A stretch of DNA of 64,000 nt from Galerina marginata (Eukaryota > Basidiomycota > Agaricomycetes > Agaricales > Galerinaceae). The position numbers were made by a program, and so were the translations under genes. Numbering within the stretch: the first letter of the stretch is position 1; every line of letters begins with the position of its first letter. Positions 1 through 64,000 of the stretch are shown one piece after another. The notes below the pieces were generated by a model. That model searched no databases. It was not told the DNA's origin and worked only from the letters and a program-made list of their open reading frames with translations. Location of the stretch: positions 62,001 to 126,000 of the forward strand of contig JAECYW010000034.1 in NCBI GenBank assembly GCA_023014335.1, written 5' to 3'.

Positions 1-502
1 GGGACTGGCACATTTGGCACTAGCCTGCCAGCACCCGAGTACAATGATATCAGCTTAATGAAGACGGCCTGTGCGCACTCGATCTGATATCTACGGACAA
101 TCCCTTGCCTCGTTATCGCACTATTTAGGCAAGGGATCGCTGGTGGCTTCTTGAGTATCATTGCCTCGGGGATCAACTGTCAGGCTTTGCTCCAACCGTG
201 TCAATCGACGACACAATTACGGTGCTCCGGTGTCCGCATTGATTACTTCGAACTATTTAAAGATGTCCCAGAACTCATGAGTACGATCTAATACTACACG
301 GATGATCATCATAACAAGCTTCTCGTCCCTCTTCGTGGTATTGACGAGCAACTTCCCACTCGATCAAACAGGCTCCTCCTTCGATCTCAGCGCTCACCGC
401 TCAGTGTCAACCAAACGGCAGTAAAAGGCTCTATATAACCTGCAGGCTTCGAGTTCCAACCACTTTCCTTTCCATCGGCCTCGATATCAAGCTCACCTGG
501 TT
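1..502. other. Intergenic, no gene seen
   Basis: No open frame longer than a few dozen codons and no splice-linked exons were recognised. The last 100 bases are the probable 5' region of the DUF6533-like gene that starts at 503. Confidence 0.4.
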
Positions 503-2169
503 ATGGCAGGATTCCTTCTGAGCGATCTCCGGAATATCCAGGGTACTCATTATGCGCGAAGTGAGTGCCCTCATTTTAATCGTAAACTATGCACCAATAC
601 CGCTCAGTTGCCTCTAATACAATCATCTTGTATGACCATTGTGAGTCTTGCTCTTTATTTTTCCTACAATGCTTGAAATCCCTGGGATCAAAGTGATAAC
701 ACTGCACGACGAGGTGCGAACTAGCTATTTTATTTCCTCAACAATATTTAACGACAAATTTCAGGTGGAGTTGATCTGGGTTTTTATACAATCTCTTAGT
801 CCAGATGGTCAGCTTATGAAGGAATTTCTCAGAAAGCGAAGTGGTCATTAGTGACGATATTATTTCTCATGGTACGTTTCGCCTTAGGCTGGGGTGTTCT
901 AAAACTGACGCCATGCTTAGAATCGATACTATGTCTTCGCTGTGGTTTTGTGAGGACCCGCTCATTTCCCATTCGAATTTTGCTTCTGAAATGCTTTGTT
1001 TAGTTTTAATCTATACAGTAACACATTCGTCCCTCATTCATGTAAAATCTATTCTCAGTAACGTTCGATCAGTGGTTTTCTCTCCGAACATCACCGATAC
1101 AGTACGTTGTTCATGTCACTACTTTCATCTCCCGTCCTGAACATATCGTTCTCGCAGCTGTATGCTATTTGAATATTCAATTCTACGGGATATGATTAGA
1201 GGCTAAATTCTCCTCTCTTGGGACCGAAACCAGGTGTACGTGTACCAAGTTTCACCGCCTCTTCATCTTGACGATCCTTACTTCACAATCGAAGGTACTC
1301 GGTATTTCCATTGGGAGGGATGGACAGGACTAATCGCGGCTATGCTAGCCCAAGGTGATTCAATTTTTCTCGTCTTGGATGGAACTAGCTGGAGACTCTC
1401 TGACAACCCCCCCAATGCAATAGGTATACTTCAAATCCGCATTTATGCCCTATACTCGCTAAACAAGAAAATCCTCGCCCTAATGCTTCTTTGCTACTTC
1501 GCCTTCTCTGGCGTCTCTGCATGGATAATGCGGACTGATTTAGAGTCCCTTATAAGTAGGACCGACTTCTTGTCTAAACTGAAAAATTGACCTAAAATAT
1601 CTTATCCATTGTAAAGTAATTGCCGTCCCAATTCCTGGCGGAAAGTCTTGCATACCCACCCGGGTATCCAACTTCTACTCGTTCTGGATCCCAGTACTTT
1701 TATTCGATTTCATGTTATTTTTTCTCGCAGTCATCCGGGGCATTGGCGAATACAGATCCGACGGGTCATCACTCTTCCGCGGCGGCAGGAGCCTTGTTGG
1801 GATCCTCATTAGAGATTCCGTGTTCTACTTCCTCGTGTGAGCATTTTTTGCTCACCCCTGAAAATCTCAACACTGAATATCGGAAACCATACAGCATTGC
1901 GGTTACTTATCTCACATCCCTCCTGTTCTGGCTAGCGGCGCCGGTATTTATCATTTTATTCGCCATTCTTTAGGTACTTAACTTGATTTATCTTCCAGTT
2001 AGGACTCGTAGAAGCGCCAGTGGGTTTTTGTCCTGCGATGTCATGTGTGCTAGCGAACCGTGTGCTGTTTAATATACGAGACGCCAATCGTAGGAAGTCA
2101 GCCGCGGTTAGTCAGGCGGACCAACATGAAATGTCGTTAAGAATGCTGAGTGAGGCGGAACAAGCCTAA
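503..2169 (+). CDS. DUF6533-type multi-pass membrane protein, copy 1
   Basis: Function unknown; the family is a basidiomycete-expanded set of seven-span-like membrane proteins. Short exons join as MAGFLLSDLRNIQGTHYAR, then VASNTIILYDH, VITLHDE, VELIW, the usual start of the DUF6533 domain (a YDHxITLxDEVELIW block). Further exons carry YFHWEGWTGLIAAMLAQ, IRIYALYSLNKKILALMLLC, a segment with IPGGKSC, FYSFWIPVLLFDFMLFFLAV and SLVGILIRDSVFYFLV, then WLAAPVFIILF. The last exon reads APVGFCPAMSCVLANRVLFN and ends at TAA 2167-2169. Most donors (GTGAGT and similar) and acceptors are normal; the 880-1250 part is less certain. A second copy lies at 20312. No regulatory motif was identified. Confidence 0.75.
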
Positions 2170-2736
2170 GGGTTTTGGGTACCGAGCGGGCTTCAAGGGT
2201 CTTCGTGTAAAAGTAGGAAGTAGCTGAGATATTTGTCAGGCATTTGGCGATACATATATATATTCGCTTACGCTACACCTTTCCGTGTTGACTAACCCAA
2301 AACGGGGACTCTAACGACGAGAAATGTGCTACAACGGCTTCCCCAAAGCTGAACGTTGCCCATGGTTGTATGGCGGGCCATACCGTTTGGGTCAGTTGTT
2401 AATGAAGTTTTCAACATTTCCTGGTCGTCAGGTTCCAGGGGATCCTTGGGTAAGGACCTTAACAGTGATCTATGCAGCAGCAGAACGAGATCGTTCTAGT
2501 CATTCGCACATTAAGTAGCAAGAAATACATAATGAGCATAGTTCTCATGTATTGACGTGCAACTGTGAGCATACCCCGAACATCACTCAGCCCGTAAATT
2601 TCTTAAAGGTAGCCCTCATAATCCTCCCCAACAATTTACCAATGAAACGCGGCTCGAGAGGCTCGATATCACGTCTGGTTGAGGAAAAGACAAGTGAATT
2701 TAGCCATATGATACAATCATATCGTGTCTGGGACAC
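2170..2736. other. Intergenic between convergent genes
   Basis: Holds the 3' ends of the DUF6533-like gene (+) and the small secreted peptide gene (-). No further coding signal was seen. Confidence 0.4.
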
Positions 2737-3082
2737 TTACTCAACCAAGTCGACCTCGACATCCCTGGCTTTGACCTTAACATCAGAAATTTCACGACTG
2801 AGAAAAAAAAATAGATCAGTCGAATGATATAACAAAAATGCAAGAACTACGCACTCCATGATCCCAAGGTCGTCCCAATCTCGAGCAAACATGATGCTAT
2901 TGGTGTTAAAGTCGCGGGTGTCGAGAACACCACTCTCACGACTACCCAAATGGATTTTAGACAGAGTCAAAAAATAGATATAGAAAATCAACAGACCTGA
3001 TAAGATCCTGCTCGTTTGCGACAGGGAGGGCAAGGACAGAAGCGGCCAAAGCAGAGAAAACGATTGCAGTAGAGAACTTCAT
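2737..3082 (-). CDS. Small secreted peptide with two similar exon starts
   Basis: Not recognised as a named family. Three exons join in frame to about 77 residues. Exon 1 gives a clear signal peptide (MKFSTAIVFSALAASVLALP) followed by VANEQDLI. Exon 2 begins RESGVLDTRDFN and ends WDDLGIM. Exon 3 begins REISDVKVKARD and ends VDLVE, stop at 2737-2739. Both introns are phase 2, so each join makes Ser-Arg-Glu or Asp-Arg-Glu, and exons 2 and 3 look like two diverged repeats. It has no cysteines. The product is probably secreted and perhaps proteolytically processed, but there is no Lys-Arg site. The layout (signal exon plus similar small exons) resembles, much more weakly, the repeat precursor at 31892-33214. 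Confidence 0.6.
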
Positions 3083-5078
3083 GTGTATTCGTAAGGCGTA
3101 GATTTTCGCGTTCGACGCTTAGATCTTGGGGATGAGACCAGCTGAAGAACCGAGCTACATTGACACAAGCCTTTTAACTGGAGGCAGAAGCAGCACAGTA
3201 CTATGTAGTACATTGATCGGAAATATGAGGATCCCGGCATTTCATGCAAAACCATCAGGCTGTGGCATTGACGACGCTCATCCACAAGTAAATTCGCGTA
3301 ACCACGGCAATGAGCATCTAGATCGAAATAACACAACTTCACGGAGGGCCTGTTTATCGACTTCCGGTTATTGACGCAAAGGTGAACTTCATTTCAACAT
3401 CGCGTACCAATTTTTTTGTAGACTCTTATATCTGCTGTGGGTCAGAATCCGCACGCAGGATTAAGAGGCACAGTCTCGGAATAGGAATTTCATGCTGTTT
3501 CATATGTAGGACGGAGAGCGGAAAAAAATGGCGGAAAGGCGCAGTTGCAAGCCACCCATACCGTGATGATGGATGTCAATGGTAGATGCGACGAATCCTA
3601 TCGCAGTTAGCCCAGGGTTTCGGGTGAGTTGATCGACGAGTGAGATGCGGCGGATCCACAGATCGTCAGAAATCGAACTGAGATGAGTGGGCTAAGGCTT
3701 GTCGATCGCGATTGGCCATCGCTGATCACACCAATCACGTGCCCCTTTTTTCACGCTCAATGACAATGCTTTCTTCGAAATGTTCACTGCACGTTGATGA
3801 TATGTACTAAGTACTACCTTGGACTTCTGGTTTCTTCTCCTTCCTTATGTTCAGAGGTCACCCGCAGGGACTTTACTTGACCTGATTAGCTCATTGAAAC
3901 GGCCCAAGAGAGTGTTTTTTTTAGTCGTATGTTCACTGCTGTCAAGATCGACTTGACGCCTGACCTTCATGAATGACCAGGCGATGCCTCTTACACTGGC
4001 ATTGATGTATGTTCATTTCAATTTTCCCTACTATTTACTCTGAATTAACAAAAAATTGGAGGATAGATTTAAAGGCGGCAGTTTTCACTACGGAGATTGA
4101 TAACTACGACTCTACGAGTCTCCTCCAGTCTATAACGTGTCTACGCTGCTGTCCGCTCGTGTTACCAATGCCTTCCTTTTGGCCATTGGGTGTGTTTTTG
4201 TAGCTTCTGTCTCGGCTTTTATGGGCGCTGGTGCACGTTTTTCTGTGCTTTTGGGTTGTACTTTTCTCATCCACAATCGCTCGATGATCACGTCGATCAC
4301 GTCAGTCAGTCAACTCGTGGATATCGGTCTCTTCCAGCAACTGAATTATGCTTCCGCGCCGTAGAAACCGCCCTCTATGCAGCAGTGGGCGTCAAGCTCG
4401 TTTTTCAAAGAAAATATATCTTATCTCCCTTTCAGAGTCCTCGGTTCTCCAATCTGACCACCTTTTCATCCTGTCCTTGTGAGTCATTTCGTTTTCCTCT
4501 TCCTCTCAGATCGTCTTTTTCACTTTGATTGGCGAAGCTGGTTAATTATAGGTCCCTAATCAGACGATTCTACCTAATTATAAGCCCGGAAGGGCGATTC
4601 CGCACCGCGCGAATTATTAGCTTGACGTTCTTCTCGCTGTCAAAATAAAAGTTGGATAGACAAGTTGCCTTCAATGGCTCTTGGGAGATCCACTCCACCC
4701 TATGGGCAGGGATCCTATCTTTGATTCTCCCGACGGCTGTGTCCAAGTCTGGTGGAAGACGCAGTATTGTCACACTGACTCATGCTATCTAACCAAGGCT
4801 GACCATTCCGTGTTCTGCCATCTCAAAATCGGTTACGAAAATTAAATTGATCCTATCACATCGGATCCGGGATGGTTCTATGCGATACCGACTCCATTTA
4901 CTGGTTTCTCTGCCCCACGACAAGTCAGTGGTCACTCGCAGCTTACCGATGATAAAAGGCCATGCAAACCGTTTGACTACATCGACCAAATTTTCTCGTA
5001 AGCCTGTTTGACTTACTTTCTAATGTCCGCATATTACTCATGATGTGCGTTTAGTGCCAGAACAACCATCTATCATAT
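3083..5078. other. Unassigned 2-kb stretch
   Basis: Several open frames of 60-110 codons occur on both strands (for example 4190-4528 plus and 4789-4989 minus). None shows a recognisable domain, convincing splice-linked continuation or signal peptide. I see no RNA gene or mobile element here. Confidence 0.35.
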
Positions 5079-6532
5079 ATGCCTGCGTTAAAGAAAGGTG
5101 ACAAGGTCCTGGTCACTGGCGCAAATGGTTATTTCGCGCTGTGGGCTGTCCAGAAGCACCTTGAACACGGATATTCTGTCCGAGCTTCTGTCCGATCAGA
5201 GGAAAAAGCATCCCTGCTTCGCGAATACTTCCATGCCTTTGCAGATAGATTCGAAACTGTGATAATAACTGATATGACGAAGGTATCTTAATGGTTCGTA
5301 ACTCTCACCAACAACGCTAAAACAACTCCCTGAAGCCAGGTGCATTCAATGACGCGGTAAAAGGAGTAGACGGAATACAGCACATGGCAAGTCCCACTGA
5401 GGTGGATTCAGACGATCCAGACGGTCAGATATCGCATTGCCCAATTCAATCGCCACTGACTTCCCGCCACTAAAGCATACATTAAACCCGCCGTTGAGGG
5501 AACAGTGGGTCTCCTGCAGAGCATTTTTCTTCATGGGTAAGTCAACGTTAGATGTTCAAACCCGTTCATCTGCTTAATCCCGTTCTTCAGCTCCACGGTC
5601 AAGAGGGTGATCTACACGTCGAGCACAGGCACACTTTTCACAGCGGGATCCCGTCCCACGATATGGAATGAGAATGATTGGAACGACAAAGCGGTAGAAA
5701 CGATTAGGCGTGAAGGTAAACATGCTCCTAGGCACATGATGTATCTCGCGTCAAAGGTTCTGGCCGAGAGAGGTATGGTTCGAGTAATTCGGCTGGTGGA
5801 ATTTATTTTAATCCGACGATCTAGCTGCATGGGAATTCTGGGAGAAACACAAGACTGGAGTTGACTGGGACTTTCTGTCCATCACTGCGCCGTGGGTATG
5901 AATTTTTAATTCGTCCTACGTGTACTCCATTACTCAGTGTTATTTTAGCTTCTCGGCGTAAGCAGAATTTCTGTACCTACTATTCTTGCTCACGTTTATA
6001 TAGCCATCACTGAAACCCATTGCTCGCCCGGACTGGCTCAATGGTTCATTGAGAATTTTCTACGAAAACTGTATAAAACAAGGACCACATACAAGAGAGG
6101 CCCTTGCAGGCGCGAATACCTGGGTAGATACACGCGACCTTGCTGACGCCTATGTGAAAGCACTCGAAACGGAAGAAGCTGGAGGAGAGAGGTTGATCAT
6201 CGCAAAAGGTATGTGATTAGTCGTCCTTTCTAATCGCTCAGTCTCATAGAAGAGCAGGAATCGCGTCTTGGCAAGACAGGAGTACATACGCATGTTCTCT
6301 GTTGCTCTTTATTACTGACAGGACCCATTTTGTAGTCAATGTCATGAATTCTCTTGGGAACACTGCGCCACACCTTTCGCAACCACTTCCGAAAGGTTAT
6401 CCGGACCTTCAAGGGAATTATATTAACCATTATGATGTTACGAAAGCGACCAAAATCCTGAATCCTACTCTGCGTGGTATGGAGGAGACGGCGAGAGATA
6501 TGTTGCTGCAGTGGGTGTCTATAGGATATTGA
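5079..6532 (+). CDS. Extended SDR (dihydroflavonol-4-reductase/ketoreductase-like)
   Basis: NAD(P)-dependent short-chain dehydrogenase of the extended, epimerase-like class, expected to reduce an aldehyde or ketone in the cytosol. Exon 1 starts MPALKKGDKVLVTGANGYFA and holds the nucleotide-binding G-A-N-G-Y-x-A variant of GxxGxxG. Later exons carry GVDGIQHMASPTE, AYIKPAVEGTVGLLQSI, VIYTSSTGTLF, the catalytic-type Y-x-x-x-K in MMYLASKVLAER, DWDFLSITAPW, and WVDTRDLADAYVKALE. The C-terminal block at 6323-6532 (VMNSLGNTAPHL ... ETARDMLLQW) is family-typical. However, joining the donor at about 6211 to the acceptor before 6323 leaves the frame off by one base, and the in-frame reading stops almost at once. 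The gene may be frameshifted, or that junction may be misread. No genes of a linked pathway are adjacent. Confidence 0.75.
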
Positions 6533-6599
6533 AAGTGTCTAACTCTTCTATGAATATGATCTCTACGACTCATGTTATCACTGTTGTGTAGTCAGCTCC

Positions 6600-7340
6600 C
6601 GGTCGAGGGGGCGACAAATTTGAGCCGACCATGCTCCTAAGAGCAGTGTCCTTCATGGTCCATGGATGATTCCTTCCGAAGCCCCATACACCAAAACGAG
6701 AATAATGTTGATTGGTCGATGCGTTGATATGTCGATGGCCGAAATGACGGATGCAGTGGTAGGGAGCTACGTCAGAGGCCTTTGCATGGTTTTCGGGTCG
6801 TTCGACGGTAAGCAGCGCCGCTGCGGAGGTGGCGCGTAGAATATTATTATTTGATGTTTGGTGTTGAACGTTGAAACTTTGATGACAGTTAATGTGACTG
6901 TAACCGAGGTGGGCTTATGGACGAAAAGCGAGTGCTGGGTTTCGTAGAGGTGGGAAGAGCAAAGAGACGGCGGCGAATGACGAAGGCAATGACGGGGGGG
7001 ACGAGGTAAGAGCTGAACGCGACGGTGTTTGGGATACGACGGCGTATAGGGCGTGGTTGAACCGTTAAGGGATAGATTCTGTAATATGAATGTGATTTAG
7101 CCAGCCGAGATAGAGAGAAAAACAAGGACACATACGGGGTGGCTCGACGTCCAGTCAATTAAAGCATGCTCTTGCCTCCTCTGATGTCGAATGCCAGCTC
7201 AGAATTGGCCTTAGCCTTTTCAACTGCCCCAGCCCGCCGTCTACTCTGGGAGCCACGATTCCATGTCAACGCGCCAGACCCTGCCTTGTGCCGTGCTGGG
7301 CTTCTAGTGCGCGATGTCGATGCAGAGAGCAAGCTCTGAT
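6600..7340. repeat. Diverged duplicate of 13.4-13.94 kb (copy A)
   Basis: The two intervals share blocks such as GAGAGAAAAA-rich sequence, then GCTCTTGCCTCCTC (7168 and 13757), then TGACCCTGGCGCATTCCGTG versus AGACCCTGCCTTGTGCCGTG, then GGCGATGTGGATGC versus GCGCGATGTCGATGC. On the minus strand both carry a GTATGT donor after a short possible first exon. In this copy the ATG seen at 13715 is ACG. It is probably a dead copy of whatever lies at 12.8-13.75 kb. Confidence 0.4.
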
Positions 7341-8089
7341 GACCAGCACGGGAAGATATCCGTAGGTCCCGACCTCGAAGCGGGCAGTCTCGCAGATGAC
7401 GACGAACCCAGCTGGGTTACAATGACGAAATGGCGACGGGAGCGTGGCCATTGGCTTTTCGAGGTTCCTTGTTCTGAGATGGAGTCCGTCTGTAGGTGGA
7501 TTAGCCACTCGTCCATCGAGAGCAGAGGAATAAAGCGGACGGACATATGTAAGTAATCCAACACCAAGATGTTAACCGTTAAACCCGAGCATGAGACTAA
7601 GACGAGGCTTTTACAGGAGGATGCCTGTACACTCCACAACTACAGCCCAGTCTCTCGTTCATTTTTTGCCTTCCTTTTGGCCAGTGAGCATCAAGGAACT
7701 ATCGGGTATCCATACTCGTAAAACCGAGCTTGTAAGTTGATAATGGATGCCGTTGTTGAACATTGAGACGAAGATAGGCACACATCGAGTCAAAACCTAG
7801 ATGTAAGAATGTTGTATCTCGTCAATTAAGCGGCCTTCGACGGATAAAAACGACTCGGATGAACAAAACCAAGCAACTTAGCAAGAAAAGGAGAACGTAC
7901 ATCTACGTAGCCACCGCATCGTTTCATAGTAGGCTTCACATTGAGTTCCGTTCAATGAAGTAGCGGTGGTGTGGGTCCATGACAAGCCTCAAAATTCTCG
8001 TTCATAGTACAGTGAATACGAAAGTTTGAGGGGGAGTTGAGGGGGAGGTCAAAGGGGAGATGCTTGAAGTTGACGGCATTTCCTATTCT

Positions 8090-9640
8090 GGTTGTTGACC
8101 TTCCAAATCAAACACGTCCAATCAATGATTATCGGTCTCAGGATGGAATCGGATTATCGCTGCCGTTGTCTACATACGCCTGAAGTTTGCGTACCTATGC
8201 TCCATTCAATGTCTAATGCCCACATCCTATTTTATTTGCTTGTCACTTCCCCGCTCCGCCGACTTCAACTTGAAGATCGTCAAAGCCAATGATCTATGTT
8301 GGATCTATGTTTCTTCAAAGCCCAATCCTCAAGGTACACGGAATCTAACTGCCCAGTCACCCATCGCAGTCATTTTCTGATTTCAAGCGAACAGCTTTTT
8401 GACTCTGTTCTTCTGTCGATCTCTTTTGCCAGTTCTCTATCTTTCCAACCTGCCAGTGATCGCTCATGCTCAGAGTCTGGGATCGTGCCTACCTTTGTCA
8501 TTCCGTCTCAGCGGTGCAAGGAATCAGACATTCCGCCATCCAACGGATTGTGATCTTACTATTCGTCTCCCAGACTCAAGGGTATGGCGGTCAGACGAGT
8601 TATCGATTCGCTTATCGATCCGCAATGTCGAGTCTCAGCCTGCGTAATCGAAGTTCCACCCCCGACTAGGCCGTGCAGGCGAGTCAAGAAATTATTTTAT
8701 TCCAAAGCTCACTGGCCTCGCGAATTTTCTCGACGTCTAGGTGATCTCAGTGCAGCTAGGCGCATCGCAACACCCATGGGACGAGATTTCGTTCGGTATC
8801 TCAAAGTAGACGTTCTGTGCTGTTGATTATCGCATACTGCGTCGCTCTACCGCTCGTCCGCTGCTTTATTTCTCGCTCACACCCATCCACTCCTAATGCA
8901 TACCTCGCACAGTGTCCAGTCTGGCATGACATGCTGCGTCTAATTTCGTGAGGTCGACCGAATCTTTATTGGGTTTACAAACTTGTTCGGAGTCTTCACA
9001 TTGTTACGTCGTTTAACACGTGTCATTGCCAGACTCACACACTTGCGACCGCTGGCCCCCCTCCCCAACTTTTTTTTAACTGGAAAGATGCATCCTTCCC
9101 CTTTCTGCCTACCCGCTGTATCACAACCACCGCTCTTTCCCTATATCACTCGCACAATGTACCCCTAAATCCTCAGAGAACCAGAAACCCGAGTCTGGCG
9201 TGAATCGTTTCTTGAACTTTCTTCCAATCCATACAGACTTTTTGCCGAAATACCCGCTGTTCGGGACTCGTTGGCGTCTCTGTGGATTTTGAATTAATGC
9301 CGAGGCTTGTGTTTCTCACTCACTACTCGAAGAATTTATTCTTGCACAGTATAACCCTTTCCGCCCTGCCGCCAAATCAGGGCACCTGTCTCGCTATTAC
9401 AGCGTGTAGCGCCTAACAACCACATAGGGTCCTGATAAAAAGTCGAAAATCGAGTTTTAGAGCCTGACATCACATATGTCTCCGATAAACATGGGCACTT
9501 TCGTCCGGACGTTGGTTGTTCTTTACATTCGTCCGGTGTTGCCATGTTTATACACCGCATTGCAGACTGGTGTATCCAGGCTCACAGAACCTTTTTTTCT
9601 CTCGGTAATCGACGATAAATTCACAGTAAAAAGCCTCCTT
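8090..9640. repeat. Unnamed dispersed repeat, copy B1
   Basis: Shares a series of collinear blocks with 14730-16200 and partly with 23500-24300. Examples: TTCCAAATCAAACACGTCCA (8100), GAGTCTGGCGTGAATCGTTT (9191), CGTTGGCGTCTCTGTGGAT (9269) and GTGTTTCTCACTCA (9309). No intact open frame spans it and no terminal repeats were found. The family is unidentified: it could be a decayed transposon or a duplicated pseudogene. Confidence 0.5.
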
Positions 9641-9843
9641 CTGCTCTATATCACTCTGAATCAGCGCTCAGCGCTGTGATGGTTTTCGCTCCCGACCCTC
9701 CAATTTTGCAACTATCAGCTCAAATTGGGGGTCTAGCATGAATTGTTCCTTCTGACATCCTTACAGATATTGCCTGGACAATAGTTAGGACGAGGGAAAT
9801 TGATTGCGTTGTAGTAGTGGCGACTGGTGTAGCCTAGATTAGA

Positions 9844-9965
9844 TTAGATAGAGAGGAGATCACATCAGTGGCTGTGCAAGTTTGTGTGCCAGCGCGGTTT
9901 CCGTTTGCAGAATCACGATCAAACCTGCCCGCAACGCTAAACTGCGCGGCTGCTACAGTGCTACA
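9844..9965. repeat. Short diverged repeat (also near 26.9 and 52.05 kb)
   Basis: The string ATCAGTGGCTGTGCA followed by TTTGTGTGCCAGCGC recurs at about 26920-26962. The adjoining CAGAATCACGATCAAACCTG-CCCGCAACGCTA block recurs at about 52099-52131. It lies upstream of the phosphotransferase gene and is preceded by a short GATTA tandem run (9835-9850). The nature of the repeat is unknown. Confidence 0.45.
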
Positions 9966-10222
9966 CGCTATCCAAAACCTCACCTGCTAGGGTAGGCCCG
10001 ATAGACCTACTCCAGCGTAACGATCAGACCCGTATCAAGGCAAGTCTGCTTCGTGGTTTAGTTGCTCAAGTTCGGTGCAACAGTTCGACGTTCAACTTGA
10101 ACTCCGGTCCATGCTGGTCCATGTTTTCTAAAGCAAAATCCTTGTGGTCAACAATAGCCACGAAGGGTAGAATTGCTTATTCGGAAGAAAGTCAGCGTCA
10201 CAATTGAACCATTTTCTGCCGT

Positions 10223-12015
10223 ATGACAATAACCTTGGTCCCAGCCAACCCTCTCTTCTCATTCACTTCTGGGCGTTGGTTATGCAACAACGACGCTCAT
10301 GTCAGGTCCAGATACGCGCCTTTCAACGTGGATGGCCTGAATCGCGTGGCATCCAGGGCGATGGGCTCGCAAGTACGCGTTCAACCTTTATTTTGCAACA
10401 TATGACCGACTTACACTTGTGATCAACAGGTACAATCCATGGAGAAAATAGCTGAATCACTCAATCGAGTCTTCCTCGTCACATCCCAAAACGGCCAGCA
10501 AGTCATCGCTCGAATTCCGACCCCAATCAGCGGTCCACCTCATTTCTCCACTGCCAGCGAAGTCGCGACCATGGACTTCCTGAGACGCTTGGGAATCCCG
10601 GTGCCGAAAGTCCTTGCTTGGAGCTCACGCGCCGAGTCAACGGAAGTAGAGTCAGAATTTATCGTCATGGAGAAAGCGGAGGGTCTGCCCCTCACCAAGC
10701 TCTGGGACACTGTCGACCGAGCGGATCTGGTCACCAAACTAGCTCAGATGCACCGTCCGTTACTGGACTTGCGTTTCACTCGCTATGGAAGCATTTATTA
10801 CAAGACCGATATTGACATCTCCCATGCATCGACGACTGACTTCCTTGAGAAAGTTCCTGCGGGTGTCGATGTCAGTCCTTTCTGCTTAGGCCCACACGCT
10901 CGTCGGGATTTTTGGGAGGATGAACGTACTACAATGGACGAAAATCGTGGTCCATGTACGTGTTTTCTTTCTTTTCCTTTTCTGACATGCTGACAACTTG
11001 AAACCCAGGGGCCTCCGCTCTCGAATATATGATCGACGTTGCCACACGAGAGCAGACCTGGATCGATCGCTACGCAAAGCCCCATATCCACGATGACTTT
11101 CTCTGCGGTCTGCCCCTCCAGGGCAAGCGGGACGATCATATCGAATTGCTGGAATATTACAAATACATGCTGCCCTACCTCGTCCCCGAGGACAGTCGCT
11201 ATCTTCACGGTCACCTATGGCACCCCGACTTGCATGCTGCAAACTTGTTCGTTATCCCCTCAGGATCCGTGACGGAGGACGGAAAGGTCCAGGCAAATAT
11301 CACATCATGCATCGACTGGCAAGGAGCATGGGTTGGACCAGCCTTTCTGCAGCTTACCGTTCCTGAAATGTTCCGCGCACTGGGGGTAGGGTCAGAAGCT
11401 CTCAGTCTCCCACCCCATTTCGAGACTCTTGACGCCGCTACGCGAAAGGAAGCAGAGAGGTTCCATAATGAAGCCGTCTTACAAAACTTGTTTGAAACCC
11501 TTGCACTACAGGGTATTGCTCAGCTACCTGCTTTGGCTGAGCGTCGTGAATTGGAAGATGTAGCTCAGGGGACTTGGAGAACGGGACTCCTACCTTTCAG
11601 GTGAGATTCTTTCTGTGAGACTGCAGCTGCTGACCGTCGTTATTCTAGGGAGACCCTCATCAAGGTCGCAAAACGGTGGGATGACATTGCCCCTGGGCAG
11701 AAATGCCCTGTTGATTTCACACCTGCGGAATGTGAGGAGCACGCAGGAGCCTATGCCTACTGGGCGGAGCATAGAGCGCGTGCATATGCTTTAGATGAAG
11801 AGTTTTCGCTCGGTGAATTTGGCTATGTGGCCGGGGATCAGGCCCATTTTGTTAGTGTTCAGGCGGAGCTGGAGAAGCGACGAAAAGAATGGGTAGCCGG
11901 TGGTAGCACTGATGAGGGACGGATGGTCAAGGAAATTCTGTGGCCTTATCGGGATACACTCTCTGATAACCCTCGTAGTCATCTGCTGCTTGATACGAAA
12001 ACCGACTATGAATGA
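10223..12015 (+). CDS. AIM9-like phosphotransferase (APH/choline kinase fold)
   Basis: Protein-kinase-like small-molecule phosphotransferase (PF01636), most like fungal proteins annotated as altered inheritance of mitochondria protein 9; the substrate is unknown. Four exons (10223-10372, 10430-10955, 11009-11600, 11649-12015) join in frame to 544 residues. The N-terminus has FTSGRWL then RYAPFNV, typical of the family. The N-lobe shows RVFLVTS and VIARIPTP with the ATP-binding region; the hinge is VMEKAEGLPL. The catalytic loop is HPDLHAANLFV (Brenner-type HxD with Asn) and the metal-binding Asp is in SCIDWQG. The join at 10955/11009 rebuilds GPWASALEYM. The start was chosen because family similarity begins a few residues later. 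A mitochondrial presequence is not evident, so location is inference from the family name. Confidence 0.9.
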
Positions 12016-12812
12016 AGTTCTAAACCCAATAACTGCTACATATCGAACGAGGGGGAAATACCGTTAGTTAAAGTGAAACCGCGGCAGATCAAAGCTTTAA
12101 ACCGACACAATCAAATGCTGAAACTATTTCCATATGTGAAAAGCCAAAGAAATAAATTTAATGTTAAAGGGCATGGTGAAAATGCGAGCAAAAATAATCG
12201 GCGAGGTAGGTGGGACTGTGAGGCGGCCAGACCATGGCTGACCAGTGACAACGACCTAGAAGCAGGTCGAGCAGTCAGTCCTGGTATTGAAATTTTGAAG
12301 GTTGGGTTCTCTGCTCAGTGCGCTTACGACTGCACTGGAGCGTCAGACTTGTGGAATCCGTTTCGGCGTACGATGAGAGCGAGGGGGTTAAGCGTTGAGT
12401 GAGCAGTTTTACCAGCCCGTATCGACCGCGACGGCAGGCTTGATTGGAGCTGGCCATCCAGTATCGACGATGGAGGCCTTACAAGATGAAAGTGGTTGAC
12501 GACTACGACGCGGCCGCGCTGCGGGTCGTCGACAAGACATAGTCGGTCCATTGGCCCGCTACTTGACTTGAGTCCGAGTTTTATGGGGCTTGGTTGGAGC
12601 AGAGAATGCGGGACGAAGAGGCTGTCTGGCCTTAGGATGACGTGGCAGTATTGACGGAGGTAGTAATGGTGGGCGCAGGCGGTGTTCGTTCCTTGAACAT
12701 ATGAGTGCCAGTCCTAGAGCCAGCTCCGTTGCCCTGTCCACATCTTCGCCACTGTAAAGCCAGTAAAGCGGCAATGCCTGTCAAAAACCGAGGTTCGAGG
12801 GCCAAGCCAACT
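12016..12812. other. Intergenic, unassigned
   Basis: Short open frames occur on both strands. A minus-strand frame at 12632-12826 contains one hydrophobic stretch (FLTGIAALLAL). No domain or splice structure could be supported. Confidence 0.3.
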
Positions 12813-13734
12813 TCAACTCCACCCACAACGATAAGAAAGAGGATCCAGCTCGCAATTCAGATCTTGAAAGGTAGGAGTAGGCGATAGCGAGAGGTCGAGA
12901 AAGGCCGTGGTGAATGATGAGAAGCCTGTGACGAGCAGAATTGACCAAAGGTACTCAAACATAACAGCCGTTGGCCGTGCGGGCGTGGATCTAGGTGGTT
13001 GACAAATCGGGGGTGGTCCTCGCAGATGGCGGTTTGGCGGGCAACTCGTCAGGTTGGTCAGGCGGAGGATGCAGGCGGAAGGGCTTGAGGAGCAGATGGC
13101 GAGAACGATGCTTGTGAGCATCGGCGGGATTGCTTGTCCCTTGAGTATTTGCTCTTCAGATGCCCCTGTGTCCTTAACATCGATACTCCTCGTCGTCGTG
13201 CCTATCTTGATGCTCGCCTGGTCCTTGTTAACAACCCCCAAGGTCAGCGTCATCCTCTGGATGCTTTCTTCCGTCGAATTTGGCTCGAATTTGGCTCGCA
13301 GTCCAACATGGGAGGAAAGGTTCTTGAAGATAATAGCAGAAACGACGCAGGCAGTGGCGGAGGAGGTACCCCAGAAGCCTCTGCATGATTCTCCTCTCCG
13401 ATAGCGCGAGAGCCGTGTCGAATAAACCTCGGTTGAATTTTTGAGGGTGGACCGTTCCGTTTCCGTGACTGTGGCGATGATGAATGAAGAAATAATGTCG
13501 AGAGTGTACGGAAGTTCATGGGCTTGGGAGTACAAAGAGAGGGTAGCGAACAAGGTCGGCCGTTATGATGCAGAGGGCAGTTAAAACCACTGATCCACTA
13601 ATGGATGGAGGTATTGACGGTGTTGTGACAGTGGCTGTTGCTTGCGTTCGAAGATATCTACAGGTGAATGAACAAATTGTCGACCAACATACAGAGAGAA
13701 AAATAGACATACGAGGGCATCTTAACCTCCTTCC
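12813..13734 (-). pseudogene. Possible decayed membrane-protein gene
   Basis: Not recognised. A 246-codon open frame (12813-13553) and an upstream pair of possible exons are seen. ATG 13715 is followed by only two codons and a GTATGT donor, then an exon after 13670 reading YLRTQATATVTTPSIPPS and the hydrophobic SVVLTALCIITADLV. The long frame holds hydrophobic runs (LDIISSFIIATV, MLTSIVLAICSS, YLWSILLVTGFSS) but no family motif, and the frames do not join cleanly. Residue composition is plausible but not convincing. A related, more damaged copy lies at 6.6-7.2 kb. Confidence 0.25.
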
Positions 13735-13744
13735 GCTAGAATAA

Positions 13745-14720
13745 ATTTTTGAGCAAGCTCTTGCCTCCTCGTGGACTGAACCGCCAGCCCAAGCCCCGGA
13801 CTAGACCACTCCCAGGACGCAGGATGGAGCCAAAGCCCGCCACCTATGAGTCACGACTCTAGCAACAAATCTGACCCTGGCGCATTCCGTGCTTCGTTTC
13901 AAGTAGGCGATGTGGATGCGTCGAGCAAACCATGACGATAAGACAAAAAAAGAACGAGTAAATCCAATATGCCAACGTGGTGTCTTGGCCTCGTGGTTTT
14001 TCTGCTGCAAATAACGACCACGCCGCTGATACCGCGCTTTGCAGCATTTAGGGACAGCTATCTTCTGTCTAACGTGTCTTATCCCCCGTTGAGTCCAAGT
14101 CTATGTAGATGGTTTTAAAAAAATTCCAGGACCAAGAGAGGAACAAAGTCCACGTACACCAATAAACCAGTAGGCCAGATCCGCGAAGATACACCCTCCG
14201 ATTCTTCATTGGACCACAAACCCGAGCCAAAGGCCAAACTCGAGCCCAGACGAAAGCCACAACCAGAGAAGGTGAAATAATCTCGATGTCCTCGGCCGTC
14301 GACTGCGTGTCAAACTATATCTTCTTCTGCTTTTTCCATCTGATTGTCGATGCGGCACATAAGCGACGCGTATGAGACAGCGGCTGGTCAACCCGGGCTT
14401 GCAAATTAAGACTGGTTGCCGCTACCATTGCTTTCATCGAAATAAAGGTCAAAATGTTGGGTTATGGCCTAGACAAAATGATGTAACATGCATTCAATTC
14501 AACAACAGATCGAAAGAAGTGAAAAACATACGTTTACACCCACGACTGTTGGTTGAAAATCCTTCTTTGATGTCCACATCCGTGTTCGACATACTCTAGA
14601 TGTTCCGGTGGCGTTTGAGCAAAACATTGCCCTCTGAAAACCTAGGACCGTTCGACGCAAAAAGTAGGCAGTGCAATGACCATGAAAGTTTGAAGAGGAG
14701 GAAGCATTTCTCTTTTCTCA
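13745..14720. other. Intergenic; contains copy A' blocks
   Basis: 13745-13940 matches 7160-7340 (see copy A). The rest holds only unsupported short frames. Confidence 0.35.
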
Positions 14721-14729
14721 GTCTGGTCA

Positions 14730-16200
14730 TAGCGTTCCAAATCACACACGTCCAAACAATCCCACGTGACACAACGCTCCTTCAAGTCGAAATTCGTCTT
14801 CGATTGATCCCAAATTGATCCTTGACTCCTTCCCCAGAGTACTTATAGTGAAATAACTATGAGGCTGCAGCTCTGAATACTCACTGATTTTAGGGAAATA
14901 ATCGTGGTTATTTCTTCATAATCATATCTGGCGACTGTTTCATTCATTTCTTCTCAAAACATCTGCGATGGAGATTCTCAGTCGACTGCCACTCGGACGG
15001 GCCTCTCGTCGGCGGTACCTTTCCGTCTTGATCTTGAGCACAAAATGCAACGACTTTTCTAGTTGTTATTCTACATGGCACGATATCCCAAGATTTCGCG
15101 TATTGACCCCCGATCCCCTCATAGTTGCTCATCAGATGCTCCCGTCTTCTCCGTAACGATGGTCCAAGACATCGATCTGATTCGACTCTGCCATGGGCCG
15201 TCTCACAATGGTGAGAAGGGGCTGAAATACTCAACGAGCATGTCCCCACTGCGCCTATGCCACCCCACCACTCTTTATTCAATTCCACTTCCAAGATCCA
15301 GCACGTACCGCCACCCACACAGAATTCGGGCGGTCCAGAGTCGGTCATGACCTACGCCGTGCTGCATCCGTTGAGATATTGCCAAACGTTTGTCGGAGTC
15401 GCGAGTCATTGGTATCCCTACGTAACCAGAAAGCGAACTGGGATTATCGCAAGACTCGACGGACCGCTCGTATGCCCGGGTACTTGAAGGAAACTTGCGT
15501 CGCCTACGATCCCTTTTTCCGGCCTATCGCTCAGCGCTGTATCATGCATCCCTCCCACCTCGTCCGATCCAATGCGTACAATTCAAATTCAGAGTGAGGT
15601 AAAATACACACCTGTCGAGATTGTTCCTGAACTCACATCCTGTTTACCGACAGGTTGGGCGAATCGACTTTAGTCGTCAGGGAGGATACACTTATGTCAA
15701 GACGCACAGCACCCCGGCAGTTTTGGTGCCCGAAGAATGAGATTGTGCACAAGTCGACGTTCCCGCTGACCGACCGTTAACGTTGCTGTTGACTGACTTC
15801 CCACCTCTATGTATATTCCATCAGGTCTTCGTCATTTGCAGACTCATCGGGACTCTCATATCCATCAGTACGCGTATGAAAAATCTCGTGTTCAGAATAC
15901 ACCCCAGTCGATCATTATGTCGTACACCTAGCTCCCACATTAGTGACACCACCCATTCGCGGTGCGCACCCTACCCAGAGACTCAGAATCCAGAGTCTGG
16001 CATGAATCGTTTGCTCCACATCCATGAAGATTTTGCCTGAACGTTTGTCTTCTAGACTCGTTCGGCATCTCCGTGGATGGGAAACTCTCCTCTTCATGCC
16101 AGACTCACGGGCAACTCGTGTTTCTCAGTGCTCAGACGTTGAATCAGTGGAGGGAAGGCTCTTCTGTAGCTTCTTTTCTGTCAATCGGCGGTAATTGCCT
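14730..16200. repeat. Unnamed dispersed repeat, copy B2
   Basis: Collinear with 8090-9640. Matching blocks include TTCCAAATCACACACGTCCA (14735), GAGTCTGGCATGAATCGTTT (15991), CGTTCGGCATCTCCGTGGAT (16059) and GTGTTTCTCAGT. Overlapping open frames of 95-134 codons on both strands (14944-15350) have no recognisable domain. The repeat is probably ancient, given the many substitutions and indels. Confidence 0.5.
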
Positions 16201-17105
16201 TTCCTACTTTTATTTGTATCAGTCGCACTTAATTCTATGTATTAGGAAATCTCCCGAGAGATTATTCAGGAAATATCGATGTCTCGTGTAGCGCTGCGAC
16301 AAAAAATTTAAGGTGAGGGGGACGCTCACCATGTTGGTATTATGTATACTGATCGAAAACGGATTCAGATCGTCCACCATTGTGTTGACCTCAAGGCTCA
16401 TTGAAATTGAATAACCATGAATCGCAAGGCACAGGCTTCAAACGGAATCAGGTGTTTCGCAAGCCCCGAGCTGGTTTGAACGTTAAAGCGTTAACCCGTC
16501 AAGGTAATATAACAAACAACCTATTCGAGTAACAGCCAAAATGCTGCCCTCATACAGGCTCAACCTAACTTCACGAAAATCCTCGGTACCTGTCCTAAAA
16601 CGCCTCACTGCCTGGACAACATTGTAACTGTCAAGTGGCAATTTGGACTTTCGAGTGGCCGACGGGAAGTTATGTACGGTATAACGTGTTCAAATCTCTT
16701 ACTCTTTCATTTAGGCTTGACCCTGATTACGACCACCAAAACGTACACGAAGCGCTCGATCTCCAATTTTTCTCAGTCCCTAGATGCCAGCAGGAGTCAT
16801 TGGATACCGATAGGCACATTTTTGCGACGACTCTGTCCCACTCATTCGAGGCCCTTTGGTTGACCTACCCCAACCTACGCATGCGCAGTGTTGTCAACAA
16901 AAACAAATTCCCCAGCGTGTTATTTTTCGGTCAGAATATGCACCTTCAGGAACGCTCTCTTTTCTCTTTGACTCCCTGAAGTAGTGCCTGTGTTTCCGCT
17001 CTTTCTTTCGAGAAACACCAGCCGGTTAAAGCTGTCATTGCTCATGTCACGGCCAAGTACATCTCCGACCTCGTTTGTCTAAGCCAAGATGGCGGAACCA
17101 GGACA
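16201..17105. other. Intergenic, one unrecognised frame
   Basis: A plus-strand frame of 114 codons (16635-16979) contains RLDPDYDHQNVHEALDLQFF, but no family or exon partner could be identified. Nothing else is supported. Confidence 0.25.
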
Positions 17106-17112
17106 TATAAAA
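17106..17112 (+). promoter_or_regulatory. TATA-like box
   Basis: TATAAAA about 75 bp upstream of the ATG at 17187. Confidence 0.45.
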
Positions 17113-17186
17113 CGCACCAAACGAATGGAGGACCACGATATTTACCAAACACACAACGTCGACACTATTTTATCGTTCTCTCAACA

Positions 17187-18686
17187 ATGTCCGTAGCATT
17201 CACTGTCACATTGCCGCCCACCGTCGTCTCAGACGAGGCTCAAGACGACAGCAATGAGGCTCCTGTCAAGCGCGAGATCTGGCTGAGGAGTACCTCGCCA
17301 TTCGTTGTAGGCCAAATCGGCGACATCGCTCTCGAGATGGTTCATGACAATGATTCCAATGGTGAAAATCCTTTCGGTGAGTATCGCTTCATGCCTGCCA
17401 TTCATCTTTGACCGGCTCATGCCCATTCCGTCGTTGATCTGTAGCTTCCAAGCTCACGTTCGCCATTGCCATCGGTGAAGAGACCGCTCAAGCTCCACAG
17501 CACCCCCCACAGGGAGAAGATGTTTTCTTCCCGGCCAGCTCTACTATCCGCGTGGATACCGAGACCGGACGGCCTTTTATCTGGGCTGGAAAAGGCGCCA
17601 AGGCCGTTAAAGGGTCTGCCTATAGTGTTAGCCTCACCAAGGACAGCGAGATCGCCTCTTCATTCTCTGCTGGAAATTATATCTACCTCAGGATTACTGT
17701 CGGTGTTGAAGCCGAGTAAGTCGTTGACCTCGCTAGCTGATATCACAACACTTTAACTAGACCTCTTCTACAAGCCCCGATTCGACTGATCTTGAGCTGT
17801 AGGTTACCTTTGAATTGTCATTTAATATTCCGCTGAATTTCCTATCCTGTTGACCCTTCAGATCTCCTGGCATGGAACGAGCCGCTCCCCTAGTACTAGG
17901 CACTTTCACCCGCTTCGCCGGCAAGGTCGGCCAGGCCTTTGGTTTACTCGGGCCCGGGAAAAACGTCGTCCCAAAAGACACTCCAAACAAAAAAAGCGAG
18001 CGCCGGCAGGTGCTGCTCGGGCGGCACCCTATCTTAGGGAGCGTCGGTCGCTTCGTCAACAGATTTTTGGGGCCATTCAAGAAGTCAGAGCAGCACTGGG
18101 CTGTCTTTGTTGGTAACTATTATCACGAGCTGGGTGTGGACGGGGAATGGAATAATGTTTATCAGAATGGGAAAGTTGGAGATGTAGCGTTTGTGTTGGA
18201 GGATGCGGGGTATACAACTTTTAATGACCAGGCTATTGTGGATGCTGGTATGTTTGCCTATCTGTTTCGCCTTTTTGTTTAGAAGAGTTGCTAATCATCT
18301 GTCTCATGGTAGGGAGCATTGCGATCGCGCAGATGGAGCGGCGCTACGAAATCAAATCTAACAACTGCCAAAAGTTCGCAATCAACCTACTCGACCAAAT
18401 TTGCCTCGTTGGGAGGGTAAGATTCGACACCAGCTATGGCCCAGCCAAACAAGTTGCTGGGCCAGAGTTCAAATTCAATGAGGAAACCCAGGAGTTCGAG
18501 GCCGTAGAAATGCCTGCACCCGTTGTCGAGGAGGAACCCCCCGTTACTACAGTGTCCACTCAACTGTACTATGAGCCTTACATGCTGGCTGGAAGTCGTC
18601 TCACAGATGATGATGTCCCCTTGACTGAGGAGGAACGAAAGATACTGCTTGACCGGGCCGCGAAGATCATGGGTGGTACAGCTTAA
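17187..18686 (+). CDS. Conserved fungal protein with papain-like H...NNCQ pattern
   Basis: Four exons (17187-17376, 17445-17715, 17862-18247, 18313-18686) join in frame to 406 residues. The N-terminal half (to about residue 150) is beta-rich (IWLRSTSPFVVGQIGDIALE, SKLTFAIAIGEE, NYIYLRITVGVEAE). The middle has RFAGKVGQAFGLLGPG. The C-terminal half has HWAVFVGNYYHEL and, about 85 residues on, SNNCQKFAINLLDQI. A His followed by Cys in an NNCQxFA context is the arrangement of PPPDE/LRAT/NlpC-P60-type papain-like folds. A peptidase, deubiquitinase-like or acyltransferase activity is therefore possible but unproven. No signal peptide is seen, so it is probably intracellular. The tail contains acidic stretches (VVEEEPPVT). 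The 146-bp second intron is long for this window but keeps the frame. Confidence 0.8.
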
Positions 18687-19471
18687 GCCCGAGTTTTAGG
18701 AGGTTATCGAGTAGACGAGGTGGAATCGGTGAAATGATTGTGTCAAGATTCCTTGCAAAATAAAAACGTTCAGTTTGTTGATTGCAATAGGCATCAAGTG
18801 TTGTTCCTTCTCCGGCCTATCCCAGACAAGGCTGGCGTTCTTTGTCGGGCTAGATTTGATAATCCGGGGAGCAACTGGGAAGTTGAGGGCTTCTTGAGGA
18901 CTAACCCTAATAACTGGGAAGTATGCTCAGCTTTTAGGCCAGATAGTTCGGGAAAATCTCGAAGGGTTCTACACGGATATTTTTGGCCTTGTCGTTGCGT
19001 GGTACGCACCGGGAAAGAGGAACTTCTGAATCCTGGACATAAGTGGAGAAGCTAAACCGGTTGGTCCATGATTTGGCATTTATATCCTCGCACTTCCAAC
19101 AATTCTGATCCAAACGGACAGCCTTGGCCCTCCTTGTGCTTCAATACCTTTCTCAACCCTGTCCACACCAAAAATCGGAATGGAAGCGTACATAATGTCC
19201 CAGCGCATAATATCTAAAAATATCGTCTCGTGGTTTGTAATGCAGCCGGAGTCCCACCTCAATCTGTTTAATTTCGTTTTTGCTTTCGGGGAGCTCGGTA
19301 TGTCGGCTCAATCATCTATGTCTTCGCCATCATTGTAGTGCTGGAAGATGGAGGGCCCATCTATAATTACTCTTTAGATTGATCTGCAGGTCAAGTGTGT
19401 AGTATCTCTTAACGAGCGCACCGGCCCAAATATGGGACCGCGTCGCCCGCGCGACGGCGAGGGAAAAGGAA
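18687..19471. other. Intergenic
   Basis: Contains the 3' region of the preceding gene. A 105-codon plus frame (18738-19055) and its minus counterpart have no recognisable features. Confidence 0.35.
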
Positions 19472-19543
19472 CGGCCTGGACAGGTATCGAACCTGCGACC
19501 CCAGGATACATGCCCTGTGCTCTACCGGCTGAGCTACCAGGCC
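19472..19543 (-). tRNA. tRNA-like gene, anticodon loop one base short
   Basis: Read on the minus strand it folds as a cloverleaf of 72 nt. The acceptor stem GGCCTGG/CCAGGCC is fully paired. The D arm is GCTC-AGCCGGTA-GAGC and the T arm is GCAGG-TTCGATA-CCTGT, with discriminator G. The anticodon stem pairs best as CAGGG/TCCTG with a 5-nt variable loop GGGTC, which leaves a 6-base loop CATGTA with no U33. Forcing a 7-base loop (CATGTAT) would give anticodon TGT (Thr) with A at position 33 and an A-G mismatch in the stem. The isotype is therefore unsure. It may be a tRNA pseudogene or carry a one-base deletion. Confidence 0.7.
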
Positions 19544-20311
19544 AACGGCTCTAGCGCTGCCTTGCCCCCCGCGTCAGAGCACCCACTGGTGACCCAGTCT
19601 CCCTCGGCTTGCCCAAGCGGAGCACGTGGAGGGCTCACACGACTCGGATCACCATTTTCCAGCGGAGATATCTCTTCATTTCTCATGTCGAGTTTCACGT
19701 TTACCCATCGTCTATTTCTTCCATTTTCCTCTATCCCAACAGTTGATTACTATGCAAGGATAACTTGAAACCCTGATATTTTGACGCTATCAGGCTGCGA
19801 ATGAAAGCTGTGCGTCATCTAAGCCCCTTTCTCATGTTTAGCTGAGCTACCTTACGGACTGATCTCATTTTCATTAGGTGCCCCTGCTGTCGAGAATGTC
19901 TTGTAGGGGACAATTCATTCCATGTTTATACCCCGTCAGTTATCCATTCCGTCACTCTCTTGCGAAATGACCCTCTAGCTTCGTCCTCATGGTTTCTACG
20001 TCTTGATGATCTCACATAGTTGGATATGGGTAGGTTTTAACGGATGCCAATCTTCTAATTCTTATCAAAATTCTGGTTTTGGTTCAGTCTTCTGTGATGC
20101 TCAAATTTTTTCCTCCAATTCTGATTCATTGGGACCAGGTGTGATGTGGCTTCGAAGTATTTTTAGGGCAATGAAACCCCACTCTGCGGATAGCTCGCAT
20201 TCCGGTTAAAAGGCTCTCGCCTCACGACAAGAAAGGCTATCCCACATCATCGGGGACACCTACTCTTCCCACTTCAGCAATCAGCGCTCAGTGCCCAACT
20301 CCTCCACAATT
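19544..20311. other. Intergenic
   Basis: No supported feature. The last 150 bp is the promoter region of the second DUF6533-like gene. Confidence 0.35.
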
Positions 20312-21931
20312 ATGACAGAATCCATTGTCAGCAATCTCTGGAATATTCAAGCTACCCACTATGCACGAAGTCAGTCTATGACTTTGATCGTGAACGTGCT
20401 GCTCTGATACCACCTAGTTGCTTCCAGTACAATTGTCTTGTACGACTACTGTGAGCGGCTATTTTCTATGTTTTTACGTGGCATGAACCATACCCTGGTT
20501 CTCGACAGTGATAACGCTGCAAGAAGAGGTGCGAGTTAGCTACTTCACTTCCTTGATAATATTTTAAGTCGACTGTTAGGTGGAATTGATCTGGGTATTC
20601 TCCAACCTCCTAATGCATATAGCAGCTCACCAAAGGGTTTCCAGAAAGCACGTTGGTCATTGGTGACGATATTATTTATTATGGTAGGCTTCTTCTTTGG
20701 CTACCTGCTCGAGGTGCTAAGCCCGCCGTCAGAACCGGTACTACATTTTGGCTGCCGTTTTGTCAGAATCTGCTCTGCTTGTCCATGTGAAATATTGATT
20801 CTGACCTGGTCCACTTTAGCTTTGATCTATACGGTGACGATGCATTCCTCCTTGCTTCAAAGTATATGTACATTCTCAATGATGTACCATTAGTAACCTT
20901 CTCCCCTAACACCACCAATACAGTACGTTGTTCGTGTCAAAAAGTTCATTTCCTGTCTACAACAAATCTTTTTTTTTGCAGCTGTAAGTCATCCAAGGAC
21001 ACATTATGAATTCTGATGTTTATTGTTCCCCTCTTTGGAACGCGACTAGCTGTACGTGGACGTTAAATACAATCGCTTGTCGGCCATTATGTCCTTACCT
21101 ATCACTAATAGGCGGTCAATATTTCCACTGGGAGGGATGGACAGGGCTGGTTGCTGCTATGCTGGCACAAGGTCCGTCTTTCCCTCTCGCCTTAGGTGGA
21201 AGGAAACGCTCTTACAACCACTTCCGATGCAACAGGCATCCTGCAAGTTCGAATTTACGCTTTATATTTGCTGAACAAGAAGATCCTTGCTGTAATGTTG
21301 ATTTGCTACTTCGCGTGCTCGGCTGTTTCTGTATGGATAATGTGGACTGATTTGGAGATCCTCATAAGTAAGAACAGTTTTCCTCCACCTGTAAAAAAGT
21401 ATTTCTAATACCCGACCCATCCTGAAGTAACTGCCGTTCCAATTCCCGGCGGGAAATTCTGCACACCAATCCGGGCGGCTAATTTTTACTCATTCTGGAT
21501 CCCAGTACTGTCATTCGAATTCATGCTATTCTTCCTCGCGGTGTTTAGAGGCATCGGAGAATACAGGTTGGCTGGGTCCTCAATATTCCGAGGAGGCAGG
21601 AGCCTCGTTGGTATCCTCATTAGAGATTCGGTTTTTTATTTCCTCGTGTAAGTAGCCCATGCTCACTTGTAAAAATATAATCACTAATCTCCAAACTTTT
21701 GCAGTATTGCAGTTGCCTACCTCATATCTTTATTATTCTGGCTAGCCGCACCGGTATTTATCATTCTATTCATCGCATTCAAATTACTCAGCCCGATTCA
21801 TTGTCCAGTCGGGACTCTTAGGTGCACCAGTGGGATATTCCCCAGCAATGTCATGTGTGCTTGCCAGCCGCGTTCTGTTTAACATCCGTGAAGGTAGTCG
21901 CGTGAGGTCACCCATGTTTGTTTACGAGTAG
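20312..21931 (+). CDS. DUF6533-type multi-pass membrane protein, copy 2
   Basis: Paralogue of the gene at 503, with the same exon order. Exons read MTESIVSNLWNIQATHYAR, VASSTIVLYDY, VITLQEE, VELIW, RWSLVTILFIM, KYMYILNDVPLVTFSPN, YFHWEGWTGLVAAMLAQ, LQVRIYALYLLNKKILAVML, FYSFWIPVLSFEFMLFFLAV, LVGILIRDSVFYFLV, WLAAPVFIILF and GAPVGYSPAMSCVLASRVLF. The last intron donor, AGGTAC in copy 1 (1972-1977), aligns to CAAATT here, so the canonical GT is missing. Reading through gives a frame-shifted tail. Otherwise all blocks are well kept. It could use another donor (GTATTT a few codons earlier) or be newly damaged. The stop at 21929-21931 assumes the last exon is used. Confidence 0.7.
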
Positions 21932-23480
21932 TGAGACTTAACAAAAAGAAATGACGAGAAGAGTACTGATGAGGCCGGAGAACTTTTACAATCGTATTTC
22001 TATTTTCCTAGTTCCAAGCGCCATGTCCAAAGCTTTAGAAGCTATCCAAGTTCGTATTGTGCGGAACATTGTACATATAAAAATCATCACTCGCACCCTT
22101 GCGTAGAGTCTGAGATAATATATGGGAGAGGTGCTTGCACGCATATTAATACTCTCGGGAAAGCGGCGTTCAGCAATTGGACCGTGCCGGTATTCTCCCC
22201 TCTACTACTAATACTACTACCGGACCTCCAAATAATGTCGCACTTCTTGAAGGTCAGCAGCACGGCTAGTGCGTCGAATAAAGCACCGTATTTGCTAATT
22301 CTAGTTGCGACTTCAACCATTTGTGAGTGGAGGCGACGGGAATACGGACGCTGTTTATAATTTGACGGGTCACCAGTTCCCGAAGAAGTGGAAGTTTGAT
22401 TGTCATCCTCGAGGCCGATTTTGACGAGGCTGAGAATGGCGCAGCTACGGACGCTGGAAGACAAATTCGTAGTTATCGGCTCTTCAAATTATGCCCTTCG
22501 ATACTGGACTTATCTGTTGGTCAATGAATAACTGACTAGTTGACTGTCGGCGATAGAAAACACACACCACGGTTCTTCGACCAGAATACGGAGCTCCAGC
22601 TCGAAGCTACGCCTCACGCGAGAGCAATAGGCTGGTCGTGCACACTACCCCTGGCATCATGAGGCAGTGGGTTCGCAGACGATAAGCCGTGAAATATTAT
22701 CCAAAGAGGATGCTAACGTGGAAAGGCTGGCTAAGGTTGGATTTTGGACCTATATAATCGTTAGAAATCGTACAAAACATTTAAACAAACAATAACATAA
22801 AGAAGAATAGGGACAAGTACCATTGAGCCCTTTTCACATCTATCATGAGGGTCGACCAATGGCCAGGTAAAGGTTAGGTCGGAGATAGGTTCCGAGCTGT
22901 ATTGAAGAGAGAGGTGAATACTTCCTTTAGACTGGCCGTCGACAACCAAAACGACAAAAATGACGAGACGAGGAACGCCTAGATTGGTGTAGTAACCACC
23001 ACTAGCTGAGGTCTTTAGCTCCTTTTTAATCCACTTCCGTATCTCCTGCAGGACTTAATAGGGATAGCGCGCCTGCGATTTCATAGTGCAGGGCTCAATA
23101 CGGTTTGACAGGGGCTAGGGGGCCGCAGACGGCCACTGGTTGTCAGAGTCAAAGTGATGTTGCGATTGTTATTAAGATCCCACTTTGCGCCATGGAACGA
23201 AGGCGGGCGACATCAAAATCTAATAGACAGCTCGAGAGTCGAAAATGGGTCGCTAGACAGATAATGTCAGATAATCACAATTTTAGTTGTCAGTCAAACG
23301 ACATACTTGCGACAAACTTACCTTCAGTTTTAAACTTTTGCCGATTCAGTAGAAAGGTTGGTGCTTTCCTCCTTTTCTCACAGTAATTGTAGTTTGAGTT
23401 CCGGCATTGTATTGAGCATCTTTTGGTCCCGAAGGAAGCCAGGCAGTTTTCGTTCCAGTAGTGTTTAAGTGATGCAAGTT
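21932..23480. other. Intergenic, unassigned
   Basis: A 125-codon minus frame (22087-22464) is serine-rich and has no recognisable domain. No other feature was seen. Confidence 0.3.
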
Positions 23481-23499
23481 TGGGGTGGAGGGCGAGGCG

Positions 23500-24300
23500 G
23501 CGTTCTCATCTCAGGTTATGGTCCTCGAGAGCAAACAAGTCCAATCAAACTCACGTGCCATTCCCGGGGTTCCAGTCCGTCTCTGTCCGTCTCCTCTAGA
23601 TCTCCTGGTTTCCATGCGCAGCCAATGCTCAACTTCAGCGCTTCAGCAGCAGAGTGGCAGAGTCAGTCTTTGGCGCTTGCTCCTCTCGTGTACCTACGAC
23701 CGTATTTGGAACTCCCCTCAGATCTGGACATGGTTCTGACGACATGCTGCACCCAATCGCCTGCCCCATCGCAATCTTCGTCTTAAATCTAAACCAACGG
23801 GAGTCAAACTTGTCTTCTAATTCACTATGTATTGTAATCCTGAAAACATTACAACTATCAGCACGACCTCGCAGCCACTGCTCATTACGCCTCATTCTGC
23901 ACTGAGAGTTTGATATCTAGTCGCCGTTACTCCGTATCGATTGTTCAAGATGTCAGATACCTTGCTGGACATTCTACGGATGAATGGTCGCTTGACGGAA
24001 GGTATTAGACTCACCCAGAATAGGACTGCTGCTAGCTGCATTGTCGCATCCACCGGCAAGTTATCGACTCGAAGAGCATCACTATGCGCCGCCTGACAGT
24101 ATAAGAATCGTCATGTCTATCATGTGCGTTCCGTGTCTCCCCTTGATTTTTATTCGCTTTCACAACACCTACGGCGCTTAGAGCACAGAACACCGAGTCA
24201 GGCATGATCCTTAACCTCCAATTGGACTGAACCTTCGCTGACACTCGAACTATTTAAGCATCTCTACGCGTAACCAGACTCACTGGGCTACTAACGGTTA
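23500..24300. repeat. Unnamed dispersed repeat, copy B3
   Basis: The most diverged member of the 8.1/14.7-kb family. It shows AAACAAGTCCAATCAAACTC near 23534 and GAGTCAGGCATGATCC near 24196, in the same order and orientation as in the other copies. Its borders are unclear. Confidence 0.35.
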
Positions 24301-25480
24301 CCTGATTAATGAATTCATGCTTTGAAATGTATCTTAATCCTTGCCGCTCGTCCGCTGTTGTGCTTCTCTCTCCGTATCTTCCGGCCTGATCCGTACCCTC
24401 CAACATCCGAAGATATCTTCCCCGAATGTTCATGGTCCCATAAACCTGTCAGCGCTCTCTTGATATGTGGTTGGTAGTATTTTTGGTCGTACTTTGGGAT
24501 GCCCAGTTTCTCGGAGAATGAATGCGTGGGTTGAATTCCCTTCTGATTGCCACTCATCTGTCCAATTCCAAACGTGTACATCGCTCAAGGCTCAGAATTA
24601 GGCAAGGTCCTTCCTCCCCAGTCGAGACTTTAACCGAAGGTTCGTTGTCGTTCAACCTTTCTCTTCGAATAATTCGTCAACTCTCATCCAGATCCACTGT
24701 TCATAAATCATTTGAACGTCCGAAGTTGAGCGCGGAGCTCTAGTATTGTACCTACCTTCTGGTGCGTTAGCCCTTCAGTATCATCTCCACTGTCCGAGCT
24801 AACTGTACGCCTTTTCCAGCTCCGGCAGTTTTTCCGCCACTCGAAGAACTAAGTCGATTAGTAAACTGTAGAAATAGTACCCCTATGTACGCCTCAAATC
24901 CAAGCACTGTATGTGCGTGCTGATAGCTTTGCCTTTCAGAACCCATGACTCTTTTAAGTTCTATCCTATTTGTTGTATTACTCGCCTGAGGCATCAGTAT
25001 CGTGCCCTAGACGCTTTGTTCGCATCCTTTCCCGTTCCGTTCCCCGTCTCAAGCTTTGAATGCTTATCTAACTTTCACTCATCAGGACGAGACCATTGCT
25101 TGAACCCAGAAGATGAACCCGGATCGTTGTTGGACCCAATGTGGTTCGTATTTCCCGGACACATCACCAGTTTCATATGTCTAGGCAGCGTTTGAAACTT
25201 TGGGACTCAAGAGCCAAGATGATCAGGAAGAGCGGGACTAGTGAACCGTGCCTTAACGGGTACGTTCTCCGACGATGAGCTTTAGAACATGATCGAGAGG
25301 CTGACTTTTTCATTTTTTTATGCGAAACCGACGACAAACGGGCTTGGAATGACGGGGCTCAAGAATTGTAGGACTTCATACGTTCGAAATTCGGTTCCTC
25401 GGAATCATCATACACGCATTCTAATGGGCCGACTTCAACGAGTAGAGCACTGCGAATCTCGGGCCTTATTTACTTTCTGA
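24301..25480. other. Intergenic, unassigned
   Basis: Short open frames only (for example 24911-25195 plus). No domain, splice structure or RNA was recognised. Confidence 0.3.
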
Positions 25481-25485
25481 TTCGT

Positions 25486-25640
25486 GCAAGAGGAGAGGCT
25501 GACCAACATCGACTTGGGCTCGATTGAAATCGCAAAGCGTGTCTTTTGGTCGTTTTCGAAATTAAAATGTGACTGTCGGCCACCACTTTCCTATGGCTGA
25601 CAATCGAATGAGGGTACGAAAGGGCTATAAAGAGGACGCC
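25486..25640 (+). promoter_or_regulatory. Conserved hydrophobin promoter block 1
   Basis: Nearly identical to the reverse complement of about 29978-30135, upstream of the minus-strand hydrophobin. Shared strings include GAGAGGCTGACCAAC, GGGCTCGAT, GAAATCGCAAA, TTCGAAATTAAAA and CCACCACTTTCCTATGGCTG. The downstream part (GGCTGACAATCGAATGAG) is also upstream of the 27559 hydrophobin. TATAAAG lies at 25626-25632, 101 bp before the ATG. Confidence 0.65.
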
Positions 25641-25732
25641 CTCGCCCCAAGTCAAACCATCGCCATCATCCCGCATTCAAAGCATCACCCAGCCCAGTTC
25701 TACTCTCTACCACCCATCCTCACTTAACAAAT

Positions 25733-26308
25733 ATGTTCTCCAAGCTCGCATTCTTCTCCGCCGTCTCCATGGCCGTCTTCGTCGCCGCCTCTCCATCCCT
25801 CGGCGGACTCCCTGTCCCCGCTGGCGATTCCGCTATGAAAAATGGATCAGGCCTTTTAAGGAGGGACGCTCAGTGCAATACCGGCCCTGTCCAATGCTGT
25901 ATGTATTCTCTCTCATATCCACTGCCTCTCGATCTAATGTTAGCTCTCCTTTTTAGGCGACGCCGTCTATAAATCGAACAGCAAAGAAGCCAATTTCTTC
26001 GAGACCTTCACGGGCACTATTCAAGGGTCTCCCGACACTCTCATGGCCTCTTCGTGTAGCCCAATCGACACTGCAGCGGGCAGTGCGGAGAATTCTTGGT
26101 CAGATGCTTCTTATCTCTCTAGTTTGGGTGATTTTGACGCAACCCTCTCTTTTCCAGCACTGCGCAGACGGTTTGTTGCACCGACAACAAGTACAGTAAG
26201 TCTTATTTTTTTAGACCGCCTTCGATGCTTCTTCGCTGACTATTTTCTATAGAGGGCTTCGTCGCATTCGGCTGTTCGCCCTTCAACATCTACAACCCTG
26301 CGGCTTAG
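25733..26308 (+). CDS. Class I hydrophobin 1
   Basis: Small secreted amphipathic protein that self-assembles at air-water or cell-wall interfaces and coats hyphae and spores. Four exons (25733-25898, 25957-26098, 26158-26195, 26253-26308) give 133 residues. A signal peptide (MFSKLAFFSAVSMAVFVAAS) is followed by a short pro-region. The eight-cysteine pattern is complete: C1 and C2C3 in CNTGPVQCC, C4 in MASSCSP, C5 rebuilt across intron 2 (TG|C), C6C7 in TAQTVCC, C8 in GFVAFGCSP. The C3 codon is also split by intron 1. It is a tandem duplicate of the gene at 27559 and inverted relative to the one ending at 29884. A TATAAAG box sits 101 bp upstream. Confidence 0.93.
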
Positions 26309-27329
26309 ATGGGTCTCGCTCTCTGGTCCTGGGATCGGCGTCATTGCGAAGTGGAGGGTCTTTCTGGATTTTATTGTCACTCTGTTTCCCCTTCTTTTCG
26401 GTCCGACATATCTACTTGGTACCCGTTTATAGATATCGTCTCTTTACATACTTTCTGTATTATACCCACTTTGCCCAGATATCATTTGCGCATTCGAAAT
26501 TGGTTCGTTTAAGCGTTGCCGGCTCTGGGTTTCAGTTCTGTGAAGCTTAAGCTCGTAATGATTAAATTTACCGCCGAATAGATCCTGAACCAGTCGACAA
26601 ATTATCGACAAAGGCGGACGAAGATGACGGTTAATAGGTCTTTGGGTTTTTGTTAATATTTCGAGGTTGTGCGGGCGTGCACAGCGCAACCGTGGCAAGC
26701 CCGGAATTCTGTCCTTGTTTCTTCCTGATGTTTTCTGCCTAGAGCGATGGGAACAGCTGATGTCTTAAAGATTTACGGCCTTCAACATACTTATTCGTGT
26801 GTTCAGGCACGGTAGTTAATTTTGCCTGACTATTTCTTTGCTGGCGAGACGTTGTTCGTGTTACTTTCCCGGAGGCATTGTAGTACTTAGAGAGATGATA
26901 TCTGGGGAACTCGCCATATATCCCATCAGTGGCTGTGCAGGCTGTTTGTGTGCCAGCGCTTTCAATTGGCTTTCAAGTTCGTCGACAAGCAATTCACCTC
27001 TTGCGCAACTCTTTCGTGCCATTTGCCATCGCGTGCGACGTGATACCGCACCGCTCGACGCGTCTCCGAGACCCCTGAGTCCCGACGGAAGGACGCGTTC
27101 TGGAAAAACGGAACGATTGAGGCAAGCGTATAACGGGACGACATACCGTGGCCAATTAATGATAGAAGCGGCTGACTCTTACTTTCTTTTGCAGAGGACA
27201 AGGCGACGAAGAGAGCCTCGAAATGAAGGGAGGGCCCAGGGTAAGCTCTCTGTCGATTAGAATTCGGTTTCCTGGATTGATAAGGACGCGCATCCCATAG
27301 ATCAACAATATGATCTGCCTAGCTGGAGA
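26309..27329. other. Intergenic between hydrophobins
   Basis: Contains the 3' region of hydrophobin 1 and, near 26920-26962, the short repeat shared with 9.85 kb. A 140-codon plus frame (26838-27260) shows no domain. Confidence 0.4.
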
Positions 27330-27450
27330 GGCTGAGGTCTTTCGATTTCGACTCGATTGAGATCGTCCCTTGGTTAATTTCCAAATTGGAACATGACGGT
27401 AAGCCGCCAGTTTCCTGAGGCTGACAATCGAATGAGATGGACGAAAAACC

Positions 27451-27457
27451 TATAAAG
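27451..27457 (+). promoter_or_regulatory. TATA box of hydrophobin 2
   Basis: TATAAAG, 102 bp before the ATG at 27559, the same spacing as in the other two hydrophobins. The upstream GGCTGACAATCGAATGAG (27419-27436) is identical to 25598-25615. Confidence 0.55.
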
Positions 27458-27558
27458 ACGGCGCCTTCACCCCCTTTTAAACCATCGCCTCCGTCCCGCA
27501 TTCCAAGCATCATTCAGCAACAGTTTTATTCTTTACTACCCATCCTCACTTTACAAAT

Positions 27559-28141
27559 ATGTTCTCCAAGCTCGCATTCTTCTCCGCCGTCTCCATGGCC
27601 GTCTTCGTCGCCGCCTCTCCATCCCTCGGCGGACTCCCTGTCCCCGCTGGCGACTCCGCTATGAAACATGGATCAGACCTTTTCGTGACTCGGGGGGACA
27701 ATCAGTGCAATACCGGCCCTGTTCAATGCTGTACGCAACTCTCTTTTATTTCTACTGCCGTTCGATCTAATATTGGTTCCCTCTTTTAGGCGACGCCGTC
27801 TACGAATCCAACAGCAAAGAATCTAACTTCTTCGAGGCCTTTATGGGCAATATTGCAACCCCTCCAAACACGCTCATGGCCTCTTCGTGCAGCCCAGTCT
27901 CCACTGCAGCGGGCGGTGCGGAGAACGCTTGGTCAGTAGTGTTTTATTTCTCTAGTTTGGGTTATTTTGACGCGTCCCTCCCCTTTCTAGTACTGCGCAG
28001 ACGGTTTGCTGCACCGACAACAACTACAGTAAGTCTTTTTTTTTCACCGTCTTCGATGCTTCTTTGCTGACTATATTTTCTTTAGAGGGCTTCGTCGCAT
28101 TCGGGTGCTCGCCCTTCAACATCCGCAACCCTGCGGCTTAG
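27559..28141 (+). CDS. Class I hydrophobin 2
   Basis: Exons 27559-27730, 27790-27931, 27991-28028 and 28086-28141 give 135 residues. The first 36 residues are nearly identical to hydrophobin 1, including the whole signal peptide. All eight cysteines are present: CNTGPVQCC, MASSCSP, the split TG|T codon for C5, TAQTVCC and FGCSP. Exon lengths 2-4 (142, 38, 56) equal those of hydrophobin 1, showing recent tandem duplication. The stretch before C1 differs (DLFVTRGDNQ), and changes in the C3-C4 loop concentrate around IATPPNT. Expected to be a cell-wall surface coat protein. Confidence 0.93.
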
Positions 28142-28410
28142 ATGGATCTCGCTCTCTGGTTCTGAGATCGGCGTCATTGCGAAGTGGAGGACCTTTCTGG
28201 CTTTTATCATCACTTCTTTCCCCTTCTTTTTTCTGCCCAAAATACCTACCTAATACCAGTCAATATATATTGTCTCAATTTCATATTTCCTTTGTTATAC
28301 CCAAAATTGACTAAGATAGACGAAAACCTCTCAAGTGGGCGTGCTTGCATTCCACATTCAATGCATCACTCAACAACTGTACTTCCTATTACCCACCCCT
28401 ACTTTGGACA
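28142..28410. other. 3' region of hydrophobin 2
   Basis: Homologous to the sequence after hydrophobin 1 (CTCGCTCTCTGGT, GGCGTCATTGCGAAGTGGAGG), marking the end of the duplicated unit. Confidence 0.45.
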
Positions 28411-28581
28411 ATGCTTTCAAGGCTCGCTTCCTTTTCCGTTGTACCTAAGGTCGTCTTCGTCGTTGCCTCTATCTCGCTTGGGGGTCTCCCGGTCGGCGGT
28501 GACTCCGCTACGAGATACAGATCCAACTTCCAATTGCCATATCTTCTTCAACGACACCCTCTAGTACAACCAACTAAATAA
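28411..28581 (+). pseudogene. Hydrophobin remnant lacking all cysteines
   Basis: The open frame begins MLSRLASFSVVPKVVFVVAS then SLGGLPV and GDSATR. This matches the signal peptide and pro-region of the neighbouring hydrophobins (MFSKLAFFS..., SLGGLPVPAGDSAM). After GDSATR the sequence departs and ends within about 20 codons, with no CNTG..CC block and no later exons. It is therefore a 5' fragment left by duplication and deletion. It could at most encode a short secreted peptide. Confidence 0.75.
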
Positions 28582-29286
28582 GAAAAAAGCCTTGTTGACG
28601 ATAGACTACCCGAAACAAATTTCGATCAGAATTCGTCCCGTTCGCGAATCATGCCCGTTCGCGAGCAACTTTATGTCGTTCAGTGCCTGGACTTTCTGGG
28701 TCGCCTCGCTTATCAGAGTCAACGAACGGTACCTTCTGAATCGTTTTCTTGCACAGAGCAGTGTACTGCTTTCACCCGGTAGATGCTTCTCTTCCCAAGT
28801 TGATAAACCATGAACGTCTTTGAATTGGAACTGAGTAGTGACTGGGTGTAAGTCCTTCCATCGCACAGGTTGTAGTTAATTCTTGATCGCGCCTAATCAT
28901 GCTAATGCTCAACGACAGCCGCAAAAACCGGTTCTGTCTTCCGAATGGGCGAGAAGCTTCGACGTTGTCGGTCTCGGAAAGTAAACATTCAGTTCGTAAA
29001 CCGAGAAGACTCCGAGTCTGGGTGATCTTTAAGAGAAGTCAAATTGAACGCGTAGAATAAAGTCCTGAAACAAATGGGTATATAAAAGAAGAAAAGGAAT
29101 GACGAGGTATATAAAGTAGATCAGAAAATAGATATATGAAAAGTAAAAGAGTATAAAATAGGTGTTGGATCGAGAAGAGATGGCGGGCGACGGAAGGAGA
29201 GTGATTATGACCGATTTCAACCTGCTGTCAACGACGTCCCATCTTAACTAGCGATCGATACCCATCTAAGGCCCCCCCAAAGAAGC
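28582..29286. other. Intergenic
   Basis: Short frames only. 29040-29170 is purine-rich on the plus strand (AAAGTAAAAGAG type). Confidence 0.35.
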
Positions 29287-29884
29287 TTAATCGAAGAAGT
29301 TTACGGGTGAGCAGCCGAATGCGAGAAAGCCCTCTATAGAAGATACTGTCAGCAAAAATCTGTGAGAACGAGGTGGATAAGACTTACTGTAGTCGTTGTC
29401 TTTGCAGCAAACCGTCTGCCCAGTGCTGGAAAAAGAAGGCCAAGTCAAAAGGTGTTCAATGAACAAAAGGCGGCAAAACTGACCAGGTAGAAGAGGCGCC
29501 ACCATCTCCAGTAGAAACTGGGCTGCACGAGGAGGCCATCATACCGGCGGGAGGGTTGTTCCCGCCTCCGCCTCCGCCCCCGTTTGCTACGACATCGGCA
29601 CCGCCCATAAAGCTTTGAATAAAGTTGGTTTCCTCGCTATTCGATTCGTAGACGGCGTTGCCTGAGGAAAGGAATATCAGACCGGGAGATAGTAGCAAGA
29701 ACAGAAGATACGTACAGCATTGGACAGGGCCGGTGTTGCACTTCGAGGAACCCCTGGCGACGTGGTCGGATGACTGTTTGATAGCGGCGTCGTCGACGGG
29801 AACAGGGTGGGCTCCAAGGGAGGGGGAGGCGGCGACGAAGACGGCCATGGAGACGACAGAGAAAAAGGCGAGCTTAGAGAACAT
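29287..29884 (-). CDS. Class I hydrophobin 3 with glycine-rich loop
   Basis: Third hydrophobin, transcribed towards the other two. The signal peptide is MFSKLAFFSVVSMAVFVAAS, then SLGAHPVPV. The cysteine pattern is CNTGPVQCC, ASSCSPV, the split C5 codon (TG|C), TGQTVCC and LAFGCSP, ending VNFFD at 29287-29289. The loop between C3 and C4 carries an insert with seven consecutive glycines flanked by asparagine and proline (NGGGGGGGNNPPAG), absent from the two paralogues. Intron positions are conserved. The longer, flexible C3-C4 loop could alter assembly; that is inference. Confidence 0.92.
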
Positions 29885-29977
29885 CTTTGTAGAGTGAGGA
29901 TGGGTTGTTGGGAGTAAAACTGTGTTGATGTTGCTTTGAATGCGGGATGAAGGCGATGGTTTGAATGGGGGGCGAGG

Positions 29978-30135
29978 GCGTCCTCTTTATAGCCCTTTCG
30001 CCTGCCTCAAAAGACTGTCAGCCATAGGAAAGTGGTGGCTGACGGTCACGTTTTAATTTCGAAGCCAACCAAGAGACACGCTTTTGCGATTTCGATCGAG
30101 CCCAAATCGAAGTTGGTCAGCCTCTCCTGCAGAAA
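29978..30135 (-). promoter_or_regulatory. Conserved hydrophobin promoter block 3
   Basis: Reverse complement of the block upstream of hydrophobin 1, with only scattered mismatches over about 150 bp. TATAAAG (minus) lies at 29985-29991, about 101 bp before the ATG at 29884. Confidence 0.65.
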
Positions 30136-31891
30136 TGTCTGCTCAGTCTCTCCGAGGAGAACTTCGACCCCCGGAGCACGTGCCGCTCGATCCTCGCCGC
30201 AACAATCCCATCGTGTCCTCCAGTTCGCGGTCTCCAAAGTTCCAACGCAGACAGGGTATCGATAAAGCGCTCGACCGATATGGCAGATGCAGAGTCCAAT
30301 GACAGTTCGGGTTCATTTTCAGACAGGTTGAAGTAAGGATGAGCGTTAATGCGCATGGTGAGTTTGCTTTCGAGGCAGAGCTGATTGACAAATGGAAATC
30401 TATGGGTTTTCTTTCAAGGCGGAAGAGAGTCGTCTGTCCGATTCACATGGTCGCGAGGGTGTGGACGGTAGGGGTTGTGTTCAAACGGAGGAGGACCCAT
30501 TGTAAGGGAGGGTTCCAGGGTACTGTGAAAAACGAAGCTGACGATGGTATGGGCAACGTTTGAGGTTGATGCAACGTTGATGTTCCCTCACAGTGACACC
30601 GGAGATGACGTCTATGTTGATGTAAGTGTCAATTACGACCACGGAAGGGCGAGAGGTCGCACTCTCATCGACTCCTCCAGGTTGTCTACTCGCGGTAGGA
30701 TTTTGCTGTAGGTAAATTAGTAGATTGTTTATTAACGAGCGGGGAGGAAAAAAGGACGCACGCCTGTAATAATATGTTTAATCTTCGTCACGGAGGTTTG
30801 ATCCTCGTTTGAATCCGAACAAAGCTGTTGAGACTGCATCTTCCAACAATCTTCATGTTAACCATAAAGTCGATGAGTTCGATGACTGCGTCTGCATATC
30901 TTCTCATTAAGTGGTTGGGCGAGCGGGCAGGGTGAATCCGCGAGCAATCTGCGTATGCCAAAACCTAGATTACAGCTATAGAATTAACGAAGAAGGAAGC
31001 TTGGTGGCAATGATCCTACCATTACTTTCGTTGCACTGATACCGTACCAAGGGGCTAATACTCGTATATGTTGACAGCAGGGGCATTGACGAAGGGCAGA
31101 CCACATAGTTGCCTTCTTTAAATCCTAAGGCCTAATGGCTGGTATACGCCTTAGCTCTTGCCTATATCCAGAAGAGCAATGCTGTTCACAAAGAGGTTTC
31201 GAACCAGCAGTCGGGCAGTTTCAGGCCAGAAAAACCCAAGAATGCCGCCATCTGTGCAATGTCCGTGCAAATGAGGGTATGAGGAGAAAAAGATGAAATG
31301 GCCGATAGAGAACTGCACGAACGCTGTATGCCTCAACGCTCAGCTTTGACAATAAGGATGGTCCAGGAATCGAAATTTTCAAATCAAATCACGTGATACG
31401 GATTTCAGCTCAGCGGCATGGGCGCAATGGCGACAAACACTGAAGGCAAGTGAAGGCAATACATAGACGCCGATAAATATTCCCGGAAAACCTGTAACCG
31501 CCTTATACGATGTCCGCCGCTTTCCATGAAAGGAAGCGGGAATGCTTGGCTGATGGAAAGTGAGGAGAAAGCCAGGTTTTTGGGATAGTTCGAGGGAGTC
31601 GGAGGGACTACCCCCAAGTTGCCCCCAAGAAGGGTGAAATGTGTAAACGGGTTTCAATATTATTGATAGGAGAAGAAAACAACGCATGGCTATCAAGCAT
31701 AACTCGACTGAGTATCTATTGAGTTTGAGCCGGTATTTAAGCACTACATTGAGACGAAATCTGGAGAGACAAATCTACGATAAAACCTAAGAGAGGAAAG
31801 CATAGTAAATTAGACGCCGTCATCCAGGGTTTATCCGCTCTGCGATCGAAGGTAAGAGTAGTCCTGGTATCATATTGCAGTTGGTAATTAC
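30136..31891. other. Intergenic, 1.7 kb
   Basis: Open frames up to 121 codons (31379-31744 minus) show no family features. The right end is the 3' region of the repeat precursor gene. No tailoring enzyme gene was found on this side of the precursor. Confidence 0.35.
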
Positions 31892-33087
31892 CTAAAACCA
31901 TTGAATATTGGCGTCATCGACATCCTCGCCGCGCTAAGTAGATTCCAGGTCAGAGAAATCCTACGGCCTTACCATTGAAATTAATAGGTACCTTGAACCA
32001 TTGAATGTTGCCATCGTCAACGTCCTCGCCGCGCTAAGTAGAGTCCAGGTCAGACGAGTCTTATGATCTCGCTATCGAATTTAATTAAATACCTTGAACC
32101 ATTGAATGTTGCCTTCGTCAACGTCCTCGCCGCGCTAAGTAGGGTCCAGGTCAGAGGACTCTTATGATCTTGCTATCGAATTCGATAAATACCTTGAACC
32201 ATTGAATGTTGCCGTCGTCGACATTTTCGGCACGCTGAAAATTCAGTTCAGAACAGTACCAATATTCTGGCACCAAGCCGACAAGTACCTTTAGCCACTG
32301 GATATTACCCTCATCGACATCTTCAGCACGCTACGAATACTAATGAAAACGAATATTTGGCTGATTTAGAAGTCATTCATACCTTCAACCACTGGATGTT
32401 GGCATCATCAACTTCTTCTCCACGCTATAAATACAGGTGAGAACTGATTCTGTAATTTTTCTGCAGAAAGTAATACCCACCTTGAACCATTGAATGTTGC
32501 CCTCATCAACGTTTTCGGCGCGCTATTAACTTAGCTGAGAATGGTTCTGTAATCCTGCGAAAATACGGTGGTTACCTTGAGCCATTGGATGTTGCTGTCG
32601 TCGACATCCTCGCCGCGCTAACAATGCAATTGAGAATGGATATGTAGTCCTATATGTAGAAGCAAATAATACCTTGAACCATTGGATGTTGCCTGCGTCA
32701 ACGTCCTCGCCTCGCTATATATAAAATAAGGGTCTGCTCAATGACCACGGAAACCGATGGATACCTTCAACCACTGGATATTTCCCGCGTCGACATCCTC
32801 GGCACGCTGAAAACGTGGTCAAATGGGCTGGTCTAATCCTCTTGAGCAGGAGGAATACCTTAAACCACTGGATGTTACCATCGTCGACATCCTCGGCGCG
32901 CTGTAAAATCAACTGAGGACGGTAAATTCATTCCATAAATAAAATAAGAACCTTCAGCCATTGAATGTTGCCCGCGTCAACGTCTTCAGAGCGCTAATTG
33001 TTCAAATAAGAACAATGGTGCAATTCCATCGAATAAAATAATTACCTTCAACCATTGAATGTTGCCTGCATCAACGTCTTCAGAGCG
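31892..33087 (-). repeat. 13 tandem 42-nt coding repeats separated by short introns
   Basis: The period is about 88-107 bp, of which 42 bp is exon. The exon part is strongly conserved, mainly with synonymous changes or changes at repeat positions 2, 3, 7, 8 and 13. Introns differ in most units, but those after repeats 11-13 are themselves alike (CTAAGTAG, then TCCAGGTCAGA), showing the latest duplications at the 3' end. Confidence 0.95.
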
Positions 33088-33214
33088 CTAGAAAGTATTT
33101 GAGAACGGCCACTGTGACTGGGTATAAAAATTGTCGCCTTACAGCCTGAATGGGTGCAGCGAAAGACATGGCGATAGCAGTGTTAACAATAGCGGCATAG
33201 AAAGCAGTCTTCAT
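31892..33214 (-). CDS. Secreted repeat precursor (Kex2-processed peptide / RiPP precursor)
   Basis: Fourteen exons encode a 24-residue signal peptide (MKTAFYAAIVNTAIAMSFAA, then PIQA) and 13 repeats. Each repeat is one 42-nt exon: 33046-33087, 32952-32993, 32859-32900, 32765-32806, 32673-32714, 32576-32617, 32481-32522, 32393-32434, 32289-32330, 32193-32234, 32093-32134, 31992-32033 and 31892-31933 (the last ends in a stop instead of Lys). The repeat consensus is R-[SAG]-E-[DNE]-V-D-[ADES]-[GAS]-N-I-Q-W-[FL]-K. All introns are phase 0, so Lys at each exon end meets Arg of the next and makes a Kex2 site. Kex2 plus carboxypeptidase trimming would release 12-mers such as AEDVDDGNIQWF. The divergent neighbours are two UstYa-type proteins, the usual partners of such precursors. 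Predicted total length is 205 residues. It has no cysteine, and no tyrosine outside the signal peptide. Confidence 0.92.
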
Positions 33215-33893
33215 TTTGGAGAAGAGGTATATGTCGATGTGGAGCTTTAGCTGCTTGAGTTCTTTCTCTTTGGAAGAATTCTAAAGATCTGACTGACCTG
33301 ACTAGCTCTTTATACGTCTCAAGAGCCTCAACTTTCTTGGTTTTGAAACTTGCAAAGTCCACAAGTTGGAATCCGGTGTTCATGATTTAGCCGTTACGGT
33401 GTTTTGAACGGCTCCGGTAACTCCAGGAGTCAAGGTAAATGGACCTCCTACACGATGGCCGATAGTGAGCTTCCGCACAAAGTACTAATAGTGATATGTA
33501 TATCCTGCCTTTTGCCTTGGAAAAATTTTAAGAAGAAGAAGCCACGAGGACGAGCTTGGGACGAGCAATTTTCGGAGATATTAATAAATACCGGCAACCT
33601 CCCATATGGAGTGACCGTAGCGGGCATTGGCAGTATTATTTTCAGCTTGGCCCGGCATCGGATCACCTGCAGGGCCCATCATGAAAAAAGAGAAGAACCC
33701 AGTCCAAGCACGGTCAATACTCGAGTACAGCTTGGGATGTCAGATTGGAGTACCCGAGTTACGCGGTAGCTTCGAAATCTCTGGATGCGTCCATGCTTGT
33801 TCGAGAGTTCATATTTCTATTAATATTCTACTTTCAATACCAAGTGCTCGTCAAGTCAAGAGGCTATCGACTGCCCACCTCTTTCAAGTTGTC
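33215..33893. promoter_or_regulatory. Divergent promoter region, precursor / UstYa A
   Basis: A 679-bp gap separates the start codons. TATAAAG on the minus strand (33308-33314) lies about 95 bp from the precursor ATG. Open frames in the gap (33404-33769 plus) have no domain. Shared bidirectional control of the two genes is inference from the arrangement. Confidence 0.5.
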
Positions 33894-34861
33894 ATGTCTT
33901 ACCAAGCCCTTGCTTCACAAGATCCAGAGTTCTTCCTCGACGAGCCAAAATCCGTCTCCCGAGTTCAGAGAGTACGCCAGTTTATCACCAAGAATAGAGG
34001 ACAATTATTTGTACTTCTTCTTGGGGTCATAGCACTCGCTGAACTAGGCGCCATCTTCAACAAGGGTTTGGTCTGTATCACCTGCCTGGACAAGCCAAAG
34101 TGGAACATGGTATATTGTGCGGACATTGACTATAATCGATTTTCCTGCGACTAACAGACCACGCTACAGCCCCTGCTAACGAAGCTGTTGAATACCACGT
34201 CCGAACCCACTACGGGGACGCTGGGGATAATGTCTCCCCCGGTTTTTGGGGACCACCTTCTCCCGAAGTCGATCAACACTGGCAGTCGTTATCTTCTTGT
34301 AGGTGTTATTCTACACTACTCGTCGTAGTAGTAATTTCTTACACGTAATTCAGACTCCATCTCAAAGATTCCGAAGCACCAAGCAGCCTTACTTCCCAAC
34401 AAGACCTCTCCCATTCCTAGTGACAGAGACAATTACGTCGCAGGATTAGATGTTTTCCACCAGCTGCATTGTTTGGTAAGCCCTGCTCGTGTCGGCATTT
34501 ATTCTTGTAAATCAGACTGATATAAGGGGTCGTCTGGCAGAACATGATTCGACAGGCGTTGCACCCTGAATACTATCCAAAGAGACGTATGAATACGACA
34601 TATGGCGATTGGCACATCCGACACTGTGTCGATAGCGTCAGGCAATCGCTTATGTGTTCCGCAGACATAAGCGTTATTGTCTGGCAGTGGAGTGACGAGC
34701 TTCAAGAGACTTTTCCGAGAGGAAATATCGCGCACACCTGCCGGAACTATGAAAAAATTCAAGATTGGGCGAAAGAGCGCGTGTTTGACTTCAGTCAATA
34801 CTTCGACTACCGAGTTCATACGGTAGATGATCTCGTCATTCCCATATATCATTCTGGGTAG
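33894..34861 (+). CDS. UstYa-family (DUF3328) protein A
   Basis: Member of the UstYa family, membrane-bound proteins that carry out oxidative (often macrocyclising) steps on ribosomal peptides such as ustiloxin. Exons 33894-34116, 34170-34298, 34354-34475 and 34541-34861 join to 264 residues. A single membrane span lies at about residues 42-57 (LFVLLLGVIALAELGA). The join of exons 1 and 2 rebuilds VYSPANEAVEYHV, a family hallmark. Two HxxHC motifs are present: HQLHC at the end of exon 3 and HIRHC in the last exon, followed by DSVRQSLMCSADIS and VIVWQWSD. Tandem paralogue of the next gene and divergent from the repeat precursor. The start was set by the MSYQALASQDPEFF exon, since upstream in-frame sequence is not family-like. 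Confidence 0.93.
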
Positions 34862-35485
34862 TTTTTATATCGTATCATAACTTCGTAACTGATTTGGTGA
34901 TTTCTATTCAAATAAGTTATCAGGACTATTAGCTTAAATCAGCACTTCCCCGCTTCTTTCTGTCCTGCCAAACTGCCTGTTTAACCCCAATGAACCACGA
35001 GTAACGTAGCTGGGGAAGATTAAACGCCAAGAATAAGAGATAGAAAAATTGACCATCCCCATGAGATCTATCAGTTTAATAACCGTTAATACCCAAGGGG
35101 TTTACGCTCTTCAGCAAGAAGAAAAGGACCCGCTTCAAGTTACCGTTGGCCTAGAATACTCCGTAAAAGAATACAGTCCGTTCGGCTCTCGATCTACCCT
35201 AAAATTCTTTGACTCTGCACCAATAACAATGCTTTAGTTCCGTTGAAATGTGCACACTATTATTTCCAACGGACCAGGCTACCGGTCTGATACTGAGGAC
35301 CGGACTCCGGACCGAGGTGACCGACATCAGGTTGACGCCTTGCGCACGGTCATTACAACCAATAAGTAGATGGCAGACGGGATCATAATGATATAACTTT
35401 GATTATACGCGCGGGACAAATGGGGCTATACATGTAGACTTGAACTTAAGATGGCCTGCGAGTGAAAAATAGCCCAGCTCTTACT
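34862..35485. other. Intergenic between UstYa genes
   Basis: 624 bp. A 62-codon frame (35049-35237) has no recognisable features. It contains the promoter of UstYa B. Confidence 0.4.
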
Positions 35486-36440
35486 ATGTCCCTCGACCAT
35501 TTGAACCCAGTGGAGGAAAAGTACTCCACTTCCCTCCATGATGCAGACCTCGAAAACACCGTCTACGACCAATACAAGCCGCGACCTTGGGTAACAAATT
35601 TCAAGACTATCTTACTCGGGTCGTTGCTGGGATTTGCAGCGCTCGTCGAATTCATCCTGCTTTACAAAGGCGAGCGGATTTGCTTTCGTCGGGAGGAGAA
35701 TTTGTCGGACATTATACTGTACTGTAAGTCTTGGGCCACTGACTAGGCTGCACTGATTGAATCTTTGCTCGAATACAGCACCCGCTCAAGGTGTCGTTGA
35801 ATATGAACTTCGCAAGCACTATTCCAACGTGGGGGAAAATGATATTTCACCTTTCTGGAAGCCTCTTTCCCCCGAGCTCGACCAACAGTGGGAAGACTTA
35901 TACTCCTGTAAGCATTCAAATATTGACCAACGTAGTAACTTATACGAATCGTCCTACAGTCGGAATTTCCAGAATTCCAAAATCGCAGGCTGTATTACTG
36001 CCGAACAAAACTGCGCCCATTCCTGGAGATGAACAGAACTACATTATTGAGCTTGACGTCTTCCATGAGCTTCATTGCTTGGTACGTCCTTTCCGATCCT
36101 AAACAGCCGTTAATCCTTAAAAATTACCCAGAACATGGTTCGCCAGTCCTTATATCCCGCTCATTATCCTCACATGTCGTTGAGCAACCCAAATATGACC
36201 TGGCATATTGGACACTGCCTGGATAGCATAAGGCAATCACTGATGTGTTCGGCGGATATCAGTGTTCTAGTGTGGCAGTGGAGCGAAAAATTCCAAAGTA
36301 CTGTCGAACACGGGAACGTTACTCATACTTGCCGGAAATTTGAGAAGATTCAAGATTGGGCAAAAGACAGGAGGCTCGACATTGAATTCGATACGAAATA
36401 CCACGTAGCAGATGATATTACTGTGCCAGTCTACCATTGA
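35486..36440 (+). CDS. UstYa-family (DUF3328) protein B
   Basis: Exons 35486-35723, 35779-35907, 35960-36081 and 36132-36440 give 265 residues. Exons 2 and 3 have the same lengths (129 and 122 nt) as in UstYa A, and all three intron phases (1, 1, 0) agree, so the two arose by tandem duplication. The membrane span is at about residues 47-64 (ILLGSLLGFAALVEFILL). YSPAQGVVEYEL is formed across intron 1. Motif one is HELHC (DVFHELHCL) and motif two is HIGHC, followed by LDSIRQSLMCSADIS and VWQW. An in-frame ATG 24 bp upstream (35462) is an alternative start. Its role is probably a second oxidation, or heterodimer formation with A, on the NIQW repeat peptides; this is inferred from known pathways that need UstYa/UstYb pairs. 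Confidence 0.93.
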
Positions 36441-37706
36441 ATTATTTAATTCACCGATTGATTCATACTGAACCTCGCTCGTTCGTGCCTAGTGAAATGA
36501 CAACGAAAGCGACTATGAACCCTCGAGCAGGTACTGAACCTAGGCAGGAGGCCCGGACCATGCCAGAAAATTGGAAACATGCAGAGCATCCAGCTACATG
36601 TTGGCTCGTTCGAGATATCCGATCGTCTCGGAAACCGGAAGATAATTGGTCTGTGGAAGCCATTAATCACTATGCCTTGTTATTATTTATTAACCGAGAA
36701 AGTGCCAAGTGGATTGCTCCAGGTAACGTTATGATTACCGGCTATTAGAGTTGATAAGACACGAGGTAACAGGGCTATTTTCTTCTGCCTTGGGTTTAGT
36801 ATCTGGGTTCCGTTCTTATGCTTGGTGCCAGCACAGAGGTACAAGAAAGGTCTGGGCTATATAATACCTGTCCGCCGTTGACGGAGCATCCCACGTATTC
36901 CTCAGCGACGAAAACGGTGGGCTATCTGGATGGTGTCAAGGCTTGGTAGCTGAGACTCGGATCAGTGCCCGTCTGGCTATAGTGGGCATAGCGGTAGACG
37001 GACCGATCGTCCTGACTTCCATGTGTTGCACTGGTCATGTTACACGGCTTCTGTGCCTGGCTCAGCTGCGCCACATTTCCAAATTTGGCACCTTACTTTC
37101 CCACTCACGCCGTTTACCATATTCATCGTGGTCCAGTTTATAAATTCTACTAATTAGTCATTCTTGGATTGAAAACTGCTCAAAAATTCCTAATACTCAC
37201 TTCATACTTGGATTATTCACACTGATCGACTTGCTGACAGTGCAACAGCCCATTCTTTAGATTTAACGAACGAAGATTAAGTGCACTTCATCTCCCATCT
37301 AGCTGCGTCCTTGTTGATATCATCTTCAAAACAATCCGACGCTTCCATAAATCGGGGGAATTCGTATCTTTCAGTGTCGCAGACATGTTTCTTCTTATTC
37401 TTTTTTTAGCGCCTCACACGCGGACGGCGTAATCCTCGTCAGATGAGAGACAGCGACTGAAATCATCACAGGTATAACATAAATTTTGATTACTTATGTA
37501 TGTAGTTTGTTAGATAAAGTTCTACTGATCAATCGGCGTAAAGAAAGTTTAAGAGAGGGATAATTATTTCGGTGAAGTAAGATGTGTCTTCAACTGCCTT
37601 AAAATTGAGATGGGCATTTCTCGAGTCTACAAGGACCAGCACTGTAGTTAAAAGAGAGGGCCTGATTTTTAGTGACAATATACACAGAATCAAATCAAAG
37701 TGTGAC
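36441..37706. other. Intergenic, 1.3 kb
   Basis: No further pathway gene was recognised. A 103-codon plus frame (36437-36748) looks like a chance frame. Confidence 0.35.
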
Positions 37707-39859
<2,153 letters not shown>

Positions 39860-41048
39860 ATTATTAAATAAATCAACGAGAGAGGAGGAAAGGAGTGGTG
39901 AGGACGAATAAATGATAAGTATAACGAGCTGGTTTGGAGAGTCTTTATACCTGTACGATTTTTTAAATCCAACCTGTGTCCTATTTGGCAGATGAGAATG
40001 GTAAGCGCATCGGGAAGCTGATTCCTATCTAACGTGGTTGGGAAATATCAAGACGAAAATAGGTTGAAACGTGTTCGCACCTAGGTATGTATGGCCGAAA
40101 ACAAAAGCAATTGACATATTAATAATTCAGCGCTAGTAATGGGGCGGCAGGGATGCCATACCGGGGAAAGATGTCGAGCCTCAATGCCCCGAGGAACTGG
40201 ATAGTGGCCAGATCGAACATCCCGACACCTACGGGCAGGTGCGACGCAGGTTAAAAGCATATCAGAATTGACAATATTGTGGATCACTGTCTCGGGTATC
40301 GAGGCATAAGCGGAAGTTGCATCATAGCGATAATGCTGCGGATTCGAGCGCTTCTTCGTATTCAGTTACAGCGCGAAAAGCAAGCAAAAAGCGACCTCTG
40401 AATCGGTTGAGCGCTGACGAAGGATTCATGCAACATATTTCTGGTTTTTCTACTTGACGGTAAAAAGCTTCAAGGCATTGGCGGTGACTAGCCTTTCCAT
40501 TCTTCGGTAGTGTTATTTCGGGTATGCATATCCGAAACTTGGGAACGGAAGATCTCTACCCGAATTACAGTCAGTCTCTGTGGATTTGTTGAAAGCGCAC
40601 TGAAAGGTTTTGTAACACCAACTTTGATAAAACCGTTAATTAGCCCCACGTTAATAGCAGACCGAGGTTTCTGTACTGGACTCCAGATGAAGAAACCCGA
40701 TCTGGGGACTGTCGGTGGTCCCATAACGTGCCGGACATTCTGCAAGAGCGCCGAGGAAAAGATATGTGGGCATTTGAGCTTTTGTGCCCGGAATATTGTC
40801 CTTGAGGATGTTATGCTACTACTGACCTCTGAACCTTCAGGACAGAAGACGGTACACATGCAGGCAATAAATCTCGCGAAAAAATTCTAATCCGGGGTTT
40901 GAAAGATCATCTGCCAATTTATACGAATGACAACCTTACGCTCTTGACGCCAGTTGCAGATGATGGATTTCACCAATGCTAGCTCTTTACGGTAATAAAG
41001 ATATGGTCGGGATGCGAAGTCGTGAGCTTGAGCTGCATAGCGGTACAC
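39860..41048. other. Intergenic; promoter of peroxidase and unassigned frames
   Basis: Two overlapping antisense frames at 40488-40890 (123 and 126 codons) have no domain. Nothing else was supported. Confidence 0.35.
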
Positions 41049-41051
41049 TAA

Positions 41052-41539
41052 GAGTCTGTTCGGTATCCATTTCTCGGTTTGAATATAAATATGAATATAG
41101 ATTTGATGGGAGCCGATTTAATCCGAGGATTCCCACAAGGCCAAATTGAGAAAACTCTGACAGGTTTAGGCACCGACAGTCCCTGATCGTACTGCCGACG
41201 CCCGCTCTGCTTCCCGCCTCTCATCCCGCCTCATCCCGCTCTCGTGAATAGTATACGATAGCTATACAACAAGAGTAAATTAAAGCCACAAATAATCTTT
41301 ATTATACATTTATAATCTAATTGTGATTAAGCGCCAACTTACAGGCGGGGGGATGGCGTTAAAAACGAGCTCACCGCTGCACACGATGAGCTCAACCGTC
41401 GGAGAAGACGTACCGGAATTTGACGTGGCATGGGAGATTGATGGATCAAACCCAATTCGGGCCTGTGGGAATGATGCAGATGCCATCATATTCATATTCA
41501 TATTCATATTTGCCCGAATAATGGATACCGAACAGACTC
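41052..41539. mobile_element. MITE, PIF/Harbinger-like by TSD
   Basis: A 488-bp non-autonomous element. The terminal inverted repeat begins GAGTCTGTTCGGTATCCATT, and the right end reads the exact complement of its first 19 bases. Similarity continues imperfectly for about 60 bp through tandem ATATGAAT-type units. It is flanked by direct TAA trinucleotides at 41049-41051 and 41540-41542, compatible with the TWA target duplications of PIF/Harbinger. It contains no transposase. The open frames inside, rich in MN or IF repeats, come from the inverted-repeat units. Confidence 0.82.
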
Positions 41540-41542
41540 TAA

Positions 41543-44108
41543 GTCATAGGTCCGAGTCTAAGTTGTGCACTGCGTTTGCTAACTTGTTGATTGGCGGCTC
41601 CTGATGCCGAAGTGTAAACGTTCCCACACGACTGGTATTTCAGGAACAACGGCAAGCAGGTGTCTTCCTTTTCATCATTCCACTCATTGTTATGATCCAA
41701 CCGCTCAATTTTTCATCACAAGATTACATCGCAAGCTTATTCGAGACTTACAAATGGCCCTCACTTGTCGAATTCTACGTCGACTAGTCGCACTAGGAAA
41801 GTTCACGACGACAATTACGCGTTCGCATCCGCCCACGTCACAGAAATTTGACTTTGGAAAGCCAACTATGCTCTGAGGTACCTCCGCTGCCTCTACCTCG
41901 GGCTTTATGACCTCAGTCAAGTCCGACAGCGTGGCTTTGTGTTCCTTGATCTCCCACTTCTGAAGGAGAAAACAGCAGAGTCTCATACAGTGTCTATCGG
42001 TAACATGGGATTAGTCAAGGTCGAATTTTAGCGCGTTAACTTCCTTGACGATAGCCTATAGGTGAGTCGGGATTGGTCGTGGGTCTGTGTGTGAAGGATG
42101 ATATTGTTAACAGGTGTCTACCCACCCGAACCTGCAGAAGCGTCGTCACTTCGACGTACAGTGAGCAATCCGGGGTCTGTAGCTCTTGCGTCAGCGTTCT
42201 GAGCTCAGCCTAGAAGTCGAACGGCAGCTACAGTTGAAACTGAAGATGGACTATCACTACCCACTGCTCAGTCATTTGCAAGCGCGGTCGACGAATCGCC
42301 AGCCCAGCAGTCCATCGTCGGATTGATATGATTCAATATCCCATCGTCATTTGTGATCACAAACCTCAATTTTCTTTTCATTCTTGAATATGCCTAGCGA
42401 CATACCTGGCTTATTCAGTGGACTGGCGCCAGCGCCAGTATCTCCGGCATGGACGCCCATTGGTTGTTTCTCTTCTTCTCATGGTTCAGGGTTTGAACCG
42501 CACCTCCGCCCAACCACATTGAGTCCAAGTTTCGGTGCTCCGACCCGACTTTGTCGTTGGGTCAGGTCTTCCTCGATCATGTTGAATTGACCTCGATAAC
42601 CGGACCGACCACTTCATTTTCTCCTTTGGATGACTGGATAGAGACGGACCCATAAACCTGCCTCTCACTGCGACATTTCGATAGTATATCCATATCCAAT
42701 TGGAACTGCACCAGCTGTTTGCCATCAACCACTGTTGAACCTTCCTCTAAGTGAGGGCAATGATCGTCCGGGAGCACACCTAGACACCCGAAATGAAAAT
42801 AATAAATATTGATAGCCATCGGTATGTATTTTCTCCTCCCCCTTTCGGCCATATGAGCCCAGTGGCTGATGAGACTTCAATAGCAGATGATCCTGATGCT
42901 GACAATGTCACTTCTCGCCGACGTGAGGGGCTGAGTTGGCCTTGTCCCGTCTCGCCTGCTCACATGGCGGCTCCGTTTCTACTCATTCCGGACACCAACG
43001 AATGGCTCGAAGTCCTCAGCATCATTTGTCGTCGACTTCTTCTCCCGTGTTTGGAAGTGTATCAAGCCCTCAAATACGGTCCTGATGGCTGAGGATTAGC
43101 CAAGGATGATCAGCATCGACTTCTACCGTCACTCCTACATTAACCAACTCAACGTCGGCGGCACTGGTGGCGGCAAGCTCTTCCATATGGTACATGGTCA
43201 TTTCCTTCCTCGTCCAGCTTAACAATCGGCCCTGGCTCTTCGCTACGAGAATTTCGCCCCAGACATTCAACCACACTGGCGCAGATCTAGAGGTCCCACC
43301 TGAAGATGAAGCAGGATCTGTCGGATCAGCTGCCAGGATGACCTCTAAACCACTTTTAATGTTGTCGTCATCGGATTCTTTGCCGTTTTCGTGAACGTTT
43401 ATTGTCGTCGTGTCCATTAATGTGAGCGCTAGCGCCACCATGATCGTCTGCGTTTACGGATTAAATGTCGCTGACATCGTCTTGCCCACTCATCGCTACC
43501 CCTTCTTACACCCGACGAGACGAAACTGGGCAAGAAAACTTCACACAGGTCAATGATCCATTAACAGCGGGTTCTGTTGTGCCTGGCATCTCCGACGATC
43601 GATCACCTCCTCAACTGTTCTTCCGACACGCAAAGTCATTCCGGCGGTCGGCGATCTCTCAGAGTTGACATCGATTCCGAGTATTTCTCACCGTCCTGTT
43701 ACTTCCGTTCAACCTTATACGACGACAAACTTTGGAAGAGTTTCATGGTTTAATCGAGTTCGGCCTTGTAGGAGTCAGCGCCAACAAAGAAGAAAGCTAG
43801 GAATGCAATCTCGGGCATACCATCCTGCGCGATTCAGCAACGACCGCCTTCTAAGGCGTTCGAGGTCTCCGTCCTAGGCTTGAGTCTAGCCGTGTTCACG
43901 AACGTGAGCGGTGATTGGGCATCAGTGTCAAGAATGAAATTCGACAACTTGACAGGCAAACTTTGTTGATGGACTATGTCAATAGAGGACAGCGACAGAC
44001 GTGCGAAGCGCCATTCCCACATAAACTGCGTCGACGGGGACCTCAGCTCCTTGCTTTCCCTCTCTTCTTGCACGACATTCGTGACTGGTTCAACTAGACG
44101 CCTACGAG
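41543..44108. other. Unassigned 2.5-kb stretch
   Basis: Open frames include 42793-43092 plus and 43070-43441 minus (123 codons). None has a recognisable domain or a clear exon partner. The plus strand at 43100-43400 reads as a Ser/Thr-rich stretch followed by a hydrophobic segment (IWYMVISFLV), so a real but unrecognised or decayed gene is possible. Confidence 0.3.
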
Positions 44109-44930
44109 ATGTTTGCCTTCAGTATGATTTCAGCGTTGGCCATTCTTCCGTTGGCCCTTGCTGCCAGTTTTGATGTTCAAGTCGGACCCGGCGGTGCTCT
44201 CGAATATAGCCCAACTTCGCTTACTGGCGTGACGGACGGTGATACAATAAACTTCACTTTGTACGTCCCTTCGTGGAGTCCTTTCATTCATATCTGACAA
44301 CGTTTTACCAGTAATCCTAAAAACCATACCGTCACCCAATCTTCCTTCAACTCACCTTGTAACCCCATCGATGCAGGCTTCACCACTGGATTGTAAGTAA
44401 TACCACCTTTATCGCAAACAATACTCTTAGTTAATAATGTCCATCTTCGAAATAGTGTTCCCGTTTCCTCAGGGACAACTGCGAAGACGTTCACCGTCCC
44501 AGCCGGAACAGGAACGAAACCTCTATGGTTCTTCTGCGGGCAAACTACACATTGTCAACAGGGAATGGTTTTCGCTGTCAACCCTCCTCAGGATCCCAGT
44601 CCGAACTCATTCAGCGCGTTCGAATTCAAAGCACTCGCGATGGGCCCTGCAGGTTTAACCAGCGACACCTCCACCGCCACCGCCGGTTCGCATAACCCGA
44701 CCACCGCGAGTGGTAGCGTTTTCACGGCTGCCAGTGTCGCTGACGGTGCAACCGGGAGTGCTACTACTGGCCTTCAGTTTTCAACTACAACTGGTGCGGC
44801 TGGAGGTGGTGCTGCTCCCACCACCACCACTGGAAAGAGCAATGCCGCTGTTGCTTCGCGGGACAGGGTTAGGGAAGAAGCAGTGGCTTTGGTTGCTGTC
44901 TTCTTTGGTTTGGCAGCGTTTGCTGTTTGA
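44109..44930 (+). CDS. Secreted cupredoxin-like protein, probably GPI-anchored
   Basis: Extracellular blue-copper-like domain protein. Exons 44109-44260, 44312-44392 and 44456-44930 join in frame. The signal peptide is MFAFSMISALAILPLALAAS. The cupredoxin strand is FDVQVGPGGALEYSPTSLTG with GDTINF. Copper ligands are visible: His in NPKNHTVTQSSF, then Cys, His and Met in FFCGQTTHCQQGM. A Ser/Thr/Gly-rich linker (about 100 residues) and a hydrophobic C-terminus (VALVAVFFGLAAFAV) follow, as expected for GPI attachment at the cell surface. The family is common in basidiomycetes with unknown role; electron transfer or copper handling is likely. A central Cys (FNSPCNP) could pair with the second Cys of the CxxxxxHC motif. 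Confidence 0.88.
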
Positions 44931-46075
44931 ATTTTAGAAGAAATTGATCATAGATTCGCCTCAGTACAGACACTCGTAATAATACTTGACTCAAGTGTAT
45001 AATTCCCTGTTCCACACAACACAATGAAGCCCTGTCGTTTCAAAATGAAAATCGTCTGGCAATGGCATCAGCCGCATCACGCCAGCAAACCAGCATCACG
45101 TGATTGGAGGCGGGATTACTCGAGTATTGCATGATCATTGACTGTCTCTCTCTCCTCCTCTTTCCAACATCTCTCTTACCCAATGCAATGCGTTTTACTC
45201 TTGGACTTGAATGGACTTATGCCACCCGCCAATGCGCTGCTGAATTCAATCTGGCCCTCTTGTTTAGTATTCTCTTAACTTGTCTGAATGGGAAGAGGAC
45301 CTGACAAGTACGGTTAAACTGGAAGGCTGCAGTGCACTCTCTAACCGCGCGGGGTAGTTTGTAGCGTTGGCGTGGTGAAATGTCTCCTGCAATACTTTCG
45401 CCGAAAACTTTCGGGCACTCTCCCTTAACCTCAGGCTGACTTTGGCCCAGCTCCCTGTCCTCTGCCTCACCACCGGGCATGCCATTTAAATTTGGTCGTA
45501 CAGTACGTGCACTTCTTCGGATTCCTGCAATCAGTTTTCAAGCTCAAGTCTCTTTCTCGCGTGCTCACTTCAGCCAACGCCTACATCAGTCAGACAGCAT
45601 GAGTAGCCCCAACCTGCCCACAACTTGGGGAACACAGTTTAAAAGAGCTCATCGCCGTTAGACTCGAAAAAAGTCCTAAATATGGAGGTAGAGGACAAGT
45701 AGTGGACCACCGAGTAAACAGTTTCGCCGCGCTTACTGGGCGGGACCGGCGGGACCTTATTCCTTATCTGGGACACTGGTTGACCCTCTTGGTTTCTGCC
45801 GAAAACCATGAGACTGATCATGCGGCGACGCGGCGTGGTCGCTGATGGCTGATACGCTCAGGAGGCGCGGCAGGGGGCGCAATCAAAGCTACCGCATTGG
45901 AAAGAATGATGGGTATCCTCGTGACAACTCCCAATCGGGAACGGATCCCGACGGCACAGAAATAGGCCGATATCGAATTTGAATTTTTGCAAAAACATAA
46001 CTTGGAGCGATACCACCTGATACCCGCCTGCTTTTGACCCTCACAAGAGATTCTCCCCAGTTCACTTGCTTCAGG
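44931..46075. other. Intergenic
   Basis: Short frames on both strands without features. The right end is the promoter region of the permease gene. Confidence 0.4.
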
Positions 46076-47822
46076 ATGGGAAGACGGGATGATTTCGACA
46101 AGGTAAGCAAGAGCTTTTCGCCATACATTTACCAAATACCTAACTTTTCTGGGTCGTTCGCAGCCTCATGGAATACAAGACGCGGAAAAGGAGCTACCAG
46201 GCGACGACGTGTCAGGTGTAGAGGAGCTACCGGCACTCAAGAGGAAGTTGAAGAGTCGGCACCTGCAGATGATCGCGATTGGTGCGTCCGGACTCGCCTC
46301 TGACTCACCCTATGCATGCTTACGGGTTTTGTCTGAAGGTGGGACGATTGGAACCGGTCTATTCATCGGTAGCGGTGGGGCGATCAACAAAGCTGGCCCA
46401 GCAGGCGCTCTTATCGCATATATTTTCGTTGGTTCCATCGTATACTCTGTCATGGTATCCCTGGGCGAGATGGCGACTTACCTTCCCATCTCGGGAGCGT
46501 TTACGGCGTATGCTGCGCGTTTTGTCGACCCAAGTTTGGGATTCGCCATGGGATGGATATATTGGTTCTCCTGGGCCATTACCTATGCCCTGGAGCTGAC
46601 CGCGTCGGGTTTAATCATCCAGTACTGGGCCCCGAACCTCTCCATTGCAATTTTCATCGGCGTATTCTGGGCCGTCATCACCTTCATAAATTTTCTCCCC
46701 GTCAGATTTTTCGGCGAGTTCGAATTTTGGTTTTCGAGCGTCAAAGTCATCACCGTCGTTGGATTCATCCTTTTCGGAATCTGCATCGACGCCGGCGCAG
46801 GACAAAACGGCTACCTCGGCTTCCACACTTGGAAAAATCCAGGCGCATTCGCACCTTACCTCCTCACCTCTACCGGCTCTCTAGCCAAGTTTGTCGGGTT
46901 CTGGGCTGTGCTAATTCAAGCCGGCTTCTCATACCAGGGCACTGAGCTGGTCGCCATCGCAGCAGGCGAGACAGAAAACCCTCGCAAGAACGTCCCCGCC
47001 GCCATCCGCAAGACGTTTTACCGCATCCTCCTGTTTTTCGTTTTCACCATCTTCTTTATCGGACTCCTCGTCCCATACGACGATCCCGACCTCCTCTCCT
47101 CCGCCTCCAACGCCACCGCCTCTCCCTTCGTCATCGCCGCCAAGCGTGCAGGCGTCAAGGTTCTCCCTGGACTAATCAACGCCATCCTCCTTTTTGTAGT
47201 TCTCTCCGCCGCGAACTCAAACGTCTACTCGGGTAGCCGTATCCTTGTCGGTCTCGCAAACGAACGCTGCGCACCCGCATTTTTCAAACGAACATCCAAG
47301 CACGGTGTCCCATATGTTGGCGTCGCGATCACTGCCGCATTTGGGCTACTAGGCTTTCTCAACCTCTCCGAAAACGGTGGCACGGTGTTTAACTGGCTGC
47401 TCAACATCTCAGCCGTCGCGGGGTTCATCGCCTGGGCATGTATCAACCTTTGCCATCTCGCCTTCATGCGCGCGCTTCGTGTACGCGATATCTCCCGCGA
47501 TTCGCTGCCTTACAAGGCCATGTGGCAGCCGTACTTCTCGTGGTTTGGTTTGTTCTTCAACGTTCTGATCCTGCTCACGCAAGGATTCACGGCTTTTATA
47601 CCATGGGACACGACGAATTTCTTCATTGCTTATGTTAGTTTAATACTTTTCGTCGTTCTTTATATCGGGCACAAGGTTCTTTTCCGGACGCGGTTTGTGA
47701 AACCAGAGGAGGCGGATATTGTCACTGGCCACATAGAGTACGATGATTCAGCATCGACTCGTAGCAGTAATCGGGGTGACAGTAACACATTGTGGGGAAA
47801 AGTGATGGGATTGTTCGATTAG
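46076..47822 (+). CDS. Amino acid permease (APC superfamily, YAT type)
   Basis: Plasma-membrane amino acid/proton symporter of the fungal YAT family (PF00324). Exons 46076-46102, 46164-46281 and 46339-47822 give 542 residues, the usual family length. After an acidic N-terminal tail, LKSRHLQMIAIGGTIGTGLF is rebuilt across intron 2; this is the family signature of span 1. About twelve hydrophobic spans follow, for example GALIAYIFVGSIVYSVMVSL, YWFSWAITYALELTA, FILFGICIDAGAGQNGYLGF, FQ-type GTELVAIAAGETENP (substrate region), LLFFVFTIFFIGLLVPYDD, SAANSNVYSGSR and a C-terminal span (FFIAYVSLILFVVLYIG). The 57-bp second intron is a multiple of three and free of stops, so an unspliced frame is also open. 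Substrate specificity cannot be read from the sequence. Confidence 0.95.
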
Positions 47823-48272
47823 CGTAGCGTTGTGGTTGGTAGGGTTCTTTATAATATATCGTTGTGGTCATTCTACTCCAGTATGTAGTATAAAGTTCTA
47901 CATAACTAAACCGGCGGCGTTCAAAGGAATTTCGGATGCGACTGTATTATTATAGGTGGCCGAGAAACCAGCTCGAAACCAGCTGTGGACCCGCTTTGCA
48001 CTGCCACAGTGCCACACCGGATGGCGTTTCCATATTTGGCCTGATTGCAAGTCTCGATCGACAGGTTCGATGATGCTCTTGGCGCTGCCTTGGCCACTTG
48101 GCGCTTCACCTTCAGGTTCGCGGCCGCAGACGATCCCCTCAACGTCAACATCAGTCAACAGCCCAATTGAACAGCGAGGCAGTGTGGTGGCATGGTATGT
48201 AGAATCGTGCCTTAAGGAGTTCGTTGGTCCTTTCTTCCCAACCTTCACGTCCTCCCAAGCATTCACTTAGAA
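47823..48272. other. Intergenic
   Basis: Antisense frames of about 100-120 codons (47898-48270) lack features and cover the promoter of the next gene. Confidence 0.4.
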
Positions 48273-49741
48273 ATGTCGGCGACTGCTCTCAAGTCAAGTA
48301 CAATCGACGACCGTGATGCGAATGTGACCTACGTGCCAGATCGATGGACTGTACATAGTGAGTGTGGGCACCTCCGTGGGGGAATGAAAAGCTAATGATC
48401 GTGTAGCAAACGTCCAGTCAATTTTCCACCTATATGGTAATACGGATACTTTCTCTGATATCCAAAATGCGACGGCGACGGTCAAATTCTATGGAGTAAG
48501 CCAACATATACGATCCCAACCAGTCGAAAGCTAAATGTAACTCTTCTCGCAATAGAACACGATCGAATACTGGGGGAACACTGGTCCTTACCATGGTCCC
48601 TGTATAATCAGCCTCGATGGCAAGGAAATGACTACCGTCAATTCGCATGCAGACGCCGACGGCTACCCAATGCTCTTGTACTCTAAAACTGACCTCGCCT
48701 TGGGAGACCACGTATTGCAGGTCAAGGTCGTCAATCCGTCTTACCCGAACGTTTGTGAGGTTGATCGCTTCGTGTGAGATACCATCATAATAATCTGGAA
48801 TGGGACGGACTTACTGACACAACCATTCCTATCTAGTGCGAATGTCACCTCGGGTACAGGTTATGGTGGGGGTGGTAACAACGGGAATGGAGGGACCGGC
48901 AATGGAGGTGCTAATGGAAGCAGTAAAAAAGGACCACCTATTGCAATCATCGCAGGTATGTCCAACGTTCGGACTTGCTTATAGCTCGATCTAATATGTG
49001 TCAGGCGCGGCCGGGGCTGCAGTTCTCTGCATACTTCTCCTAGGAATCTTGTTGTACTTGCGGTCAAAGAAGAAAGCGGCGCGAGGAAGAATTGACATAT
49101 CGAAACCCCTCTTAATTGACGGGCTACCGTCATCCCCGCCACCGCAGACCACCAACTTCCCGCAAAACCACAACAGACCTATCTCGTATGCTCCAACGGC
49201 GTCACCGCCAACGTCCTATGAACCTTCCGCCACGTACATCTCAGGCTCTCCTCCCCTTGGCGCAGGTGGTTCCTTCAATCCATACAATCCTGTGACCTAC
49301 GAACAGGGCACTCACTTTAGCCCAGCCACTTCAATGGGCTCGGTGCCCTTGCTAGCGGGTACGCATACCAGCGTTGGCCCAACGTCGATTATGTCGTCTA
49401 CCACTGGCATTCCATCGTATTACAACCCAGGATCTGAAGTAGCCAGCTCCTCCGGTTACGTTCCGAGCCAGTATCAACCACAGCCCGTCTCCTATGTCTC
49501 GAACCCAGACCCGTCCTCGCCTAATACCGGACAAACCCAGCACCAGTATCCGATGCCGACAGGTCCAGAAAATACGAATTATGAACCGCGATCCGAGAAA
49601 GCCATCTTAGCATACGCCGAGTCCAGCGCCGCCCTCTCCGCTTCTGGTTCTGGGTCTGGTTCAGGAGCAGCTGTATCACGCCGCGATGTTTTGTCCCCAG
49701 ATACAGCGCCTGAGTTGCCTCCGCCCGCTTATGATGATTGA
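48273..49741 (+). CDS. Single-span membrane protein with beta-sandwich ectodomain and PPAY tail
   Basis: Typical basidiomycete surface protein of unknown function. The first exons join to MSATALKSSTIDDRDANVTY, VPDRWTVH, then NVQSIFHLYGNTDTFSDIQN, YWGNTGPYHG and ISLDGKEMTTVNSHADADG. These correspond to a carbohydrate-binding-like jelly-roll ectodomain with several N-x-S/T sites. A Gly/Asn-rich linker follows (GYGGGGNNGNGGTGNGG), then one membrane span (PIAIIAG joined to AAGAAVLCILLLGILLYL) and a basic stop-transfer (RSKKKAARGR). The cytosolic tail of about 220 residues is Ser/Pro/Tyr-rich and ends LPPPAYDD. PPxY is the ligand of WW domains in Rsp5/Nedd4 ubiquitin ligases, so ubiquitin-driven turnover is a reasonable inference. 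No signal peptide is seen at this start, and an upstream exon may be missing. Confidence 0.8.
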
Positions 49742-50738
49742 AATGCTTTGTAGGGGATGATGCTGTGTGTCCGGTTGGCTTCGACCTGGTTTGAGACCCA
49801 TGCGATAAAATGCCGGACGATGGTAGCGACCAAGTGTAAGTTAAGGCTCATGTCATTGGTGTATATCGAACACTATCTTTACACTTTGACCTGAACGTTG
49901 AGTGCGGCGGCTGGCATTACCAAATAATGGAACCTTGATTTAATTCATACGATGAGCCCATGTCAATGGGCTGTAACAATCGCAACTTATGGATTGAACC
50001 CTATATACATTCTTCCCGGCTGCTTTGCTAATGTCAAAAAAGGAGTGGGCATCTAACTTCGTCATTCTGTAGCGTAGATTATTTTCTAACCTCCCTGACG
50101 CGGTGCCAGCGTCGAATGCTGAGCACTGAACCTACAGTGACTCCAGTCTCCCAGATTGAGTGTGCCTGATCGGGGATGCGCCATCAAATATCCATTACTT
50201 TTTGGAAAGTGTTTGATGTCGGCAGGCCCGGCACCCGACAAGAACACGAATTTGGATAGCAGGCTTTGCTTTTTGTGAAATACAATGTTAACTTTGCAAG
50301 GTATTGAGCTGAAGGCCAGAGAGTGAATCGAAAAAGAAGGGAACAGCTTCGTTGGGAAGGTGTAGCAAACATCGATCTGATTGCACAGTACAATTACGCA
50401 TTTTGATGTTAGTAAAACTTTAGTAAAAGTGTAGTGGCTGCCTCTTCCCAGACCCGGTAGTCCATATATATACCTTATTGCGCGACCATGAATGTCTACC
50501 ATGGACGTAAGCCACCTCAGTCTTGTCATCGTGAGCATCGAACAAAACGGGGTAATATTTGCGAGGTAGCTTAGATTTGGCATACAGTAGCTATGTCGTC
50601 CGGAACACGGAAACAAAATCGAAGAAAACAGTCATCTGACAGATTGAATAGAGGATAAAAAATAGTCGCAGAGAGATTGGAATGTACCCGGCGGATGTAA
50701 TCAATGGGCGACAATTGCTACATTGATGTTGCGCACAC
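49742..50738. other. Intergenic
   Basis: A 176-codon minus frame (50086-50616) is open but has no domain, low-complexity hydrophobic composition and no exon partner; I do not call it a gene. Confidence 0.35.
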
Positions 50739-51473
50739 TTAGTCTCGAGGCATTGGAACAGCACCTGCATCCATGAACATTGGCTTGTTAAATATGTCGT
50801 CGGGACGGTCTTGAGCCGCGGAAAGCACCCTATTTCCGTCTTTCTTGATGAAGTTTTTGAAATCTCAGTTCCAAATTAGTGCCCAATTACTTCACGACAA
50901 ATGAGTGGGACACACCTGTGGTATCTTTCAAAAACTCCTCGTCTATTAAAGCGTTGATGATTTGGAATTTCAACCTGAATACAGTTGGGTCTCCTGGTTC
51001 TGTCAGGAAGTTGTACGATAATTCTGATGGTCGGAGGGATGAAGTGCGGTTCAGAATAGAATCTTTGCTTTTGGTGCGGCTACTTACCAGTCGGTACCGT
51101 AATCAAACTGAATTTCTCTATTTCCGCTTGTCCTAGATTGAGGGATGTTGTACGTCCTATATTGTCCAATGGCGCCTTAAAGATGACATCATCTGTTCTA
51201 ACCGGAGTCGTGGTTATTATTAGCGAGTCTGGGCTTCAGCGACTAGGCAGCTCACAATTCTATGGTCCCATTACAATTCCATTCTTTTGGGGAGACTTTT
51301 TCAAATGACAAAACCTCTCCCTTTCTCGTCTTATCCCCCAGAAACTCGACATTTATTTTCATGACATCCGGAGTGGAATTCTTGGTAGGGTCTGAAACAA
51401 GTTCTAGGACGATATCTATAACGATTCAGAGGTTGAGAACAGAAAGATTTCAAGAGTTGGCCTTACCAGTCAT
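50739..51473 (-). CDS. Uncharacterised multi-exon gene
   Basis: Not recognised, but clearly coding by spliced frame. Going down the minus strand, ATGACTG at 51473 is followed by a GTAAGG donor. An exon then reads LVSDPTKNSTPDVMKINVEF, then LGDKTRKGEVLSFEKVS. The next exons carry DDVIFKAPLDNIGRTTSLNL and GQAEIEKFSLITVPT, then LNRTSSLRPSELSYNFLTEP and FRLKFQIINALIDEEFLKD, and finally FKNFIKKDGNRVLSAAQDRP with a tail ending PMPRD at TAA 50739-50741. All joins used have GT and AG and keep phase. About 190 residues, hydrophilic, with no signal peptide in this model. An upstream exon (ending near 51500 or 51533) may exist, so the start is uncertain. Confidence 0.6.
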
Positions 51474-54113
51474 GTAGCATATTCTTTTTGGTTCGTTCAG
51501 TGCTGTTAATCTAAGTGATTCTAGATCAATTAACGTACTTGCGAGGCCCGGGAATCGACGGAGGACTCTTGGTTAACGTGTGTGGCGCCGGATCGTGCTG
51601 GCGCACTGGACTGACGATAACGCGGAAAGTGGGTTAACGGATGTTCTTTAGGCATGAGGAGTGGACGACGTTGAACCGCACATTTCTCCCCTGTTTTCTT
51701 CCATCTTGTGACGTACGAAGCTGATATCTTTCGAAAGCTGAAATAAATCGGGAACGGCGAGAGGGTCAAAGGATGGGCAATCAAGTAGAGCTCCTCTTTC
51801 TTATACTTGTCGTAGATAACAAAAATACCGACGGATCTGGTACGTCATGCCTCGGTCGGTCCTCTATCAAATCTTTCTTCCCCGTGACACTGTTCGACCA
51901 GAATATACACTGATTCAAACACGCATCGACCGTACACGTCGGCCTTAGTGTTCTCTTTACAAAAAATAGTGCTACCTCTCTTAGGCTCTCTACTAGTTGG
52001 CTCTGGCCCATAACCGAGCATCCGGAGCGTAGATTACTTAGATTGGAGAATAGATCAAATCAGCGGCTGCGCACGGCCAGGGCCGTGGGCTTACCCGTTC
52101 AGAATCACAAAAAACCTTGCCCGCAACGCTATACTCATAATACTGCGTGGCTGCTCGTGCTGTCCGAGCTTTGCCAGACCCGTGCTACACAGGGTGGGTA
52201 TCGTGGGGAGAGGCTCGTGGGAAAGTACCGACAAATATTTAAACTCCGCAAACCCTCTCCTGGCTGTCACTGCTACGACGCTTTTTGCATCCACCACCGT
52301 GACCAACGCGTTCAACTTCTTATTCAATTTCTCGCTGGCATTATTTATTCATGAGTTGCAATATGATTGCCTACTGAAGCCGAAGACGTGGCCTACTTTC
52401 CTGAATCGTGTTCACGTCGAATCGCCGCTGCTCAGATCTCAGACCTCAGGAACTCTATTTTTAAGGTTTCTTTGGCTGTTCTCATTCAGCCCAAAGCTGT
52501 TAAGCTCTACATCCGTGTATGTCCTGTGCGCCTCTCATCGTCTTCAATTGCTCACACGTCACAATATCGCATAGACCACCTCCATGATCTCATGCAAAGC
52601 GTCGGCGGTTTCTTGGCGGGTTCCGTAGCTAGACATCATGTCTACCGGCTTCCCAATCTTCAACTCTGGAGTCCCGAATGACCTCGCCTCAGGTTTTTAA
52701 GCTGATGCTAGTGGCACCGAGTTTGAGGATAAGATGATGCTGAGGATGGTTGAGCGGCTGCTGAGATGGTAAGATTATACAAGAAAGACACAGAGCCAAG
52801 CTTGCGGCGTCACTGGAAAATTGTACGTTTTTCTCCTCTGTCTTTTTCATAACCATTTTTGTATTGAGTTTGTTCATTCTATTCAGGTTACAATCCATCG
52901 TCAAGTTGCATTACACCATCATCAATCCGACTAAAGGACATCATTTGAACTGTACGGGACCTGTGGCAATTTGTGGATGTCAAAGTGCCCTGTTGCTCAA
53001 GTCAAAATGGCCTGTAACCCAGAATGAAGACCAGTGCGAGCAGTCGCGCACTCCAGCCACCTAAGGGGGACATTCTCGCCGAAAAAACTGGATGGAAGGC
53101 CTAGGAGTGCGTTCTTCCTTAGCCAATTTCTTAGGCTTGAGCCCAGGCTCGCCATCCGGCTGAATGGGCTCAGAAGACCGAGACTATCGCCACCTGTTCG
53201 ACAAGCTGATGACTAGCCGAAGATGGGCGTATGTTCTTCCCCTTCATAAAGGAGTTGCTAATTTATCTACGTATATCTCCTTAGACGAAAGAGAAGGATT
53301 AATGGAGTGGGTCATTTCCTCTCACCTCCTTTGTCAGGATCAGGATTCGCCACATCGCGTTCAAATCAGCATTTTGGCGATTTACACCCGCCTCCAGTCA
53401 ATTCAGTTATTTCACCAGTGGCGTCCCTACCCCCTCATTGCCGAACCCCTTTCTCTGCGTCTGCTTCACCGAGGGTGAGTTCATCCCATTATTAGCAACG
53501 CTACATTCAAATATGTCAGTCTCTATGGGTTATTAAGCAAAACAATGTCGAAGAATGACGATTTCAAGTACAAACACTCACATTTTGTGAAGTCCTCCCT
53601 TCCACGTGTGCTATCCCTTCAGTTGCTCATCAAAGTATCTCTGCGACTGTCGTATTTTCGGACGCTTATTCGGTTGCGTGTTATGAGCACCAGCGCGTCA
53701 TACTAGCATCATCAGTACGCAAGTAGAGGAGCCGACTGCTTCTTAAACTGTCTGCGACCATTTAAGGTTTCAAAATGTTAGCGGTGTTGTTTGGAGTCGA
53801 CGTGTAACCCTTTGACACCAAACCCATCTCGACTAATTCTCCTACTCATCTAGAGTTTTTCTCTCACCCTTAACCGCTCTTCGCTTTATATTTCACTTGC
53901 TTCTTTCTGGGCTTTGGTATCGCCTTTTCCATTCGGTTTGTGTGGAGTACGCGAGTCTGGGCACAGGATAGAGTGACATGGCCAGGTGTCTGGACGTGCA
54001 CAACCGCTGTATCGCCAGGTGTCTGGGCAATCAAGAAAACGATAAAAGCTGGGTTTTACTACTCGTAATGAACAGAATTCAACCCGAGTTTCTACCCTCA
54101 AAGTAAAAGCAAG
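51474..54113. other. Mostly unassigned, 2.6 kb
   Basis: Open frames up to 130 codons (52182-52574 plus, 53164-53478 plus) have no recognisable domain. 52043-52160 contains the short repeat shared with 9.85 kb. No RNA gene was seen. Confidence 0.35.
52043..52160. repeat. Short diverged repeat (also 9.85 kb)
   Basis: AATCAGCGGCTGCGCACGG, CAGAATCAC and TTGCCCGCAACGCTATACT, then CTGCGTGGCTGCT, align in order with 9860-9955. Confidence 0.4.
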
Positions 54114-54564
54114 ATGTTCAAACTCTCCATTGCGGTCGCCTTTGTCGCCTTTGCCCTTCATGGTGTAATTTCTAGCCCCCTTCGTGAGTTAACATTCGTG
54201 ATAAACTGGCCATCTATTCACTCAAACATTTCGTTTTCACAGCGCTTGGGGGTGGTGTCGACCTCGTAGCTCGTGGTACGAATTTCGATGCCTTCACTTA
54301 CGAGCTTCTCACTGAATCGTTTATAGTGCCGCAAACACAAACCCTGTCGGGGCTTGTTGACAGTATTGTAGGAGAGACTGAGGGACTTGTAGCAGCCATT
54401 CTGGGCGAAACTCGTGCGTATTCAATACCCAACTAATTGCATTTCAATATACTGACGATAGCTTCCTTAGCGCCTGAGGTTCCCGGACGTACGTATTCAA
54501 CAGTGCTGCCTACGGTGATCGACATCTGAATTTTCATATAGTTCTCGGGGAATTGGGTCTGTAG
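54114..54564 (+). CDS. Small secreted protein
   Basis: Unrecognised. The exon starting MFKLSIAVAFVAFALHGVIS is a strong signal peptide. The GTGAGT donor joins to an exon reading PLGGGVDLVARGTNFDAFTY then LLTESFIVPQTQTLSGLVDS and ETEGLVAAILGET, followed by two short exons (SLAPEVPG, LGELGL) and TAG at 54562-54564. About 100 residues, no cysteine, with an amphipathic, hydrophobic centre. It lies just upstream of the helical-protein cluster but is not similar to it. A secreted effector or surface-active peptide is possible; this is only inference. Confidence 0.6.
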
Positions 54565-54919
54565 TTGAGGAGATGGGATCCAGTTTCGTGCATTCTTTGG
54601 ACGGTGTTGTGTTGTACGTATAGGCTTCAGGGAAAAAAATGACATGTAATCATTGAGTGGAACGCCGCGTGCTTTTCTTCTCCAAGGAGCTGAACCTGAA
54701 AGGTTTTTGGAGATGAAGCACAGATAAGCACCTGTTTGATCGTCGATCAGAAGCAGGTTTCGGCCTTTTATTGACAGATCTTCGAACTGGGATCAAGATA
54801 TTACATTTTGTTTCGGTTTGTATTTTCATGAGTCAACCGACCACCGCCAGGTCAAGGATAGCGGGGATTAGCAGGGATTGAGGAAAAGGCGTATTAATAT
54901 ATATTGTCATAAATTACAA
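54565..54919. other. Intergenic
   Basis: No supported feature. Confidence 0.4.
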
Positions 54920-55145
54920 CTAACGACTAATTTCATCCGGAGCGAAGGACAAGACATATTCATCTAGAGCGTCGTGTATAGTGAGATAGACTGCCTTCAT
55001 ACTCGCCATATAACGCTACAATGTGGTTAGGTAATTGGAAATTCGAACTGGGTCTTACTCACCTTGTTGCTTTCTTTTTCTGCACTTGTATCAACTTCGA
55101 ACCTCGTCTTCAGGGCTTGCACGTCGGCTACCAGCTGTAACTATT
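54920..55145 (-). pseudogene. 3' remnant of a helical pore-former-like paralogue
   Basis: Two exons on the minus strand read LVADVQALKTRFEVDTSAEK (preceded by a CAG acceptor, followed by GTGAG) and YMASMKAVYLTIHDALDEYV then LSFAPDEI, with stop at 54920-54922. The second is closely related to the C-terminus of the gene ending at 63008 (KSLKVVYFTLQDALDTYALS, VAP). Possible further exon traces extend to about 55400, but no 5' part (DVFLP block, coiled coils) was found. It is therefore a truncated fourth member of the 55.9-63 kb family. Confidence 0.65.
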
Positions 55146-55906
55146 AGTTAGCAACTTGTTTACCAACAAAAATACATGAACCAAGCGATAGAGAAGATCC
55201 AAGGGCGGCATGTAATGCAGGGAAAGGTAGAAGCTTCACTCACAAAGCGCGATATTCTATATAAGCATAGAATATTTTAGCGATGTCAGCCTTTACAGTG
55301 CGTTGCAAGAGAGCCAAACTACAAACCCGCTAAATTCTTCCCCGAGCACCACCTGACGAGGTTTGGCAGCACCGGCTGTGGTTTCGTATTAAGACCGATA
55401 TACTCGAATACTGGCACCAATGATCATCCTTCATAATCAGGTTTCTTACCATGACGGTAAATTCTCAGTTCTCTTTAGCGGACGTTACCCTTGGATTTGA
55501 TGGGTTTTTTTTTGTCATTTATATGTGGGATCCATTGGGTTCGCTTGACATCTTTTCAAGACGATTTGGATCATGGACCAACTGCTCCCATTTAAATTCT
55601 GTTCTTGCAACGGTGCATTCAAACTCAAGAAGCATGTCGACTCCCGTATGCGACAGTACTCCTAGCTCTCATTGCACCATCATACTCACAAAAGCCGTGT
55701 AAATCGCCTAGCCGGCGCTTATGGCACAGCGTTACTCGCCCACTGAGAGATTACTTTGCGCATTCACGATTTGAAGTCAACGCGAAAAGGTCATTCATAT
55801 GGATTCCATAGGCAATGCGCACGCTCTTCAACTTCAAATGTACCAGTAGACTTGAACTCAGGTATTATTAAAATGAAATTCCTTTACAAACACGGAGGGC
55901 TGTACC
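55146..55906. other. Intergenic, possible traces of remnant
   Basis: Short frames only. 55250-55400 may hold decayed exons of the remnant at 54920. Confidence 0.3.
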
Positions 55907-57385
55907 CTAAATCGCCGATAAATAGGCCGCTAGAGCGCTCTCTAAAGCCTCGTATACCGGGCGAAGGCTATTGGCTCGAAGATTATACAGAGTATCGTCA
56001 TCTTCGAGCTTCATGGGTTTCAATCCGTTACAAAGGAAGTTTGCATCGTTCACAAGCTGGAAAACCATTGGTAATGGAGAAGAATAGAATACAGCATTGA
56101 CTAGCTCACCATGCGCCAAATTCCTTCGATACCGCTCAATTTCTCACTGATATCGCTGAACCAAGAATCATGTTCGGCCAATAGATTGATAATGTCGGCC
56201 GTGTCAGTTTCATTATTTTCTGCACCTCTCAGTTCTTCCAAGAGTCCCAAACGGTTGTTCTCTCTCTCTGAAAATGGATGTGTCAGGCATGCATCTTCTA
56301 TTGCTGGGAAATACAGGTAAAGTACCGCGTAGTTTTTGAATAAAACCGTTGCAATCCATTTCGTACCTACGGGCAAGCTGGAAAAGACTAATCAGGTCGA
56401 TAATGCAAAGAAGTACTTCCAAACTTACCTCTGGAGTAAGATTCTTTAATAGGTGATTTTCGTCGTCGTATTTCTGAAACTTTCAAAGTCGAGCTTTAGA
56501 TGGTGGAATAAGAACACGTTGAAGAACGATGAGATACCTCGCGCTTTAACCTGTAGGATTAAATTTACCCTCATAAGCTGGATTCGTTTGGTGATGAGAA
56601 TACGCACTCTTCCATTCCATTTTCGTGCGATTTAATATCTAATTTCATTGAATCTATTCGCATTTTCATTCGGCTGTTAATTTTTGGAAGGGCATTGTTC
56701 AAATTCCCGCGAAAACGAGCAACCTCCTCTCTGAGACTGAGAAACTGGTTACCCCGCTGGACGGCTGGTTCATGAAAAACCTCAAGGTCCTGATAAGAGT
56801 TGAAGGATGTCTCGCAAAGAGGTAAAATGGTGCTAACCTTGATATATTTTTCGAGCTGTCTCGCTTTTACAGCGTTCTTGACAACATCCGAGTCGTCGCT
56901 CCGGACCATCGGCAAAAAGACATCCACAAGTTCTAGGATATTCAAGTAGCATCGTCGATCAAGAAGGCACATTGTATTATTTACCTCGGATTTGGCCATG
57001 GAGCTCCTTTGTACTGGCCTTAGATTCGGACAGGGTGTTGACGTATATCTGGGAAAACGTATGCGATTCAATCAACGGTGAACCAATCGATATAAAAATG
57101 GCTCACTGATCGTAATTGCCCCCACCTAGGATCGAATTCTTCATTACTCGCCATCATACTTCGTTTGTCGAGTGCGCTCAATAGGTCGTGTATGGTCATG
57201 AAATTATTTTCAACCTTGGCCGTATTATAGGCAAGCTCTTTGAGCTCCTGGCAAGTGCGTGATCGAAGGCTGTTGTCTGCCTCCAAAGCGTTTCTAAATG
57301 TCCGGTGAGCAGATATAAGCTGGTCCTTTGTCGGGGGCTCGGAGGAGATCTGGACGTCTTGTAGTAATTGGACAACGGCCGACAT
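55907..57385 (-). CDS. Helical coiled-coil protein, alpha-pore-former-like, paralogue 1
   Basis: Member of a three-gene family here. Exons traced: MSAVVQLLQDVQISSEPPTK through LLSALDKRSMMASNEEFDPR; IYVNTLSESKASTKELHGQI; ELVDVFLPMVRSDDSDVV to QLEKYIK; DLEVFHEPAVQRGNQFLSLR to a long heptad-like helix (INSRMKMRIDSMKLDIKSHE). The C-terminal part holds LLEELRGAENNETDTADIIN, GIEGIWRM and a last exon LVNDANFLCNGLKPMKLEDD, ending AAYLSAI at 55907. Long helices flanking a variable centre are the layout of ClyA/Hbl/XaxAB-type alpha-pore-forming proteins. I infer this from architecture, not from a recognised domain. No signal peptide, so it would be leaderless. The middle exons (56290-56570) are uncertain. 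Confidence 0.75.
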
Positions 57386-57996
57386 GGAGGTAGTAATGGG
57401 TTTTGGTACTGTGAATTCTGATCGATGGTTTCGAAGAAGTGTGGAGAGGCAGTAGAAGGTGAGGGTGGGCGAGAGTCGTTTCCCTTTTTTATATTTGGGC
57501 CATACGGCCGTTTAAATGTCACTCCGTTCCTATTTTACGTTCAAGATGCCAATCACATTTGACACCAGCTCCAGTCCCGAATAGGGGATGATCTTAACTA
57601 CCACCGGCACCGATGCCACCACAAGAAGAAGTCGCACTCAATCTCTAAGTCCAGCTGGCGAAAATGCCAAGACTTATGTACGTTCTCGTATGCTACTGTG
57701 CTTTATATACAGATCGAGGCTTTGAATATGAAACACCTATACGATTTGACCGGAGCTCAGTTAAACGTTTCTATTACGTTCTTAACGGAATTTAAGATCA
57801 GCTAGTAACAAATTATTAGGCTTGAGAGGCTACGAGCGAACTTAGCAGGAGTAAATTAAAAACTGAGTGAAACCGCAAGGGTCAGATAGCGCGATTTTAT
57901 TACTACTTTGCTTGTATGTGAAACAGATTGGGTAAGTTGTGGGCCGACGACTGGAACGGGCGCTTAACATTGCCCTTGACGAAATCGGCGACTCGT
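57386..57996. other. Intergenic, divergent/tandem spacer
   Basis: Contains the promoter of paralogue 1. No other feature was seen. Confidence 0.4.
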
Positions 57997-59600
57997 TTAG
58001 ACTGTCACACGTATGGAAAAGTCGTCCAAAGCCCTCCTCAATCCACTGTAGACCTCAGCCTCGGAATTAACCCGCTGGATCATCGCCTATGAAAAGGGTG
58101 AGATATGGGAACCCAAGGAATAAAGATATAGATCCCACCTGGGCGTCAAGATCATGACTCCCGATATATTCCCCAAGGGCATAAGAATCCGCCAGAACCT
58201 TCAAGAATACCATTAGTTTAGGACGTTCTAAAAGTTAGAAGTACCCACTTTTTTCCAAACTACGTCAAAGTGGCCGAGCCTACCGTCGAGGCCAGAGAAA
58301 CTGTCGGCGAGTTTAGACGCTTGCTGAATGGCTGCTTCAATTTCTTCGACCTTTTCGCGTGCCTCTTTCTTTGCATCCGCCAGTTCGTTGACCTTGGCGT
58401 CGAGTTCTTCTTTATTATCTGTATACCAATAATACCGTCCAGTCTTAGTAAATAGAAGCATGAAAATATTGCAAGAAACAAACGGTTATCTACAACTTGG
58501 GGCTTAAAAAAGTCGCCAATGGCCGCGACCTTGCCGACGATAGAAAGGAGCTAAGGAATGTAAAACTGCTGAGAAATGGGACATATGATAAAAGTTCGAA
58601 AGTACCCACACCCGACGCCTCACCACCAATGTTACCCCCAAGGAAACCACCGATGGCCCCAGTTACCAAATTTATAGCAGAGCTGACAGTTGATGCAGGC
58701 TGCCCAGCTGACTGTTCACGCGCCGGGGGGTCAGCGGGACGACCCCGAATAAGTTGTTCTATCTGTTGCAAAAGATAAGACAGCTGAAAACGTTACCCAA
58801 GGCGTTCTCCTGAACTCACCAAATTCATCCCCTTGGCTCCCAACTTCTTGGTCACAGATTCGCTAGGAAGCGTAAGCTTTAAACTTCAAAAGAGAATTTA
58901 CAGATTAACATACTCAGCTTTGATCTTCGCCGCGAGATCCGCGACCTGTGTTTCGATTTCCTTCATGACTGCATCCGACTCGTTCTTGATGTTCCGGGAA
59001 GTTTCAGTCAAAGTGACGACCAGAGCCTTGATCTCTTCCTTCAGTTTGGCAAGTTTCTCGTCATAAGGTGCAAGATCCTTCTTAGCGGCAGATTCTGTCT
59101 GTCAGAAAGTCAATAGGTATCAGTTAAGATAAATGACGACGGAGAGGAATGGCTTATACCTTTTGTGTTTCCAGCTTGATTTTATTAACCCGCTTGGATA
59201 GTGCAATTTGGTTCATTCCGGAATAGGGGACAATCACATCCACGAAGTCTGTATTTTCATAAGTCAAAATTAAAATCGAGGAAGTGGCATGCAGACCTTG
59301 AATTACGCCGTTTAAAGTCGTGGCGGAAGAGCGCGACTCGTTCATAAGGTCAACGTATTTCTGTCGAGACGGATGATGAACGTCAGTATCTGCGTGGGTA
59401 TTGACAGAAATATTGACCTTATCAACGGCATCAAGGCCCTTCGAGAATTGCGTCCCAACCATCGAATCGACCTTACGGACAGCGCCAACCGCCTCCGCAA
59501 GGAGGGATTTGACGACAATGGCGTCCTTGATCAACTTGTAGATCTCGTCTGCAGCAGAGGGCTCGTTGATAGCAGGAGGTTTGTCGTTGTAAGAAGGCAT
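57997..59600 (-). CDS. Helical protein, alpha-pore-former-like, paralogue 2 with glycine-rich hydrophobic segment
   Basis: Starts MPSYNDKPPAINEPSAADEI. Exons continue with IVVKSLLAEAVGAVRKVDSM, then DFVDVIVPYSGMNQIALSKR (same phase-1 intron position as the DVFLP block of the paralogues). A long Lys/Glu coiled coil follows (LAPYDEKLAKLKEEIKALVV, VMKEIETQVADLAAKI), then VTKKLGAKGMNL and IEQLIRGRPADPPAREQSA. Next is a hydrophobic glycine-rich stretch (SSAINLVTGAIGGFLGGNIG) and a second coiled coil (ELDAKVNELADAKKEAREKV). The C-terminus has GRLGHFDVVWKKV and IQRVNSEAEVYSGLRRALDD, stop at 57997-57999. The hydrophobic segment between two coiled coils is where alpha-pore-forming proteins keep their membrane-inserting hairpin. 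Function is inference. Confidence 0.75.
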
Positions 59601-61343
59601 TGTTTGTGATGAGAGGAAGTCGATGAGTGGGTGTTCTGAGATTTGGGGTACGATGGACTGGGGATTGGAGTTCTCCTTTTCTGAATTTAAAGAACGAGGT
59701 GCGTATCTCCTGAGAAGGAGCACCGCTTTGAGCACATCTGTGGAGCTGAAACGTACGGTGGTGCCTTATGCTTTAAATCTACAAGTTCGCGTCCTAAAGT
59801 CACGAGTGCTACAGCGAATATAGAGCTTTCTACCCATACACATGACGATCTAAATTTTTTTGAAGCTGAGTCACGACCCTTGGAGTTGTTTTGTAGAAAC
59901 GTACCTCGATCTGCAGGGGTAGAGACAATTACGACTTTCTACCTACACGTGTTGTCCCGCAAGAAGACAACACCTTATGGCCGATTGGATAATTTGATTC
60001 GCAACGACTATTCGACCTGGTCGCTATTTGATAGCCCGGAGACGTCTAGGTTCATTCTGATTAAAGCCACAATCATGGACCCTCCCTAATAGCTAGGACG
60101 CTGCTTGATATGTATTGCATATGCTGTTTTCAATTATTTTCAGCATGTATCCCTTCAAGATCTGTGACGTTTATGACGGCCGTTGGCCATTTATGCCCTT
60201 TGGATTTTCCTCAAGGCGCTTCAGGAATCAGGATACATTGAGTCGAAATTTGACCTTGAGCTCTCGATTTTCTGACAGCGCAGCCTATTATAGATAATGA
60301 ATTGTTATTCTTGTGTTATTCGGGATCGTTATCATGTTTTTAGACAAGGAACCAATGGTCATGCACCGGTCATGTTCGACTTCCTTGCAATTGGAAATTG
60401 GAATCGAATCAACACTACTTACTTGATTGAGTAGGCACCGCCCGGCTCCTGAACTAAAAATAGACCCGGTCCTTAGTAGGAGCCGAGGTATGTAGCGAAC
60501 GAATATGGCGGCACTGTAGGCCCTTCACCGTCACAAGGAACTTTGGTGCCCTGCGACTGTGGTATAATTATTTTCATGCCTGGACAATCTGACTGTCAAA
60601 TGGCGACTTCAATTGACGAACTTTGTCATTCAGGCCCGTTTTCCATATTTCAATCTAAGTATTGTTCGAGAAGGCACATTTTTTTTGCCGACTTAGAAAT
60701 TCGGGGCTTGGTGAAGCTCCAGTCCTGTCATTCCTCATTTCATCCCCCAGTAGGAGCTTGTATGTGAGGATTGTAGTCGCGATTCAGTGGCAGCTTTCAC
60801 GCAAAGCACCGTCGAACACGATTGTAGAAATTCCTCCTAAAAATAGGATTGGTCAAGACAGGACCATTTGCGTTGTCTCCGAAATCGCCCAGCGGCTCCC
60901 TGCATGTAATTAGTAAAATATGAACACTTGGCCCTCCCCCCCGGATTGACGCTCGCTCCACAACTGTGGCGGCCGTTACACCCTGCTTCGTAGTACCCTG
61001 ATTGGTCGTCCCATGGGCAATTTCTATCATGTGGTGCTTCTGTCGATCACTACAGGAACTTCTGGACTCGCGACTTTGTTTTCTTGACATTCGAGGAACA
61101 ACACGAAATGGATATCTGTTCCTTAGGACGGTCAGTTGCATCGTGCACGAAATTTAACCGAAGTATCCTGTCACTTGGGTGGAGTGCCAATTTCCAGGAC
61201 CGCTTTCTGGCTAGGTATTAACCCACTCAATCTTTTGAGCCGGTGCGTGACCTATATAATCCTGGTCGCCTCCTTCGCATATACCAGGACATCTGTTCTT
61301 TCCTCGTTACTCATCGCTTATCTCGTCTACTCTCACAACCACC
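59601..61343. other. Intergenic between divergent paralogues
   Basis: 1.7 kb without a supported gene. A 114-codon minus frame (60797-61141) has no domain. TATATAA at 61253-61259 lies 85 bp before the ATG at 61344. Confidence 0.4.
61253..61259 (+). promoter_or_regulatory. TATA-like box of paralogue 3
   Basis: TATATAA about 85 bp before the start codon at 61344. Confidence 0.4.
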
Positions 61344-63008
61344 ATGAGCACTGCCGCACTTACACCGGCCAAGGCTTCGGCGCCTCTAGAAAAAAGCGAT
61401 ATTACGAAAAAGCAGCTCAAGGTAGTCCATGACACCATCGCCAGCCAGCTGAACGACTCGGACGTCCGAAAAGGTATCCGCGGTGAGGTCAAGAAGATGG
61501 GTGAGAGCGTTGTGGCGATGGAAACGGATTTCGCCAAGGTCTACGCCTTCGTGAAGAACCTTGACGATCTGGGCGTTGTCCTTAATAAGGATGGTCAAGT
61601 CATTAAGCTCGCTCCCGAGTGGAAGATACTCCATGACGTAAGTTATACGGGAATTTTTAGTGTTCAATTGCTCATTTCCCGTTTGATTTTTAGGAATATA
61701 CAGGTCTCATGAACAAATCCCAAGAAACGGCTACTCTGCTCAATGTGAAAATCCAAGGTCAGCTTTACTATCTCGTTCTCAGACCGTTTTTCACCTGCTC
61801 GGTGCAGAACTTTTGGACGTATTTTTGCCTTACGTTGAATCAAAGGCTTCAACCGGCAAGAAGGAAACAAAGCTTAGTCAATATATCGCGGTTCGTTTCA
61901 CTTTAACTTAACCGGCGCTTAACGGCTCAACTCATTCTGTAGGATCTCGAAACTTTTGTAGCGGGTGGAACTACTAACGCCAATCGGTTCTTGAGACTCC
62001 GTGAAAACGTCGTTGCCTACCAGAAGAAACTGCATGATATAATTCCCAGCCAAATTACTGATGTCAAGACGCAGCTTGCCAAACTCGATGGGGATATCAA
62101 GAAGATTGAGGGGGAGCTTAAAATGTTTGTGTTTTCGTCATTATCGGCAAGGACCTTGCTGATGTTGCCTGATGTTTCATTGTTTCGTTTAGAATAACTA
62201 ACTTCGTGAGTCGACGATAGTTTTTAGTATCTCGTTTGTAGCAACTAAAACTTGCTATACCAGCTCGAGCAATCGTGGTATAAGGCGGGAGCCACTGACG
62301 GGCTATCCGGAATTGTTAACTTAGCGCCGCAGGCTACCCTACCAATTCTCGTAAGTCCGTCATCTCGACTCACAGAATGCATACGTCACAGCCCATCTTG
62401 ATAGGGCCAAATCCTTTCTTTCTTTGGCGAGTCGACTATAACGGACACCCTGGCCAAAGGAGCTGAGAAAGAAAGTAAGACCCATCGCATTCGAAAGTTT
62501 CGGGCTTAATTCTCATGATATTTCTGCTCAGAAAAAGAAAACGAAATCAAGGAGCTTAGGAAGCAGCAGGGAGTCCTAAATGCGCGGAGGGGCCACCTCG
62601 AAGCAGCTCTCACTGCGCTGAACGTTCTGGACGCTACATTCGCTGACCTGATTGGCCGATTAGCTACGGTGGAGGGTGTTTGGAGAATGGTAAGTGACCT
62701 CTTTCTGACGTTTCCCCCCCTTCTTGTGTAATGACTCTGTGGAACGGTAATTACAGTTGGTCAACGACGCTATCAAGCTCAAGGAAGGATTGGTGAAAGT
62801 GGACCAGGAAAGCGCGCCAAAGGATGGAAAGGCCCAACCCATCGACGACGAAGATGAGGCGATCGTAAGTTCAATGCAAATTAGTGGCTCCAGATGTCTC
62901 ATACTTGTTCAGTTCCTTGCCTTGCGCATGAAGAGCCTCAAGGTGGTATATTTTACTCTCCAAGACGCCTTGGACACCTATGCCCTGTCGGTCGCTCCTC
63001 AGAAGTGA
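61344..63008 (+). CDS. Helical coiled-coil protein, alpha-pore-former-like, paralogue 3
   Basis: Ten exons (61344-61637, 61694-61757, 61808-61890, 61943-62124, 62193-62205, 62264-62350, 62405-62474, 62532-62689, 62757-62864, 62913-63008) join in frame to 384 residues. Order: helical N-terminus (KSDITKKQLKVVHDTIASQL, VAMETDFAKVYAFVKNLDDL), ELLDVFLPYVESKAS, DLETFVAGGTTNANRFLRLR, long helix (IPSQITDVKTQLAKLDGDIK). The centre is moderately hydrophobic (GLSGIVNLAPQATLPILGQI, LSFFGES). A second long helix (EIKELRKQQGVLNARRGHLE) leads to VEGVWRMLVNDAIKLKEGLV and a terminal helix (VVYFTLQDALDTYALS). No signal peptide. The same layout and several identical intron positions tie it to the genes at 55907 and 57997. 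Possible roles are defence against grazers or a partner subunit in a bicomponent system; unproven. Confidence 0.85.
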
Positions 63009-63813
63009 ATTTTTCCTGCCTTATATTCGTACACGCGCGTTTGTATGTTGTACACTCACTGTTTCCATATATTGTCTTGAAATATTGTCATATATGATAT
63101 CACGCACACCCCATGCTTGAATCTGTTGTTTAAGCCACGGCCAAAACCTACAATGGCTCAACATCGAGCGAGTACACAGCCAATTGTCTGTGGTTCCTCT
63201 TTCTAGATCCATTTTCCATAAATACTTCTCGGCGTACCTAGTCGCGGCCCACAGGCCCTCATTTCGATGTTCGGACTTGAGAAAATAAAAGCCGCTTGAC
63301 AGAACCTGTCAAAAATGATGGCAGGAATGACACGGAACACTCGGTTCGTTTAGGACTGAACAAATGACGACGATGAGTGGGGTAACGTCAACGAAGAGAC
63401 CAGCGACTGACTTATGTACATACACCGTTAGGTCGTGAGTGACGTGCATAGTAGTTATGGTCGAAAATCGATCAGACCCAATTACATCGTCCAATTCGCC
63501 TATTTTATCTTCCTTGCTCCTAACCCCGCCGAGTCAAAACTGAGGATGCCTTCTTACCCATCGCGACGTCGGTGCCCGAACCCTGACCCCCATCGGCAAT
63601 ACCAGCGACAAGCGAATAAGATTGAATTTGGTCCGGTTTGGTCCAGAGGTCAAGTCGGTGATTGCGACGTGCAGGACGAGGACGATGGAGAGATGAGCTC
63701 TATGGGAGAACTAGGGCACCTGAATACCCATGGATAGAACGAAAGGCGGAGGCGATGACGGTTGGGCCTGGTGACCGCCCGTGACGACGAGGAGGTGTAG
63801 TCCACCACCATGT
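63009..63813. other. Intergenic
   Basis: A 100-codon plus frame (63435-63737) has no recognisable features. Confidence 0.35.
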
Positions 63814-63918
63814 CATGATCTACCCAGAAGCCCGAACCTTCATGTCTTCGTCAAGTTCTAGTCAGCATAATAATCACGCCTACGTCCTGGATGACCGTCT
63901 GCGCGTCGTCGTCAAGGT
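63814..63918 (+). CDS. Possible first exon of a gene leaving the window
   Basis: ATG at 63814 reads MIYPEARTFMSSSSSSQHNN then HAYVLDDRLRVVVK, followed by a GTCAGT-type donor at 63919. The frame and donor are plausible, but the rest of the gene is outside the window and no family can be assigned. Confidence 0.25.
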
Positions 63919-64000
63919 CAGTTGATCTTCTAATCTAGTCCTGTCGATTATTGACCATCACTATTGATGCTGAGATGGTCGGAGCGGAAGAACTCCTGAG

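What the first reader, a model, noticed from the sequence alone, without database searches (positions are those of the whole stretch)
31892..36440. Candidate basidiomycete RiPP cluster: 13-repeat Kex2 precursor beside two UstYa proteins
A secreted precursor with 13 near-identical 14-residue repeats bounded by Lys-Arg sits divergently next to two DUF3328/UstYa proteins with paired HxxHC motifs. In ascomycetes this pairing makes dikaritins (ustiloxin, phomopsin, asperipin-type). Here the repeat core is N-I-Q-W-[FL] with an acidic leader stretch and no tyrosine, unlike the characterised families, and the host looks basidiomycetous. The product would be a Trp/Phe(Leu)-containing, perhaps cross-linked peptide.
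Basis: partly seen in the sequence, partly recalled or inferred. Interest (0 to 1): 0.95.

Follow-up and report, generated by a model that had tools for sequence, protein, structure and literature searches.

The report
One-exon-per-repeat mushroom peptide precursor cluster
A Galerina-type mushroom genome carries a gene in which each of 13 near-identical copies of a short peptide sits between splice signals as its own predicted 42-letter exon, beside two UstYa-family genes that likely cross-link the peptides it would release; two sister copies of this three-gene set in the same genome carry different peptide repeats, suggesting a little-explored family of mushroom natural products.

Summary
In detail: 33214-31892 (-) encodes a signal-peptide-like exon plus 13 repeats ending NIQW[FL], divergent from two UstYa (PF11807) genes, each with both HxxHC motifs. 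Every repeat is its own predicted 42-nt phase-0 exon, and splicing would assemble the Lys-Arg Kex2 site (K from one exon, R from the next). The genome (69 Mb, close to Galerina marginata) holds two paralogous modules in the same gene order: C43 (16 exons, core NIIWS) and C39 (4 exons, core SINWG). A genome scan for the shared V-D-x-x-[NS]-I-x-W codon pattern gives 46 hits; 33 fall in these three arrays and 13 are single. The UstYa genes form two clades, A and B, branching in the same order, so the module was apparently duplicated as a unit while its core diverged. A published G. marginata gene model joins three C39-type repeats at the predicted junctions. Most likely a dikaritin-like RiPP system in a basidiomycete, without tyrosine; an Ile-x-Trp link is my guess. 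Transcription, splicing in this species, enzymology and product are untested. New variant of a known kind.

The parts
33143..33214 (-). Precursor exon 1: MKTAFYAAIVNTAIAMSFAAPIQA, signal-peptide-like by inspection
   Evidence: paralogous exons MKFSLLFAIVSTAVTVSFAAPLES (C43) and MKSTLLFAVLSAAVTLSFAFPIES (C39)
33046..33087 (-). Repeat exon 1 RSEDVDAGNIQWLK
32952..32993 (-). Repeat exon 2 RSEDVDAGNIQWLK
32859..32900 (-). Repeat exon 3 RAEDVDDGNIQWFK
32765..32806 (-). Repeat exon 4 RAEDVDAGNIQWLK
32673..32714 (-). Repeat exon 5 RGEDVDAGNIQWFK
32576..32617 (-). Repeat exon 6 RGEDVDDSNIQWLK
32481..32522 (-). Repeat exon 7 RAENVDEGNIQWFK
32383..32424 (-). Repeat exon 8 RGEEVDDANIQWLK
32289..32330 (-). 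Repeat exon 9 RAEDVDEGNIQWLK
32193..32234 (-). Repeat exon 10 RAENVDDGNIQWFK
32093..32134 (-). Repeat exon 11 RGEDVDEGNIQWFK
31992..32033 (-). Repeat exon 12 RGEDVDDGNIQWFK
31892..31933 (-). Repeat exon 13 RGEDVDDANIQWF-stop: needs no Lys-Arg trimming at its C terminus
33215..33893 (.). Divergent intergenic region between the precursor ATG and the UstYa-A ATG (candidate shared promoter)
   Evidence: coordinates; shared regulation is inference
33894..34861 (+). UstYa-A, four exons (33894-34116, 34170-34298, 34354-34475, 34541-34861), 264 aa, HQLHC and HIRHC motifs; the orthologue's model has an N-terminal helix (35-62), a membrane anchor by inference
   Evidence: same splicing in GALMADRAFT_215420 (P0001)
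35486..36440 (+). UstYa-B, four exons (35486-35723, 35779-35907, 35960-36081, 36132-36440), 265 aa, HELHC and HIGHC motifs
   Evidence: partial G. marginata protein GALMADRAFT_77870, 98% over 185 columns

Best explanation
The locus holds one signal-peptide-like exon plus 13 one-repeat 42-nt exons, as its splice signals predict, divergent from two genes of the UstYa family that likely oxidise and cross-link the peptides that would be cut from the precursor. Predicted order of events: the array is spliced, so that each Lys (3' end of one exon) meets the Arg that starts the next and a Kex2 site forms at every junction between repeats (inferred from sequence; the same kind of junction is present in an annotated G. 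marginata gene model). The protein enters the secretory pathway, a kexin cuts after Lys-Arg and a Kex1-like carboxypeptidase trims the basic residues, leaving 12-mers [SAG]-E-[DNE]-V-D-x-x-N-I-Q-W-[FL] (inferred). UstYa-A and UstYa-B, which appear membrane-anchored, then modify the conserved N-I-Q-W-[FL] end, most likely by a -2H link between Ile and Trp (my guess, about 0.3; spacing i to i+2). Because all 13 exons are phase 0 and 42 nt, exon-plus-intron units could be gained or lost by unequal crossing-over without breaking the frame. The confidence below is for the UstYa-modified Kex2-peptide reading as a whole.
For: Exon structure and phases. Coding constraint on the repeats: 514 of 700 differences at third positions, 371 synonymous against 212 non-synonymous codon differences, mean identity 78% for exons against 57% for introns (50% when introns are shuffled). 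Two paralogous modules with the same three genes in the same order and orientation, on contigs C43 and C39; C43 repeats carry the same signature, 750 of 1117 differences at third positions. Genome scan: 33 of 46 hits in the three arrays, 13 scattered single hits, 9 hits for the reversed control pattern. Tree of 30 proteins: the A-type UstYa form one supported clade and the B-type fall in another (with a Gymnopilus protein at its base), each with C28 and C43 closest and C39 outside. Of the window's ORFs of 35 aa or more, those with a listed match (E <= 1e-4, 25 or more aligned residues) to the fetched UstYa loci all lie in the precursor/UstYa stretch. P0121 (GALMADRAFT_1359447) joins three C39-type repeats at the predicted K|R junctions and lies on a contig of the same length as that of a UstYa-B orthologue. 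P0001 has the predicted UstYa-A splicing. The genome has 3 matches to the kexin P domain. UstY enzymes are reported as dicopper oxidases that make aromatic cross-links (PMC12186524, passages read).
Against: No transcript, protein or product evidence for this genome. No Tyr in the repeats, whereas ustiloxin, phomopsin, asperipin and epichloecyclin links involve Tyr (PMC9233826, passages). The C39 UstYa-A has lost both HxxHC motifs (HEIRC, QVKQC), so not every module needs two active enzymes, or that module is decaying. In the C43 precursor only 5 of 16 repeats are preceded by Lys-Arg; the other 11 have a single Arg with Ser before it, and Ser is not among the favoured P2 residues quoted in PMC8528282, so the Kex2 reading is weaker there. 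The same holds for Ala at the first C28 site. No gene other than precursor and UstYa pair was found shared between modules (22 kb read around C43, 10 kb around C39), and no tyrosinase, methyltransferase or peptidase of classical dikaritin clusters was seen in the 13 flanking ORFs scanned. Of the 18 other UstYa loci read, 14 showed no counted precursor array, so most UstYa genes here are not visibly paired with one. P0121 departs from my C39 model after its third repeat. The motif used for the genome scan came from the arrays themselves.
Confidence: 0.7

Rival explanations
1. A linear, unmodified Kex2-processed repeat peptide (signal or surface peptide, as in known agaric KEPs), with the UstYa genes as neighbours that act on something else.
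For: Most basidiomycete KEPs have no DUF3328 gene nearby (103 of 1680 do; PMC7329392 passages), and minimally modified KEP peptides are reported in four agarics (PMC9769878, part of the abstract and passages).
Against: The three related arrays found in the genome all sit divergently beside a UstYa A+B pair, and A and B branch in the same order: linkage kept through two duplications.
Confidence: 0.15
2. UstYa-modified, but not by an Ile-Trp macrocycle: hydroxylation, desaturation or a link to the acidic V-D half. This is a variant within the main reading.
For: UstYa-family proteins also desaturate residues, hydroxylate and chlorinate (PMC10512285 and PMC12048977 passages). V-D is as conserved as I-x-W across the three cores.
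Against: Nothing here excludes it. The invariant aromatic Trp two residues after an invariant Ile resembles the aromatic-aliphatic links of the family.
Confidence: 0.35
3. A decaying or non-expressed array: repeats kept by gene conversion, not by function.
For: The C39 module has only 4 repeats and a UstYa-A without its histidines.
Against: Excess of third-position and synonymous change in C28 and C43, intact splice-site dinucleotides at 13 of 13 introns and intact UstYa motifs at C28, and UstYa-A 96% identical to its G. marginata counterpart.
Confidence: 0.06

Closest known systems
Dikaritins (ustiloxin, phomopsin, asperipin-2a; victorin and epichloecyclin also counted)
   Same: Secreted multi-core precursor with Kex2 sites, encoded beside DUF3328/UstYa genes with two HxxHC motifs
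   Different: Host is a basidiomycete; no Tyr; conserved V-D-x-x-[NS]-I-x-W; every repeat on its own predicted exon; only precursor and UstYa pair found shared between modules
Basidiomycete Kex2-processed repeat proteins (KEPs; Le Marquer 2019 PMC6339444, Umemura 2020 PMC7329392, PMC9769878)
   Same: Signal peptide and short repeats between dibasic sites; a minority with DUF3328 genes nearby; Trp-containing types exist
   Different: The words intron and exon do not occur in the first two main texts and intron occurs once in the third, for intron-less cDNA cloning; here each repeat is its own predicted exon and the module is triplicated with diverged cores
Galerina marginata CBS 339.88 proteins GALMADRAFT_215420, _77870, _80543 and _1359447
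   Same: Orthologues of C28 UstYa-A, C28 UstYa-B, C39 UstYa-B and the C39 precursor
   Different: Named hypothetical; a C28-type precursor was not found (one hit at E <= 1 among the 7992 candidates that were scored)
Plant BURP-domain burpitide cyclases
   Same: Copper-dependent cross-linking of aromatic side chains in ribosomal peptides (PMC12186524, start of abstract and passages)
   Different: Different enzyme family and kingdom; an analogy only

Membership tests
Dikaritin-type RiPP | Secreted precursor with repeated cores separated by Kex2 sites | tested here: met
   13 repeats, Lys-Arg at 12 of 12 inter-repeat junctions in the predicted spliced model; signal peptide judged by inspection only
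Dikaritin-type RiPP | DUF3328/UstYa protein with two HxxHC motifs (class-defining, per PMC12048977 passages) | tested here: met
   PF11807 in both genes; two HxxHC in C28 A and B; these columns invariant in an alignment of 65 of the 120 listed relatives
Dikaritin-type RiPP | Tyr in the core (usual but not universal; victorin links Phe and Leu) | tested here: not met
   0 Tyr, 13 Trp, 7 Phe in the 13 repeats
Dikaritin-type RiPP | Accessory tyrosinase, methyltransferase, peptidase or transporter (original five-gene definition) | tested here: inconclusive
   None found shared between modules; only 13 flanking ORFs of the window were scanned with Pfam (3, 10); one of these is an amino acid permease 9.7 kb beyond UstYa-B
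Dikaritin-type RiPP | Post-translationally modified, cyclised product | not testable with these tools
   needs LC-MS/MS
KEX2-processed repeat protein | Signal sequence and short repeats flanked by Kex2 sites | tested here: met
   depends on predicted splicing
Alpha-pheromone-like KEP with Ste13 trimming | XA or XP dipeptide after the Kex2 site | tested here: not met
   repeats start SE, AE or GE after Lys-Arg
Amatoxin/cycloamanide (MSDIN) family | Precursor processed in the cytoplasm by a prolyl oligopeptidase | tested here: not met
   multi-core precursor with a signal-peptide-like start and no Pro in any repeat

The most novel reading that the evidence does not exclude
A Trp-based dikaritin-like RiPP family of mushrooms whose precursor genes are exon cassettes: one core per phase-0 micro-exon, the protease site assembled by splicing, so that copy number and core mix can change by exon gain, loss or skipping without frame cost, while a duplicated precursor-UstYa-UstYa module invents new cores (NIQW[FL], NIIWS, SINWG). 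The products would carry Ile-x-Trp cross-links.
Probability: 0.3. Interest if true: 0.85.

Novelty: new variant of a known kind. Interest (0 to 1): 0.68.

Why it matters
The experimentally described UstYa-made peptides in the review passages that I read are from ascomycetes. Here one mushroom genome gives a compact, testable set: three paralogous three-gene modules with different cores, which would allow core-versus-enzyme specificity to be read directly. The one-repeat-per-exon layout also bears on a question in print, why unstable repeats persist in these precursors (PMC10512285 passages): introns make neighbouring copies less alike in DNA, and exon cassettes keep frame. It implies that searches for contiguous repeats in unspliced ORFs can miss such precursors: no annotated C28- or C43-type precursor was found among the 7992 candidates scored in the protein search.
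Full report
OBSERVATION. The minus strand from 33214 to 31892 holds an exon for MKTAFYAAIVNTAIAMSFAAPIQA followed by 13 stretches of exactly 42 nt, each preceded by AG and starting with an Arg codon; 12 end AAG before GT and the last ends in TAG. The introns are 50-59 nt, and 13 of 13 are GT...YAG. Joined, they give a 205-residue protein with Lys-Arg at all 12 inter-repeat junctions; the first repeat follows IQA-Arg. So the Kex2 dipeptide is split between exons: Lys is the last codon of one exon and Arg the first codon of the next. The final repeat ends NIQWF-stop, which supports [FL] as the C-terminal residue after trimming (inference).

CODING, NOT CHANCE. Among all pairs of the 13 exons (first 13 codons), 514 of 700 differences are at codon position 3, and codon differences are synonymous 371 times and non-synonymous 212 times; pairs are not independent. 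R, E, V, D, N, I, Q and W are each invariant at their position in 13 of 13 while their codons (Trp apart) vary; exons average 78% identity, introns 57%, shuffled introns 50%. Six 10-kb control stretches of the same window show no repeat family above two copies (the last two stretches overlap by 3 kb).

NEIGHBOURS. Two UstYa genes lie divergently: UstYa-A 33894-34861 and UstYa-B 35486-36440, four exons each, PF11807 in both, two HxxHC each. These motif columns are invariant in an alignment of 65 of the 120 listed relatives. The predicted splicing of UstYa-A is that of GALMADRAFT_215420 of Galerina marginata CBS 339.88, 96% identical. The host is therefore a Galerina or close relative; the held genome has 69.3 Mb in 43 contigs.

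THE REST OF THE GENOME. PF11807 gives 49 exon-level matches, which I group into 22 loci. Counting only arrays that follow a signal-peptide-like start, 5 of the 19 have a repeat precursor within the stretch read: C28, L027, L031, L032 and L039; 14 do not. At C43 (L027) a signal-peptide-like exon (MKFSLLFAIVSTAVTVSFAAPLES) is followed by 16 exons of 39 or 42 nt with core NIIWS. At C39 (L031), MKSTLLFAVLSAAVTLSFAFPIES is followed by four exons of 42-45 nt with core SINWG and a possible last exon RSDD-stop (my reading). All three modules have the order precursor(-), UstYa-A(+), UstYa-B(+), or its mirror image. A degenerate codon pattern for V-D-x-x-[NS]-I-x-W finds 46 places in the genome: 13 at C28, 16 at C43, 4 at C39 and 13 isolated ones; the reversed control pattern finds 9. 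The pattern was drawn from the arrays, so this says that no further array matching it was found, not that there is an unbiased enrichment.

HISTORY OF THE MODULE. In a tree of 30 proteins (six from this genome and 24 of the 120 listed relatives) the three A proteins and GALMADRAFT_215420 form one clade (100/99). The three B proteins and two G. marginata proteins fall in another with a Gymnopilus junonius protein at its base (99/97; the fork without Gymnopilus has 88/80). In both, C28 and C43 are closest and C39 lies outside; pairs from one locus do not group together. Of the window's ORFs of 35 aa or more, those with listed matches to the fetched loci all lie between 32.7 and 36.5 kb (22 kb were read around C43 and 10 kb around C39). 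The simplest reading is that precursor+A+B was duplicated twice as a unit while the core changed. The C39 A protein has lost both HxxHC motifs (HEIRC, QVKQC), so in that module only B is likely to be an active oxidase, or the module is decaying.

INDEPENDENT SUPPORT FOR SPLICING. A profile search with the three precursors found one protein among 7992 scored candidates: GALMADRAFT_1359447 of G. marginata (P0121). It reads signal-peptide-like start, then three C39-type repeats joined at the predicted K|R junctions, then a different tail. It lies on a contig of the same length (314699) as that of the C39-type UstYa-B GALMADRAFT_80543. It is an annotated model; I do not know whether transcripts support it.

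PROCESSING. The genome has three kexin P-domain matches. In C43 only 5 of 16 repeats are preceded by Lys-Arg; the other 11 have a single Arg, with Ile or Leu at P4 (I-W-S-R, L-E-S-R), which fits the extended Kex2 motif of PMC8528282 at P4 and P1 but not its favoured P2 residues (passages read). The first C28 site (I-Q-A-R) is of the same kind. Cleavage there is inference.

CHEMISTRY. UstY enzymes are reported to be dicopper oxidases making, for example, a Tyr-O to Phe-C-beta link (PMC12186524 passages; the primary paper was not held). Ustiloxin and phomopsin link an N-terminal Tyr to an internal Ile; epichloecyclin has Ile first and Tyr internal (PMC9233826 passages). The repeats here have no Tyr, His or Cys, and I-x-W is invariant across the three cores. 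An Ile-Trp link is therefore my best guess, but Asp/Val modification, hydroxylation or desaturation are open.

WHAT IS KNOWN. Of 1680 basidiomycete KEPs 103 have DUF3328 genes nearby, and a Trp-containing type including Galerina (P-3) is listed (PMC7329392 passages). Pleurotus has 16 UstYa-like genes, 6 developmentally expressed (PMC8893723 passages). So UstYa genes and their pairing with KEPs in mushrooms are not new. In the passages and search listings named under Tried and rejected I found no report of one repeat per exon. Only open-licence PMC texts were searched, and supplementary tables could not be read.

VERDICT. A real three-gene module, most likely a dikaritin-like RiPP system of a basidiomycete with an unusual exon-cassette precursor. 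Filed as a new variant of a known kind; modification and product remain untested.

Noticed in passing
L039:7823-9440 (C39, + strand; UstYa match at L039:4935-5261, - strand): A second, sequence-unrelated one-repeat-per-exon gene: signal-peptide-like start and 12 similar copies, 11 modelled as 69-nt phase-1 exons (L[NS][GAPS]R-SPPKNSPLGMTTETSNTE type), again divergent from a UstYa gene; LNxR fits the LxxR Kex2 motif. No relatives among 7995 scored candidates in a protein search.
   Followed up: partly
L032:5967-6515 (C23): A repeat precursor near a UstYa gene with its repeats contiguous in one exon: 57-nt units (GIDGVSFAHAYTSRAED-type, containing Tyr and His), as in classical dikaritin-like KEPs.
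   Followed up: partly
L031:3927-4108 (C39 UstYa-A): UstYa-A of the C39 module lacks both HxxHC motifs (HEIRC, QVKQC) that are invariant in 65 aligned relatives: a possible non-catalytic partner.
   Followed up: partly
L027:8614-9342 (C43): Five of the repeat exons in this stretch begin with an extra AAR codon just after the acceptor AG, supplying the Lys that the upstream exons lack; possible tandem acceptors could switch KR sites on or off.
   Followed up: partly
L034 and L035 (C16, C33); L035 and L044 (C33, C18): Stretches 95.9% identical over 5.9 kb and 99.8% identical over 1.9 kb between contigs: recent duplications or uncollapsed haplotypes in the assembly.
   Followed up: no
window 27771-29986: Two oppositely oriented frames with similar small, possibly secreted, cysteine-containing sequences, hydrophobin-like by eye (recalled); one (29456-29986) was scanned and no hydrophobin family was matched.
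   Followed up: no
window 39322-40024 (-): Exon-like pieces with a motif that I recall from fungal class II peroxidases (RLAFHDAIGFS); no peroxidase match in Pfam for the two pieces scanned.
   Followed up: no
window 46107-47822 (+): Amino acid permease in one long open frame (PF00324, 3e-147).
   Followed up: no
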